Positions 1 through 64,000 of a stretch of 64,000 nt of DNA are shown piece after piece. Within the stretch, counting starts at the first letter, position 1. The number at the start of each line of letters is the position of its first letter. The translations under genes and the position numbers were made by a program. Source of the DNA: Listeria monocytogenes (GTDB taxonomy: Bacteria; Bacillota; Bacilli; Lactobacillales; Listeriaceae); NCBI RefSeq assembly GCF_041765605.1, contig NZ_CP168900.1, forward strand, positions 2,558,001 through 2,622,000. Direction: 5' to 3'. The notes under the pieces were generated by a model that saw only the letters and a list, made by a program, of their open reading frames with translations, was not told the DNA's origin and searched no databases.

Positions 1-128
1 TTCCAGCTAAGTTGCGGAACACCTTTTACTAAAATATAGCCTAATAAGCCGGCTAAAATAATGACAATTAATACAGCAATGGCATAGAAAACGCCTGTCG
101 CGATTTTATCTTTTGTTTTTACATTCAT
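1..128 (-). CDS. pstA: Phosphate ABC transporter permease PstA (N-terminal part, cut by window edge)
   Basis: Only the first 42 codons are present; the gene runs off the left end. The ATG at 126-128 overlaps the pstC stop in an ATGA arrangement, the usual sign of translational coupling between the two permease subunits. The visible residues are a short basic tail (MNVKTKDKIATG) followed by a hydrophobic segment of about 25 residues, consistent with the first membrane helix of PstA. PstA pairs with PstC in the membrane to form the high-affinity phosphate channel energised by PstB. The identity rests mainly on position after pstS-pstC, since the conserved permease loop lies outside the window. 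Confidence 0.85.
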   Translation of the reverse strand, partial: MNVKTKDKIATGVFYAIAVLIVIILAGLLGYILVKGVPQLSW

Positions 129-1075
129 TTGACTTTCCTCCTACGTCCGATGAAGCGGATTACAATGATGAAAAATAGTGACATTGCGAGTAACACCATT
201 GCAAGTGACCAAAGGATATTATTATCAAGCGTACCCATAACTGTATTTCCCATACCCATTGTTAAAATACTAGTTAATGTGGAAGCTGGTTCAAATAATG
301 AGGTTGGAATAACAGCAGAGTTCCCGATAACCATTTGTACAGCAAGAGCTTCACCGAATGCACGAGCCATCCCGAATACAATCGCCGTCAAAATTCCTGA
401 ACGCGAGCTACGAAGCACTACTTTCCAAATCGTCTGGAAACGTGTTGCGCCAAGTGCCAACGAAGCTTCTCGGTAGTGACGTGGAACAGATTTAATTGCA
501 TCTACGCTAAGTGAAGTAACAGTCGGCAAAATCATTACTGTTAAAACTACAGTAGCAGCTGCAATACCAAAACCACTTCCCGAAATATGGTCACGAATAA
601 ATGGAACGACAACACTTAGTCCAATGAATCCATAAACAACAGATGGAATACCAACTAAAAGTTCCATAACTGGTTGCAAAATCTTTTTCCCAAACTTAGG
701 TGAGATTTCCACCATAAAAATGGCTGCACCGATTGCAAGTGGTCCTGCAATACAAGCGGCAAAAAGCGTAACTGCAAAAGAACCAATAATCATCGGCAAA
801 GCGCCAACTAGAGGATTTCCGTTTGCATCTTTTTGCGAAGGATTCCAGTCTGTCCCAGTTATAAAATCAACAAAAGACACTTTATTAACTGTAAATGTTG
901 CTAAACCTTTCGATATAACAAAAAACAAAATAGACGCTGCGGCAATAACCATGATCGAAATACAGATGAATGTAATAATTTTGCCTCTAGTTTCTAGATG
1001 CGCCTTTTTAGAAGTTTGTGTAAGCTTCTTTTCTTTTATCGCTTCCAAGTCACGTAAGCTCCTTTCTCCTCCCAT
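125..1075 (-). CDS. pstC: Phosphate ABC transporter permease PstC
   Basis: Membrane permease of the Pst phosphate importer. The protein has an N-terminal soluble tail of about 30 residues, then several hydrophobic helices. A permease (EAA-like) loop sits in the second half around EASLALGATRFQTIWKVVL, which contacts the PstB ATPase. I placed the start at the ATG at 1073-1075 rather than the upstream in-frame ATG at 1088-1090, because AGGAG lies six to seven bases before the former and nothing suitable precedes the latter; this gives 316 residues. It lies downstream of pstS across a short gap with a hairpin and overlaps pstA by four bases. PhoP control through the pstS promoter is inferred. Confidence 0.93.
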   Translation of the reverse strand: MGGERSLRDLEAIKEKKLTQTSKKAHLETRGKIITFICISIMVIAAASILFFVISKGLATFTVNKVSFVDFITGTDWNPSQKDANGNPLVGALPMIIGSFAVTLFAACIAGPLAIGAAIFMVEISPKFGKKILQPVMELLVGIPSVVYGFIGLSVVVPFIRDHISGSGFGIAAATVVLTVMILPTVTSLSVDAIKSVPRHYREASLALGATRFQTIWKVVLRSSRSGILTAIVFGMARAFGEALAVQMVIGNSAVIPTSLFEPASTLTSILTMGMGNTVMGTLDNNILWSLAMVLLAMSLFFIIVIRFIGRRRKVK

Positions 1076-1097
1076 GTTTACTCCTAACATGGGTATA

Positions 1098-1126
1098 CGT
1101 CTATCCCGGTATTACTAGGATAGACG
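1098..1126 (-). other. Intercistronic hairpin between pstS and pstC
   Basis: A perfect 9-bp inverted repeat (CGTCTATCC / GGATAGACG) with an 11-base loop lies between the pstS stop and the pstC start. No U-tract follows on the transcribed strand, so it is not a classical terminator. Such hairpins often protect the 3' end of the upstream message, which would favour the binding protein over the permeases. That role is inference. Confidence 0.6.
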
Positions 1127-1141
1127 CCCATTTCATTCTTT

Positions 1142-2050
1142 TTATTTTACGTCAGTTAGTTTACCAGATGCATCGCGTTCCACTTTCATGGATTTGATTG
1201 ATTGGTAACCAAGTTGTGGTACGATATTGTTTTGTACTTCATCAGAAGTCATGTATTTTAAGAAAGTTTTTGTTAAGCCTTTTGGTTCGCCATTTGTATA
1301 CATATGTTCATAAGACCAGATTTTCCAATCGTTAGTTGCAACTTTATCTTCAGTTGGCTCAACACCATCTAATGAAAGTCCAACTACGGAAGCGTCAATG
1401 TAAGAGAATGCTAGATAGCTGATTGCTCCTGGAGTTTCGCTTACGATTTTACGAACTGTACCGGATGAATCTTGTTCTTGTGCTTTAACTGGTGTTTTAC
1501 CATCAAGTCCCCATTTTTCGAAAGTAGCACGTGTTCCGCTTCCTTCCGCACGGTTGATGATTGTAATTTTTTCATCTTTACCGCCAACGTCTTTCCAGTT
1601 AGTAGTTTTACCAGTGAAAATGTCGATTAATTGTTGTTTTGTAATGTTTTTAACGCCTACATCTTTGTTTACTACTGGAGCCATTCCGACAACTGCTACA
1701 CGATGGTCAACCAGTTTCGAAGCATCTACGCCATCTTTTTCTTCAGCGAATACGTCCGAGTTACCAATTTCAACTGCGCCTTGTTGTACTTGTGTTAAAC
1801 CAGTTCCAGAACCGCCGCCTTGCACGTTGATTTGTGCTTTAGGGTTAGTGTTAATAAATTCTTTGGAAGCTGCTTCAACGAGTGGTTGAAGTGCAGTGGA
1901 TCCGACTGCTGTTAATGAGCCAGAAACTTCTTTATCCCCTTTTGTTGATCCGTTTGCTTTATCTGATGAACTGCTGTCACTTCCACATGCTGCGAAGACA
2001 AGCATTACTGCTGCTAACATTGCTACTATTCCCAAATACTTCTTTTTCAT
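1142..2050 (-). CDS. pstS: Phosphate-binding lipoprotein PstS
   Basis: Substrate-binding component of the Pst phosphate importer, anchored outside the membrane as a lipoprotein. The N-terminus has a signal peptide ending in FAAC, with the lipidated cysteine at residue 22, followed by a serine-rich linker. The phosphate-binding fold is recognised from GSTAL at residues 50-54, the glycine-rich GGGSGTG at 78-84 and RAEGSGTR at 167-174, all typical of the PstS phosphate-binding family. Its length (302 residues) is normal. It is the first gene of pstS-pstC-pstA and is preceded by regularly spaced PhoP-box-like repeats, so induction by phosphate starvation through the adjacent phoP-phoR is expected. 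Confidence 0.95.
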   Translation of the reverse strand: MKKKYLGIVAMLAAVMLVFAACGSDSSSSDKANGSTKGDKEVSGSLTAVGSTALQPLVEAASKEFINTNPKAQINVQGGGSGTGLTQVQQGAVEIGNSDVFAEEKDGVDASKLVDHRVAVVGMAPVVNKDVGVKNITKQQLIDIFTGKTTNWKDVGGKDEKITIINRAEGSGTRATFEKWGLDGKTPVKAQEQDSSGTVRKIVSETPGAISYLAFSYIDASVVGLSLDGVEPTEDKVATNDWKIWSYEHMYTNGEPKGLTKTFLKYMTSDEVQNNIVPQLGYQSIKSMKVERDASGKLTDVK

Positions 2051-2098
2051 TATCTTATTCCCACCTTGTTTTTTTAATTGTTATTCCTTACAAGTATT

Positions 2099-2180
2099 AC
2101 TATAACGTCTGAGATTTAAGGTGGTGTGTAGCTAATGTTAAGTAATTGTAAATAAGCGCATTTTTTGTCGAAAATGTAAA
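2099..2180 (-). promoter_or_regulatory. PhoP-box repeats and promoter of pstS
   Basis: On the minus strand three hexamers, TTTACA (2147-2152), TTAACA (2136-2141) and TACACA (2125-2130), are spaced exactly 11 bp apart, one helical turn. A fourth TTTACA lies at 2175-2180. In Bacillus subtilis PhoP~P binds direct repeats of TTAACA-like hexamers separated by 4-6 bp. A -10-like TATAGT follows at 2099-2104, 20 bp after the last repeat, where the Pho box replaces a -35 element. The repeats are seen directly; PhoP binding is inferred. Confidence 0.7.
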
Positions 2181-2260
2181 CTTTTTTATGAATATCTTTC
2201 AAACAGAAGGCAAACTAGTAAATTATTACACCAATTTTGTTTCTTTCGTAAATAAAATAA

Positions 2261-2304
2261 AAATATCCTGTCCGAAAGATTACATTCTTTCAAACAGGAT
2301 ATTT
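2261..2304 (-). terminator. Terminator of phoP-phoR
   Basis: A 19-base inverted repeat (AAATATCCTGT...ACAGGATATTT, outer 11 bp perfect) begins two bases after the phoR stop codon and is followed by a T-rich run on the minus strand. It separates phoPR from the independently regulated pstS promoter. Confidence 0.85.
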
Positions 2305-2305
2305 A

Positions 2306-4081
2306 TTAGGCTTTTTTTGGTAAAGTGACGCGGAAGGTCGAGCCAACTTCTTCTTGGCTTTCTACTTCGATTCGCCCACCACAGTTTTCAACTAAATGTT
2401 TGACGATGGAAAGTCCAAGTCCAGTGCCTCCTGAGTGTCTGCTACGTGCTTTATCCACTCGGTAGAAACGTTCAAACACGCGGTCAATATCTTTAGCCGG
2501 GATACCGATTCCATTGTCTGTTACTTCTATTATAACTTCTGCCTCTTGCTCGATTAATTTAACTTCTACTTTTCCATCGACTGGGGTGTAGTTGATTGCG
2601 TTAGAAAGTAAGTTAATTATTATCTGTTGCAACTTGTCACGATCTGTCTCAATCATAACGGATGCACTTGTTTTTTCTGGAATGGTAACTCGAATATTTT
2701 TTTCGGTCGCCATTTCAAAAATAGTGCGAGCAGATTGTTCAATTACCTCGTCAACATCAACTAGTTCAACGTTTTCCGCGACCGGATTTTGTTCAATTCT
2801 AGAAAGTGCGAGAATATCCATAATCAAACGGTGCAATCGGTCGCTTTCTTCTTTAATAATCGTTAGGAATTTTTTTAGTAGCACTTCGTCGTACATTGCG
2901 CCGTCAAGCAATGTTTCCGCGAATCCTTTGAGAGCCGTCACGGGTGTTTTTAATTCATGAGAAACGTTGGTGACAAATTCAGAACGAACATTTTCAAGAT
3001 GACGAATTTGAGTGATATCATGCAGTAATAAAATAATCCCAGTAATTTCGCCATTCTCTCCTAAAATTGGTGAAACACTTGCATCCAAAATCATTTCGCG
3101 CGGGAAATAAAGAATAATTTCTTTTTGTTGAATGGTTTTTGTTTCAAAAGTTCCTTCTATTAACTGGCTCAGTGCAAAACTTTTAATTACTTCATAAAAT
3201 GGTTTGCCGGTGATTTCTGTCTCTCCTAAAATTTGATACATGGTGCGGTTGGTCATGATGACTTGTTTATCGACATTAATCAGCATTACGCCACTTACTA
3301 AGTTTTGGACAATAGCATTAAGTCGTTGTTCATTTTGCTTAATTTCAAACATTTGCGTTTCCAAACTTTCTGCTAATGTGTTTACACTGATGGAGAGATC
3401 TTGAAGTTCTCCGCTTATTTTACCGTGAATGCGACTATCGTATTTATGATTGGCCAAATCTGTAGAGACTTCAATGATTTCGCGAACTGGTCTAGTGATT
3501 TTTCTAGCGATAAAAACACTGATTGCTGCGATAATTACAAGTGCAATACCGAAAATAAGTGCTAAGTTTCCCCAGAGTTTAGCAACCGCTGCATCAACAG
3601 ATTCAAGTGAAATCGAAATTCTCAGCACGCCGTCTGTTTTTCCTTGATGTTTAACGGGAACTGCGACGTATAGCATGCTGTAACCAAGCGAATCACTTTC
3701 ACGTATAGAAATTCCAACGCTTTCCCCTTTTTTCAGAATATCTGTTACTTCGGGACGATTCATGTGGTTATCAAGTTTTTCAGGGTCTTTTTTTGTATCA
3801 GCTACTACATCACCTTCGCTATCAATCACTGTAATACGCGCATCAATGTCTTCCCCGAGCGGATTAAGACTTTTTTGAATCGTTGCGGCATCCTTATCTA
3901 AATCCAAATTCTCCATATTTGTTGTTTGAAGTAAGATTTTTGCGTCGTCCTCTAATTGACTTTCTTTCATATTTAAGTACGTTGATTTCATTAATTCCCC
4001 GGAAAAAACGCCAACAATGACCATCACAACGAAAAATAAGATAAAAAAGGATAACCCGATTTTCAGCCATAATTTCTTCAT
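2306..4081 (-). CDS. phoR: Sensor histidine kinase PhoR
   Basis: Membrane sensor kinase that phosphorylates PhoP under phosphate limitation. The order is: TM1 (about 8-30), an extracytoplasmic sensor domain (about 31-170), TM2 (about 171-193), HAMP (about 193-245), a PAS domain (about 250-360), HisKA with phospho-accepting His375 in SHELKTP, and HATPase_c with the N box NLLSNAINYTP, DNGIGIP and GGTGLGLSIVK. The total of 591 residues matches PhoR/WalK-type kinases. It overlaps phoP by one base (TAATG), so the two are coupled. The orthologue of WalK is a separate system; the position next to pst decides for PhoR. Confidence 0.93.
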   Translation of the reverse strand: MKKLWLKIGLSFFILFFVVMVIVGVFSGELMKSTYLNMKESQLEDDAKILLQTTNMENLDLDKDAATIQKSLNPLGEDIDARITVIDSEGDVVADTKKDPEKLDNHMNRPEVTDILKKGESVGISIRESDSLGYSMLYVAVPVKHQGKTDGVLRISISLESVDAAVAKLWGNLALIFGIALVIIAAISVFIARKITRPVREIIEVSTDLANHKYDSRIHGKISGELQDLSISVNTLAESLETQMFEIKQNEQRLNAIVQNLVSGVMLINVDKQVIMTNRTMYQILGETEITGKPFYEVIKSFALSQLIEGTFETKTIQQKEIILYFPREMILDASVSPILGENGEITGIILLLHDITQIRHLENVRSEFVTNVSHELKTPVTALKGFAETLLDGAMYDEVLLKKFLTIIKEESDRLHRLIMDILALSRIEQNPVAENVELVDVDEVIEQSARTIFEMATEKNIRVTIPEKTSASVMIETDRDKLQQIIINLLSNAINYTPVDGKVEVKLIEQEAEVIIEVTDNGIGIPAKDIDRVFERFYRVDKARSRHSGGTGLGLSIVKHLVENCGGRIEVESQEEVGSTFRVTLPKKA

Positions 4082-4803
4082 TATTTCACGTTCTCCATTT
4101 TGTAACCAAAGCCACGAATTGTTTTGATGTATTTAGGTTGTTTTGTATCTAGTTCAATTTTATCGCGCAAATGGCTGACATGAACGTCTACGATTCGGGT
4201 TTCTCCAACGTAGTCATAATTCCACACGGTATCAAGTAATTGATCTCTGGAAAAAACTTTTCCGCGATGATTTGCCAAGAATAGCAATAACTCAAATTCT
4301 TTTGGCGTTAAATCAAGTAAATCATCTTGTAAATACACTTCATAACTATCTGGCAAAATTTTCAAATCACCAATTAATATCGTAGCTTCCGAATCTTCGG
4401 TTATTTCTTCTATGATTTCGGCTTTTCCTTCTGTTCGACGCAAGATTGCTTTAATTCTTGCAACTACTTCTCTTGGGCTAAACGGTTTAGTCATATAGTC
4501 ATCTGCTCCAAGTTCCAGCCCGATAATTTTATCTAATTCTTCATCTTTTGCCGTTAACATTAAAATTGGCACATTTACTTTATCTTGGCGAAGTTTTTTT
4601 GTTACTTCGATTCCGTCCATCTCAGGAAGCATTAAATCAAGCACAATTAAATCTGGTTTTTCGGACAAAGCGAGTTCGTATCCGGATCTGCCGTCTTCTG
4701 CTGTTACCACATCAAACCCAGCTTTTTCAATATTAAATTGCAGTAACGTAACAATAGAAGCTTCATCATCAACTACAAGAATTTTTACCAACGTACTTCC
4801 CAT
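4081..4803 (-). CDS. phoP: Response regulator PhoP
   Basis: OmpR-family response regulator paired with PhoR. The receiver domain carries the acidic pair after ILVVDDE and the phospho-acceptor aspartate (about residue 56) in VLDLMLPEMDG; the C-terminal winged helix contains the RIVDVHVSHLRDKI recognition region. The frame is open back to a GTG at 4819-4821, but that codon lacks a ribosome site and would lie almost at the transcription start of the likely promoter, so I prefer the ATG at 4801-4803 (240 residues). A TTG start just inside is also possible. It probably activates pstS through the repeats at 2.1 kb. Confidence 0.92.
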   Translation of the reverse strand: MGSTLVKILVVDDEASIVTLLQFNIEKAGFDVVTAEDGRSGYELALSEKPDLIVLDLMLPEMDGIEVTKKLRQDKVNVPILMLTAKDEELDKIIGLELGADDYMTKPFSPREVVARIKAILRRTEGKAEIIEEITEDSEATILIGDLKILPDSYEVYLQDDLLDLTPKEFELLLFLANHRGKVFSRDQLLDTVWNYDYVGETRIVDVHVSHLRDKIELDTKQPKYIKTIRGFGYKMENVK

Positions 4804-4831
4804 CCCTTCTTTATGTAACACTTTTATCTAA

Positions 4832-4840
4832 AATATAGCA
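4832..4840 (-). promoter_or_regulatory. Extended -10 promoter candidate for phoP
   Basis: TGC-TATATT on the minus strand forms an extended -10 element about 30 bp before the chosen phoP start. There is no good -35 hexamer. It would give a short leader of about 20 bases. Confidence 0.4.
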
Positions 4841-4902
4841 TGAATTAACCTTTTTCGGGTAGAAATGCCTTTATATTAATCTTATCTTTACAAAAACTTA
4901 AA

Positions 4903-4934
4903 ACACCAATGCTGCTTTCAAACAACACTGGTGT
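4903..4934 (-). terminator. Terminator downstream of the minJ-like gene
   Basis: Inverted repeat ACACCAGTG / CATTGGTGT (one G-U pair) with a 14-base loop, followed on the minus strand by TTTAAGTTTTTG. It lies 7 bp after the stop codon of the 4.9-6.1 kb gene. Confidence 0.75.
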
Positions 4935-4941
4935 CCTAAAA

Positions 4942-6117
4942 TTATCTTGGCTCTACTAATAACAAACCAAGTTCAAATGATTCATTCTCATAAAGTGCTG
5001 TTTGTTCAAAGCGTGGTTCACCAGCATTATCAATTACTTTCAACTTGCAAAAGGCTCGGTTTAAATTGAGCGCTTCGTATAACTCTTCGCGCGTATGCAC
5101 TGGTTGGCTGTTCACTTCTGTAATTTTTTCACCAGCTTTTAGGTTTAAGCGGGCTGAAGGTGTTGCCGCGCGAGCGCCCAGAACTACAAGTCCATCTGGC
5201 TGAGGACCAAATTTTTTCGGTGATAATTTTTCCAAACGATAGTGGCGGTATGATATCCAAAATCGCCCAATAACCGCAAACATGAATGCGAATAAAGTAA
5301 GCACTGGCATCACAATTCCACACAAACCAGCTACAGCAATAATTGTTGCTAGTGTCGTTACTTCGACAGCAATTTTGCGGCTAGCTTCTTCTGGCAGCTG
5401 CGCTTGTACCTGCTGTTGGAAACCAATAAATAGTGGCAAAATAATTAATGAATATGACTGTGAACCAATCGCAAATACTGGCCACCACTCAAAAATCTTC
5501 GTAAATACCTCTCCCGGTATAAACATGACAATTGGAACAAACCACAGTTTTCTCAGTTGGAATGAGCCAACTAGTTTGCCCCGTTTACTTTTCCGAAGTG
5601 ATGGAGATGGATTTTTCGCACTAGTATATTGGATTAAGAAAGCTTCAATAAACAATAATACCGCAAGTAAAAATGTCATCGAAACCATAAAATTATCGAT
5701 GAAAATCGAATCATACGTAAATGCAGTATTCGTAAATGGCGCTAAGTTCACATCAAAATAATAGCAGAAATAAAAGATTAAACTTGTAATCCCGATAGTA
5801 AATGCTGTCGAGCTCAAACGGAACATCCCTACAACTAACAAGAAACACGCTACCGCATTAAATATAGCAACCCATTCGATCATGACACCAAATCCAATAA
5901 GTGACGTAACGACAGAGATAGCTAAGCCGAACAACAAGCTCACCCCGAAGAAATTTTTTAATTCTAGCCAAGGTGAATAAATACTTATACTAAATGATTT
6001 CCGTTCCCATTTTACACGGTTAAAACCAGCTATTATCAGCAAAAGAATTCCTACATACAATGCTGGTTGTAGAAGTAGTCTCCCTATTCCATTTAGTATT
6101 TCAACAAAAACATTCAT
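4942..6117 (-). CDS. minJ: MinJ-like polytopic membrane protein with C-terminal PDZ domain
   Basis: This 391-residue protein has about seven to eight hydrophobic segments over residues 1-290 and ends in a PDZ domain (about 300-391), with LVVLGARAATPSARLNLKAG as the start of the peptide-binding fold. B. subtilis MinJ (397 residues) has the same design and lies near ftsEX, prfB and secA, as here. MinJ bridges DivIVA and MinD to keep division septa away from the poles. The call rests on architecture and synteny, not on a diagnostic residue; in Listeria the gene is generally annotated only as a PDZ-domain protein. It is followed by a terminator and preceded by cls. Confidence 0.7.
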   Translation of the reverse strand: MNVFVEILNGIGRLLLQPALYVGILLLIIAGFNRVKWERKSFSISIYSPWLELKNFFGVSLLFGLAISVVTSLIGFGVMIEWVAIFNAVACFLLVVGMFRLSSTAFTIGITSLIFYFCYYFDVNLAPFTNTAFTYDSIFIDNFMVSMTFLLAVLLFIEAFLIQYTSAKNPSPSLRKSKRGKLVGSFQLRKLWFVPIVMFIPGEVFTKIFEWWPVFAIGSQSYSLIILPLFIGFQQQVQAQLPEEASRKIAVEVTTLATIIAVAGLCGIVMPVLTLFAFMFAVIGRFWISYRHYRLEKLSPKKFGPQPDGLVVLGARAATPSARLNLKAGEKITEVNSQPVHTREELYEALNLNRAFCKLKVIDNAGEPRFEQTALYENESFELGLLLVEPR

Positions 6118-6144
6118 TTTCTACACCAGCTTTCTTTAATACTT

Positions 6145-7593
6145 CTATAATATAGGCGATAAAAGTCGGCTTACCGCTTCTTTAAATTTAATCCACAGAG
6201 ATCTTTTTGCATATAATTCAGGTGTTAGCTGATACGATTTTAAAATATCTTCTAAAAAGGCATCTTCCAGCTTTTGCACCATTTGTTTTTCATAAATAAA
6301 AGCATTTACTTCAAAATTAAGTCGGAAACTACGGAAGTCCATATTCGCGGTTCCAACTGAAGCAATTTCACCATCTACAACGAGTGTTTTCGCGTGAATA
6401 AAGCCATTATCATAAATAAAGATTTTCGCGCCCGTTTCCATTAATTCACCGGCATAGTTAGTAGTTGCGCGGTAAACAAAAGCATGGTCAGGTTTATTTG
6501 GAATCATCACTCGAACGTCGACTCCAGAAAGTGCTGCAATCTTGATGGCTTCAAGCAAACTCGCATCAGGAATAAAGTAAGGTGATTGTAAGTAAATCGT
6601 TTTTTTAGCGGCATTTATCATTTTAATGTAACCATTTTTGATTTGTTGCCATTCGGAATCTGGGCCACTCGAGACAATTTGCATACTTGTGTGCCCTTTC
6701 CCATGAAAAGTCGGGAAGTACCGCGCTTTGTAATCAATTTTATGCGTGGATGATGCAGAATTCCAGTCCATAATAAATCGAGTTTGCATCGCATAAACAG
6801 CCTTACCATGCACGCGTAAATGTGTATCACGCCAGTAACCAAATTTCTTCGATGCTCCGAGATACTCATCTCCAATGTTAAAACCACCAATATAACCAAC
6901 ATCTCCATCAATTATAGCTAATTTTCTATGATTTCGGTAGTTAAGACGGAAATTAATCAAAGGTAATTTAGATGGGAAAAATGGTCTGACTAAACCACCA
7001 TTTTTTTGGAAGGTACGGAAAAATGATTTTTTCGTTGTCCTTGATCCCATTGCATCATAAATAATTTTGACATTTAAGCCTTCCGCTGCTTTTCTTTCAA
7101 GCACGCGCATTAGACGATTGCCAAGTTCATCGGAATGAAAAATATAATAGATAAGATGTATATGATCTTTCGCATTTTCAATGTCTGCTATTAGCGCATC
7201 GAATTTCTCATGCCCATCCACAAAAAGTTCCACTTCATTATCTTGCGTTAAAATAGCACCATCGTTTACGAGTAATAAATAAATTAAATCACGATGTTTT
7301 TTCACATTCGGATCGCTAAATGGAAATTCTTTTTGCCGTATCATTTCTATTTGATTGGCAGTAGATTCCTGTATCCCAATTTTTTCTTGTCCCTTCCAAT
7401 CAAAAATCTTTTTGCCTGATAGTTTTCTCCCAAAAATCAAATAGATAATGAAACCAAATATCGGAACAAAAGTTAAGACTAGCAACCAAGCCCAAGTGGC
7501 GGATGTATCGCGTCTTTCTAAGAAGACCGTCACTGCCGCAAAGAATACATTTAAAATTAGCAAAATCACTAATAGATAAGCCAACAGTCCCAT
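6145..7593 (-). CDS. cls: Cardiolipin synthase
   Basis: Condenses two phosphatidylglycerol molecules to cardiolipin and glycerol at the membrane. Two N-terminal hydrophobic segments (about 3-22 and 33-55) are followed by two phospholipase D domains, each with an HKD motif: HRKLAIID starting at His222 and HAKTLVVD starting at His400. The 482-residue length is typical. The in-frame ATG at 7617 is rejected in favour of the ATG at 7591-7593, which has AAGGGGGAA just upstream. Listeria has a second cls elsewhere, so the paralogue designation is left open. The gene is isolated between a terminator upstream and the minJ-like gene 27 bp downstream. Confidence 0.93.
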   Translation of the reverse strand: MGLLAYLLVILLILNVFFAAVTVFLERRDTSATWAWLLVLTFVPIFGFIIYLIFGRKLSGKKIFDWKGQEKIGIQESTANQIEMIRQKEFPFSDPNVKKHRDLIYLLLVNDGAILTQDNEVELFVDGHEKFDALIADIENAKDHIHLIYYIFHSDELGNRLMRVLERKAAEGLNVKIIYDAMGSRTTKKSFFRTFQKNGGLVRPFFPSKLPLINFRLNYRNHRKLAIIDGDVGYIGGFNIGDEYLGASKKFGYWRDTHLRVHGKAVYAMQTRFIMDWNSASSTHKIDYKARYFPTFHGKGHTSMQIVSSGPDSEWQQIKNGYIKMINAAKKTIYLQSPYFIPDASLLEAIKIAALSGVDVRVMIPNKPDHAFVYRATTNYAGELMETGAKIFIYDNGFIHAKTLVVDGEIASVGTANMDFRSFRLNFEVNAFIYEKQMVQKLEDAFLEDILKSYQLTPELYAKRSLWIKFKEAVSRLLSPIL

Positions 7594-7684
7594 TGTGTTC
7601 CCCCTTTTCTTACACAAACTGATAGTAGTATCATATCATAAAATCCGCATTTAGCCTATTCCAGTTCGTTTCTAAGCGAGAAAA

Positions 7685-7711
7685 AAACCATTGATTTTTC
7701 ATCAATGGTTT
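7685..7711 (-). terminator. Terminator after the M23 peptidase gene
   Basis: Perfect 11-bp stem (AAACCATTGAT / ATCAATGGTTT) with a 5-base loop, followed on the minus strand by TTTTC. It begins six bases after the stop codon of the upstream peptidase gene. Confidence 0.88.
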
Positions 7712-7716
7712 TCAAA

Positions 7717-9021
7717 TTAAATATATGGTGCTGGATCGACTGGAATACCGTTTTTATGTATTTCAAAATGTAGATGTTGTCCTGTCGATTGACCAGTTGA
7801 TCCCATAATACCAATCGGTTGGCCTTGGGAAACTTGTTGCCCGGTTACTACTTTCAAGCTACCTGCACGCATATGTCCGTATAATGTTTGGAATCCGTTG
7901 CCATGGTCAATTTTTACTACATAACCATAACCTCCAAATCCACTACCAGATGCGCCAAATCCAGAAAATACGACGGTCCCGGATGCTGCCGCTGAAACAG
8001 TAATAGTACCGCCGCCAGCAATATCTTGTCCTTTATGGGATTCATATTTGCCAGTTACAGGGTTGGTTCGTTCGCTAAATCCTGAAGTTAAAATTCCAGA
8101 AGCTGGTTTAATGAATTGACCTCCGCCAGAACTTACTGTTTCTGTAGCTCCATTGGATGATGAACTTGGTTGTTTAACAACAGTGGAATTTTTAGCGCTT
8201 GATGCCGCTTCTTGCATTCGTTTTTCTTCAGCAGCTTTAATTGCAGCTTCTTGTTTTGCTTTTTCGCCAGCAATATTGGAAGCAAGTCGTTTTTCTTCAT
8301 CAGTAAGTGCGCCTTGTTCACTAGCTAAAAGCGTTTGCTCGTTTTTCGTTAAGTCTTTTTTGTTTGCTAATGCCATAACTAAATCATTTTTTTCTTGTTT
8401 TTGGCTTTCCATATTGTTTTTCGAAACTTCCAATTCAACTGCAAGTACTTTTAAATTTTCTAATTTTTTCTCAGAAGTGGTTTCTGCTACTTTTAGTTTA
8501 TCTTGGTCATCTTTTTGGTCTTGCATAATATTTTGGTCCGCTTTTACAATTGCAGATACAACTGTCACGCGGTCGACAAGCTCTTTAAAATCATCTGCTT
8601 CAAAAATCATATCTAAATAAGAAGTGGCTGTTCCAGTTGTTTGGATAGCACGTGCTCGATTATCAAGTACTTTTTGACGATCACGGATATCGTTGCGTAA
8701 TTCTTCCATTTCTTTTTTCAATTTCTTGAGTTTATCGTTTTCAGAGCTCACTTTGTCTTCTTGCTCTTTTAATTTCTTGTTAGTGTCATCAATGCTTTTC
8801 AAAAGTGACTCTAATTCTTTAGCAGCATCTTTTTCAGCACTTTCTAGATGGTTTAGCTCTGAATTTTTTGAGTCTATATTTTTATCAAGCTCTGATTTTT
8901 TTTGTTCTATTTCGTTTTGGCGTTTTTGCATATCATTGATGGTATCTGCATGTGCACCTGTTAAGGGCGCAGAAATAATCAAAAGGCTAAGTGCAGTTGC
9001 TACCCCATATTTTTTAAACAT
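7717..9021 (-). CDS. Secreted coiled-coil protein with M23 (LytM-type) endopeptidase domain
   Basis: The signal peptide ends near residue 25 (GAHA-D). A long charged coiled coil (about 27-260) follows, then a Ser/Asn-rich linker, then an M23 metallopeptidase domain. Zinc ligands are all present: His329 and Asp333 in HKGQD, and His418 in HLH; His383 in YGHM is also in place, so it should be an active peptidoglycan endopeptidase. The coiled coil resembles PcsB/CwlO proteins, whose activity is gated by FtsEX. Its neighbours spl and ftsEX support this. It has its own terminators on both sides. It is known in Listeria as the lmo2504 product. Confidence 0.9.
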   Translation of the reverse strand: MFKKYGVATALSLLIISAPLTGAHADTINDMQKRQNEIEQKKSELDKNIDSKNSELNHLESAEKDAAKELESLLKSIDDTNKKLKEQEDKVSSENDKLKKLKKEMEELRNDIRDRQKVLDNRARAIQTTGTATSYLDMIFEADDFKELVDRVTVVSAIVKADQNIMQDQKDDQDKLKVAETTSEKKLENLKVLAVELEVSKNNMESQKQEKNDLVMALANKKDLTKNEQTLLASEQGALTDEEKRLASNIAGEKAKQEAAIKAAEEKRMQEAASSAKNSTVVKQPSSSSNGATETVSSGGGQFIKPASGILTSGFSERTNPVTGKYESHKGQDIAGGGTITVSAAASGTVVFSGFGASGSGFGGYGYVVKIDHGNGFQTLYGHMRAGSLKVVTGQQVSQGQPIGIMGSTGQSTGQHLHFEIHKNGIPVDPAPYI

Positions 9022-9085
9022 TTTAAGCTCCTTTTCTATTCTCTATTTGACTAGGAACTTCATAATTCCCTTTACCATACCATAT

Positions 9086-9125
9086 AAAAAAGCACCTTTG
9101 TTTAAAACGACAAAGGTGCTTTTTA
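9086..9125 (-). terminator. Terminator of spl
   Basis: Stem AAAAAGCACCTTTGT / ACAAAGGTGCTTTTT with a loop of about 8 bases, within 20 bp of the spl stop; the T-run on the minus strand follows. Confidence 0.9.
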
Positions 9126-9140
9126 ACTTTTCAATAATGA

Positions 9141-10334
9141 TTAGAAGTTAGCTACACGGCCATATCCTACAAGATATTTAGCCCAGTAACCGCTAGTGAT
9201 GTTGTCATATTTAACGCCGTTGTTTTGAGCGTTAATCATTTGACCGCCACCAACGTAAATTCCAACGTGAGCAATTCCGCTACCGTAGTTAAAGAATACT
9301 AAGTCACCTGGTTTTGCTTGGCTAGCACTGATTTTTGATGCTGCTGCATATTGTCCACCAGATGTTCTTGGAAGAGAAACACCAGCTGCACGGAATGCAT
9401 AAGAAGTAAATCCAGAACAGTCAAACGCGCTTGGGCCGCTTGCGCCAAGGCTATAAGGTTTTCCTAGTTGTGCGTTAGCTGCAGCAATCATTGCTGAGTA
9501 TCCGCCACTAGATGGTGCTGCAGAACTTGGTGCTGAACTGTTGCTTGCTGATTCTACTTTTGCTTCTGATTTGTTGCTAGAAGTAGAAGCAGTATTTGTT
9601 GTTTGTCCAACGTTTGAAGATGTTGCTTCACGTAAAGCTGTTGCACGTGCAGTAGCTTCTTTAGCTGCTTTATCACGTTCGCTTACAAGACCAGCTTTTG
9701 CGTTTTCAGCACTTGCTTGATCAGAAGCTAGTTGAGCAACGATTGCTTCTTTTTCAGCTTTTTGTGCTTCGATTTTATTTTGTTGTGCTTCATATTCATG
9801 AATTGCTGTTGCTTGTTCTTCTTGTTTTTTCTTAACAGCAGTTTGTTTTGTTTTTAAAGCTTTTTCGTCATTTTGTTGATCTTCTAAAATGGATTTATCT
9901 GAATCAACTAATTGGTTAACTGCAGAAACACGACCAACTAAGTCAGAAAGGTTTTCTGCATCTAAGATAACTTCAAGATAAGCGTTAGAATTAGAAGTTT
10001 TTTGCATTGCACGAGCACGTTCTTTTAAAACGTTTTCGCGTTCTTTAATACGTTCATTGATACTTTTAATATCTTCATTAAGTTTTTTAAGTTCTTTGCC
10101 TGTTTTATCAAATTCTCCTTGTAAAGATTTAGCTTTTTCTTGAGCTTTCTCAAGGTCTGCTACTAAACCAGAAAGATCTGATTGTAAATCTGATTTTTTA
10201 GACTTGATGTCGTTGATTTTTTTATCTTGATTTTGGATGTCTGTATTCACGTCCGCAAAAACATTTGTCGTAAAAGCTGGCGTCAAACTGATAACTGCTG
10301 CGAGTGAGATCGCAATAAACGTATTCTTTTTCAA
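9141..10334 (-). CDS. spl: Secreted NlpC/P60 peptidoglycan hydrolase Spl (P45)
   Basis: Cell-wall endopeptidase known as P45 in Listeria. The signal peptide ends near residue 27 (VFA-D); a coiled coil of about 200 residues follows, then a Ser/Ala-rich linker, then a C-terminal NlpC/P60 domain with catalytic Cys306 (FDCSGF) and His356 (IAHVGIY). The start codon is TTG at 10332-10334, eight bases after a strong AGGAGG; no better ATG exists. The coiled coil resembles that of the neighbouring M23 protein, suggesting a duplicated targeting module. It lies directly downstream of ftsEX across an attenuator-like hairpin, consistent with FtsEX controlling hydrolase activity, as with CwlO in Bacillus. 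Confidence 0.95.
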
Positions 10335-10348
10335 AAAGTTTACCTCCT

Positions 10349-10368
10349 AAAAAGCTCCCTAGCTTTTT
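10349..10368 (-). terminator. Hairpin between ftsX and spl, abutting the spl ribosome site
   Basis: Perfect 8-bp stem AAAAAGCT-AGGG-AGCTTTTT, whose 3' T-run is followed immediately by the AGGAGG of spl. It could terminate ftsEX messages, and in read-through messages it could shape access to the spl start. Which applies cannot be decided from sequence. Confidence 0.55.
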
Positions 10369-10409
10369 CTTTTAAATTATTTTTATTTCGAATCAAGTAA
10401 TTTTCTGAG

Positions 10410-11294
10410 TTAGACTTTCAAGAATCTGCGGATAGATATTACGCTTCCCCAAATTCCGATTAGTACGCCGATTGCAATAATCAAACCACTAATTTGATAG
10501 GCGAACGGTGTTGGAGGCAGAAGTGATAGTGAACTAGTCACTAACTTCGGATTCACCAAGTTGTAAATATTAACATAGCCTATGAATGTTAACACAACCG
10601 GGACAATCGAGCCAATTAATCCTAGCCAAGCACCTTCTAAAACGAAAGGCCAGCGTATGAACCAGTTGGTCGCTCCTACTAATTTCATTATTTCTATTTC
10701 TCTTCGACGGGAGAAAATCGCAATCTTGATTGTGTTTGATATTAAGAACATTGCTGTTAGTAATAACCCAATGCTTAGTATAATACCAGCATATCGTCCC
10801 CATTTCAAGGTATCAAACAATTTATCGACTGTTTTCTCACCATACTCTACATTATCTACATACTTTAATTTTTCTACTTTTTTAGCAATAGTCTTCGTTT
10901 GTGTTGGCTCTTTAGCCTCTACAACGAACACATCATATAGTGGATTATCTTGTTTAAACAATTCGAAGTTTTTGCCGTACGCACCAACTAATTTCTTCAA
11001 TTCATCATCTTTAGAAGAAAAGCTGACACTATCAACTCCATCAATCTTCTCAATGTTTTTCTCAAGTTCTTGCTGCTGTTTCTTGTCTGCGCTTAGAGAA
11101 ATATGTACGTTAATTTGTACATTGTTTTCTACATCTGTTGCAAGCTTGTTCATGTTGATCAATATTGCAAAAAACACGCTGACTAAGATAAGTGTTACTG
11201 TTACTGCACTCGCTGCTGCAAAGGTCATCCAACCATTCCGGTAAAGGCTTTTAAAACTTTCTCTTATATGTCTTCCTACAGTCCTAAATTTCAT
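10410..11294 (-). CDS. ftsX: Cell division ABC transporter permease FtsX
   Basis: Membrane partner of FtsE; in Gram-positives the complex activates peptidoglycan hydrolases rather than moving a substrate. TM1 lies near residues 20-45, then an extracellular loop of about 110 residues, then three helices near the C-terminus, the typical FtsX layout. I chose the ATG at 11292-11294 (MKFRTVGRH, 294 residues), preceded by AAGGAG nine bases upstream inside ftsE; the longer frame to 11336 lies wholly within ftsE. The two genes overlap by 11 bp, indicating coupled translation. spl and the M23 gene downstream encode the probable effectors. Confidence 0.93.
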   Translation of the reverse strand: MKFRTVGRHIRESFKSLYRNGWMTFAAASAVTVTLILVSVFFAILINMNKLATDVENNVQINVHISLSADKKQQQELEKNIEKIDGVDSVSFSSKDDELKKLVGAYGKNFELFKQDNPLYDVFVVEAKEPTQTKTIAKKVEKLKYVDNVEYGEKTVDKLFDTLKWGRYAGIILSIGLLLTAMFLISNTIKIAIFSRRREIEIMKLVGATNWFIRWPFVLEGAWLGLIGSIVPVVLTFIGYVNIYNLVNPKLVTSSLSLLPPTPFAYQISGLIIAIGVLIGIWGSVISIRRFLKV

Positions 11295-11970
11295 AGCCAT
11301 ATTCTCCTTGCTGCTCATCTCGAACAATTCTTCCATTCTCGATAGCTACTACCCGGTGTTTCAACGTGTTAACAATTTCTTTGTTGTGGGTTGCCATCAC
11401 GATGGTTGTTCCGCGATTGCTTATTTCTTCAAGGATATTCATGATTTCCCATGAAGTATCAGGATCCAGGTTACCGGTCGGTTCATCTGCTATTAATACT
11501 TTAGGCATATTCGCAATGGAGCGGGCAATGGATATCCGCTGTTGCTCACCACCGGAAAGTTCATCCGGCAACATTCTTACTTTATGCTTAAGGTTGACCA
11601 AGTCTAGCACTTCCATAACACGTTCTTTAATTACGGACGGCTCAGTTTCAACCACTTCCATCGCATAAGCAATGTTTTCATAAACTGTTTTGCTTTGAAG
11701 TAATTTGTAATCTTGGAATACCACGCCTACGTTACGACGTAAATATGGGATTTCACGATTTTTCATATTAATCAAATCAAATTTGTCTACGATGATTTTG
11801 CCTTTTGTCGCTCGTTCTTCTCTGTAAATCATTTTGATGAAGGTAGATTTACCAGCACCACTCGGACCTACTACATAAACAAATTCCCCTTCGCCAATGT
11901 TAATGTTGAGTCCATTAGCAGCAGTTATGCCGTTAGGGTATTTCTTATAAACATCTTCCATTAATATCAT
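11284..11970 (-). CDS. ftsE: Cell division ABC transporter ATP-binding protein FtsE
   Basis: Cytoplasmic ATPase of the FtsEX complex. It has Walker A GPSGAGKST (about 36-44), the signature LSGGEQQR, Walker B VLIADEPTGNLD and the switch histidine in ATHN. The 228 residues match the family. The ATG is preceded by AAGGTGAT. It overlaps ftsX by 11 bp and is the first gene of the ftsE-ftsX unit, behind a long leader region with an extended -10 promoter about 110 bp upstream. Confidence 0.95.
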   Translation of the reverse strand: MILMEDVYKKYPNGITAANGLNINIGEGEFVYVVGPSGAGKSTFIKMIYREERATKGKIIVDKFDLINMKNREIPYLRRNVGVVFQDYKLLQSKTVYENIAYAMEVVETEPSVIKERVMEVLDLVNLKHKVRMLPDELSGGEQQRISIARSIANMPKVLIADEPTGNLDPDTSWEIMNILEEISNRGTTIVMATHNKEIVNTLKHRVVAIENGRIVRDEQQGEYGYEI

Positions 11971-12427
11971 TTTATCACCTTACTATGCCTTTCTACTGAG
12001 TTACATTTTAGGTAATGCATGGTAACCATGAAGATGAGTTGTTGGCAGGTACGAATTTAAACTCACAACATAAGCTTAATTATACCATGACAGTTTTTCA
12101 TCTATAGGTTAATTGCATTACAATTATATTTCAGGGTGTGACAATATCTCAATTATTGTAATAGGAAATACGATTATTACGTCTATTTCCAATATATATT
12201 TGTCTGTGGTTTTAGTATTATTAAGACAAAATAAAAAAGAACCCACATTGGTCTTTTCTACTGCTAACATTGTAACTTGTTTTTACCCTAAATAACATTA
12301 CAGGTACATTAAAAATCATTACAGTTCTTGCTATCGGAATAGACCAATCCAGTGGAAATAGCCCAAAGTCTACAACTAGGCTAAACTCGTTTGTCATCAA
12401 ATTGTCAAAAAACAACCTGAAAAACTT
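11971..12427. other. 457-bp intergenic region upstream of ftsE
   Basis: No gene is supported here. The only clear element is an extended -10 on the minus strand, TGG-TATAAT at 12079-12087, about 110 bp before ftsE, which would give a leader of roughly 100 bases. Short open frames at 12113-12295 (plus) and 12221-12460 (minus) lack ribosome sites and have no recognisable sequence. Confidence 0.5.
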
Positions 12428-12476
12428 AAAAAAGTACCATTTCCTGACTGAAAAAGTCAAAAAATGGTACTTTTTT
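12428..12476 (-). terminator. Terminator of the prfB-yitT-family unit
   Basis: Long stem AAAAAAGTACCATTT / AAATGGTACTTTTTT that overlaps the last bases of the upstream gene's stop codon. The stem is symmetrical with A and T runs, so it could work in both directions. Confidence 0.88.
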
Positions 12477-13338
12477 ATGAAGTAAAGCCTTCACCCATTA
12501 CCTCACTTGCGCTCATTACGACCACAAATGCCTCTGGATCTATCTCTTTTATTACTTCTTTTAATCTTGAAAATTCACTTTGCGCAATGACACATAATAA
12601 AATTTGCTTATCATCCTCGGTATAGCCCCCTTTTGCGGAAAGACGAGTTATACCTCGGTCGATTTTAAACAGAATTGCTTGGCGAATTGCTTCTTGATTT
12701 TCAGAAATAATGAACACTGTTTTAGATTGATTTAAACCTACTTGCACTAAATCAATCGTTTTACTTGTAGCAAACAGTCCCACAAGTGCGTATAGTCCTG
12801 ACTCAATATCAAAAACAAACATCGCTGAAATAACAACAAAACCATCAATCAAAGCAACACAAATGCCCAATGTTAGATGGGAATATTTATGCAAAATTTG
12901 TGCTGCGACATCCGTTCCGCCTGTGGATGCTTTGCCCCGAAAAACGATACCAAGCCCCATCCCCACAAGTACACCGCCAAATAAAGCAGCAACTAAAGGT
13001 TCATGCGTCCATGGCTCCAAGCCTTGCGTTAAATACACAAAGAACGGCAAAAGCATCGTGCCGACAAAGGTCTTCAAGCCAAACTGATAACCTAAAAAGA
13101 ATAATCCCGCTAAAAATAAAGGAATATTAAATGCCCACTGAATAAAAGCTGGATTCCAACCTGTTAAATAGTTAATAATCGTACTAATCCCACTCACACC
13201 GCCAGATGCAACGTGATTTGGGAGCAGCAAAACATTAAAAGCAAGTGCGATAAGAGCCGCACCAATAACGACATAAACATACTCAATTAGTTTAGAAACA
13301 ACTGGGGATAGCGGTTGCTTCTTTCTTTTATTTGCCAT
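12475..13338 (-). CDS. YitT/YvjA-family membrane protein (DUF161-DUF2179)
   Basis: Function unknown. About five to six hydrophobic helices cover residues 14-190, with the glycine-rich loops GGVSGISTI and GKASTGGTDVAAQI typical of the YitT family; a soluble C-terminal DUF2179 domain (about 200-287) with a ferredoxin-like fold follows. The start lies only 5 bp after the prfB stop, so the two are cotranscribed; B. subtilis has yvjA in the same place after prfB. It may be a transporter or regulator of one, but nothing in the sequence identifies a substrate. Confidence 0.85.
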   Translation of the reverse strand: MANKRKKQPLSPVVSKLIEYVYVVIGAALIALAFNVLLLPNHVASGGVSGISTIINYLTGWNPAFIQWAFNIPLFLAGLFFLGYQFGLKTFVGTMLLPFFVYLTQGLEPWTHEPLVAALFGGVLVGMGLGIVFRGKASTGGTDVAAQILHKYSHLTLGICVALIDGFVVISAMFVFDIESGLYALVGLFATSKTIDLVQVGLNQSKTVFIISENQEAIRQAILFKIDRGITRLSAKGGYTEDDKQILLCVIAQSEFSRLKEVIKEIDPEAFVVVMSASEVMGEGFTS

Positions 13339-13343
13339 CTCTT

Positions 13344-14445
13344 TTATCCAATCCTAGAACGCAAATATGCATTGATAAAGTCGTCTAAATCTCCATCCAT
13401 TACCGCTTGAATATTACCGGTTTCGTAATTTGTGCGATGATCTTTCACCATGGAGTAAGGGTGGAAAACATAGGAACGAATTTGGCTTCCCCAACCAATT
13501 TCTTTTTGTTCTCCACGAATTTCTGCTAGCTCGCGTTCTTTTTCTTCTTGTTCTTTTTGATATAGTTTTGTTTTTAACATTTTCATTGCTTGTTCACGGT
13601 TCTTAAGCTGTGAACGTTCAGATTGACATGTTACGACAATCCCGGACGGAATATGCGTCATCCGAACTGCTGAGTCGGTTGTATTGATATGCTGTCCACC
13701 GGCACCAGTTGCGCGGTACGTATCAATTTTCAAATCTTCTGTACGAACTTCGATTTCAATATCGTCATCTAATTCTGGCATGACATCTACAGAAACAAAT
13801 GATGTATGACGTCTACCTGATGAATCAAATGGAGAAATACGTACAAGACGATGTACTCCTTTTTCCGCTTTTAAATAGCCGTATGCATTGTGCCCTTTGA
13901 TGAGTAATGTCACACTTTTAATTCCAGCTTCGTCACCTGCTTGATAATCCAGCATCTCCACTTTAAAGCCTTTTTTCTCAGACCAGCGTTGATACATGCG
14001 TAGTAACATCGAGCCCCAGTCTTGTGATTCGGTACCACCAGCACCTGGATGCAATTCTAAAATAGCATTATTTTTATCGTACGGGTCACTTAGCATTAGT
14101 TTTAATTCAAATTCACTAATAGTCGCCATATATGCTTTAATATCTTTTTCTAATTCTTCTTGTAAATCTTCATCTGCTTCTTCTTTTAATAGTTCCAGAC
14201 TAATTTCCATGCTTTCTTGTTCTTCTTCTAGGGCATGGAAAGCTTGGTATGTTTCTTTATATCCGTTTGACTCATTAATTACTTTTTGTGCAGCTTGTTG
14301 GTCATTCCAAAAATTCGGGTCCAACATTTGGTCTTCTAACTCAGCAATTCGAACCTCCATGCTGTCTAAGTCAAAGAGACCCCCTAAAGTCTTTGATTTG
14401 CTGTGCTGTTTTCTCTAGTTCATTACGAATTTCTGCTAATTCCAT
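13344..14445 (-). CDS. prfB: Peptide chain release factor 2, expressed by programmed +1 frameshift
   Basis: RF2 recognises UGA and UAA stops and triggers peptide release on the ribosome. The gene is in two frames. The first 24 codons run from the ATG at 14443-14445 to an in-frame TGA at 14371-14373; the body continues in the +1 frame from GAC at 14370-14372 to the stop at 13344. The TGA is preceded by CTT and by AGGGGG, the classic autoregulatory shift site: low RF2 slows termination and favours frameshifting. The body has the SPF stop-recognition tripeptide and the GGQ catalytic motif (GAGGQHIN). An unaware gene caller would start at the internal ATG at 14360. It lies downstream of secA across a terminator. 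Confidence 0.96.
14370..14385 (-). promoter_or_regulatory. RF2 programmed frameshift site
   Basis: Read on the minus strand the order is AGGGGG (14380-14385), TCT, CTT, TGA, C. The Shine-Dalgarno-like element three bases before the CTT slip codon and the TGAC stop context match the conserved RF2 recoding signal. Confidence 0.95.
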
Positions 14446-14488
14446 TCTAATTCCACCTTTTTTAAATTTACTTACAAACTTTCATAGC

Positions 14489-14515
14489 AAAAAGCGCCGT
14501 CTTTCAGGCGCTTTT
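14489..14515 (-). terminator. Terminator of secA
   Basis: AAAAGCGCC / GGCGCTTTT stem with an 8-base loop and a T-run on the minus strand, 13 bp after the secA stop. Confidence 0.92.
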
Positions 14516-14528
14516 AAATTGTTTCAAT

Positions 14529-17042
14529 CTATGCTTCTTTACCATGACAATTTTTATATTTTTTGCCGCTACCACAAGGGCATGGATCATTACGTCCAAT
14601 ATGTTGATCTTTGCGAATTGGTTGGCGTTTCGCTTCTGGTTTACCTTCAGCTGGATTAATTGCTTCTCCTTTGGCAACTTGCTCACGTTCAAGGTTTTGG
14701 CGAATTTCTGCTTTCATGATATAACGAGCAACATCTTCATCAATGGACGATACCATTGCTTCAAACATTTCGAAGCCTTCTGATTGATACTCACGAAGCG
14801 GATCAATTTGACCATAAGCTCGTAAATGAATACCGTCACGCAGATGATCCATCGCATCGATATGATCAACCCATTTAGTATCAACAACACGAAGCAATAC
14901 TACTTTTTCGAATTCGTTAAATTCTTCTGGAGGTAGTAGTGTTTCTTTTTCGTCGTAAGCTGCTTTGATTTTATCTAAAATTAGATTTTGAATATCTTCG
15001 CTTGTTCTATTTTGTAGATCTTCTAGCGTGATAGTGCCTTCAGGAAGTAAGTTCGCATCAACATAATCGATAATCCCTTGCAAATTCCACGCTTCTTCCG
15101 GTTCATGGCTTGATGCATTGCTAGAAACGATAAAGTTGACTGTACGTTGAATCATTTGTTCAATAATTTCACGTAAACTATTTTCCGCATTAATTACTTC
15201 ATAGCGTTGTTTATAGATAACTTCACGTTGCTGGCGAAGTACATCATCATATTGTAAAACTTGTTTCCGGGAATCAAAGTTATTTCCTTCCACACGTCTT
15301 TGTGCTGATTCAACTGCACGACTAACCATTTTACTTTGGATAGCATCTTCTGCCATGCCAAAACGTTCCATCATAGACTTCATATTGTCAGAGCCGAAGC
15401 GGCGCATCAATTCGTCTTCCATAGAAAGATAAAATTGCGTTACACCAGGATCCCCTTGACGTCCAGAACGACCACGTAACTGATTATCTATACGGCGAGA
15501 TTCATGACGTTCCGTACCTATAACTGCTAAACCGCCAGCTTCAATTGTACCTTCACCAAGTTTGATATCCGTACCACGACCAGCCATATTGGTTGCGATT
15601 ACTACCGCACCACGTTCACCGGCATTTTTGATGATATCAGCTTCACGTTCGTGTTGCTTCGCGTTTAATACATCATGTTTAATTCCTTTGCGTTTTAGTT
15701 TGCTAGAAATAAGTTCAGATGTTTCGATTGCAACAGTACCAACTAGCACAGGCTGACCTTTTGCGTGGCGTTCTGCGATATCTTCTACTACTGCATTAAA
15801 CTTTGCTTCAATCGTCGTAAAGATTAAATCTGGACGATCATCACGAATAATTACTTTATTAGTTGGTATTTCAATAACACGCATATTATAAATATCACGG
15901 AATTCTTCTTCTTCCGTTTTTGCAGTACCTGTCATCCCCGCAAGTTTTTTATACATACGGAAATAGTTTTGGAATGTAATTGTCGCCATTGTTTTGGACT
16001 CATTTTGAATTGTTACGCCTTCTTTTGCTTCAAGGGCTTGGTGTAAACCTTCGCTGAAACGACGTCCTTTCATAATACGACCAGTAAATTGGTCAACAAT
16101 TAGCACTTCATCCTCTTGAACAACATAATCGACATCTAGGCTCATTGTATAGTTCGCTTTCAACGCTTGAGCAATATGATGTAAGATTACTGTGTTTTCT
16201 AGATCAAAAAGGTTTTCTACATCAAAGTAGTTTTCCCCTTTTGTCATACCATCTTCGGTCAATTGAACAGATTTTGTTTTAATATCAACTGTATAATCTT
16301 CCTCTTCTGTAAGCGTGCGTACAAAAGTATTTGCGCGCACATATAAGATAGTTGATTTTTCCGCTTCACCAGAAATAATTAATGGCGTTCTAGCTTCATC
16401 GACCAAAATGGAATCGACTTCATCGATAACGGCAAAAGCTAGTGGACGTTGTACCATTTCCTCTTTGTAAACAACCATATTATCACGTAAATAGTCAAAT
16501 CCTAATTCATTATTTGTGCTATACGTAATATCACATGCATAAGCTTCTCGTTTTTCTGTGCTCGATAAAGCATTTAGGTTTAGCCCTACAGAAAGTCCAA
16601 GGAAATTGTATAAAACACCCATTTCTTCAGCATCACGATGAGCCAAGTATTCGTTGACTGTAACAACATGCACACCTTCACCAGAAAGCGCGTTTAAATA
16701 AACTGGTAGTGTCGCTGTTAACGTTTTACCTTCACCAGTTTTCATCTCGGCAATGTTACCTTCGTGTAGTACAATCCCACCCATTAATTGAACTTTAAAT
16801 GGATATAAGCCTAGCGCACGTTTCGCACCTTCTCTGGCAACAGCAAAAGCTTCTACCAATAAATCATCCAGCGTTTCACCTTTTTGAACACGCTCTTTAA
16901 ACTCTACTGTTTTTTCGCGTAGAGCATCATCCGAAAGAGCCGCAGTTTCATCTGCTAAAGCAATAATCTCATCTGCTTTTCTCTCCAAATATTTAACATC
17001 TTTTTTTCCTGATTCAAAAATCTTTTTCAATAGTCCAGCCAT
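14529..17042 (-). CDS. secA: Preprotein translocase ATPase SecA (SecA1)
   Basis: Motor of the Sec export pathway; it drives unfolded preproteins through SecYEG. It has Walker A KTGEGKT (101-107), the [13 protein letters not shown] Walker B region near 210, the helicase motif [10 protein letters not shown], and a C-terminal zinc domain with Cys821, Cys823, Cys832 and His833. This zinc tail and the 837-residue length identify the housekeeping SecA1 rather than the accessory SecA2 of Listeria. It is monocistronic, with its own promoter and terminator. Confidence 0.97.
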
Positions 17043-17131
17043 TTAAATTCTCCTCTACTGTTTTCGCTGTCATCACGCGGTTTCATCTATAATAACTTTC
17101 AGGAATTATCTTCATTTAAATATACAAACTA

Positions 17132-17161
17132 ATTCTATCACTTATTAACTAAAATATACAA
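17132..17161 (-). promoter_or_regulatory. Sigma-A promoter of secA
   Basis: TTGTAT (17156-17161), an 18-bp spacer and TAGAAT (17132-17137) preceded by TGA, an extended -10. It lies about 90 bp before the secA ATG. Confidence 0.65.
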
Positions 17162-17222
17162 CTGGTTATCTCTTTTTAATCAATAAAATTATCAAAATGC
17201 CATAAATTCCTCATCTTAAAGT

Positions 17223-17252
17223 AAAAAAATGGAGACCAAGATTGGCCCCCAT
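17223..17252 (-). terminator. Terminator of hpf
   Basis: Stem ATGGGGGCCAA / TTGGTCTCCAT (two G-U pairs, 2-base gap) followed by seven T on the minus strand. Confidence 0.88.
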
Positions 17253-17271
17253 CTGTAATTATTATTTTAAA

Positions 17272-17835
17272 TTAATTTGTTTCAATCAAACCATATTTAC
17301 CGTCTTTACGAGAATAAACAATATTGGTACCGTTTGTTTCCGCATCAGTGTAAACATAGAAACTATGACCCAGCAAATTCATTTGTAAAACAGCTTCTTC
17401 ACTATCCATTGGTTTCAATGAAAATTGTTTTGTTCTTACAATTTCAAGATCAAAATCACTTTCATTTTCTTCTGGTGGTGTGCTGCCATTAACATCTGAA
17501 TAAGCAAAATAATCTCTTTCTGCGCCTTTGTCGCGGAACTTGCGGTTTACTTTTGTTTTATGTTTGCGAATTTGTCTTTCTAATTTATCCACAATCAAGT
17601 CGATGCTAGCATATAAATCTCCACTTGTTTCTTCTGCACGTAGCACAAGATTTGGGAGCGGAATAGTCACTTCAACTTTCGCATTTTTATCGGAATATAC
17701 TTTTAAATTAACATGAACGTTAGCGTCTGGAGTTTCTGTAAAATATCGTTCTAGTTTATCGATTTTCTTTTCTACGTAATCTCGAATCGGTTCCGTTACT
17801 TCAATATTTTCACCACGAATGTTGTACTTAAGCAT
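17272..17835 (-). CDS. hpf: Long-form ribosome hibernation promoting factor
   Basis: Binds the 30S decoding region in stress or stationary phase and dimerises ribosomes into inactive 100S particles. Residues 1-100 form the HPF/YfiA domain (MLKYNIRGENIEVTEPIRDY); after a linker, about 130-187 form the dimerisation domain ending in GKYGLIETN. The 187 residues identify the long form. The start is the ATG at 17833-17835, with AAAGGAGG upstream; the longer frame to 17937 crosses the promoter. A sigma-B-type promoter lies 54 bp upstream, in line with the known stress induction of this gene in Listeria. Confidence 0.95.
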   Translation of the reverse strand: MLKYNIRGENIEVTEPIRDYVEKKIDKLERYFTETPDANVHVNLKVYSDKNAKVEVTIPLPNLVLRAEETSGDLYASIDLIVDKLERQIRKHKTKVNRKFRDKGAERDYFAYSDVNGSTPPEENESDFDLEIVRTKQFSLKPMDSEEAVLQMNLLGHSFYVYTDAETNGTNIVYSRKDGKYGLIETN

Positions 17836-17888
17836 AGCAATTCCTCCTTTGAAATAAAACAAAATAACGATAAAGAAGAGTATTCTTC

Positions 17889-17911
17889 TTACCCTTAGTC
17901 TACGTGAAAAC
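17889..17911 (-). promoter_or_regulatory. Sigma-B-type promoter of hpf
   Basis: GTTT (17908-17911), a 13-bp spacer and GGGTAA (17889-17894) on the minus strand match the sigma-B consensus GTTT-N13-15-GGGTAT with one mismatch. The position is right for hpf. Confidence 0.8.
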
Positions 17912-18028
17912 GATGTGTTTTGCAAACATTTGCACAAAGAGCTAAGAAGCTTACATTCACTTATCTTTATTTAGTATTTTATTCCACTAATCCCGCTTCC
18001 GCAAACCTCTTTTAGAAGAAAATATCAG

Positions 18029-18685
18029 CTATCTGAATATCGTTAGTGCACTTACCTTGTTCGCTCCGGATTCTTTTAAAATTTGCGCTGCCCGGTTAAG
18101 TGTACTTCCAGTGGTATAAATATCATCAAATAGAATGACTTCTGTTAACTCGCAATTCCCTTCGCCCGAAAAGTAAAATGCTTGTTCTGATGCCAATCGT
18201 TCTTTTTTTGTTTTTTTAGATTGCTTTTCTGTATGCTTTTTGGCTAAAAGTTCTTCGTAGATGATGCCAGATTGTTTTAACATCGCAGTTGTTTGATTGA
18301 AACCACGTTCTAATTTCCGTGTTTCGCTTACTGGAATTGGTACAATTATCTCCTTCTTATCTGCTAAAAAGTCGCTTAAGTCCTTTTTGAAAATGGCACC
18401 TATTTCGTAATCCCCTTGAAATTTAAACTTCTTCATATACTCTTTGGCAAAATCATTATAGCGATATATAGATATATTGCTATCTAAAAAACGAGTTCTA
18501 TTTTCGCAGTCTTCACAAATACTATCCGAGGATTCCTTGCTACATGTTTTACAGAGTGGGCCTATTAATTTTTCAAAACCTGCTAAACATTCATCGCAAC
18601 AAATGGATGTTTGCTTGAATAACCAACTTATTTCCCAACTTGCGCCTTGCTTAATTGGCTGAAAACAAAGTAAACAATTAATCAT
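18029..18685 (-). CDS. comFC: Competence protein ComFC (phosphoribosyltransferase-like)
   Basis: ComF-family protein required for efficient transformation in Bacillus, thought to act with ComFA on incoming single-stranded DNA. The N-terminal half has four CxxC-like cysteine pairs (CLLC, CCDEC, CKTC, CEDC), probably zinc-binding; the C-terminal half is a PRTase fold with the PRPP loop VILFDDIYTTGSTL. Its 218 residues are normal. It overlaps comFA by 8 bp (coupled). Listeria is not classically transformable, but the com machinery is intact and has been linked to phagosomal escape. Confidence 0.93.
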   Translation of the reverse strand: MINCLLCFQPIKQGASWEISWLFKQTSICCDECLAGFEKLIGPLCKTCSKESSDSICEDCENRTRFLDSNISIYRYNDFAKEYMKKFKFQGDYEIGAIFKKDLSDFLADKKEIIVPIPVSETRKLERGFNQTTAMLKQSGIIYEELLAKKHTEKQSKKTKKERLASEQAFYFSGEGNCELTEVILFDDIYTTGSTLNRAAQILKESGANKVSALTIFR

Positions 18686-19997
18686 CTAGCATCCCTTCTA
18701 TCATTCCTTGTTGGTTCATTTTTTGTATATGTGCGATGGCTCGCTTCATTTCTATCGTTTTTCCGTAATGAAAAAAACAAACATCTCCGGTTGGATGAGA
18801 TAATTTCCTACCTGCCCTTCCTGAAATTTGAACTAAAGCTGCTTCCGTAAAAATGCGTCCTTCACTTCCAAACACTGCTACTTGCACATCCGTAAAAGTA
18901 ACGCCTCTTTCTAAAATCGTTGTTGTTAATAATAGTTTAATTTTCCCTTCTCGTAGCCACCCCACCTTCTCTTTACGCAACTCATCGGCTGAATGTACTG
19001 TCACTGGGCGATCATAGCCTTTATTTTCCAATGCTTCTGCAAATTTATTCATAGCGTCAATTTCTGGAAAGAAAATTAATGCTGGCTGATTTTTCTGTTC
19101 TACACCATTCATCCATTGAATAAGTTTGGGGGTTATCTCGCCTTTAGCTAGCATCTTTTTCCAAGGGCCAATCCAGCACGTTCTCGGTACAGGCAATTTC
19201 TTTCGGTGGTATCGTCCAGGGATTTTTACGAATTTACGTTTACCTTCTAAACATTCTTCTTGCCACTTTTTCTCAGGTGTAGCTGTAATTATTATGGTGG
19301 AACCTTCTTTTGTTCTGGCTTTCCTAACTGCATACTCTAAAAAAGGATCTTTCGCATAAGGGAAAGCATCCACTTCATCTATAAAAATAACTTGGAATGT
19401 TTCATAAAAGCGAATAAGCTGATGGGTTGTCGCTATCACAAACTGCTCTCCTTGATAGTTATCTTCTGAATCACCATATAAGCAAATCATATCTATACTA
19501 GGAAAAACTGCTTGCAAACGAGGATAAAGTTCTAAACAAACATCCACTCTCGGAGAAGCAACACAAATCCTAAAACCTTGCCGTAAAGCCCAATCCATCC
19601 CTTCAAACATCATCTCGGTTTTTCCAGATCCAGCAACTGCCCATAGGAGCATGTCACTTTTCTCTTTTAAACTAACAACCACAGATTCTGAAGCTTTTTG
19701 TTGTCCTTGTGACAAAATCCCCTCCCATCGCAATAATGCTCTTTCTGTCGCTTTTAATAATCTAACTTCTTGGTAGTAAAGTTTTTGACAACTATTCACG
19801 CGGCCCATAACTATGCAATTTCTACAATAAATACAATTATCTCGCTTGCATGAAGCACAAGACATCTTGCCAAATAAATGAGCATTGGTATTCCCGCATC
19901 GAAAGCATTTATTCGTCTCGATTGCCGCTATTTCCCGTAATTCATCTTTACTCTCTATTTCACGCTCTTGGTATAATCTTCCGGGGAAAATATCCAC
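18678..19997 (-). CDS. comFA: Competence DNA helicase/translocase ComFA
   Basis: Membrane-associated ATPase that helps pull single-stranded DNA into the cytoplasm. The N-terminus has a four-cysteine zinc site (CFRC...CASC, followed by CIYCRNC). The helicase core has Walker A AVAGSGKTEM, the DEVD box IDEVDAFP, TATPEK (motif III) and QISGRAGR (motif VI). The start is GTG at 19995-19997 behind GGGGAGGTG. The 439 residues are close to B. subtilis ComFA. It is the first gene of comFA-comFC. A pair of ComK-type AT boxes lies 54 bp upstream. Confidence 0.94.
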   Translation of the reverse strand: MDIFPGRLYQEREIESKDELREIAAIETNKCFRCGNTNAHLFGKMSCASCKRDNCIYCRNCIVMGRVNSCQKLYYQEVRLLKATERALLRWEGILSQGQQKASESVVVSLKEKSDMLLWAVAGSGKTEMMFEGMDWALRQGFRICVASPRVDVCLELYPRLQAVFPSIDMICLYGDSEDNYQGEQFVIATTHQLIRFYETFQVIFIDEVDAFPYAKDPFLEYAVRKARTKEGSTIIITATPEKKWQEECLEGKRKFVKIPGRYHRKKLPVPRTCWIGPWKKMLAKGEITPKLIQWMNGVEQKNQPALIFFPEIDAMNKFAEALENKGYDRPVTVHSADELRKEKVGWLREGKIKLLLTTTILERGVTFTDVQVAVFGSEGRIFTEAALVQISGRAGRKLSHPTGDVCFFHYGKTIEMKRAIAHIQKMNQQGMIEGMLDD

Positions 19998-20050
19998 CTA
20001 ACTTCACCTCCCCTTAGTTATACACTTTTTCTTTTTTTAGTGCAGAAACG

Positions 20051-20094
20051 AAATGCTTATTTTCACCTGATATATACCACTAAAACAAGCATTT
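20051..20094 (-). promoter_or_regulatory. Candidate ComK box upstream of comFA
   Basis: Two AT boxes, read on the minus strand as AAAT-GCTTG-TTTT (20082-20094) and AAAA-TAAGC-ATTT (20051-20063), each match the ComK half-site AAAA-N5-TTTT with one mismatch and are separated by exactly 18 bp. They sit in a 9-bp perfect inverted repeat GAAATGCTT / AAGCATTTC. An 18-bp spacer is one of the three known ComK arrangements. A TATAAC -10 candidate lies at 20017-20022. Confidence 0.6.
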
Positions 20095-20160
20095 CATCTA
20101 GGAGAAAATACAGCTTTCCACCACCTCAAACTACTGAAAAAACGAATTTACCCTATACGA

Positions 20161-20191
20161 AAAAATCTCCAGCTAAAAAGCTGGAGATTTC
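20161..20191 (-). terminator. Terminator of degU-degV
   Basis: AAATCTCCAGC / GCTGGAGATTT stem with a 6-base loop and a T-run on the minus strand, immediately after the degV stop. Confidence 0.92.
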
Positions 20192-20192
20192 T

Positions 20193-21044
20193 TTATTTTA
20201 TCGACCAAGTTAGTCCAAGCGCGCCTTCACCTAGGTGCGTTCCAATAACTGGTCCAAAGTAACTCAGTTCAAATGTTACTTCTGGGAATTTTGCTTCTAA
20301 TTGCGCAAGCCATGCCTCACCTTTTTCTGGATCATTGCCGTGAATGACATACGCTTTTTCGGCTGTTTTGTTTTGAATGGCTGTTTGCAGAATATCTTCA
20401 ATTCGTTTCAATGCTTTTTTTTGCGTTCGAACTTTTTCAAATAAGACGATTTGTTTATCATTGAAATGAAGAATCGGTTTGATTTGAAGCAAGCTACCAA
20501 CAAGAGCCTGTGCCCCATTCAAACGACCGCCACGTTGTAAGTTATTTAAATCATCTACCATAAAATAAGCATCTTGCGCCTGTTTTATTTTATCTAATTC
20601 TTGAATAATCTTGTCTAGTGGTTCGTTTGCTAAAGCCATTTCAGCTGCTTTAACAGCAAACATTCCTTGCGCCATACAAGAAAGCTCTGAATCATAGGCA
20701 ACTACATTAAGCCCCTCAATTAGCTCTCCTGCTGAAGCTGCATTTTGAAAAGTACCACTAATACCACTGGATAGATGAATACTAATTACAGTGTCAAAAC
20801 CTTGTTCTTTCAGCTGTTCAAACAATTGAATGAATTCTCCCGGGGCAGGTTGAGAGGAAGTTGGGAAATTCTCAGCTTCTTTTACTTTTCGGTAAAAATC
20901 GGCTGCAGACAGTTCCTCACCTTCACGATAAGATTTCCCATCAATTATTACAGAAAGTGGCACGACATTGATTCGTAGCTGCTCTTTCACTTCGTCTGGC
21001 AAATAAGTTGTGCTGTCAGTAACCACTGCTATTTTTTCGTTCAT
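20193..21044 (-). CDS. degV: DegV-family fatty-acid-binding protein
   Basis: DegV/FakB family: a soluble two-domain protein that binds a fatty acid and can present it to a FakA-type kinase. It opens with IAVVTDSTTYLPDEV, the family's DST motif, and has SSQPAPGEF and HLSSGISGTFQ typical of the ligand pocket, with GPVIGTHLGEGALG at the C-terminus. The 283 residues are normal. It lies 20 bp after degU and before the comFA region, as in B. subtilis. Whether it has a regulatory role beyond fatty acid handling is unknown. Confidence 0.92.
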   Translation of the reverse strand: MNEKIAVVTDSTTYLPDEVKEQLRINVVPLSVIIDGKSYREGEELSAADFYRKVKEAENFPTSSQPAPGEFIQLFEQLKEQGFDTVISIHLSSGISGTFQNAASAGELIEGLNVVAYDSELSCMAQGMFAVKAAEMALANEPLDKIIQELDKIKQAQDAYFMVDDLNNLQRGGRLNGAQALVGSLLQIKPILHFNDKQIVLFEKVRTQKKALKRIEDILQTAIQNKTAEKAYVIHGNDPEKGEAWLAQLEAKFPEVTFELSYFGPVIGTHLGEGALGLTWSIK

Positions 21045-21064
21045 ATAGTCCCCCTGAGATTTCT

Positions 21065-21751
21065 TTAGCGAATGTATACCCAGCCGTGCTTGATTGCCGT
21101 TACCACTGCTTGAGTCCTATCATTCACTTTCATTTTTTGTAAAATACTACTCACATGATTTTTTACCGTTTTTTCACTAATGAAAAGTGTTTCCCCAATT
21201 CCGCGGTTACTTTTCCCATCGGTAAGAAGTTGCAATACTTCGCACTCTCTATGCGTTAAGATGTGCAGGGGCATTTTGACTTCTGGCTGTTGATATCCAT
21301 AAACACCTTGTGAAGTGTTAGTACTTGCTAGATGGCGGTATTCGCGAATCAATTTAATTGCTACACGTGGATGAATATACGCGCCTCCATTATCAACAAT
21401 TTTAACAGCTTCTACAAGTTCATGAGCATCCATTTCTTTTAATAAATAACCGACTGCTCCAGCTCTAAGCGCTTCTGTTACGTATTCATCTGTATCATGA
21501 ATAGTCAAAACGATTACTTTAATGCTAGGAAATTGACGTACTAACATTTCTGTTGCGTCCAGTCCATTCACAGTTGGCATATTAATATCCATTAAAACAA
21601 TATCTGGTTTATATTCGCGAACTTTTGCTACGATATTCTTACCATTTTCAGCTTCCGCTACAACCTCAAAAGAATCTTCCAACTCTAAAATTCGCTTGAT
21701 ACCTTCGCGAAACAACTGATGATCATCTACAATCATGATTTTGAGTGCCAT
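21065..21751 (-). CDS. degU: Orphan response regulator DegU
   Basis: NarL-family response regulator. The receiver domain has the phospho-acceptor Asp55 in IVLMDINMP, and the C-terminal LuxR-type helix-turn-helix includes [40 protein letters not shown] in overlapping pieces. In Listeria DegU controls flagellar and virulence-related genes and is known to lack its cognate kinase DegS; the sequence agrees, since upstream lies a divergent yvyE and no kinase gene. AGGAGGAG precedes the ATG. Possible promoter TTGCCA-N16-TATAAG lies about 90 bp upstream. Confidence 0.95.
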
Positions 21752-21840
21752 AATGACTACTCCTCCTTCACTTATCTAATTACACCAAGCCTCTTTGCAA
21801 TCGAAAACATCATCCTTTTTAAGTAGCAAAACCGCTTAAC

Positions 21841-21868
21841 CTTATAATCCCTGCCATAAAATTGGCAA
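21841..21868 (-). promoter_or_regulatory. Sigma-A promoter candidate for degU in the divergent degU/yvyE region
   Basis: TTGCCA (21863-21868), a 16-bp spacer and TATAAG (21841-21846) on the minus strand. A second TATAAT lies further upstream without a -35. The rest of the 384-bp divergent region is AT-rich and holds no gene; TAAAAT just before yvyE may serve the plus strand. Confidence 0.5.
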
Positions 21869-22135
21869 TTAAACATTTCTCTTTTAAGTACTATTTACTC
21901 AAACTTACCTATTTTCAACACAAACTACAACTTAATTATACTCTATAACCTAAGAAAATTACTCCTATATGCCTATAAAATGTAATTGAAAACCAGTCTA
22001 AAGTAATAGTAGTTTTTATTATAACACGAATTTGCCGTCACTTCACCCACCGCACTTAGAAAAATATCTATACAATCGCTTTGCTTTCGGATAAAATAAA
22101 AGCAGGCTGAATGCATCAACTTATGGAGGTTCCTT

Positions 22136-22771
22136 ATGTTGGATCATTATTTAACCATCCATAGTGATGGAAAACACGAAATAATTATTGAAAAATCTCG
22201 CTTTATTTGCCATATTAAGCGAGTTACTACAGAAAATGAAGCACAAAGCTTTATTCAAGCAATCAAAAAAGAGCACCGTGATGCTACCCATAATTGTTCT
22301 GCCTATATTATAGGAGAAAATGACCAATTTCAAAAAGCACATGATGACGGAGAACCAAGTGGCACAGCTGGCGTTCCTATGCTAGAGGTTTTAAAAAAGA
22401 AATCTTTAAAAAATGTCGCCGCAGTAGTTACTCGCTATTTTGGAGGAACGAAATTAGGTGCAGGCGGCCTAGTTCGCGCTTACGGTAGTGCTGTTAGTGA
22501 AGCTATTCAAGCAATTGGTATTGTCGAATGCAAATTAGCCACTATTGTTGAATGCTCTTTCGCCTATCCACTTTTAGGGAAAATCGAAAATGCTCTTGAG
22601 CAAAAAGAATATCAAATCGACCAAAAGGAGTTCACTGAAAAAGTAGTACTTCATATTTTTGTTGATAACGATGAATTACAAGATTTTGTCAACTGGATCA
22701 CCGAGCTTTCAAATGGTCAACTTGAATACAAAGAGGGACCACAAAAATATAGAGAAAAGGATGTCACTTAG
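22136..22771 (+). CDS. yvyE: YigZ/IMPACT-family protein YvyE
   Basis: IMPACT/YigZ family protein of unknown biochemical role. The N-terminal domain has the family signature: SRFICHIKRV, HNCSAYIIG, DDGEPSGTAGVPMLEVL and RYFGGTKLGAGGLVRAY; the C-terminal 70 residues are the DUF1949 ferredoxin-like domain. It is the first gene on the plus strand, divergent from degU, with GGAGG before the ATG. Its stop is one base before the next gene, so the two form an operon. B. subtilis yvyE lies next to degS-degU as well. Confidence 0.92.
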   Translation: MLDHYLTIHSDGKHEIIIEKSRFICHIKRVTTENEAQSFIQAIKKEHRDATHNCSAYIIGENDQFQKAHDDGEPSGTAGVPMLEVLKKKSLKNVAAVVTRYFGGTKLGAGGLVRAYGSAVSEAIQAIGIVECKLATIVECSFAYPLLGKIENALEQKEYQIDQKEFTEKVVLHIFVDNDELQDFVNWITELSNGQLEYKEGPQKYREKDVT

Positions 22772-22772
22772 C

Positions 22773-23318
22773 ATGTCCACAAACATATTTATCCAATTAC
22801 CAGATAGTATTTCTACCGAACGAACCATTTTAAGAAAAACTTCCATTGCAGATGCTACTACATTATTTGATATTTGGTCTGACGATGAGGTAGCTCAGTT
22901 TATGAACATCGAAAAATTCTCAACTATTTTACAAGCGGAAGAAATGATTCAAGCAATCGAAAACGAACCGACTGCTTGCAGATACACCATTTTTACAACG
23001 GAAGATTCTTTACATGCCATCGGTTCACTTGGAATTAATGATATTAATAAAACGAACCAGACAATTGAAATCGGCTATGAACTAGCAAAAAGTCATTGGC
23101 GCCAAGGTTTTATGTTTGAAATTTTGACAACTTTTTTAACAACTGTAAAACCGTATCTTCCTTATAAAATGATCACAGCCAAAGTTTTACCAGAAAATAC
23201 GGCTTCCACCAAACTACTGAAAAAGCTAGGTTTTGAGCTTATAACAACAGGGCAAGAACTAGATTTACATTCTGGGAAAATTTGTGAAATCAGTAATTAT
23301 CAAATGCTACTGAATTAG
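22773..23318 (+). CDS. GNAT-family N-acetyltransferase (RimJ/RimL type)
   Basis: An acetyltransferase of the GNAT superfamily; substrate unknown. TERTILRKTSIADATTLF begins the fold as in RimJ/RimL enzymes, IGSLGINDINKTNQTIEIGYELA forms the central strands, and ENTASTKLLKKLGFE is the acetyl-CoA-site helix typical of this subgroup. I start at the ATG at 22773, one base after the yvyE stop, with AAGGA upstream; the longer frame lies inside yvyE. The length is 181 residues. Confidence 0.85.
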   Translation: MSTNIFIQLPDSISTERTILRKTSIADATTLFDIWSDDEVAQFMNIEKFSTILQAEEMIQAIENEPTACRYTIFTTEDSLHAIGSLGINDINKTNQTIEIGYELAKSHWRQGFMFEILTTFLTTVKPYLPYKMITAKVLPENTASTKLLKKLGFELITTGQELDLHSGKICEISNYQMLLN

Positions 23319-23379
23319 GACAAATATTACATTTTTGAAAGATATCATCTTTTTTGTATTTTTTTTCGAGTAATTTCTG

Positions 23380-23457
23380 TATAATAACATCAAAGTTTAA
23401 AAATTAAAGAAACCGTAAATCGGGCGTAACATTCTTTAGTTCAACAAATGATACAAT
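23380..23457 (+). promoter_or_regulatory. Two possible promoters of the LCP gene
   Basis: TATAAT at 23380-23385 and an extended -10 TGA-TACAAT at 23449-23457, neither with a strong -35. They lie about 110 and 40 bp before the ATG. Confidence 0.4.
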
Positions 23458-23493
23458 AAAACTTAGAAAAGTGACTATAAGGAGAATTAATAT

Positions 23494-24552
23494 ATGAATA
23501 AAGGCACTGATGATAGCCGAAGAAGCAGCAAGAAATACAAACGTAGAAGAAAAATTTTATTCTGGATTCTAATCCCTGTAATGTGTTTAGTACTTGCAGG
23601 AGTCGGATACGGCACTTACCTTTTTAGTAAAACAAAACTCGCAGCCGATAACTCTTATGATAATGTAAGAAACGGAAAAGCCTCTACACTAAGAACAAAT
23701 GACGTTGAACCTATAAAAGATAGTTTCTCTATTTTAATTATTGGTGTTGATACAAGTACTACTCGGGCAGCAAATGGTAACCCTCGAAGTGACTCACTAA
23801 TCTTAGCGACATTTAATGTCAAAGATGCACGCGTAGAGATGACAAGTATCCCTCGTGATTCTTATGTTCATATTGAAGATTCTGCGAAAGAAATTGATAA
23901 GTATACTAAAATTAACGCAGCTCATGCCTACGGTGGTCCAGAACTTACAATGAAAACAGTAGAAGAAGAATTTAAGATTCCAATTGATTACTATGTTCGT
24001 TTTGACTTCGATGCATTCCTTAAAATTATTGACGCTTTAGACGGAATTGATGTAGATGTTCCAGTAAACTTCACTGAACAAGATTCTAAAGACAATGCTA
24101 ATGCAATCACTCTTAAAAAAGGTCCACAACACCTTAACGCAGAGCAAGCTTTAGCACTCGCTCGTACAAGACACATCGATAGTGATATCGAACGTGGAAA
24201 ACGACAACAATTAATCATTAAATCTATCGTAAGTGAAGCAACATCTGTTTCTTCTGTAAGCAAATATTCCGATATCATTGAAGTTGTTGGAGATAACATG
24301 AAAACCAATTTAACTTTCAACCAAATGCTTTCTATCGCAAAATTTGGAATGACTAATAAAATCGATATTAAATCCCTTAACTTAAAAGGGGATAGCAATC
24401 CAATGGATGGTATTTATTACTACAAACTAAATGAAAGCTCCGTTCAAAGTATTTCAAATGAATTTGCTGATGAACTTGGAATTAAACAACCTTTCCCAGG
24501 TGCAACACCATATTCAGACGAAAGTTCTAGCACAGCGAGCAGTTCAAATTAA
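23494..24552 (+). CDS. LytR-CpsA-Psr (LCP) family wall polymer ligase
   Basis: LCP enzymes transfer undecaprenyl-linked glycopolymers such as wall teichoic acid onto peptidoglycan at the outer face of the membrane. A basic cytoplasmic tail (1-26) is followed by one membrane helix (about 27-50) and an extracellular LCP domain (about 85-260) with the hallmark arginines and aspartates in NGNPRSDSLILATFN, SIPRDSYVHI and RTRHIDSDIERGKRQQ. The 352 residues fit. AAGGAG precedes the ATG. It faces tagO across a shared terminator, which fits a role in teichoic acid attachment. Confidence 0.92.
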   Translation: MNKGTDDSRRSSKKYKRRRKILFWILIPVMCLVLAGVGYGTYLFSKTKLAADNSYDNVRNGKASTLRTNDVEPIKDSFSILIIGVDTSTTRAANGNPRSDSLILATFNVKDARVEMTSIPRDSYVHIEDSAKEIDKYTKINAAHAYGGPELTMKTVEEEFKIPIDYYVRFDFDAFLKIIDALDGIDVDVPVNFTEQDSKDNANAITLKKGPQHLNAEQALALARTRHIDSDIERGKRQQLIIKSIVSEATSVSSVSKYSDIIEVVGDNMKTNLTFNQMLSIAKFGMTNKIDIKSLNLKGDSNPMDGIYYYKLNESSVQSISNEFADELGIKQPFPGATPYSDESSSTASSSN

Positions 24553-24555
24553 AAC

Positions 24556-24590
24556 AAAGACCAACAACTAATAATTAGTTGTTGGTCTTT
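24556..24590. terminator. Bidirectional terminator between the LCP gene and tagO
   Basis: A 17-bp perfect inverted repeat (AAAGACCAACAACTAAT and its complement) with T-runs on both strands, placed between two convergent genes. It overlaps or touches both stop regions. Confidence 0.92.
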
Positions 24591-25643
24591 TTATTTTCGT
24601 TTTCGATGTATTTTTTGAAGTAAATTTAGGATTGGTCTGTAATCTTCGCCAATTAGCCCAATAAATTCCACAATAATTTCAATACTAAAAATTAATAATA
24701 ACAGTAACAACATCGCTCCCCAAGCAGTGGAGAATGAAAATACAAATCCTGTCATAGAAAATAGTAATGCCATACAATAAATGAGTAGTACCGTTTGCTT
24801 TTCTGTAAATCCAAGCGCCATTAACCTATGATGAATATGCGATCTATCCGCAGAAGAAATCGGCATCCGCTCTTTCAATCTCCTTACAATGGCAAAAAAA
24901 GTATCTGATAAAGGTACACCCAAGATAATAAGTGGTACTAATAATGAGATGAACGTAACATTTTTAAAGCCCATCAGCGATAAAACAGCAATCATATAAC
25001 CGAGGAATAGCGCCCCCGTGTCCCCCATAAAAATACTAGCGGGCGGGAAATTATAAATCAAGAATGCTGCAACTGCTGCTACAAGAATTAGCGCAACTGG
25101 AGCAACAAATGCATCTTTCAGAAGTAAAGCCATACCTGCAATGGTCATTAAAGCAATAATAGAAATACCACCTGCGAGACCGTCTAGACCATCAATTAAG
25201 TTTAATGCGTTCACAATTGCTACTATCCAAATAATCGATATTGGAATGGCAAAATAACCAAAGTCCAATTGTCCGTAAAATGGAACGTTAATAAAATTAA
25301 TAGTAATATCTCCCCAAACAGTTACGCAAAGAGCAGCTATAATTTGCCCTAGCATTTTCCATTTTGGCGATAAATCAAAAATATCATCTATAAAACCTGT
25401 CGTGATAATAATTAAAGCTCCGAAATAAATTGGTAAGAAACCCGATTTATCTATTGGGGCCAAAAGCATTCCAACTGAAAAACTTATAAAAATAGCTAAT
25501 CCACCTAAAGTGGCTGTCACTTTCGTGTGTTTATGTCGTTCACGCGGCGTATCAACCGCATTAATCCGGAAAGCAAACTTCCTGATTATTGGTACCATAA
25601 TGATACCAACTGCAAAGCTAATCAATATACTCCATATTAGCAA
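24591..25643 (-). CDS. tagO: Undecaprenyl-phosphate GlcNAc-1-phosphate transferase TagO
   Basis: First enzyme of wall teichoic acid synthesis: moves GlcNAc-1-P from UDP-GlcNAc to undecaprenyl phosphate. About eleven membrane helices; catalytic acidic loops are present as GFIDDIFDL (83-91) and NLIDGLDGLAGG (148-159), plus MGDTGALFLGY and the HIHHRL loop of the family. The start is TTG at 25641-25643 with GGAG upstream. It is last of tagA-menC-tagO, 7 bp after menC. Listeria encodes a second TagO-like protein elsewhere. Confidence 0.92.
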   Translation of the reverse strand: MLIWSILISFAVGIIMVPIIRKFAFRINAVDTPRERHKHTKVTATLGGLAIFISFSVGMLLAPIDKSGFLPIYFGALIIITTGFIDDIFDLSPKWKMLGQIIAALCVTVWGDITINFINVPFYGQLDFGYFAIPISIIWIVAIVNALNLIDGLDGLAGGISIIALMTIAGMALLLKDAFVAPVALILVAAVAAFLIYNFPPASIFMGDTGALFLGYMIAVLSLMGFKNVTFISLLVPLIILGVPLSDTFFAIVRRLKERMPISSADRSHIHHRLMALGFTEKQTVLLIYCMALLFSMTGFVFSFSTAWGAMLLLLLLIFSIEIIVEFIGLIGEDYRPILNLLQKIHRKRK

Positions 25644-25650
25644 TATTTTT

Positions 25651-26775
25651 TCAGCTCCATCCTTTATTTAGCAAAATTCCTTCTGTTGATTTAGTATATT
25701 TTTGTAACACACCTAAATCTAGTGCGACACCAATACCTCGACCGGTTGGCACAGTGATTTTTCCTTGATTTAATATAAATGCTGGTGAAATAATATCTTC
25801 ATTAAAATAGCGATTCGATGCCGAAATATCTCCCGGAAAAGTAAATTCCGCTCTTGCAGCGAGTGCAATATTATGTGCTCTGCCGATACCAGCTTCAAGC
25901 ATGCCTCCACACCAGACTAGCAAATTATTATCACTACAATACTCAGCTATCTTAAGAGCCTCAGACATACCACCAACGCGCGCTAATTTTAAATTAACCG
26001 CCTGACAGCTTCCTAACAAATGCGCTTGTCTTACATCATCTAACGACCTAATATTCTCATCTAAACAAATGCGTGTTGTTAATTTTTCTTGCAGCCAAGC
26101 ATGATCCACAAAATCTTTCGTTCCAAATGGCTGCTCAATCATTTCTAAATGAAAGTGATCTAATTCTTTTAATAAGAAGAAATCTTCTCTATTATACGCT
26201 GAATTCGCATCAGCCATCAAGCTTAGATTAGGAAATTTTTTTCGAACAGCTTCTACAAATTGAATATCTTTGTTAGGCGCGATTTTTAATTTCACTCTTT
26301 CGTAACCCGCATCCACGTATTGACTGACTAACCGGACCAGCGCTTCTGTGTCCTCTTGCAATCCAACACTTACGCCAACCGCAATGGAATCTTTTTCTGC
26401 ACCAATCATTTTAGCTAATGAACACATTTCACTTTTTGCAAACACATCCCAAACAGCAAGTTCCACAGCAGCTTTCGCCATTTCATTACCTTGAATCCAA
26501 CTAAACATCTGATGAATATCTTCAGGAGCATGAATTTCTTTTTGCGCAAGAAGTGGAAGTAAATGCTGTCTCACAATAGAAATAGCAGTGTCTAGCGTCT
26601 CTTCTGTATAATCAGGTAAAGGAAAAGCTTCCAACTCTCCGTAACCACATACACCATTCTCATTCACTAATTCAATAATATAAAAATCCTTACTCTTCAA
26701 TTCTCCATAACTTGTTTTGAACGGAGTAATGAGTGGTAGCTCTGCATGAATTAGTCTTGCTTCTCGAAAATACAT
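25651..26775 (-). CDS. menC: o-Succinylbenzoate synthase (MenC, enolase superfamily)
   Basis: Enolase-superfamily enzyme of menaquinone synthesis that dehydrates SHCHC to o-succinylbenzoate. The catalytic pattern is complete: Lys162 and Lys164 in VKLKI, metal ligands Asp189, Glu214 and Asp239, and Lys263 in NLKLARVGG. These residues also occur in N-acylamino acid racemases, with which this subfamily is promiscuous. The ATG directly abuts the tagA stop (TAAATG), and tagO follows 7 bp later, so it is cotranscribed with two teichoic acid genes, away from any other men gene in this window. Confidence 0.87.
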   Translation of the reverse strand: MYFREARLIHAELPLITPFKTSYGELKSKDFYIIELVNENGVCGYGELEAFPLPDYTEETLDTAISIVRQHLLPLLAQKEIHAPEDIHQMFSWIQGNEMAKAAVELAVWDVFAKSEMCSLAKMIGAEKDSIAVGVSVGLQEDTEALVRLVSQYVDAGYERVKLKIAPNKDIQFVEAVRKKFPNLSLMADANSAYNREDFFLLKELDHFHLEMIEQPFGTKDFVDHAWLQEKLTTRICLDENIRSLDDVRQAHLLGSCQAVNLKLARVGGMSEALKIAEYCSDNNLLVWCGGMLEAGIGRAHNIALAARAEFTFPGDISASNRYFNEDIISPAFILNQGKITVPTGRGIGVALDLGVLQKYTKSTEGILLNKGWS

Positions 26776-27510
26776 TTACTCACCCTTTTTCAAACGCTTG
26801 CGCTCTTTTCTAATGGCAAGCATAAATTGAGGTATTGCAAAAAAACGTCTCCATCTAGAGGGATTAGAAAGAAGTCTATATACCCATTCCAATCTTAATT
26901 TTATCCATATTTTCGGCGCGCGTTTTACATTGTCTGTTAAAACATCGAAACTGCCACCTACTCCAATAAAAATCCCTTTTTCAAAATTAGCAATTTGAGA
27001 CAAAATCCACTTTTCTTGCGCAGGAGAACCTAGAGCCACAAAAATGACATCTGGTTTCGCTAGGAGTATTTCCTTGGCTATCATTTCACTTTCCAATACA
27101 TCAAAATAACCATGATGAACCCCGCAAACAACGGCTTGTGGAAATTTTTCGTTTACTTTTGACTCAACAACTTTACTAATTTCTGGTTTTGCACCTAAAA
27201 AATAACAGCGTAATGGCTTATTTAATAAACCAACCATCGTATCATAACCAGTAACTCGTTCTGTTAAAGGCTCCCCCAGCTTTTCCGACGCCATTATAAT
27301 TCCAATACCATCAGGAACAATATAATCAGCTTGCCGTAAAATTGCTTCGAACTCCTTATCCGTACGAGCATGCATAACAATTTCCGGATTCGCTGTCACA
27401 ACAAAACGGCGCCCCCCGTCCTTCGCTACTGTATAAAGCTCCTCCACAAATCCCGCCTGTGTCGTATTATAAAAAGGTATATTTAAAATTGAAATTTCCT
27501 GCTTATTCAT
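26776..27510 (-). CDS. tagA: N-acetylmannosaminyltransferase TagA (WecG/TagA/CpsF family)
   Basis: Adds ManNAc to GlcNAc-PP-undecaprenol, making the conserved teichoic acid linkage disaccharide. Family features: TANPEIVMHARTD with the catalytic-site Thr-Ala-Asn near 39-41, VPDGIGI with the conserved aspartate, GYDTMVGLL, VALGSPAQEKWI and GVGGSFDVLTDNVKRAP near the C-terminus. The 244 residues are normal. It is the first gene of tagA-menC-tagO. UDP-ManNAc would come from mnaA at 41 kb, so both substrates' genes are in the window. Confidence 0.92.
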   Translation of the reverse strand: MNKQEISILNIPFYNTTQAGFVEELYTVAKDGGRRFVVTANPEIVMHARTDKEFEAILRQADYIVPDGIGIIMASEKLGEPLTERVTGYDTMVGLLNKPLRCYFLGAKPEISKVVESKVNEKFPQAVVCGVHHGYFDVLESEMIAKEILLAKPDVIFVALGSPAQEKWILSQIANFEKGIFIGVGGSFDVLTDNVKRAPKIWIKLRLEWVYRLLSNPSRWRRFFAIPQFMLAIRKERKRLKKGE

Positions 27511-27582
27511 ATGTATCTCCTATAAAACTTTATTATGTATAAGTTTATCATAAAATAAGGATGCTTCCTATTTTTAATGTAT

Positions 27583-27622
27583 AAAAAAGACTGCAAATAG
27601 CATTACGCCATTTGCAGTCTTT
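27583..27622 (-). terminator. Terminator of the 3D-domain protein gene
   Basis: 13-bp stem AAAGACTGCAAAT / ATTTGCAGTCTTT with an 11-base loop and T-run on the minus strand, 15 bp after the stop codon. Confidence 0.92.
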
Positions 27623-27636
27623 CGATATGGAACGAA

Positions 27637-28458
27637 TTAATCTAAAATTTGTACTTTGACTTGTTTTACGCCCCAGTTATTAACTTCTTGTACTGAGTTT
27701 AAGTGTACATCAATTTTATTTCCTTTAATCGCACCACCAGTGTCGGCTGCAATTGCTTGTCCGTAACCTTCAACATAAACTTTTGAACCTAAAGGAATAA
27801 CAGATGGATCAACTGCAATTACGCGTGAATTATCATTTAAATCAATTCCAGTCGCTGTCATATGACTCATTCCAGGCTCAGATTTACTGTATGCTGTTGC
27901 AGTTACAGTTAACTCTTTTGAAACATTCCCTTGTGCTGATGAAGAACTGTTTGAAGAAGCTTCATTAGAAGAAGTTGATTTTTGAGTTGCTGGAGCTGCT
28001 TTTTCTTCTTTCGGTTGCTCTGTTACTTTATTATTAGCTGAATTATTGGCTGTTGCATTATTTTCACTTGCTTCTACTTTATTACCAATAGATAATTTTT
28101 GACCAACTATTATTAAATCAGAAGAAAGATTATTCCAAGATTTTAATTGGTTAACTGTTACACCATTATCAATGGCGATGTGTCCAAGTGTGTCTCCTGC
28201 AACAACTGTGTATTCAGAATTGTTATTAGTAGTTGCTTTTTTCTCACTACCATTTACTTGCAATGTTTGGTTCGGAAAAATAATGTCAGAACTCAAATTG
28301 TTATCTTCTTTCAATTGTTTTATAGAGACATTATTTTCATTTGAGATTTTCCATAGTGAATCACCATCTTGCACTTTATACTCAGCTGCAAAAGCTTGAG
28401 TTGAACCAGATCCTGCAATAATTAAACCAGCCGCAATGGCTACTACTGTTTTTTTCAT
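27637..28458 (-). CDS. Secreted LysM-3D domain protein (YocH-like)
   Basis: Signal peptide of 25 residues (ends AFAA), two LysM domains (YKVQDGDSLWKIS and YTVVAGDTLGHIA), a Ser/Asn/Glu linker, and a C-terminal 3D domain with VIPLGSKVYV and ADTGGAIKG carrying the three conserved aspartates. The 3D fold is the lytic transglycosylase-like core of Rpf/YocH proteins, so it is probably a muralytic enzyme held to peptidoglycan by LysM. The chosen ATG at 28456-28458 has GGAGGG upstream; the longer frame to 28503 does not. Length 273 residues. It is monocistronic. Confidence 0.9.
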   Translation of the reverse strand: MKKTVVAIAAGLIIAGSGSTQAFAAEYKVQDGDSLWKISNENNVSIKQLKEDNNLSSDIIFPNQTLQVNGSEKKATTNNNSEYTVVAGDTLGHIAIDNGVTVNQLKSWNNLSSDLIIVGQKLSIGNKVEASENNATANNSANNKVTEQPKEEKAAPATQKSTSSNEASSNSSSSAQGNVSKELTVTATAYSKSEPGMSHMTATGIDLNDNSRVIAVDPSVIPLGSKVYVEGYGQAIAADTGGAIKGNKIDVHLNSVQEVNNWGVKQVKVQILD

Positions 28459-28847
28459 GTAATTATTTCCCTCCTTGATAACTTTCGAGAATAATCGTAC
28501 CATACGAAACTAGCAGCTTGGTTACTAAAAAATTAAGCATGTATGACACGCGTTCAAATAGTATCCGTTTTCCTGCAATATTTGTAAATTGCCTTTATTG
28601 TCTGATTTCTCATTACTACAGGTTTTATTTCTAGCAAACTCGTGTTAACAAAGCTCACTGTGATGGTTTAAGCTCTTAGTAAAAGCCTTCTAAATCATTC
28701 AATAAGTGAACTAAAATTGTAAACTAGTAAGAATTGGAAAATTTTTCCATTACAATTAGAAGCATTAATTTTCCCTTTTTGCTGTTATTTAAGCAGGATT
28801 CTTTGAAAACCATTATGAAATACGGCTCTTTATAACAAAATATTACA
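28459..28847. other. Intergenic region upstream of the 3D protein gene
   Basis: About 390 bp with no supported gene. It contains the leader and promoter of the 3D protein; I could not fix a -35/-10 pair and found no convincing WalR repeat. No terminator is visible after ssb. Confidence 0.4.
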
Positions 28848-29213
28848 TTATTCATCCTCTTCTTGTGGGATATTAATTACTCTTTCATCTTTATTTCTAC
28901 TAGAGAGATAACGAATCTGGTGGACTAAAACCTCAGTAATATAGATTTTCTGTTCTTCTTTATTAAGATAATTGCGCGACTGCAGCTCACCAACAACTCC
29001 TACTAATTGTCCTTTACTACAGAATTCTGCAGTGGCTTCTGCTCTTTTACCCCAAATCACGCATTGAATAAAATCAGCATCATTATCTATCCGTTTATTT
29101 TTACCAAAACGATTTAAAGCAAGTGTTAAGTTCAACACGGCTCTGTCCTCCGTAGTCCACTTCAATTCTGGTTCCTTTGTTAATCTGCCTACTAAAGTTA
29201 CTTGATTAATCAT
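28848..29213 (-). CDS. ssbB: Small single-stranded DNA-binding protein (SsbB/YwpH-like)
   Basis: A single OB-fold SSB (MINQVTLVGRLTKEPELKWT, FIQCVIWGKRAEATAEFCSKGQLVGVVGELQSR) of 121 residues. It lacks the long Gly/Gln-rich tail of the replicative Ssb, though it ends in an acidic stretch (NIPQEEDE). In B. subtilis the short SsbB (YwpH) is a competence protein under ComK that protects incoming single strands; its gene lies near fabZ and mbl, as here. A near-consensus sigma-A promoter and four ComK-type AT boxes lie upstream. Confidence 0.88.
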   Translation of the reverse strand: MINQVTLVGRLTKEPELKWTTEDRAVLNLTLALNRFGKNKRIDNDADFIQCVIWGKRAEATAEFCSKGQLVGVVGELQSRNYLNKEEQKIYITEVLVHQIRYLSSRNKDERVINIPQEEDE

Positions 29214-29243
29214 GTAATCGCCTCTTTCTTTTGGTGTATAGCG

Positions 29244-29272
29244 ATTATATTAGATAAAAATTTTATTGTAAA
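29244..29272 (-). promoter_or_regulatory. Sigma-A promoter of ssbB
   Basis: TTTACA (29267-29272), a 17-bp spacer and TATAAT (29244-29249) on the minus strand, 30 bp before the ATG. The -35 lies just downstream of the first AT box. Confidence 0.8.
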
Positions 29273-29278
29273 ATAGCT

Positions 29279-29378
29279 AAAACTGCATTTTCACCATAGG
29301 TATAGTGTCCAAAATGCTACTTTTAACTAAGAGAAAAATAGCATTTTAAGGGAGCAAATCAGCTCAAAATACTATTTT
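29279..29378 (-). promoter_or_regulatory. Cluster of four ComK-type AT boxes upstream of ssbB
   Basis: AAAA-CTGCA-TTTT (29279-29291), AAAT-GCTAC-TTTT (29312-29324), AAAA-TAGCA-TTTT (29335-29347) and AAAA-TACTA-TTTT (29366-29378). Three are perfect AAAA-N5-TTTT half-sites. The last two are separated by exactly 18 bp, a known ComK spacing. Boxes are listed as read on the plus strand; the motif is palindromic. Confidence 0.65.
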
Positions 29379-29422
29379 ACGTCTTTGAAACTTTTTTAAA
29401 CTGATGCTATTCTGAGAACATG

Positions 29423-29456
29423 AAAAAAGCACTAAAACCCATTTGGGCTTCAGTGC
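29423..29456 (-). terminator. Terminator of fabZ
   Basis: 12-bp stem GCACTGAAGCCC / GGGTTTTAGTGC (two G-U pairs) and TTTTTTC on the minus strand, 9 bp after the fabZ stop. Confidence 0.9.
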
Positions 29457-29464
29457 CAATCATT

Positions 29465-29899
29465 TTATTTAGGTAGGTCTGATAGAGCGAACATAATTTC
29501 AGCTTCACAAACCAAATCGCCTTCTACTGTTGCTTTAACTTTTGCTTTTGCAATTGCGCCTCTCATACGAGTAATCTCAGCTTCAAGGAGTAATTGATCA
29601 CCTGGAACAACTTGGCGTTTAAAACGACAACCATCAATCCCAGCAAATAAACCAATCTTGCCTTTATTAGCTTCATTTTGCATCATTGCAATCCCACTTG
29701 TTTGCGCTAAAGCTTCTACTATTAATACGCCTGGCATTACAGGATACTCAGGAAAGTGTCCATTAAAAAATTCTTCGTTTGCTGTAACGTTTTTAATAGC
29801 AGTAACTTTTTTACCGTCTTCAACAGAAATAACTCTATCTACTAACAAAAATGGATAACGATGAGGCAAAATTTCTTTGATTTTCTTAATATCTAACAT
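29465..29899 (-). CDS. fabZ: 3-hydroxyacyl-[ACP] dehydratase FabZ
   Basis: Hot-dog-fold dehydratase of type II fatty acid synthesis. Residues [14 protein letters not shown] and the active site [19 protein letters not shown], with catalytic His and Glu, define the family. Two ATG codons lie six bases apart; GGGGG abuts the first (29905) and is six bases from the second (29897-29899), so I use the second, giving 144 residues. It follows mbl by 15 bp and ends in a terminator. Confidence 0.95.
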
Positions 29900-29920
29900 G
29901 TACATCCCCCAAATTCAACT

Positions 29921-30916
29921 TTAGAATCTATTACGTTTTTTATTTGTAAGTGAGTCAAGTAAAATGCCAGTACCAAGTGCTACTACATCTAAAGGATTCT
30001 CTGTAATTAAAACTGGAACTTTCAATTGTTCAGACATTAACTCATCTAAACCGTGTAGCAACGAACCGCCGCCTGTCATGATAATTCCTCTATCAATAAT
30101 ATCTGCTGAAAGCTCTGGAGGTGTTTGTTCCAAGACTTGTTTAGCAGCTAGTACCATTAGGTGTAATGAATCGTGAATCGCTTCTTCTACTTCAGAACTT
30201 GTAATAGAAATTGTTTTTGGTAAGCCGCTCACTAAATCTCTACCACGAATTTCCATTTTTTCTTCTTTAGCGCCTTGATTTGCAGTACCGATTGTTACTT
30301 TAATATTTTCAGCTGTTCTTTCACCAATAAGTACATTATATTTACGTTTAACATAATTTAAGATATCTGTGTCCCATTTGTTACCAGCGACTTTCACTGA
30401 TTGGCTAGTTACGATATCACCCATGGAAAGTACAGCAACATCTGCAGTACCGCCACCAATATCAATAATCATGTTACCAGAAGGCTCAAAAATATCCATT
30501 CCAGCACCAATTGCCGCAACTTTAGGTTCTTCTTCTAAGAATACTTGTTTTCCACCACTTTTTTCAGCAACTTCGCGAATTGCTTTTTGCTCGACAGAAG
30601 TAATATTTGTTGGACAACAAATTAAAATACGTGGCCGTGAAAAAAAGGTTTTTAAATTTAACTTTTGGATGAAGAAGCGTAGCATTTCTTGAACAATATC
30701 AAAGTCAGCGATAACCCCATCTTTCATAGGTTTAATTGCTGTAATGTCTCCTGGAGTTCTACCAACCATATCTCTTGCTTCTGCTCCAACAGCTAAAACT
30801 TGTCCCGTCTTATTGTTAATAGCGACAACTGCCGGTTCATTAACGACGATTCCTCTTCCTTTAACATGAATTAATACATTGGCTGTACCTAAATCGATAC
30901 CAACATCTTTTGCCAT
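29921..30916 (-). CDS. mbl: MreB-like cytoskeletal protein Mbl
   Basis: Actin-like ATPase that forms membrane-bound filaments guiding cylindrical wall synthesis. Residues GIDLGTANVLI (phosphate 1), DIGGGTADVAVLS (phosphate 2) and MTGGGSLLHGLDEL (adenosine motif) are present. The 331 residues match. It is Mbl rather than MreB by position with fabZ downstream and murA upstream, as in B. subtilis. A terminator separates it from murA. Confidence 0.93.
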   Translation of the reverse strand: MAKDVGIDLGTANVLIHVKGRGIVVNEPAVVAINNKTGQVLAVGAEARDMVGRTPGDITAIKPMKDGVIADFDIVQEMLRFFIQKLNLKTFFSRPRILICCPTNITSVEQKAIREVAEKSGGKQVFLEEEPKVAAIGAGMDIFEPSGNMIIDIGGGTADVAVLSMGDIVTSQSVKVAGNKWDTDILNYVKRKYNVLIGERTAENIKVTIGTANQGAKEEKMEIRGRDLVSGLPKTISITSSEVEEAIHDSLHLMVLAAKQVLEQTPPELSADIIDRGIIMTGGGSLLHGLDELMSEQLKVPVLITENPLDVVALGTGILLDSLTNKKRNRF

Positions 30917-31035
30917 TTACATTTTAACTCCTTTCGTGGTGTACACCTAATTTTACATCTCATTCTGAATTATAGCATAATTTATGTAAGGCTGAAATGT
31001 ATATTTTATGACAACATAGATTTTTTCACGTCAAA

Positions 31036-31067
31036 TAAAAAAACCGCATCAGAAAGATACGGTTTTT
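31036..31067 (-). terminator. Terminator of murA
   Basis: AAAAACCGTATC / GATGCGGTTTTT stem (one G-U pair) with a 5-base loop and a run of seven T on the minus strand. Confidence 0.92.
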
Positions 31068-31078
31068 AACATTTAAAA

Positions 31079-32371
31079 TTAGAATAATGATGCTAAATTT
31101 GTTACATCAATTTTGGAATCATCTACACGTTCTACATCCGCACCAAGCGCTTGTAGTTTTCCGTGGAAATTATTGTATCCACGATCAAGATATTTTAATT
31201 CCGTAACTTGTGTATAACCATCTGCAACCAAACCAGCAAGAATAAGCGCTGCTGCTGCACGTAAATCTGTTGCTGCAACTTCTGCTCCTTGTAGTTTAGC
31301 TGGACCAGAAATAATAACAGAATGTCCTTCAATTTTCATGTCAGCATTCATTCTACGCATTTCTTCTACATGCATAAAACGATTTTCAAAAACAGTTTCT
31401 GTCATAATGCTTGTACCTTCACTCAACATTTGAATAACCATCATTTGCGATTGCATATCCGTTGGGAATCCTGGATGTGGCATCGTTTTAACATCGACAG
31501 CTTTTAATTTATCAGGGCCAATTACACGAATTCCGTTCTCTTCTTCGATAATTTGAACGCCCATTTCTTCAAGTTTAGCAATTAACGAACTAATATGTTC
31601 AGGAACTGCATCTTCAATTAAGACATTTCCTCCAGTAATCGCAGCAGCAATCATAAATGTTCCTGCTTCAATACGGTCTGGAATAATAGAATGTTCAGTA
31701 GCAGTTAGTTCTTTAACGCCTTCAATACGAATTACTTCTGTTCCCGCACCAATAACTCGTGCACCCATTTGGTTAAGGAAGTTTGCTAAGTCAACAATTT
31801 CAGGTTCGCGAGCAACGTTTTCAATGACTGTAGTACCTTCTGCAAGGGTCGCAGCCATCATAATATTTTGCGTTGCACCAACACTTGGGAAATCTAAGTA
31901 TACTTTTGCACCTACTAATTTTTCGGCAGTTGCTTCAATATAACCATTTTCAATTTTCACTACTGCGCCCATTGCTTCAAAACCTTTTAAATGTAAATCA
32001 ACGGGTCTAGAACCAATTGCACATCCACCAGGTAAAGCTACACGTGCTGAACCAGTACGAGCTAAAAGTGGTCCCATGACAACAATAGAAGCACGCATTT
32101 TACGAACGTACTCAAAAGGTGCATCAGAAGTGATTTCTCCTGTTGCATCAACTGTTACTTCATCATTTACAAAAGAAACATCTGCATTTAGATATTTAAG
32201 AACCTCATTAATTGTGAATACATCAGACAAATTTGGGACATTTTTTAATACGCTAGTACCTTTACTCGCAAGTAATGTAGCAGCTATTACCGGTAATACA
32301 GCATTTTTGGCACCTTCCATTTTTACAGAACCATTTAACTGTTTTCCACCGCGTACAATAATTTTTTCCAA
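31079..32371 (-). CDS. murA: UDP-GlcNAc 1-carboxyvinyltransferase MurA
   Basis: Catalyses the first committed step of peptidoglycan synthesis, adding enolpyruvate from PEP to UDP-GlcNAc in the cytoplasm. The fosfomycin-reactive Cys117 is in [12 protein letters not shown], Lys22 and Asn23 in GAKNAVLPV. The 430 residues are normal. A paralogue, murZ, lies at 54-55 kb. In Listeria this copy is the essential one and a substrate of ClpCP proteolysis. It follows the small ywzB-like gene at a 180-bp distance. Confidence 0.95.
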
Positions 32372-32552
32372 AAAGAACCCCTCCGCGTTACTAATAACTA
32401 AATCATTTATCGAATTTTATTAATCAAAATTTAAATTTAAAACATATCTAAGTAATTCTACCACTTATCACCCTAAAATATCAACTGATTTTAACGTAAT
32501 ATTAAAGTTGTTATAAGCTTCTATTAATTTTTTCCTACTACAATACCTTTTT

Positions 32553-32789
32553 CTAACCAAAAAAGTTAATTAACTGTTTAGAAGCTGCTAAATAATCTAA
32601 GAAAAAATTGCTTAATGTATAACCTAATACAATCGAAATAATCACGAATAACAATCTAGCTTGAGTTACATGATTTTTCTTGATGAACTTCTCATAATTA
32701 ATGGCTTGCAGTGCCCAAAAAGTAATAACTATAAATAGTAAATGGGAAATGATGATGACATATGGTGATTCCATAATAATATTATACAT
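32553..32789 (-). CDS. DUF1146-family small membrane protein (YwzB-like)
   Basis: A 78-residue protein with two hydrophobic helices (about 10-32 and 45-67) separated by a basic loop (NYEKFIKKNHVTQAR). YwzB homologues occur next to atp and murA in Bacillus, as here; the function is unknown. The start at ATG 32787-32789 has AGGAG seven bases upstream; the longer frame to 32804 does not. It lies between the atp terminator and murA. Confidence 0.82.
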   Translation of the reverse strand: MYNIIMESPYVIIISHLLFIVITFWALQAINYEKFIKKNHVTQARLLFVIISIVLGYTLSNFFLDYLAASKQLINFFG

Positions 32790-32869
32790 GCGTTCGCTCC
32801 TCATATTTCGCTACTCCTCATTTTAACAAATACTGTTAGGAAAAAACAGTTAATACACTTATAAGCATA

Positions 32870-32900
32870 CAAAAACTCCCTGATACTATGATCAGGGAGT
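32870..32900 (-). terminator. Terminator of the atp operon
   Basis: Perfect 10-bp stem ACTCCCTGAT / ATCAGGGAGT with a 6-base loop and TTTTTG on the minus strand, shortly after the atpC stop. Confidence 0.92.
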
Positions 32901-32910
32901 AATATAATTA

Positions 32911-33333
<423 letters not shown>

Positions 33334-33336
33334 TTA

Positions 33337-34776
<1,440 letters not shown>

Positions 34777-34818
34777 TTACCTTCCCATTTATAGGGACGT
34801 TACAAGAAACGCCGACTT

Positions 34819-35697
<879 letters not shown>

Positions 35698-35728
35698 TCA
35701 CCACCTTTGAATTTATTCCGAGTCTAAA

Positions 35729-37258
<1,530 letters not shown>

Positions 37259-37269
37259 TTAAACGGAAA

Positions 37270-38318
<1,049 letters not shown>

Positions 38319-38405
38319 GCCAGTTTCACTCCTTTCTATACATTCGCTTGAATTATTCGTTCAAAACGAAAGAGATGAGGTTTGATTTCCTCAACTTCCT
38401 TCAAA

Positions 38406-38636
<231 letters not shown>

Positions 38637-38695
38637 CTAATTTTTCTAAATATTATTTTTTATTACTTTTATAAATGACTTATTTGAAAGTTAGT

Positions 38696-39412
<717 letters not shown>

Positions 39413-39418
39413 TTAGGT

Positions 39419-39817
39419 TCACCCCTCTCTTTTTAAAAACTTTTTTCTGCGGTACATGGAATACACAAAAAAATCTAGAAAAATAATTGCATATGCAAGC
39501 CCAAGTCCGATTACCATGCTATAAACATGAAAATATTCCGGCAGTTGCGTCGCTATAATAGTAGCAAATAACACGCTCCCCATTCTAAATGGCATTCCCA
39601 TACCATAAAAAGAACGATTTTCAGCCAAAGCTCTAGTCATTGATTGTGTACGCCTCATTAATAGCCAGTAGTTAAACCAGCCGACGATTAAACCCAACTT
39701 AAGTCCCAAGAAAATATGTATATATGGGGTTAAAAACCATCCACAAAGACAAACAGCAATAAAAAGAACCATATACTTTTGATGACGATGATACATGCCA
39801 ATTAGCGATTCTAACAT
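39419..39817 (-). CDS. atpI: ATP synthase protein I
   Basis: Small membrane protein with four helices, which aids Fo c-ring assembly or magnesium handling; sequence conservation in the family is low, so the call rests on size, topology and position as first gene of atp. I start at ATG 39815-39817 (MLESLIGMYHR, 132 residues) behind AAGGAT; the frame extends to 39868 but without a ribosome site. It ends 6 bp before atpB. A good promoter lies 160 bp upstream. Confidence 0.88.
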   Translation of the reverse strand: MLESLIGMYHRHQKYMVLFIAVCLCGWFLTPYIHIFLGLKLGLIVGWFNYWLLMRRTQSMTRALAENRSFYGMGMPFRMGSVLFATIIATQLPEYFHVYSMVIGLGLAYAIIFLDFFVYSMYRRKKFLKREG

Positions 39818-39973
39818 TCGGGGCGCAATCCTTTCTTTTTCAAAAGATTTTTCTTTCCAGATGACCATTTTGAAATCTCAGGGAGTAAGTTTGGTTTGTG
39901 AAAACAAGCACATTTCCCCCAATTCATCCCAATCCCAAACACACATGAAAGCCTTATCAGCGTGTCAGTTCTT

Positions 39974-40003
39974 AGCATACAACAGCCAAAAGAGAAAAGT
40001 CAA
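39974..40003 (-). promoter_or_regulatory. Sigma-A promoter of the atp operon
   Basis: TTGACT (39998-40003), an 18-bp spacer and TATGCT (39974-39979) on the minus strand, about 160 bp before atpI. The leader contains G-rich runs (GGGATTGGGATG, TTGGGGG) but no hairpin I can support. Confidence 0.75.
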
Positions 40004-40597
40004 TACACTTTCACAAATTGTGTGTACATCTACTACTAATAGTACCACAATCGGACCCATCCATAAAAGAATAGCCTATTATTTCTGAGATTTTTTTGAT
40101 TTCAAAATCTATCTGTTTCCTAGATTGCCTCGCCAGAATTATTTTTGTCCATTTAACAGCAACCAACACCTCCGTAATCATTGGAAAAACTAGTTGACCG
40201 TTCGTGTGTTATTTCACAAAAAAGGCCAAAACCACTTTCTTTCGCACAAATAAAAAAACTTCTACCACTATTGGTAAAAGAATTCGATACGATTATTCGC
40301 AAATTTCGCGACCGAAAGTTCTTTTCCCAAGAAAAAGAACGGAAAAAACAGCCGGACTCACTTATCATGAGCTGCATTTTGATATAGAGTGCCCGTATAA
40401 ATTCCAATTCAGTCAACGCAAACCTAGCGTCGGCGGGATTGTAGTGAATACTGAGCGCAGTCTTCTATCCCTATGCTAAAACAAGCTATTTTTTGGGCTC
40501 TTATATTAATAACATTGACCATCTTATCACATGTAACATAAAAGAACTAGTGAAAATCGAGCGTGTAACATATCTGTAACAATAAGGCGCTTTCATT
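40004..40597. other. About 600 bp without a supported gene between mnaA and the atp promoter
   Basis: Open frames exist on both strands (minus 40153-40416 from a TTG; plus 40204-40479 from a GTG), but neither has a proper ribosome site or a recognisable family. The minus frame ends in NDYGGVGCC just before a good GGAGGTG that is not followed by a plausible gene; a short hydrophobic frame (MGPIVVLLVVD...) reaches toward the atp promoter. A GGGAT...ATCCC repeat encloses a smaller ACTG-agcg-CAGT hairpin around 40436-40472. A decayed gene, an atpZ-like remnant or an untranslated RNA are all possible. Confidence 0.35.
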
Positions 40598-40638
40598 ATA
40601 AAAAAAGAAGAAAACTAGACTTTTAACGCCTAGTTTTC
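40598..40638 (-). terminator. Terminator of mnaA
   Basis: GAAAACTAG / CTAGTTTTC stem with an 11-base loop followed by TTCTTTTTTT on the minus strand. Confidence 0.88.
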
Positions 40639-40647
40639 CGCTATGTT

Positions 40648-41787
40648 TTACACGACAAAATCTTCTGGTCGTCCCGTTTTTTCAAACTGACTTTTGATTG
40701 CTGCTAAAATTCGATTAGCTGCAAATCCATCACCGTATGGGTTAGCTGCGCGCGCCATTTTGTCATGATTTTCTTTATTATCAAGTAAATCCAATGCCTC
40801 TTTAATTAGATTTTCTTTATTTGTTCCGATTAATTTTAACGTCCCTGCTTCGATTCCTTCTGGGCGCTCTGTCGTATCACGTAAAACTAAAACTGGCACG
40901 CCCATGCCTGGAGCTTCTTCTTGAACGCCGCCTGAATCAGTAAACACAAGATAAGATTTGCGCAAGAAATTATGAAAATCAATCGCATCTAATGGTTCGA
41001 TTAAATGAATACGTTCGTGTCCGCCTAAAATGCTCATTGCTTTTTCCCTAACAGCTGGATTCAAATGCATCGGGTACACAAGTTCAACGTCCTCACGACT
41101 TTCCACGATTTCTCGAACCGCTTCAAACATCCCTTGCATCGGTTCGCCTAAATTTTCTCTGCGGTGAGCCGTCATAAGTATTAAACGATGGTCGCCAAGA
41201 TTTTCCAAAATTGGATGGTGGTAATCTTTTTGCACAGTTGTCTTAAGGGCATCAATAGCTGTATTCCCAGTCACAAAAATAGTAGCCGGATCTTTTCCTT
41301 CCGCAAGCAAGTTTTCTTTCGCTTGTTTAGTTGGGGAAAAGTGCATATCCGCCATAACACCTGTTAGCTGACGATTCATCTCTTCTGGAAACGGCGAATA
41401 TTTATTCCACGTTCTAAGTCCAGCTTCAACATGCCCGAGCATTTTTTGTTGATAAAAGGTAGCTAGTCCTGCCGCAAAACTTGTTGTTGTATCTCCGTGA
41501 ACTAGAACGATATCAGGATTTTCGGCAGCAATAACTTCATTAATTCCATTCATTACACGCGAAGTTATATCGGCTAAGGTTTGGCCTTTTTTCATAATAT
41601 CTAAGTCAATATCTGGTTTAATATCAAAAATCTCTAAGACTTGATCTAGCATTTCACGGTGTTGAGCTGTAATCACTACTGTTGACTCAAATGTTTCTGG
41701 TTCTTTTTCTAGTGCCAAAACGAGTGGTGCCATTTTTATTGCCTCTGGTCTTGTCCCAAAGATACTCATTACTTTGATTTTAGCCAA
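40648..41787 (-). CDS. mnaA: UDP-N-acetylglucosamine 2-epimerase (non-hydrolysing)
   Basis: Interconverts UDP-GlcNAc and UDP-ManNAc, supplying ManNAc for the teichoic acid linkage unit made by TagA. Family signatures: GTRPEAIKMAPL (10-21), HGDTTTSFAAGLA, HVEAGLRTWNKYSPFPEE, TAHRRENLG and TDSGGVQEEAP. The 379 residues are normal. The start is TTG (41785-41787), seven bases after AGGAGG. It lies after upp across a large hairpin, with the same order upp-mnaA-atp as in B. subtilis. Confidence 0.95.
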   Translation of the reverse strand: MAKIKVMSIFGTRPEAIKMAPLVLALEKEPETFESTVVITAQHREMLDQVLEIFDIKPDIDLDIMKKGQTLADITSRVMNGINEVIAAENPDIVLVHGDTTTSFAAGLATFYQQKMLGHVEAGLRTWNKYSPFPEEMNRQLTGVMADMHFSPTKQAKENLLAEGKDPATIFVTGNTAIDALKTTVQKDYHHPILENLGDHRLILMTAHRRENLGEPMQGMFEAVREIVESREDVELVYPMHLNPAVREKAMSILGGHERIHLIEPLDAIDFHNFLRKSYLVFTDSGGVQEEAPGMGVPVLVLRDTTERPEGIEAGTLKLIGTNKENLIKEALDLLDNKENHDKMARAANPYGDGFAANRILAAIKSQFEKTGRPEDFVV

Positions 41788-41810
41788 TTTCGGGCCTCCT
41801 TATAAAAAAA

Positions 41811-41897
41811 CTCCTCAGAAATAGCTCGACAAAAAATTTCCCAGCCTGTTAAAAAGCAGTACTGTTTATAATTCCTTATCTCACTATTACCGAGGAG
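41811..41897 (-). terminator. Long terminator-like hairpin between upp and mnaA
   Basis: Arms CTCCTCGGTAATAG (41884-41897) and CTATTTCTGAGGAG (41811-41824) pair with 12 of 14 positions, enclose about 60 bases, and are followed by seven T and then the AAGGAGG of mnaA. The U-run argues for termination after upp, but the large loop is unusual and could hold a regulatory fold. Confidence 0.6.
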
Positions 41898-41905
41898 ATT
41901 GTTAA

Positions 41906-42535
41906 TTATTTAGTTCCGAATAATCTATCGCCAGCATCTCCTAAGCCTGGACGGATATAACCATTTTCGTCTAACTTCTCGTCTAAACCTGCTACGTAGA
42001 TTTCTACGTCTGGATGTGCGTCTTGAAGAGCTTTAACGCCTTCAGGAGCTGCTACTAGACACATGAATTTCATGTTGCGAGCGCCGCGTTTTTTCAAGCA
42101 ATCGATAGCCATAATTGCGGAGCCGCCAGTTGCAAGCATTGGGTCTACAACGATGAAAAGACGTTCTTCCACATCAGAAGGTAGTTTTACAAAATATTCT
42201 ACTGGTTCTAGTGTATCATGGTCACGATAAAGACCTACATGCCCTACTTTTGCTGCAGGAATAAGTTTTAAAATACCATCTTGCATACCAAGACCAGCTC
42301 TTAAAATAGGAACAATCCCTAATTTTTTACCAGTAAGTGTTTTAGCAGTTGTTGTTTGTAGTGGTGTTTCTACTTGGATGTCTTCGAGTTCCATATCACG
42401 TGTAATTTCGTACGCCATTAATGTAGCGACTTCATCTACAAGTTCGCGGAATGCTTTTGTTCCCGTATTTTTATCTCGAATGATTGTTAATTTGTGTTGT
42501 ACTAGTGGGTGATTAATTACGTGTACATTTGCCAT
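41906..42535 (-). CDS. upp: Uracil phosphoribosyltransferase
   Basis: Salvages uracil to UMP with PRPP. The PRPP loop [13 protein letters not shown], the uracil site [13 protein letters not shown] at the C-terminus and [10 protein letters not shown] are all conserved. The 209 residues are standard. It follows glyA by 137 bp, with a terminator between them. Confidence 0.97.
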
Positions 42536-42623
42536 CGATTAGTTCGCTCCTTTGATATTGAAAATTTCCTTCTCTTATTGTATCAGAACAAGACACAAGT
42601 GCAAGGATTAATTTGCTATACAT

Positions 42624-42662
42624 GAAAAAAACCGGTTTTCTCTATTTTATAGAAAAAACCGG
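42624..42662 (-). terminator. Terminator of glyA
   Basis: CCGGTTTTTTCTAT / ATAGAGAAAACCGG stem (one mismatch), 3-base loop, with seven T on the minus strand, 10 bp after the glyA stop. Confidence 0.92.
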
Positions 42663-42672
42663 ATCGCTTATT

Positions 42673-43914
42673 TTATAAACTTGGATAAAGCGGATATTCA
42701 TTTGTTAAAGTAGCCACGCGTGCTTTTACATCTGCGAGAACTTCTTCATTTTCTAAATTATGCAGTACTTCTGAAATAAGTACACCAACTTTTTCAATCG
42801 CAACTTCATCAAATCCACGAGTGGTCACTGCAGCAACACCTACACGGATACCACTTGTGACAAATGGGCTTTCCGTTTCGAATGGAATGGTATTTTTATT
42901 CACGGTAATACCAACTTCATCTAATACTTTCTCCGCTGCTTTCCCTGTTAAGCCTAGTGGTTTTAAATCGATTAATAGTAAATGATTATCCGAACCACCT
43001 GTTAAAACAGCAACATCATTCGCTTGAAGTGTTTCTGCTAATTTTTTAGAGTTACGAATAATTTGTTCACAGTACGCCGTGAATTCAGGTTGTAACGCTT
43101 CACCAAACGCCACTGCTTTCGCTGCGATTACGTGCATTAACGGTCCACCTTGGATTCCTGGGAAAATCGATTTATTTAATTTTTGTTCCCATTCTGCTTT
43201 GGCTAAAATCATTCCGCCGCGAGGTCCACGAAGCGTTTTATGGGTAGTTGTCGTTGTAAAATCAGCATAAGGAACTGGATTTTGATGCAAGCCAGCAGCA
43301 ACAAGACCAGCAATATGCGCCATATCTACCATTAAGTATGCGCCAACTTCATCAGCAATTTCGCGGAATTTAGCAAAATCGATTTTACGTGGATAAGCAC
43401 TTGCGCCCGCCACAATCATTTTTGGCTTATGTTTTAAAGCAGCTTCACGAACGATATCGTAATCAATTTCTTTCGTATCTTCACGAACGCCGTATTCAAC
43501 AAAATTGTATAAAACACCGCTGAAATTTACTGGGCTACCATGTGTTAAATGCCCACCATGTGAAAGGTTCATACCAAGAACGGTATCGCCTGGTTCAAGC
43601 ACTGTATGATAAACTGCCATATTCGCTTGAGCACCTGAGTGTGGTTGGACATTCGCATATTCAGCGCCAAATAATTTTTTCGCGCGGTCGCGTGCTAAAT
43701 CTTCCACAATATCCACGAATTCACATCCGCCGTAATAGCGTTTCCCTGGATAACCTTCTGCATATTTATTCGTTAATACAGAACCCATTGCTTCCATTAC
43801 TTGCTCACTAACAAAATTCTCAGATGCGATTAATTCGATATTCGCGCGTTGTCTACCAAGCTCTAACTTAATTGCATCAAAAACTTCCTTATCTTGCTTT
43901 TGTAAATAGACCAT
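42673..43914 (-). CDS. glyA: Serine hydroxymethyltransferase
   Basis: PLP enzyme that converts serine and tetrahydrofolate to glycine and methylene-THF. The PLP Schiff-base lysine is Lys226 in [25 protein letters not shown] and [13 protein letters not shown] are family signatures. The 413 residues are standard. It lies downstream of ywlE across a compound hairpin and has terminators on both sides. No PurR box was found. Confidence 0.97.
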
Positions 43915-44012
43915 CTGTGGACCCCATCCTTTTCTGATAAATTTTTCAAGTGAACTGTTATGTATTATCTTTAATAATTACTTAAATCGGGTAGAAAAGC
44001 AAGCATTTTGGA

Positions 44013-44073
44013 ATAAAAAAACGCAATTTCCGATAGTGAAGCGCTTCACTTATAAAAAACGTTCGGAAATTGC
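44013..44073 (-). terminator. Compound terminator after ywlE, arm inside the coding end
   Basis: Outer stem GCAATTTCCG / CGGAAATTGC (44064-44073 and 44023-44032) whose 5' arm encodes the last residues of YwlE, an inner palindrome AGTGAAGCGCTTCACT (44035-44050), then seven T on the minus strand. Confidence 0.85.
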
Positions 44074-44457
44074 ACTTTTTAGTTCGTAATAGGTAATTTC
44101 GTATTGCTCGATTGATCCACCGTAAGGATCTGGAATATCTGTTTTATCTTCGGAAATTAGTTGAATTTTATCGCTCGCTTTTGGAAAAAGGCTTTTTAGT
44201 TCCACTTGATGTTTTTGAGTCATTACGTAGATTTGGTCAGCCCAATCTATATCTGCTTCTGTAACTTTTTTAGCTTGGTGCGTTGTTGGCAAATTCATCT
44301 GCGCGAGAATTTGACGTGAATTTCCAGAGATAGCGTCCCCGTCCAAAGCACGTGTCCCAGCTGAACGAACATCTAGATCTGGGCGCAAATCCTGCAAGAT
44401 TTTTTCAGCTAAAGGACTTCGACACGTATTTCCTGTACAAACAAATAAGACATTCAT
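44050..44457 (-). CDS. ywlE: Protein-arginine phosphatase YwlE (low-molecular-weight phosphatase family)
   Basis: Low-molecular-weight phosphatase with the P-loop CTGNTCRSP: nucleophile Cys7, Arg13, and Thr11, the residue that in Bacillus YwlE gives preference for phosphoarginine over phosphotyrosine. The general acid lies in DIPDPYGG near the C-terminus. The 135 residues are slightly short but complete. It would reverse arginine marks made by McsB in the ClpCP pathway. Its ATG overlaps the ywlC stop (ATGA). Confidence 0.9.
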   Translation of the reverse strand: MNVLFVCTGNTCRSPLAEKILQDLRPDLDVRSAGTRALDGDAISGNSRQILAQMNLPTTHQAKKVTEADIDWADQIYVMTQKHQVELKSLFPKASDKIQLISEDKTDIPDPYGGSIEQYEITYYELKSAISERFL

Positions 44458-45491
44458 TCAGTAATCCTCCTATTGCCAGCAGCTTTTTCTAATCGGTTCA
44501 TAATTGCGGCTCCCAGCTCCGTTTCTGGATACACTTCTGCAAAAATAATATCTACATCCGCGTGATCAAAAGCCCGCAAACCTTTGTAAAGGCTCGTTGC
44601 AATTTCGTCCAATGCTTTTATACTCCCCGTTGTTTCAACCGCCGCACTTGTGGTCAGCTGATCTATCAGTTCTTTCGTCGCCAAAATGCCAAGTTTCTTA
44701 TTCGCAGCTTCTACTTTATTTATTTCCTTTTGCCAAAATGGAGTAGATCCTTCTATAAGATAAACCGGGGCTTTCGGAGCATAGTGCGTGTATTTCATCC
44801 CCGGGGCTTTTGGTTTTTCCGTTTCTTTCGTATTGTTTGTCGATATATCCACAGGGCCAATTACTTGCTCGATTTGTTCTTTTGTAATACCGCCTGGCCG
44901 CAGAATAATTGGCATTTCTAAGGAACAATCAATAACGGTAGACTCTAAACCAACACCAGTTGCGCCACCATCGATAATTCCAGCAATTTTCCCATCTAAA
45001 TCTTCTATAACATGGTCCGCTGTTGTTGGGCTGGGTTTTCCAGAACGATTCGCACTCGGAGCCGCAACAGGAACGTTCGCTGCGTTTATTAACGCTAGAC
45101 TTACAGGATGTTCCGGCATGCGGACACCAACTGTGGATAAGCCTGCAGAAACGTTCGCAGCCAAACTATCTTTTTTCAAAGGAAGGATAACCGTTAGTGG
45201 TCCTGGCCAAAATTTTTCCATGAGTTGGATGGCTTTCGGTGGATAACTTGCCACAAATGAATTCATTTGATCAAGGCGGGCGATGTGGACAATTAATGGG
45301 TTATCTGACGGGCGACCTTTTGCTGCATATATTTTTTGAATAGCGGCTTGGTTAGTTGCATCTGCTCCAAGACCGTAGACTGTTTCGGTTGGAAAAGCCA
45401 CGCATTCGCCATTTTGTAGTAATTCTGCTGCTTCTTGATAGATAGCTTGATTTGATTGTTGTTTGGTTATTTTCCAATGAATGGTTTGCAT
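44454..45491 (-). CDS. ywlC: Threonylcarbamoyl-AMP synthase (TsaC2/Sua5 type)
   Basis: Makes threonylcarbamoyl-AMP from threonine, bicarbonate and ATP for t6A37 of ANN-decoding tRNAs. The YrdC domain (about 12-200) shows AFPTETVYGLGADA, KGRPSDNPLIVHI, GPLTVIL, RMPEHP and APSANRSGKPSPT. The C-terminal Sua5 extension (about 230-345) marks the long form. It overlaps ywlE by four bases. The region directly upstream is a DnaA-box cluster, a place where B. subtilis ywlC also has one. Confidence 0.94.
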   Translation of the reverse strand: MQTIHWKITKQQSNQAIYQEAAELLQNGECVAFPTETVYGLGADATNQAAIQKIYAAKGRPSDNPLIVHIARLDQMNSFVASYPPKAIQLMEKFWPGPLTVILPLKKDSLAANVSAGLSTVGVRMPEHPVSLALINAANVPVAAPSANRSGKPSPTTADHVIEDLDGKIAGIIDGGATGVGLESTVIDCSLEMPIILRPGGITKEQIEQVIGPVDISTNNTKETEKPKAPGMKYTHYAPKAPVYLIEGSTPFWQKEINKVEAANKKLGILATKELIDQLTTSAAVETTGSIKALDEIATSLYKGLRAFDHADVDIIFAEVYPETELGAAIMNRLEKAAGNRRITE

Positions 45492-45597
45492 GAATTCCGG
45501 TCCCCTTTACATAACTTCTATTATATTTTAACGTTTTCCGCCTTATTTTTACAGTATTGTTTTTTAAAACCTGAAAATCGCTATTTTTGAACAAAAG

Positions 45598-45972
45598 TTA
45601 TCCCCAAACTGTGGATAATAACTTTGTCAATGGGGATAACTTCTTGTGAAATGTGGATAATTCGTAAAGCTAAGTAAAAAAGCCATTTTCTTTATTAAGA
45701 TTTGATTAAAAAAATTTTTTGCACAACATTTTATCCACAGTTTTGTGGATAACTTTCCAAAGAAAAAGACGCTTCTTTTATAGAAACGCCTTTATACCAA
45801 TATATTAGAGCATGTTACGTAGCGATCTTTTGAATTGATATCTTTGTGGATAATAATTGTAGAATGTGGATAACTTTTTTCGAATAATTGTTTTACACGC
45901 TCGCCTTGTGTATAACCTATCTCCACCCCTACCCAAAAAGAGGAATTTAGGACATATTTTAAGTTATCCACA
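45598..45972. other. DnaA-box cluster at ywlC/prmC
   Basis: Ten 9-mers in 375 bp. Perfect TTATNCACA matches: 45610-45618 (-), 45652-45660 (-), 45731-45739 (+), 45744-45752 (-), 45845-45853 (-), 45865-45873 (-), 45907-45915 (-, TTATACACA) and 45964-45972 (+). One-mismatch TTATCCCCA: 45598-45606 (+) and 45631-45639 (-). The first six are intergenic, the last four lie in the 3' end of prmC. B. subtilis has DnaA-binding clusters away from oriC, one of them at ywlC, that titrate DnaA. Confidence 0.88.
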
Positions 45973-46643
45973 AATCGTTCATAAATAGCGAGTCCATCAT
46001 TTTCAGCAAATAATGCTAATGAAGGTTCGTTTTTTAGCACATAATCCGACATTTCTGCTTTTTCTGCTTCAGAAATATAGGGCGGATTGGCGACAATCAT
46101 ATCGAATCGTTCTTCGTTTTGTTTAAATGCTTCAAGTAAATCTGTTTCGACAAAACGCACATCCGCATTTAATAACAATGCATTCTTTTTGGCCACGGCA
46201 AGTGCTGGAGCCGAAATATCAGAAGCCGTCATCGAAATCTCAGGAAATGCTTTTTTGAGCGCAATCGCGATAATCCCGCTTCCAGTACAAACATCTAGCA
46301 CGTTTTTAACTGAATGTTTTTTCAAAAAATCCTCCGCACAAGCGACTAACTCTTCTGTTTCAGGCCGCGGAATAAGAACATCTTCTGTCACTAAAAAATC
46401 ATAGCCATAAAAAGGTGCTGTTTTTAAAATATACTGCACTGGCTCGCCAGCTAAGTATCTAGCAAAATCTTCCTCGAATTGCTTTTCATGATTCGGTTCA
46501 AGTTCGCGATTAATTTCCATCCAAAGCTCAGAACGCGAAAGTCCCATTCTGGTTTCTAGTAAAATTTCTGCTGCATTTTGGTCTAGCCCTTTTTCAAGAA
46601 GGATTGCTTCAGCATTTTTTAGCAACTGACTAATTTGCGTCAT
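45792..46643 (-). CDS. prmC: Release factor glutamine methyltransferase PrmC
   Basis: Methylates the glutamine of the GGQ motif in RF1 and RF2. The SAM-binding motif is [15 protein letters not shown] (115-129) and the catalytic NPPY is at 186-189. An N-terminal helical domain of about 75 residues binds the release factor. The 283 residues are normal. Its start overlaps the end of prfA (RF1), its substrate gene, by 14 bp. The last 60 codons carry four DnaA boxes, which encode for example YPHS and IHKD. Confidence 0.95.
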
Positions 46644-47706
46644 TTAAATGCTCCAATTTACTTGTTTGATCTTCTAGGATAAGCGCATCAATGATTTCAT
46701 CGAGTTTACCTTCCATAATTTGATCTAGCTTTTGAATAGTTAAGCCGATACGATGGTCGGTTACGCGGTTTTGCGGATAGTTGTAAGTCCGGATCCGTTC
46801 AGAGCGGTCACCCGTTCCTACAGCAGATTTGCGGTTTGCATCATATTCTTCGCGAGCTTCACGTTCAAATTTATCATATACACGTGCGCGTAATACTTTC
46901 ATCGCTTTGTCTTTATTTTTCAGCTGGGAACGTTCATCTTGCATCGATACGACAATCCCGGTTGGAATATGCGTTAGACGTACAGCTGACATCGTCGTAT
47001 TGACACTTTGTCCACCGGCACCAGTAGACGCAAATGTATCAGTGCGGATATCTTTATCGTGCAGTTCAATTTCCACTTCTTCCGCTTCTGGCAAAATGGC
47101 TACTGTCGCTGTTGATGTATGGATTCGACCACCTGATTCTGTTTCTGGTACACGTTGAACACGGTGCGCCCCGTTTTCATATTTCATTCGGGAAAAGGCA
47201 TCATTTCCATTCATCATCGCAATAATTTCTTTGTAACCACCAATACCGGTTGGGTTCGCGTCCATGATTTCTACTTTCCAGCCACGTGATTCCGCATATT
47301 TACTGTACATACGGAATAAATCGCCGGCAAATAAAGCTGCTTCATCTCCACCAGCTGCTCCGCGGATTTCTAAAATAACGTTTTTGTCATCATTAGGATC
47401 TTTTGGCACGAGTAATAGTTTTAGTCGTTCTTCTAAGTCTGCCTTTTCTTTTTGAAGTTCCGCGAATTCTTCTTTGGCCATTTCGCGCATTTCATCGTCT
47501 AGTTTTTCTCCTAAGAGTTCCTTTGTTTCGTTAATTTGTTCGTTTACATTTTTGTATTCGCGGTACGTTTCGACTGTCGCGGTAATGCCAGATTGTTCTT
47601 TGGAAAGGTCGCGTAGTCGTTTTGGATCCGATACTACATCTGGATCACTTAATAACTCATTTAGTTCATCATAACGGTCTTCCACCGCCTGTAATCGATC
47701 ATACAT
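46630..47706 (-). CDS. prfA: Peptide chain release factor 1 (not the virulence regulator PrfA)
   Basis: RF1 recognises UAA and UAG. The stop-codon tripeptide PET (187-189, the PxT motif) and catalytic GGQ (231-233) distinguish it from RF2 (SPF). The 358 residues are normal. It lies between tdk and prmC, as in Bacillus. The symbol clashes in Listeria with the Crp-family virulence regulator PrfA, which is unrelated and not in this window. Confidence 0.96.
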
Positions 47707-47728
47707 TGTATTTCAACACCTCTTTTAA

Positions 47729-48304
47729 TTATTTTATTGGTGGATTGGCATGACATTTGCGACACACAGGGTAATAGTGGTCATTTCCGCCAATCATAAT
47801 TTGTTCACCTGTATAAACTGGTTTTCCTTTGTCATCAACGCGCAGAACCATCGTTGCCTTTTTAGCACAAAACCAGCAAATTGTTTTCATTTCTTCTAGT
47901 TTATCCGCATATAGCAGCAAGTATTTCGAACCTTCAAATAGCTCATTTCGAAAATCATTTTTTAGTCCGTAGGCAATTACTGGGATATTTAATTCATCCA
48001 CAATTTTCGCTAACTGAAATACGTGTTCTTTTTCTAGAAACTGTGATTCATCTAAAAGAACACAATTCGGTTTTGGTTTAATATTCGCTACGATTTCAAA
48101 AATATCTGTGTCACTAAAAATAGGAGTTGCTTCTCGTTTCAGTCCAATTCGACTTGAAATGAAGCCAACTTGGTCTCTATCGTCAATACCTGAAGTGAAG
48201 ATAGCCACTGTTTTATTTTGTTCTTCATAATTATGTGCGACTTTAAGAATTTCAATGGTTTTCCCACTATTCATGGAACCATAACGGAAAAATAACTGTG
48301 CCAT
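47729..48304 (-). CDS. tdk: Thymidine kinase
   Basis: Type II thymidine kinase for pyrimidine salvage. Walker A GSMNSGKT (9-16), the DESQF motif, and a zinc lasso with CWFC and CRKC. I start at ATG 48302-48304 (MAQLFFRYG, 191 residues), which has GGGAG upstream; the long frame to 48406 overlaps the terminator of the thr operon. It is followed 22 bp later by prfA. Confidence 0.96.
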
Positions 48305-48379
48305 TAAGACCGCTCCCTTTAACTTTATAAACTCTTTTCCTATTTTATCATAGAGCGGCACAAATTGGGACATATAGTT

Positions 48380-48412
48380 AAAAAAAGCTACGCCGCATAT
48401 GGGCATAGCTTG
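48380..48412 (-). terminator. Terminator of hom-thrC-thrB
   Basis: AGCTATGCC / GGCGTAGCT stem with a 7-base loop and seven T on the minus strand, directly after the thrB stop. Confidence 0.9.
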
Positions 48413-48415
48413 ATT

Positions 48416-49282
48416 TCATCGAAAAACTTCCGCGCCGCTTCCTTCGACATCAAGTAGAAGGACGTCCGCATCGATTTCTAGTGTTTGTAAAGATGTTTGC
48501 AGTTTATTCGCGAGGTTTCGAGGAGCGAACACTAGGACAGTTGGACCAGCGCCGCTCAAACAAGCAGCATAGGCTCCCTGGCTTTTGGCTACATCGCGAA
48601 TTTGTGTTAAATGTGGCACTAATTGACTGCGATATTTTTCATGCCATAAATCACGTTCCATCATTTCTCCGGCTAATGTCATATCATTGCGCAAAATCGC
48701 GGCAATCATTACATTGGCGATACTACTAGCTTGGACAGCTTCTTTGAACGGAAGCGTATCAGGCAAAACACCACGACTTTCCGAAGTAAGAAGTTCTGCC
48801 TTTGGAATAAAAGCAATTAAAGCACAATCCGGAAAAAGGTGGCGTACATAGAAATCTTCTCCATCTAATTTCGCCCCTACGACCCAGTTTCCTAGAACCG
48901 CTGGCGCGACATTATCGGGATGCCCTTCTATTTCAGCAGCTATCCGGACTTTTTCCTCTTTTGAAAGGTTAAGTTCAGCAAGTGTATTGGCTAATTCAAT
49001 CCCCGCAACAACCGCCGCAGAACTACTGCCTAGTCCACGAGCGGGTGGAATATCACAGGTCATCACTAAATGATGCGGCGTTAAATTAGGCGCCAGATTT
49101 AAGGCCGTTTCGATAATTACATTGGTTTCATCATGCGGAATCCCGCCGCCAATATTATGTTCGATATACCAAGAGTCTGCTTCCGCTCCAATATCAAGCG
49201 TTAAATATAACGTTAACGCTAAACCACACGAATCAAAGCCAGGGCCAAGATTGGCTGTCGTTGCTGGGACACGAATACGCAT
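48416..49282 (-). CDS. thrB: Homoserine kinase
   Basis: GHMP kinase that phosphorylates homoserine on the way to threonine. The GHMP signature PPARGLGSSSAAVVAG starts near residue 79, with VPATTANLGPGFDS at the N-terminus and the C-terminal glycine-rich AACLSGAGPTVL. The 288 residues are normal. It overlaps thrC by one base (TAATG) and is last in hom-thrC-thrB. Confidence 0.96.
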   Translation of the reverse strand: MRIRVPATTANLGPGFDSCGLALTLYLTLDIGAEADSWYIEHNIGGGIPHDETNVIIETALNLAPNLTPHHLVMTCDIPPARGLGSSSAAVVAGIELANTLAELNLSKEEKVRIAAEIEGHPDNVAPAVLGNWVVGAKLDGEDFYVRHLFPDCALIAFIPKAELLTSESRGVLPDTLPFKEAVQASSIANVMIAAILRNDMTLAGEMMERDLWHEKYRSQLVPHLTQIRDVAKSQGAYAACLSGAGPTVLVFAPRNLANKLQTSLQTLEIDADVLLLDVEGSGAEVFR

Positions 49283-50337
49283 TAAGCTTTCACTCCTGAA
49301 CGTAAATGTGTGCGCATTGCTTCGATATCATCCACATGAGAAATTGGAATTTCATGCACACTCATCGCAGTATCCGGATCTTTTAACCCATTTCCAGTAA
49401 AGACACAAACAACTGTTTCGCCTTTTTTAATTGTTCCATTTGCTACATGTTGGATTACACCAGCTAATGAAGCAGCTGAACCTGGCTCGATGAAGACACC
49501 ATCTTGCGCTGCAATTTTTTTATAGGCATTAACAATTTCATCATCTGTTACAGAATGGATATATCCGCCAGATTCATCGCGAGCTGCTTCTGCAAGCCCC
49601 CAACTAGCTGGATTTCCGATACGAATCGCTGTTGCAATTGTTTCCGGATTATCAATCGGTTTACCTTGAACAATCGCAGCCGCACCTTCCGCTTCAAAAC
49701 CATGCATCCGTGGAAGTCCAGAAGCCTTAGCCTCATTCCACTCTTTAAATCCTTTCCAGTATGCAGAAATATTTCCGGCATTACCGACTGGAATAGCAAG
49801 GACATCTGGAGCAGAACCTAATTGCTCACAAATTTCGAATGCAGCTGTTTTTTGACCTTCTAAACGATAAGGATTTACCGAGTTTACAAGCGTTACTGCT
49901 TCTGTTTCAGCCAATTCACGAACCGATTTTAATGCTTCGTCAAAATTACCTTGAATCGAGATAATATCTGCTCCGTACATAACTGCTTGCGCTAATTTTC
50001 CTAAGGCAACTTTACCTTCTGGAATAACAATGTACGCTTTTAATCCCGCACGTGTTGCGTATGCCGCAGCCGCAGCAGAAGTATTCCCAGTGGATGCACA
50101 AATAACCGCTTCGGCACCTTCTTCTTTCGCTTTAGCGACAGCCATAACCATTCCACGGTCTTTAAAAGAACCGGTTGGATTTAAGCCTTCATATTTTCCG
50201 TATAAAGTAACACCAAGTTCTTTGGACAAATTCGGTAATGGGATAAGTGGTGTATTTCCTTCCGCAAGTGAAATCATTGGCGTTTTATCAGTTACTGGTA
50301 GATATTCTTTATATTTTTCTAGTAAACCTTTATACAT
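49282..50337 (-). CDS. thrC: Threonine synthase
   Basis: PLP-dependent enzyme converting O-phosphohomoserine to threonine. The PLP lysine is Lys59 in [10 protein letters not shown], with [16 protein letters not shown] as phosphate-binding loop and [11 protein letters not shown]. At 351 residues it is the short Bacillus type. It lies 2 bp after hom and overlaps thrB by one base. Confidence 0.96.
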
Positions 50338-50339
50338 AT

Positions 50340-51626
50340 TTAACCCTCCACAACGGAATATTTTGCGAGCATTTGCATTTCTGGCTCATCTTTGACCCTA
50401 GCGATTGCTTGTTCTAATTGTGCTTGACTAGTTGAATGTGTCACGATAACAACGGTCGCCGTAAAATCATCATACGGTTGTTGCAAAATTTTATCAAAAC
50501 CAACGCCGGCTTCCGCAAAAATTTGCGTCAACTTAAGGAAGGTTCCTGTTTTATCGTCCATTGTTAGACGAAGATAGTATTTTGAGAAAACTTGTTCTTT
50601 CGGTGTATGCTTCGTTTCGTGTTTGTAGCTGTTAAAAGCATTCCCATTAGTACCAAGACGGCTGTTTTTAGCAACAGTAATTAAATCACTAACCACACTT
50701 GTCGCAGTTGGTAATTCGCCAGCACCAGGTCCGTAAAACATTGTTTCTCCGACTGCTGCACCAGTTACAAATACGGCATTATTTTCATAGTTAACACCTG
50801 CAAGCGGATGAGCTTTTGGTAATAAAACCGGCCCTACGTTGACATTAACTGTGCCGTTTGTTTCTTCCGCCGTACCTACTAGTTTAATTTTATAACCTAA
50901 TTGGTAAGCTACATCGATATCTTCAGGAGAAATCCCGCGAATACCATTTGTTTCTACATTATCTAAATTCACATTCATACCAAATGCGAGTCTTGTCATA
51001 ATAACCATTTTCCTTGCGGCATCGATTCCGTCTACATCATTTGTTGGATCAGATTCGGCAAAACCCAGCGCTTGTGCTTCTGCTAAAACATCTTCATATG
51101 ACTTTTTCTCTGTCGTCATTTTTGTTAGCATAAAATTGGTCGTCCCGTTGACGATTCCCATTACTTTTTGAATTTTATCTGCTGCAAGGCTGTTTACGAT
51201 TGTTCGTAAAATTGGAATTCCCCCGGCAACACTTGCTTCATAAAACAAATCACAGTTATTAGCTTGTGCAACTGCCACTAATTCGTCGCCGTGTAGCGCA
51301 ATCAAATCCTTATTCGCAGTTACTACATGCTTTCCAGCTTTCAAGGCCTGCAAAATGTATTCCCGCGCAGTTGTGATGCTGCCCATAACCTCGACAACAA
51401 CAGCAATTTCTGGATCATCCAGTACATCAGACGGATTGGTGGTTAGTTCAAAACCTTTTGTTTCATAACGGCGATTTTTTTCTAAGTCACGAACTAGCAC
51501 TTTCTTTACAGAAATATGATAGCCAGTTACTTGACTAATTTTTTCTTGATGCTCTTCTAAAATATGAATAACACCGCTACCTACCGTTCCAAATCCTAAC
51601 ACACCTACTTGTAACTTTGCTTCCAC
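50340..51626 (-). CDS. hom: Homoserine dehydrogenase
   Basis: Reduces aspartate semialdehyde to homoserine. The N-terminal NAD(P)-binding motif is [11 protein letters not shown] (8-18), followed by the catalytic domain ([29 protein letters not shown]) and a C-terminal ACT domain (about 350-428), the likely site of threonine feedback. The start is GTG (51624-51626) behind AAGGAGG. It is first in hom-thrC-thrB. No T-box leader is present in the 130-bp upstream gap. Confidence 0.96.
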
Positions 51627-51708
51627 TTGAAAACCTCCTTATTATTGTTTAACAAAACAGAAAATTTAACTTTTTTAATACCTACTCATAAAAAAAGTAA
51701 TTAGTGAT

Positions 51709-51738
51709 ATTATACGCAACTTGACCGGGAAAAGTAAA
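51709..51738 (-). promoter_or_regulatory. Sigma-A promoter of hom-thrC-thrB
   Basis: TATAAT (51709-51714) preceded at 17-18 bp by TTACTT/TTTACT (51732-51738), about 85 bp before hom. No operator repeat was recognised. Confidence 0.65.
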
Positions 51739-51787
51739 CCCTTGAAAGGAAAGTTTTTATTTTTAGTAGCTATAAGGAAAATTTCCA

Positions 51788-51818
51788 TAAAAAAACACAC
51801 CCAGCAAAAGCTGAGTGC
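51788..51818 (-). terminator. Terminator of rpmE2
   Basis: CACTCAGC / GCTGGGTG stem with a TTTT loop and TGTTTTTTT on the minus strand, 30 bp after the rpmE2 stop. Confidence 0.9.
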
Positions 51819-51847
51819 GCAAATTATTTCGTTCGTTACATACAGTC

Positions 51848-52093
51848 TTATTTGAGACCGTATTTTTTGTTGAAGCGGTCCACACGGCCGTCTGCAGTCG
51901 CATGTTTTTGTTTACCAGTATAGAACGGGTGCGAATCAGAAGAGATTTCGACACGAAGTAATGGATACTCGTTGCCATCTTCCCATTTAATTGTTTCGCT
52001 TGAGCTCTTAGTAGAACCTGACAAAAATTTGAAATCAGTACTAGTATCAACAAATACCACTGGACGGTACTCAGGATGAATTCCAGTTTTCAT
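51848..52093 (-). CDS. rpmE2: Ribosomal protein L31, type B
   Basis: Large-subunit protein L31. Its 81 residues contain [37 protein letters not shown] and a basic C-terminus. It lacks the CxxC zinc site of type A L31, so it is the zinc-independent form that in Bacillus replaces L31A in zinc starvation. Here it may be the only copy; none other is in the window. No Zur box was recognised upstream. It is followed by the hom operon and preceded by gtcA. Confidence 0.96.
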
Positions 52094-52194
52094 TTCTTTT
52101 CAACTCCTTCGCCCTGAATCATCTGAAACAGAGTAATTAAGTGCTTTTACACACAGTATAAATATTATAACAATGTTGAAGCAAACAAGCAAGA

Positions 52195-52632
52195 TTATTT
52201 TTGCACTTTAAAGATTATCCATTTACTAAACACATAGTTCAGTACAAGCACAATAATATTGGTCCAGATTTTCGCCCATAATTCGTCTACAGATAAATAA
52301 CTGATTAAAAGAATCATGACTAAAATATCTATTATATAGGTTAAACAACGAAAACCAAAGAAAGAACTCGCTTCACGAAGACGATCTTTCCAAGTCGGCG
52401 TATAACTGTCAAAAACAAATTTTTTATTTGAAAAGTAAGCGAAAAGTACAGATGCGATAAAAGCAATAGTATTTGCGATACGGTAATCCCAGTTCAAAAC
52501 ATAAGTACATAACCAAAATGTTACGATGTTAATAACTGTCGTAAATCCACCCATAATTAGGTACATGAATATACTGTGTACTTGATCTGTGTACCACGGA
52601 ATTTTATTTAATAATTGTCTTATTTTGCTCAT
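52195..52632 (-). CDS. gtcA: GtrA-family membrane protein GtcA
   Basis: Small membrane protein with four helices (145 residues), GtrA/DPMS family: FTTVINIVTFWLC, FAYFSNKKFVFDS and the C-terminal NYVFSKWIIF. GtrA-like proteins flip polyprenol-linked sugars; in Listeria GtcA is required for sugar decoration of wall teichoic acid (galactose and glucose in serotype 4b). It lies between rpmE2 and rho, 32 bp from rho. In serovar 1/2a strains, as I recall, a glycosyltransferase gene separates gtcA from rho; it is absent here. Confidence 0.93.
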   Translation of the reverse strand: MSKIRQLLNKIPWYTDQVHSIFMYLIMGGFTTVINIVTFWLCTYVLNWDYRIANTIAFIASVLFAYFSNKKFVFDSYTPTWKDRLREASSFFGFRCLTYIIDILVMILLISYLSVDELWAKIWTNIIVLVLNYVFSKWIIFKVQK

Positions 52633-52664
52633 AAAATAACTTCTTTCTCTGTAGTATTTTTGGT

Positions 52665-53936
52665 TTATTTTTTAAACATCTCTTCTTGCAATAATTCATA
52701 AAAAGCTTCATTATTCTCTGTTTTCTTCAGATAGCGTACGAAACGTTCTGAAATGTCTAGTCCATCGCTTTGTTTTGGCATTGCTTTGCGGATTTTCCAA
52801 AGTTGTTCTAAGCGCTCTTTGGATAGGAGTAGCTCTTCTTTTCTTGTTCCAGAACGGCGCATATCGATTGCCGGGAAAACGCGGCGTTCGGCAAGTTGGC
52901 GATCGAGGTGTAATTCCATGTTCCCCGTTCCTTTGAATTCCTCGTAAATAACGTCGTCCATTCGAGAACCCGTGTCAACTAATGCTGTGGCAAGAATGGT
53001 TAAGCTTCCACCTTCTTCAATATTACGAGCAGCTCCAAAGAAGCGCTTCGGTCTATGGAATGCAGCAGGATCAATCCCCCCGGAAAGCGTTCGACCACTT
53101 GGCGGAATCACTAGGTTATAGGCTCTCGCAAGTCGCGTAATACTATCCATTAAAATGACCACATCACGTTTTTGTTCTACTAAACGCATCGCTCGTTCAA
53201 GAACCAGTTCTGCTACTTTAATGTGATTTTCAGGTACTTCATCAAATGTGGAACTGACAACATCGGCCTTTACAGAACGTTCGATATCAGTTACTTCTTC
53301 CGGACGCTCATCAATTAACAAGACAATCAATTCTGACTCTGGATGATTAGTAGTAATCGCGTTCGCAATTTCTTTAAGTAATACCGTTTTACCTGCTTTT
53401 GGCGGAGCTACAATAAGTCCACGTTGACCAAAACCAATTGGTGAAATCAAATCAATCGTTCTTGTGGAAATAGGATTTTTGCCTGTTTCTAAATGAATTT
53501 GACGATCTGGATAAAGCGGTGTTAGCCCTGGGAAATGCACTCTTTCTTTAGCCACTTCTGGGTTTTCTCCATTGACAGCCTCGACATGGAGTAAACCAAA
53601 ATAACGTTCATTTTCTTTCGGAGGACGAACTTTTCCAGAAACCTTATCCCCAGTTCTTAACTCGAAACGTCTAATTTGGGAAGCTGAAATGTAAATATCT
53701 TCTGAGCTGGAAGAATAGTTGATTGGACGTAAGAAGCCAAAACCTTCATTTGGGATAATTTCTAATACACCTTCCATGAAGAAAAATCCTTCTTTTTCTG
53801 CGTTTGATTTTAATAAAGCAAAAATTAATTCTCGTTTAGTTAATTTGCTATAATAGGCAATTTTGTGTTCTTTTGCTAAAGCATAGATCTCTTTTATTGT
53901 TAAACTTTCTAAGTATGCAATGGACAGTTTAGCCAT
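52665..53936 (-). CDS. rho: Transcription termination factor Rho
   Basis: Hexameric RNA helicase. It has an N-terminal Rho_N helix bundle (1-50), a cold-shock-like RNA-binding domain (about 53-125, GFGFLRP), Walker A PPKAGKTV (178-185), [12 protein letters not shown] and the Q/R loops in [20 protein letters not shown], given in part. The 423 residues are standard. It lies about 100 bp after murZ without an intervening U-tract terminator, so cotranscription is likely. Confidence 0.97.
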
Positions 53937-54005
53937 ATATGTACCACCTTTTTGAGTTAATAAATAGTATTTAGGAATAATTGATACTGGAGGGATTTAG
54001 AGGGA

Positions 54006-54034
54006 AGGCTGAAACGACTTGATTCGCTCAGCCT
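54006..54034. other. Hairpin between murZ and rho with T-run on the plus strand
   Basis: AGGCTGA (54006-54012) and TCAGCCT (54028-54034) pair. The T-run that would complete a terminator is on the plus strand (CATTTTTTAT), so intrinsic termination would act on rightward antisense transcription, not on murZ. On the minus strand no U-run follows. Confidence 0.5.
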
Positions 54035-54040
54035 CATTTT

Positions 54041-55312
54041 TTATAATTTTGTTTCTGCTGCGCTACTACGAGTAATATTTGCGCCAATAGCAGATAATTT
54101 TTCAATAATTTTACTGTAACCACGTTCGATATGTTCCACCCCGTGAATTTCAGTTTCTCCGTCAGCTAAAAGTGCTGCAATAACAAGCGCTGCACCGGCA
54201 CGTAAATCTGTCGCTGTCACTTTAGAACCTTGAAGTTGCACAGGACCACTTATAACCGCCGAACGACCTTCAAGTTTGAACTTGCCGCCCATTCGTTCAA
54301 TCTCCGCAATGTGTTTAAAACGGCTTGGATAGATCGTATCGGTGATGACACTGCTACCTTCCGCACGTGTTAAAAGAGCAGTTAACGGTTGTTGTAAGTC
54401 CGTTGGGAAACCTGGATAAGCGTAAGTTTTAATATCTACTTTTTTTATTTTCTCTACTTCCCCAACAAAAATAGCATCTTCTTCGATATCCATCGGCACG
54501 CCCATTTCTGTGAGCTTTGCAATGATTCCTTCTAAATGGGTGGGGATGACATTTTCGATTCGTACGCCCTTCCCAGAAGCTGCTGCAAGTACCATGAATG
54601 TCCCTGCTTCGATTCGATCCGGAATAATTGTATGATGACAACCATGTAAATGATCTACCCCAGTGATTCGAATAGTATCAGTTCCTGCACCTTTAATAAT
54701 TGCTCCCATATTTGTTAAAAGCGTTGCAACATCAATAATTTCTGGCTCTTTAGCTGCATTTTCGATAACCGTTTTGCCTTTTGCACGAACAGCCGCTAGC
54801 ATGATATTAATGGTCGCTCCAACACTTACTACATCTAAATAAATTCGTGCACCTTTGAGTTCGTCGGCACGCAAATAAATCGCACCTTGCTCGTTTGTTA
54901 CTTTTGCGCCTAATGCTTCAAAACCTTTTATATGTTGGTCGATTGGACGTGGCCCTAAGTAACAACCGCCTGGAAGTCCAATAACCGCTTTTTTAAATCG
55001 ACCTAGCATTGCACCCATTAAATAATAGGAAGCACGTAATTTCTTCACATTTCCTGATGGAAGCGGCATAGAAATCATATCTGTTGGGTCAATAACTGCT
55101 GTTTTATTATCATAGCGAACCGTGCCGCCAAGTTCTTCTAAAATATTATAAAGTGTGTGAACATCCGAAATATCTGGTAAACCTTCTAAAACCACTTCAG
55201 ACTCCGCCAAAATTGCAGCTGGAATCAAGGCCACCGCACTATTTTTTGCACCATCTACTTGCAAAGTGCCAGCTAATTTTTTACCGCCTTGAATAATCAA
55301 TTTATCCGTCAC
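54041..55312 (-). CDS. murZ: UDP-GlcNAc 1-carboxyvinyltransferase MurZ (second MurA)
   Basis: Paralogue of MurA with the same catalytic cysteine (Cys117 in [12 protein letters not shown]) and [13 protein letters not shown] start at GTG 55310-55312 (encoding [12 protein letters not shown]), seven bases after GAAGGG; the frame reaches an ATG at 55360 with no ribosome site. This gives 423 residues. Low-GC Gram-positives often carry two MurA enzymes; in Listeria MurZ is the minor, dispensable one. It is followed by rho. Confidence 0.95.
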
Positions 55313-55392
55313 AAATGTACCCTTCTTTCCTGAAGCTTGTAATACTTTTTCATTATCCATTAATTTGTTTTACTTTGCAAGAAGCTTTCTCT

Positions 55393-55427
55393 AAAAAAAG
55401 CTGGGAACATTACGCCCCAAGCTTTTT
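55393..55427 (-). terminator. Terminator of the laf operon
   Basis: AAAAAGCT-T-GGG pairs with CCC-AGCTTTTT (one bulge), followed by T on the minus strand. It starts right after the stop of the flippase-like gene. Confidence 0.82.
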
Positions 55428-55428
55428 A

Positions 55429-56502
55429 TCATTGTGGTATATTTTTGGCTGGTGCTTTTGCGAGTGCTTCGATACGCGGTTTAATTTTTTTCGAAGCGGT
55501 ATCTTTTATTAATAAAGCGCCCGCACCGAAAACGATGCAGCTATAATAAGTAATAATACGCCACAAAACAAGTGCCATTAGGAGTTTTGCCGGACCGAGT
55601 AACATACCGAATAATAAGGTGAAAGTATACTCAGCTCCCCCAGCCCCTCCCGGAGTTGGCATAACCGTCGCAAACATAATAATAAACGCATGATACGTAA
55701 TCGCCATATAAAGGCCAATCCCAGTCACGCCAATCGCCTGTAAAATAAAGAACGGAATCGAAAAGTAAATCCAAAGTTGCAATGTAGTATAAAAACAACA
55801 ACGAACAATCAATTTCCAGTCTTTACCAATACGGCTACTTTCTTCATGGAAGGTAATAATTTTTTCATCTAATGTATTTCTTAAATTAGCCACTTTTTCC
55901 TTTTTCATAAATAGGCGTGTTGGTATAAGTAATACGTGCACTAATTTTGTCGTGAATTTTTGGCTTCTACCTACTAAAATAAGCGCAGCAATGACGAGGA
56001 CATGCACACCAAACCCAAGTAAAACAAGGAATTTCAGTTGCGTTACGCCAGTCATTAAATAATGAATACCAAAAATCAAAATAACTAAAAAGTTCAGCAC
56101 GACCATCGCTTGATAAATAATAAATTTCACGAGCAAAACCGAACTTCCTCGCCCCGCATCCATGCCTTGTTTCGTCAACATAACAAGTTGCGCGGGCTGT
56201 CCGCCAGTCGCCATTGGAGTAATCGTATTAAAAAATTGACCAATCATCGTAATGCGGAACGACGAAAAAAAACGTTGATCTTTATTGGCTGGTTTCGATG
56301 CAGTTTGCAGCACCACAGCCTCCAAAAACCAATAAATAAACATCGCAGCAAATGCCGCCAAGAGCCACCAAGGATTCACTTTTAACATCGAAGCAAAAAA
56401 AGTGGAGATATCTACGCCTTGAAATTGCCAGATAATGAAACCGATGCTAATGGCTAATACAATCGCAATATTAAATAGGTTTTTCTTTGCGTCTCCACTC
56501 AC
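55429..56502 (-). CDS. Flippase-like membrane protein (LPG synthase TM domain / UPF0104)
   Basis: An integral membrane protein with about eight helices of the lysylphosphatidylglycerol synthase TM / AglD2 family, lacking any aminoacyl transferase domain. TPMATGGQPAQLVMLTKQG and TPGGAGGAEYTFTLLFG are family signatures. I start at GTG 56500-56502 because AAGGAG at the end of lafB lies eight bases upstream; the longer frame overlaps lafB by 40 bases. Length 358 residues. As third gene of the laf operon it may help export or flip glycolipid; this is inference. Confidence 0.85.
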   Translation of the reverse strand: MSGDAKKNLFNIAIVLAISIGFIIWQFQGVDISTFFASMLKVNPWWLLAAFAAMFIYWFLEAVVLQTASKPANKDQRFFSSFRITMIGQFFNTITPMATGGQPAQLVMLTKQGMDAGRGSSVLLVKFIIYQAMVVLNFLVILIFGIHYLMTGVTQLKFLVLLGFGVHVLVIAALILVGRSQKFTTKLVHVLLIPTRLFMKKEKVANLRNTLDEKIITFHEESSRIGKDWKLIVRCCFYTTLQLWIYFSIPFFILQAIGVTGIGLYMAITYHAFIIMFATVMPTPGGAGGAEYTFTLLFGMLLGPAKLLMALVLWRIITYYSCIVFGAGALLIKDTASKKIKPRIEALAKAPAKNIPQ

Positions 56503-56507
56503 TGCGT

Positions 56508-57533
56508 TCACTCCTTCGTTAATAATCCTTGATAAAAGTCCAACCATATTGCAGCTAGTCGGTCCTCCGAATAATAAGTTGCTCCTCGTTTTGAAGCTTG
56601 TAACATTTCATTATAATAATCTGTATCATTTTCTAAACGTTCAATAGCCCGAATAAATCCAGGGTTGTCCACTTCTTTCACGTAGTAACCATCTAAAATT
56701 TCTTCGTACAAATCTAAATTTCGTAATAATATTGGAACATCACAACTCATCGCTTCCAAAATCGCCATCGGAAATAGCTCATTGTAAGAAGGCATAAAGA
56801 ACACATCCGCCATATTGATACATGCATTCATTTCTGAACGATCCACAATGCCAATAAATTTCACGTTACTCGGTGGATTGTCATAAATTTTTTTCAATTC
56901 CTCGTAACCCGAAGTAATTTTCCCAAAAGAAAATCCGCCCGCCCAAACAAATTGAACATCAGGAAGTTTTTTGGCTACTTCGATAAAATCAAGCACACCT
57001 TTACGATGTTGCACTTGACCAATTCCAATCACAGTAAATTTGTCCGCCGGAATTTCATATTTTGCCCGAGCAAGTTCTTTTTCTCCTTTTGAAATAGGAA
57101 AAAAGCTCTTTTTGGAAACGAAATTCGGGATATAATGAATTTTTTCTTCTGGAATATTATAAGCCGTAAGTTTGGGAATGAATGATGGGTTTACAACAAC
57201 AATCTCATCCATTCGTTTATAAAAACCAATCAAATATTTATAGAAAACTACGCGAGCAATCCAAGGTAATTTGAGGCTGCCTTCCATTGTTTCGGGCAAA
57301 AAATGGACATATCCAACTCGAACGCCTCGTTTCTTCTTAAAAAAAGTCGAAAGAAAAAAACGGAAATCAACGGTATGATAATGCGTGATATCCGATTTCT
57401 CAAAACTATTAATCTTCATATCAATTTCATTCTTATATCGTTCTTCTAGCAAATTCACAAGTTCGCGGTAAGCTGATGCTACACCCTGACCTTTTACTTT
57501 TTCTGCCGAAGATAGCATTGTCAACTTAATCAC
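56508..57533 (-). CDS. lafB: Glycolipid glycosyltransferase LafB
   Basis: GT4 family (GT-B fold) enzyme. In Listeria LafB adds galactose to glucosyl-diacylglycerol, giving the Gal-Glc-DAG anchor of lipoteichoic acid. The nucleotide-sugar site has MPSYNELFPMAILEAMSCDVP with the EX7E glutamates; GIGQVQHRKGVLDFIEVAK is the hinge region. The start is GTG (57531-57533) and overlaps lafA by 8 bp. The 341 residues are normal. Confidence 0.92.
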   Translation of the reverse strand: MIKLTMLSSAEKVKGQGVASAYRELVNLLEERYKNEIDMKINSFEKSDITHYHTVDFRFFLSTFFKKKRGVRVGYVHFLPETMEGSLKLPWIARVVFYKYLIGFYKRMDEIVVVNPSFIPKLTAYNIPEEKIHYIPNFVSKKSFFPISKGEKELARAKYEIPADKFTVIGIGQVQHRKGVLDFIEVAKKLPDVQFVWAGGFSFGKITSGYEELKKIYDNPPSNVKFIGIVDRSEMNACINMADVFFMPSYNELFPMAILEAMSCDVPILLRNLDLYEEILDGYYVKEVDNPGFIRAIERLENDTDYYNEMLQASKRGATYYSEDRLAAIWLDFYQGLLTKE

Positions 57534-58809
57534 GCCGCGATGACCTCTCTTTCCTTTGAACGTGTGTAGAAGAAGATAGTGAAAATACTTGTGAAGCTAT
57601 TTTACTTTTTATTAGCGTGGGCTTTACTTTAATCGTCCCATTCTGGCGCTTTACCCGGTATATTTCACGAACTTCATTGTATGTAGATTCAATGTTGATT
57701 CCAAATTGATCCGCAGAAATAGATTCCACTTTGACACGGCCATTCGTAGCAACCAATGTTGCCGTATTTTTGTCCGAAAGTATATTTATTAACAGCGATG
57801 CAAGTTCACTATCTTCATCGAATAAAAAGGCAGTTTCTCGGTCGCTTAAAAAGCCTTCAATACTTTCATCACGTTTGGCAACAACTGGTAAGGAAGCCGC
57901 CATTGCTTCTGCGTAAGTCAAGCCTTGTGTTTCTGTCGTTGAAGCACTCACAAACAAATCACCTAATTGGTAATATAAACTAATATTTTCCCAGTCAACT
58001 GCACCAGTGAAAATAACATGGTCTGCTAATTGTTTTTCTTCTACTAATTTTTCTAAGTCTTTACGCACCGGGCCATCACCAACGATGACCAATTTGGCTG
58101 TTGTTTTGGTTTGAAGGACTTCTGGCATTGCATTAATAATCGCATCAATATTTTTTTCATGCGCAATTCTTCCAAGCGAAAGTATCACTGGATCATTTTC
58201 TCCAATACCAAGTGATTTTTTCAACTCTATAATTTGTTGTTTTTCAACTGGCGCGAATGATGAAATATCTGTGCCTGTTGGAACGGTGTACATTAATTTG
58301 TGGATACCTTGTTCTTCTAAGTGATGCCTTACTTTTGCTGTTGGAGTGATTATGGCGTCATAGCTATCACAAAATGATTTTGTCATTTTCCCCACCATAG
58401 TAGGTGTTAAAATTTTACCTTTCGCAATATAATGCAAGTAATCGACATACATTGTGTGGTAGGTATGGATAGAAGGAATATGATATTTTTTAGCAATTCG
58501 CTTACCTAAAAGACCTAATGAAAACTCCGTATGTGTGTGAATTATATCTAAGTCCAAGCGACCTACTAGCTTAATAAACTTATTCATTCCAGCAATTGCT
58601 ACGCGACGTTCTGGAAAAAAGACGAACGGAATACTTGGTAAACGAAACACACGACCCTCTTCGCTTTCTCTATCAGCGTTTGGGTCAGTTGTTGTAAAAA
58701 TATATACAGTGTGCCCTTGTTTTCTTAGTTCGTTTTCCATAATCATTATCGATGTAGCTACACCGCTAATTTGCGGACTGTAGGTATCCGTAAAAATCCC
58801 TATATTCAT
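57526..58809 (-). CDS. lafA: Glucosyl-diacylglycerol synthase LafA
   Basis: GT4 enzyme that transfers glucose to diacylglycerol, first step of the LTA anchor. N-terminal Rossmann GIFTDTYSPQISGVATSI, the HTHTEFSLG loop, and the EX7E motif in ETQGLTYAEAMAASLPVV. A basic C-terminal tail (about 395-427) probably aids membrane contact. The 427 residues fit. It is first in lafA-lafB-55.4-kb gene, with an extended -10 promoter about 50 bp upstream. Confidence 0.93.
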   Translation of the reverse strand: MNIGIFTDTYSPQISGVATSIMIMENELRKQGHTVYIFTTTDPNADRESEEGRVFRLPSIPFVFFPERRVAIAGMNKFIKLVGRLDLDIIHTHTEFSLGLLGKRIAKKYHIPSIHTYHTMYVDYLHYIAKGKILTPTMVGKMTKSFCDSYDAIITPTAKVRHHLEEQGIHKLMYTVPTGTDISSFAPVEKQQIIELKKSLGIGENDPVILSLGRIAHEKNIDAIINAMPEVLQTKTTAKLVIVGDGPVRKDLEKLVEEKQLADHVIFTGAVDWENISLYYQLGDLFVSASTTETQGLTYAEAMAASLPVVAKRDESIEGFLSDRETAFLFDEDSELASLLINILSDKNTATLVATNGRVKVESISADQFGINIESTYNEVREIYRVKRQNGTIKVKPTLIKSKIASQVFSLSSSTHVQRKERSSRRD

Positions 58810-58859
58810 TACTATCGCCTACTCTCTTCCTCGTTGGTTCATTCATCATTTAATATATT

Positions 58860-58868
58860 ATTATAACA
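58860..58868 (-). promoter_or_regulatory. Extended -10 promoter of lafA
   Basis: TGT-TATAAT on the minus strand, about 50 bp before lafA; the -35 region is poor. Confidence 0.55.
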
Positions 58869-59061
58869 TAACTATAGTAAGTCGTATCACATAACTAACT
58901 ACATTATGACTCAATTATTTAGATAAAACATGCGCCTGAAGCATGATTTTTAATCGGGAAATTTGGAGTGTTTCTTTTTATTAAATGAAAGCTATAGTTA
59001 TCATACCATATTAGCCTTAATAACGATAATTAAATTCCTTCTATATAACCCCTTCGCAACA

Positions 59062-59110
59062 CATAAAAAATAACTGGCAAAATCAACAAGTGATCCTACC
59101 AGTTATTTTT
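59062..59110 (-). terminator. Terminator of fbaA
   Basis: 11-bp stem AAAATAACTGG / CCAGTTATTTT with a loop of 21 bases and a T-run on the minus strand. Confidence 0.82.
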
Positions 59111-59130
59111 ATATCATCATAAAGTTCGTC

Positions 59131-59985
59131 TTACGCTTTACCGTTAGAACCAAACTCTTGAATTTTTTCTGAAACAGTTTTGATAATCGCGTCCACACCA
59201 GGGCCGATTACTTTACGTGGATCATAAACTTTGTCATCAGTAGCTAATTTTTCGCGAACAGCTGCAGTCCAAACGATTTGGCATTCAGTGTTAACGTTGA
59301 TTTTGCTGTGACCTAGTTCAATTGCTTTTTTGATTTGGTGTTCAGGAATTCCAGAACCACCGTGAAGTACAAGTGGAGCACCTGTAAGTTCGGAGATTTC
59401 TTTCATTTCGTCAAAACCAAGAACTGGTTCGCCGTGGTAAGGACCGTGAACAGAACCTAATGCTGCAGCAAGTGCATCAATGTTAGCTTCTTTAACTACA
59501 CGTAAACATTCTTGTGGATCAGCATAGTTGATTCCACCAGTAACTCCGTCTTCGTCTCCACCAACAGTTCCAATTTCAGCTTCAACAGATACGCCTTTAG
59601 CGTGCGCATAATCAACAACTTGTTTAGTCATTGCAATGTTTTCGTCGATTGGGTGGTGAGAGCCGTCGATCATTACAGAAGAGAATCCTGCATCGATAGC
59701 CGCTTTACAAGAATCAAAGCTTGAACCATGATCAAGGTGAATCGCAACAGGTACAGTGATTTTCAGGTCTTCTACAAGTCCTTCAGTCATTTTTACAACT
59801 GTTTTGAATCCTCCCATGTATTTAGCAGCTCCTTCAGAAACTCCTAAAATAACTGGTGCTTTTTCTGCTTCTGCAGCTTTCAAAATAGCTTGAGTCCATT
59901 CAAGGTTGTTGATGTTGAATTGACCAACAGCATATTTTCCAGCTAATGCTTTTTTCAGCATGTCTGTCATGTTAACGATAGGCAT
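59131..59985 (-). CDS. fbaA: Fructose-bisphosphate aldolase, class II
   Basis: Zinc-dependent glycolytic aldolase. Catalytic Asp85 and zinc ligand His86 lie in [23 protein letters not shown] and [16 protein letters not shown] supply further ligands and phosphate binding. The 284 residues are normal. A strong AGGGAGGAAA precedes the ATG, and codon use is that of a highly expressed gene. It is monocistronic. A possible extended -10 (TGT-TATCAT, 60092-60100) lies about 110 bp upstream, and a cre-like site just beyond. Confidence 0.96.
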
Positions 59986-60142
59986 AATACAATTTCCTCC
60001 CTCAGGAATTTAGGAAAACCATTTTGATTTTCCCTAAGATTTGAATTTCCGCCGTGAAAAATAGTGGCAGCTATTTTCCCCTAACAAACATATGATAACA
60101 GATTTGTGATGAATTTACCATAAAAACCAGAAAATTTTCTAG

Positions 60143-60156
60143 TGAAAACGCTTTAG
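60143..60156. promoter_or_regulatory. Possible cre (CcpA) site upstream of fbaA
   Basis: TGAAAACGCTTTAG matches the cre consensus at about 12 of 14 positions and lies roughly 50 bp upstream of the fbaA -10 candidate, overlapping the end of the lipid kinase gene. A single degenerate match is weak evidence. Confidence 0.3.
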
Positions 60157-61073
60157 CCTCTAAGACGGGCTGAAATTCGTTTTTCATCAGCAAATACTTC
60201 TAATGCTTCTGGGATTACCTCTAGTATATACGGTGCTTTCCCACCATATACTCCGTCGTAACTTACATTTAAATCTGCATCACTTTTCACTTCGACTTTA
60301 CCCGTGCGTGCATGAATCACATCCGAACTGCTTAAATGCGTCCCTTTTTTAATTGAAGCAAAAAGTTGAAATAGTTTTTTTGGGGATACTTTTTTTAAAA
60401 TTAAAAGTTCGAACATCCCGCTGTTTAGCTCTGCAGGAGGACATAATGTTTCCATTCCGCCGACAGAATTGGATTTATTAACAAAAAATAGTAGAATTTC
60501 TCCTTTGAAAATTTCATTATTATAAGAAATTTCTACATTTACCGGAGATAATTTTGGAAGAACTGTAAGCCCGCTGAATAGATAAGCAAGCCTGCCCCAT
60601 TTGGATTTCATTGATTCTTTTACCGCGTAGGTTATTTCAGTGATTCTTCCTCCAGCTGCATTATTGATAAAAAACTCGTTTTCATTCGCTTTCCCAATAT
60701 CTACGCGAATAGTTTCTTGGGTAGCTATAATGTGAAGTGCTTCTAATGGATCTTTAGCCACATTTAGCGCCCTTGCATAATCATTCGTTGTGCCTACTGG
60801 TAAAATCCCTAACTTTGGTCTTTTTTCGACTTGCATTAAGCCGTTAACAACTTCATTGACTGTTCCATCGCCACCAGCAGCAATTACTATATCATAACCT
60901 GATTCAGCCGCATGTCGCGCAATTTCCGTTGTACTTTTTGGCTTTGGCGTTGATGGGACTAGCGTTACTTCTAAATCCGCTTCAGTTAAAATTCTTTCCG
61001 CATCTGGTAGTAGTTTTCGAAACTTATTTTTCCCAGCTGCTGGATTGTATATAATCATCGCTCTCTTCTGCAA
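60153..61073 (-). CDS. Diacylglycerol/lipid kinase (DagK family)
   Basis: Soluble lipid kinase of the DgkB/YegS family. The nucleotide loop is GGDGTVNEVVNG (67-78), with MIIYNPAAGKNKF at the N-terminus and NNAAGGRITEITY and GGMETLCPPAELNSG later in the protein. In Gram-positives DgkB recycles the diacylglycerol left from LTA synthesis, which fits its place near the laf genes. The start is TTG (61071-61073), seven bases after GGGAG. The 306 residues are normal. Divergent from ami. Confidence 0.9.
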   Translation of the reverse strand: MQKRAMIIYNPAAGKNKFRKLLPDAERILTEADLEVTLVPSTPKPKSTTEIARHAAESGYDIVIAAGGDGTVNEVVNGLMQVEKRPKLGILPVGTTNDYARALNVAKDPLEALHIIATQETIRVDIGKANENEFFINNAAGGRITEITYAVKESMKSKWGRLAYLFSGLTVLPKLSPVNVEISYNNEIFKGEILLFFVNKSNSVGGMETLCPPAELNSGMFELLILKKVSPKKLFQLFASIKKGTHLSSSDVIHARTGKVEVKSDADLNVSYDGVYGGKAPYILEVIPEALEVFADEKRISARLRG

Positions 61074-61298
61074 ATTGCCGCTCCCTCTTTCCTGTAGATG
61101 ATTTTAGTTTCCTATTTTGCCTTAACGATGTCAACTTGTTTGTCCGAAAAAGAAAAAATCCTTTTATTAGAGTCTTTTTACCCATTACAAAAAGCATAGT
61201 TGTGCTTCGTTAAAATTACATTTTGTGTACCATTTTGAAATTATATTACTTTTCCATTAAAAAACATGTGCAATTAGGTTCATTGTTGCCGATATCCA

Positions 61299-61327
61299 TT
61301 GACTACGCCTTAACGTGTTGTCATAAT
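61299..61327 (+). promoter_or_regulatory. Sigma-A promoter of ami
   Basis: TTGACT (61299-61304), a 17-bp spacer and CATAAT (61322-61327), 60 bp before the ami TTG. The rest of the 313-bp divergent region shows no gene. Confidence 0.7.
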
Positions 61328-61386
61328 TAGAATAGAATAATTTTGTTTTTATTTAAGAGAAGTGCAGTTAGGAGAGGATTTAAACT

Positions 61387-64000
61387 TTGAAAAAATTAGT
61401 AAAATCGGCGGTTGTTTTTACGAGCCTTGCTTTTATTGGCGTATCCGCTACCATGATTACAGAGAAAGCAAGTGCAGCTTCCACAGAAACAGTACAAAGT
61501 GTAGATGATCAATCAATCTATATTCCCCAAGGAGTAAGGGACGGAACTGCTACGGAAGAACATGACGGCTTTGAAGATGGAACTAATAGCGTACTGAAGT
61601 CTGTACCATTACTTCGCGCAACAACAGGATATCCTGACGTTAATTCCTATATTAAATCGAATAAATTTTCAACAGCTTCCATTGAAAAACAATTAAAAAG
61701 CCAATTTCCTAAATTTAATTACCGTAATGGTTACGGGAAACCAGAAGGCGTTGTCATTCATGAAACAGCAAATAATTCATCCACTATTGAGGGCGAAATT
61801 AGTTATATGAGCAGAAACTACAATAATGCATTCGTTCATTCATTTGTAGATAAATCTCGTATCATTCAAATCCATCCAACTGAAAATGGCGTATGGGGAG
61901 CAGGTCAATATGCCAACGCTCGCTTTATCCAAGTGGAATTAGTTCGTTCGAAGACGTTTGATGAATTTGCACGTTCTATTAATAACTATGCTTATTATGC
62001 AGCGTACCTTTTAGATCAATATAAGCTTCCAGTTGACAGTGCGCATAGTGATGGCAAAGGAACAGTTTGGTCCCACGATGCGGTTACACGATATCTTGGT
62101 GGTACAACGCATACTGACCCAGTTTCCTATTTCAACCAATGGGGTTATAATTTCAACAGTTTTGTTACATTAATTAATGAAAAATACAAAGCAATTCAAG
62201 CTAGCAAAGTCACTTACGACAAAATCGAATATGATAAAGGTGTTACAGCCTATGCTAGAGTGAAAACGGCGCCAGGCAATGCCGTTTGGACAAGACCATA
62301 CAAAACGGAGGGCGCAAAGCTTGTTAATCAACTTTCGGTCTACCAAGGTAAAAACATGCGAATCCTGCGCGAAGCTAAAACACCAATCACTACTTGGTAT
62401 CAATTTAGCATCGACGGCAAAACAATTGGTTGGGTCGATACTCGTGCACTTGATACGTTCTACAAACAAAGCATGGAAACACCAGCTAATTTAACTCGCT
62501 ATGTCGCTTCCAACAAAACAGGTGAAGCGTACTACAAAGTTCCTTTTGCAGATGCAGATGTCAAATGGGGCACTATAGGCACATATAAAAGCGAAAAACT
62601 AACCGTGGATAAACAAGCAACGGTCGAAGGACAACTTTGGTACCGTGTAAAAGCTGGGTCTACCTTCATTGGTTGGACAAAAGCATCCAACTTAACGGCT
62701 ACCTCTCCATTCGATAAAATTGAATATGATAAAGTTGTCACAGCCTACGCTAGAGTGAAAACCGCACCTTACAATGCTGTTTGGACAAGACCATACAAAA
62801 CGGAAGGCTCGAAACCTGTTAATCCACTTTCGGTCTACCAAGGTAAAAACATGCGAATCCTGCGCGAAGCTAAAACACCAATCACTACTTGGTATCAATT
62901 TAGCATCGATGGCAAAACAATTGGTTGGGTCGACACTCGTGCACTTGATACGTTCTACAAACAAAGTATGGAAACACCAGTTAATTTAACTCGCTATGTC
63001 GCTTCCAACAAAACAGGTGAAGCGTATTACAAAGTTCCGGTTGTAGATGCAGATGTCAAATGGGGCACTTTAAGCACATATAAAAGCGAAAAACTAACCG
63101 TGGATAAACAAGCAACTGTAGAAGGACAACTTTGGTACCGTGTAAAAGCTGGGTCTACCTTCATTGGTTGGACGAAAGCATCCAACTTAACGGCTACCTC
63201 TCCATTCGATAAAATCGAATATGATAAAGGTGTCACAGCCTATGCCAGAGTAAAAACGGCGCCAGGCAATGCCGTTTGGACGAAACCCTACAGAACGGAA
63301 GGCTCGAAACCTGTTAATCAGCTTTCGGTCTACCAAGGCAAAAACATGCGGATCCTGCGTGAAGCCAAAACAGTAATTACTACTTGGTATCAATTTAGTA
63401 TTGATGGAAAAGTAATCGGTTGGGTTGATACTCGTGCACTTGATACGTTCTACAAACAAAGCATGGAGAAAGATACTAATTTAACTCGCTATGTTGCTTC
63501 CAATAAAACAGGTGAAGCGTATTACAAAGTTCCTGTTGCGGACGCGGATGTTAGATGGGGCACTTTAGCTGCTTATAAAGATCAAAAACTAACTGTAGAT
63601 AAAGAAGCAACCGTGGAAGGACAACTTTGGTACCGCGTTAGAACAAGCACTACTTTTATCGGTTGGACAAAAGCTTCGAACTTAACAACAACTACGCCTT
63701 ACGATAAGATTGAATATGATAAAGGTGTCACAGCCTATGCTAGAGTGAAAACAGCGCCAGGCAATGCCGTTTGGACAAAACCTTACAGAACGGAAGGTTC
63801 GAAACCTGTTAATCAACTTTCGGTCTACCAAGGCAAAAACATGCGGATCCTGCGTGAAGCCAAAACAGTAATTACTACTTGGTATCAATTTAGTATTGAT
63901 GGGAAAGTAATCGGTTGGGTTGATACTCGCGCACTTGATACGTTCTATAAGCAAAGCATGGAGAAAGATACTAATTTAACTCGCTATGTGATTGCGAACA
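61387..64000 (+). CDS. ami: GW-repeat autolysin/adhesin Ami (cut by window end)
   Basis: N-acetylmuramoyl-L-alanine amidase attached non-covalently to lipoteichoic acid. The start is TTG (61387-61389) after AGGAGAGG. A signal peptide of about 30 residues ends in ASA. The amidase_2 domain (about 80-265) has zinc-site residues His125 (IHETA) and His242 (THTDP). From about residue 278 on, GW modules repeat in pairs: IGWVD and IGWTK alternate. Seven complete modules and part of an eighth are visible; no stop occurs before the window ends, 871 codons in. The L. monocytogenes protein I recall has about 917 residues and eight modules. Ami also promotes adhesion to host cells. Confidence 0.95.
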   Translation, partial: MKKLVKSAVVFTSLAFIGVSATMITEKASAASTETVQSVDDQSIYIPQGVRDGTATEEHDGFEDGTNSVLKSVPLLRATTGYPDVNSYIKSNKFSTASIEKQLKSQFPKFNYRNGYGKPEGVVIHETANNSSTIEGEISYMSRNYNNAFVHSFVDKSRIIQIHPTENGVWGAGQYANARFIQVELVRSKTFDEFARSINNYAYYAAYLLDQYKLPVDSAHSDGKGTVWSHDAVTRYLGGTTHTDPVSYFNQWGYNFNSFVTLINEKYKAIQASKVTYDKIEYDKGVTAYARVKTAPGNAVWTRPYKTEGAKLVNQLSVYQGKNMRILREAKTPITTWYQFSIDGKTIGWVDTRALDTFYKQSMETPANLTRYVASNKTGEAYYKVPFADADVKWGTIGTYKSEKLTVDKQATVEGQLWYRVKAGSTFIGWTKASNLTATSPFDKIEYDKVVTAYARVKTAPYNAVWTRPYKTEGSKPVNPLSVYQGKNMRILREAKTPITTWYQFSIDGKTIGWVDTRALDTFYKQSMETPVNLTRYVASNKTGEAYYKVPVVDADVKWGTLSTYKSEKLTVDKQATVEGQLWYRVKAGSTFIGWTKASNLTATSPFDKIEYDKGVTAYARVKTAPGNAVWTKPYRTEGSKPVNQLSVYQGKNMRILREAKTVITTWYQFSIDGKVIGWVDTRALDTFYKQSMEKDTNLTRYVASNKTGEAYYKVPVADADVRWGTLAAYKDQKLTVDKEATVEGQLWYRVRTSTTFIGWTKASNLTTTTPYDKIEYDKGVTAYARVKTAPGNAVWTKPYRTEGSKPVNQLSVYQGKNMRILREAKTVITTWYQFSIDGKVIGWVDTRALDTFYKQSMEKDTNLTRYVIAN
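62218..64000 (+). repeat. 495-bp tandem repeats encoding GW module pairs in ami
   Basis: Repeat units begin at 62218, 62713, 63208 and 63703, each exactly 495 bp (165 codons) apart; the fourth is cut by the window end. Each encodes one pair of GW modules. Units 1 and 2 are closest in sequence, and the first halves of units 3 and 4 match each other closely, suggesting repeated duplication or conversion. Confidence 0.95.

Follow-up and report, generated by a model that had tools for sequence, protein, structure and literature searches.

A conserved cluster of DnaA boxes at prmC and ywlC in Listeria monocytogenes, a probable counterpart of the Bacillus subtilis ywlC region

What role might a dense run of DnaA boxes play in the chromosome of Listeria monocytogenes when it lies hundreds of kilobases away from the replication origin? 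The question is raised by the window analyzed here, a stretch of 64,000 nucleotides (positions 2,558,001 to 2,622,000 of contig NZ_CP168900.1), in which an exact-match scan finds eight TTATNCACA DnaA boxes packed into 363 bp (45610-45972). The prmC-ywlC gap (45492-45791) accounts for four of these, the other four falling within the 3' end of prmC. Family models name the neighboring genes as ywlC (44454..45491, minus strand; TIGR00057, 215.5 bits against a cut-off of 123.2), coding for the L-threonylcarbamoyladenylate synthase of t6A tRNA modification; prmC (45792..46643, minus strand; TIGR03534, 291 bits against a cut-off of 199.1), coding for the release factor glutamine methyltransferase; and, upstream of prmC, prfA, which codes for RF1. 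We take the product of the ORF at 44454..45491 to be the counterpart of B. subtilis YwlC. The t6A role given for YwlC in the accessible part of PMC4634966 supports this naming.

Proceeding from ywlC towards prmC, the cluster opens with b1, a TTATCCCCA variant box (45598..45606, plus strand), followed on the minus strand by b2, a TTATCCACA box (45610..45618), b3, a second TTATCCCCA variant (45631..45639), and b4, again TTATCCACA (45652..45660). Beyond a possible weak box of the form TTTTGCACA (45717..45725, plus strand) comes a head-to-head pair of TTATCCACA boxes, b5 (45731..45739, plus strand) and b6 (45744..45752, minus strand). The boxes within prmC are b7 (45845..45853) and b8 (45865..45873), both TTATCCACA on the minus strand, b9 (TTATACACA, 45907..45915, minus strand) and b10 (TTATCCACA, 45964..45972, plus strand). 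A further TTATCCACA box lies within ywlC (45132..45140, minus strand), 458 bp from the nearest cluster site. The original prediction, made from the letters of the window, had described eight perfect and two one-mismatch sites in 375 bp, with a head-to-head pair and an extension into the coding end of prmC. The eight exact boxes, the pair and the extension are all as described, but the one-mismatch sites within 45598-45972 number three, namely those starting at 45598 (+), 45631 (-) and 45717 (+). A consensus scan also places a terminator-like stem-loop at the prmC stop (45765..45793, minus strand); the scan found one such element against a mean of 0.3 in shuffles, and 14 of its 29 columns are invariant among 14 close relatives, making it suggestive only. 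The promoter scan returned three promoter-like sites against 3.6 in shuffles, none of them convincing for the ywlC strand near the boxes closest to that gene.

The density of the cluster is far beyond chance. The window holds 11 exact boxes, eight of them in the cluster span, compared with 3.69 +/- 1.86 in 100 shuffles, none of which reached 11; when one mismatch is allowed, the window as a whole is unenriched (92 sites against 89.2 expected). The genome, a single contig of 2,979,728 bp, has 175 exact boxes, and when this number was placed uniformly 2000 times, the most that fell within 375 bp was three, a maximum reached in 63 placements. Chaining the real boxes at gaps of up to 300 bp yields three groups of more than two boxes: eight upstream of dnaA, eight at ywlC/prmC and six at 344302-344734, near rlmH. 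Thus, the density of the ywlC cluster is matched genome-wide by oriC alone, and this genome has two large clusters outside oriC, at ywlC and rlmH. Smaller groupings call for more caution: since 128 of the 2000 placements gave at least three boxes in 500 bp somewhere, triples of this kind are by themselves weak evidence. Of the three-box places, that at 2929782-2930147 is the mnmE site discussed below, whereas that at 2856758-2857181, beside recombination-hotspot-type-like ORFs, we judge to be a chance occurrence.

Could the cluster then be an origin? The DnaA ORF starts at genome coordinate 1, placing the origin at the contig ends, 375.8 kb from the ywlC cluster, which is about a quarter of one arm. 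The original prediction was that the cluster is not oriC, that no dnaA lies nearby and that no AT-rich unwinding element can be recognized. The first two points hold: dnaA, dnaN and other initiation genes are absent among the neighbors of the cluster, which are ywlC, prmC and prfA, and the locus has no run of DnaA-trios longer than two, whereas the dnaA-dnaN origin has one of five. The third needs amendment, as a 40-mer of 85% A+T (45695..45734) does adjoin the head-to-head pair; however, such richness is not rare, 195 of the 63,959 40-mers of the window being at least as A+T-rich, and its longest DnaA-trio run is two. Given the short trio run and the lack of initiation genes, we reject a second origin. 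That the cluster is a dormant or former one, as might be imagined from its having the same number of exact boxes as the stretch upstream of dnaA and from the adjoining A+T-rich stretch, is exceedingly improbable in view of the short trio run, the absence of initiation genes and the ordinariness of that stretch.

If the boxes matter, selection should have left its mark on them. YwlC was found in all 25 genomes of the genus in which it was sought, and 14 close relatives, with pairwise identities of 0.82-0.98 over the upstream segment, were aligned. The identical 9-mer is present in 14/14 genomes at b1-b4 and b6-b9, in 13/14 at b5 and in only 9/14 at b10, the least conserved box; hence, nine of the ten listed sites are kept in at least 13. 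As both TTATCCCCA sites and the TTTTGCACA site are likewise kept in 14/14, conservation suggests that they too are real sites, and the place of b3 is taken by an exact box in several deeper members of the family. In the prmC-ywlC gap, 53 of 54 box columns are invariant compared with 176 of 246 other columns (p = 2e-6). Within prmC, third codon positions are invariant in 10 of 12 cases inside boxes as opposed to 53 of 267 outside them (p = 8e-6), with 9/9 invariant in b7-b9; moreover, b7, b8 and b9 are invariant as entire 9-mers, whereas none of the 759 non-box 9-mers of prmC is. Protein conservation is therefore not the cause of the persistence of the boxes in prmC. The outlying box in ywlC behaves similarly, with 9/9 columns invariant in the 14 genomes, a state found in 2 of 342 other 9-mers of the same phase. 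These substitution patterns show the box positions, b10 excepted, to be under purifying selection. They also answer the check proposed with the original prediction, namely an alignment across Listeria covering the synonymous sites of prmC: the 9-mers are conserved at those sites too, and the boxes are shared by other members of the genus, so that the prediction withstands its own refuting condition of boxes missing from other Listeria. One genome, G016, stands apart: its ywlC region is interrupted by N stretches, the ywlC match is split and the boxes are displaced (loci L013 and L029), which looks like an assembly problem; its locus L013, with 399 N, was kept out of the 14-genome alignment and retained for the upstream counts and the test described next.

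The boxes proximal to ywlC also have a fixed architecture. Read towards the gene, b4-b3-b2-b1 are spaced by 21, 21 and 12 bp, with the last box inverted, and in close relatives this module is placed some 107-169 bp before the start of ywlC. A search for four boxes at spacings of 20-22, 20-22 and 11-13 bp, with at most three mismatches over all four, recovered it, at 21/22-21-12 bp, in 34 of 36 family genomes, in five of the 89 genomes from elsewhere (among them Lysinibacillus sphaericus and Peribacillus deserti) and in none of the control stretches, the best of which scored 13; the named Bacilli loci entered this test as 27 of 34, with seven named Paenibacillus loci that have no upstream box left out. 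Outside the family, six of 13 close same-strand neighbors are 21 bp apart and nine of 15 close convergent ones 12 bp apart. Thus, the local arrangement is common to some other families, and the full module is missing in most.

How old is the association with ywlC? All 36 family genomes have at least two exact boxes in the 700 bp upstream of ywlC, and 31 have at least five, for a total of 238. The same region in 62 genomes of other families, picked non-randomly from 299 so as to spread over families, holds 98 boxes against 1.7 expected under a first-order model, with at least one box in 35 genomes, at least two in 28 and none in 27; the next 800 bp upstream shows mild enrichment (11 boxes against 1.6). 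Among 80 named ywlC loci, 34 were grouped as Bacilli by title (Roseburia sp. 1XD42-34 being counted with them); in the upstream flank available, 24 of these carry one or more boxes and 23 carry two or more, those without including 7/7 Paenibacillus, Sporolactobacillus, Exiguobacterium and Kurthia senegalensis. Among the remaining 46 named loci, 39 lack a box anywhere in the locus. Boxes upstream of ywlC are therefore widespread yet patchy and not universal. In family f15, one genome (L175) has five boxes upstream of ywlC and the other three (L173, L174 and L176) have one, none and one. Family f21 has boxes upstream of rlmH in 8/8 loci seen and none upstream of ywlC in the two looked at.

Two sister loci widen the picture. 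The six exact boxes at 344302-344734 lie between an htrA-like gene and rlmH, the gene that we take to be yydA of B. subtilis; at least five boxes occur near rlmH in 30 of the 36 family genomes, and in one (G031) the contig end is reached near rlmH without a box. Outside the family, the 29 best-matching rlmH loci include 25 with one or more boxes and 24 with two or more. In five family genomes (G003, G013, G019, G022 and G024) the cluster lies 4.7 kb upstream of rlmH, with a three-gene insert in between coding for a 6-phospho-beta-glucosidase-like protein, a LicT-type antiterminator and a beta-glucoside PTS (families as named for G013). This insert is common to the five, at 80-97% identity to the G019 copy; hence, the cluster has lasted through their divergence. 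The mnmE site (2929782-2930147; mnmE is trmE by its family-model name) has an abutting head-to-head pair of boxes upstream of mnmE, retained by 29 of the 30 family loci inspected (from 30 of the 36 genomes), and a third box inside a divergent carboxypeptidase-like ORF. The box loci at ywlC, rlmH and mnmE all adjoin tRNA or rRNA modification genes, which might reflect a functional link or coincidence.

In the present genome ywlC lies 376 kb to one side of oriC and rlmH 344.5 kb to the other. The two are on opposite sides of mnmE in all 10 genomes with usable coordinates, where they span 19.6-24.2% of the chromosome and ywlC is 181-326 kb from mnmE. This count left out three single-contig genomes, the gappy G016 along with G026 and G035, of which the latter two were read by hand: G026 keeps the opposite sides, whereas G035 resembles B. 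subtilis in having rlmH and ywlC on the same side of mnmE (roughly 0.21 and 0.50 Mb away). Opposite placement is thus not conserved, and the idea of a timing device based on symmetry about oriC is rejected; rlmH has changed arm within the family (g1 genomes versus G035).

Taking these lines together, we propose that the Listeria locus is probably the counterpart of the B. subtilis ywlC cluster, serving as a conserved platform for DnaA that holds back initiation and perhaps also represses ywlC. The proposal starts from what was observed: box density, conservation, silent-site constraint in prmC, module spacing, a gene linkage that extends across families, and the persistence of the rlmH cluster away from rlmH. 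DnaA binding, sequestration and ywlC repression in Listeria we infer. Briefly, several DnaA molecules would bind the extended platform, presumably in a cooperative manner. Situated roughly one quarter along its chromosome arm, the platform would be replicated early and so doubled soon after initiation, and the doubled platform might then take up DnaA that would otherwise return to oriC. Together with the rlmH cluster and the boxes at mnmE, the platform could lower the free DnaA available to oriC and thereby restrain untimely re-initiation, whereas DnaA at the proximal module would probably also lower ywlC transcription.

The chief competitor, which we regard as possible though rather unlikely, holds that the boxes mainly let DnaA regulate ywlC, and perhaps prmC, thus tying t6A modification to replication, with any effects on initiation being incidental. 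It draws on the repression by B. subtilis DnaA of ywlC and of the yyzF-yydABCD and trmE operons, as reported in the accessible parts of PMC4447404, PMC8203912 and PMC12112137 (the last for ywlC itself), on the position of the proximal module relative to the ywlC start and on the clusters staying beside the same genes across families. Half of the ywlC cluster is inside prmC, making simple promoter control an ill-fitting account, and the three conserved prmC boxes are 354-424 bp from the ywlC start, past the possible terminator, with no convincing promoter for the ywlC strand near the module. Further, the rlmH cluster has been kept despite the insert that separates it from rlmH; this survival 4.7 kb away, along with the conservation of boxes within prmC, favors a role beyond promoter control. 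Nevertheless, several considerations weigh against the sequestering platform. Gene-linked conservation and the change of arm by rlmH suit gene regulation or plain inheritance equally well, and 27 of the 62 genomes from other families are without a box within 700 bp upstream of ywlC. In B. subtilis itself, beyond the repression of ywlC, an approximately tenfold overproduction of DnaA did not cause over-initiation (PMC13220808, in the part available), and a review holds, in its accessible text, that no cluster playing a significant role has been identified in that organism (PMC5295017).

Two further accounts deserve mention. The 9-mers might bind another protein, or they might be chance products of base composition or the remains of a repeat element, a view for which the off-consensus TTATCCCCA sites could speak. 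However, oriC of this genome is built of identical 9-mers, and chance is excluded by the density, the box-limited conservation and the fixed spacing, so that we give this very little credence. A broader idea, offered only tentatively and as more doubtful than otherwise, is that the sites at ywlC, rlmH and mnmE are what is left of an ancient DnaA network of the Bacilli with a fixed architecture, in which DnaA would be stored near oriC and would also link RNA-modification genes (TsaC, RlmH and MnmE, joined by the gcp region in B. subtilis) to the state of replication. The box spacing at rlmH is 13, about 148 and 92 bp, compared with 21, 21 and 12 bp at ywlC.

That B. subtilis has a DnaA-box cluster at ywlC was already known; what is new here is the Listeria counterpart, with evidence for its age, for selection on silent sites and for its spacing. 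Within the freely accessible literature searched, we found no paper on DnaA boxes at the ywlC locus of Listeria, no DnaA-binding or replication data for Listeria, and no printed statement on cluster age, silent-site selection or fixed spacing. The role of clusters outside oriC is debated in B. subtilis, since a strong phenotype requires the removal of six. If boxes have been retained at three of those loci in a relative that does not sporulate, and one cluster has outlived separation from its gene, then they must be visible to selection, however mild the effect of single deletions. Having fewer large clusters (this genome has two outside oriC), Listeria bears on the question of initiation timing as against gene control.

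The B. subtilis ywlC region is said to be among the six clusters of that organism described by Okumura et al. in 2012. The Listeria ywlC locus has neither the run of DnaA-trios nor the dnaA/dnaN neighborhood of an oriC, and is best compared with known systems outside origins. The proposed logic, early-replicated boxes drawing DnaA away from oriC, recalls E. coli datA and the high-density DnaA-box zone near oriC (PMC12371093, accessible part); datA differs in acting by IHF-assisted ATP hydrolysis, and B. subtilis is described as being without datA and IHF in the available text of PMC13220808. Closer parallels come from the B. subtilis clusters, the loss of six of which leads to early initiation (PMC5295017 and PMC13220808, as far as the text available goes). 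Regions 8 (yydA, upstream of which DnaA binds) and 5 (trmE) in the accessible part of PMC4447404 are echoed by the six boxes at htrA-like/rlmH and the head-to-head pair at mnmE, the differences being that rlmH is on the other arm in the g1 genomes, relative to both G035 and B. subtilis, and that the mnmE site here has few boxes. The nearest likeness is to region 6 of the same source, where DnaA binds upstream of ywlC in vitro at nine sites with a Kd of 0.25 uM in the presence of ATP. Binding is thus demonstrated in B. subtilis and predicted for the Listeria boxes; the Listeria cluster adjoins prmC and enters its coding end, that of B. subtilis being downstream of ywlB; and two box positions of the module are TTATCCCCA in Listeria. 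Compared by position and box number, the two agree, with nine sites reported there and eight exact boxes here, and the counterpart named in the original prediction matches region 6 in position. The core of that prediction, a DnaA-box cluster that is not oriC, corresponds to the B. subtilis ywlC region and is conserved down to the silent sites of prmC, accordingly stands, and the initiation control suggested with it is probable: like region 6, the Listeria locus has several consensus boxes upstream of ywlC, far above chance, within a few hundred kilobases of oriC.
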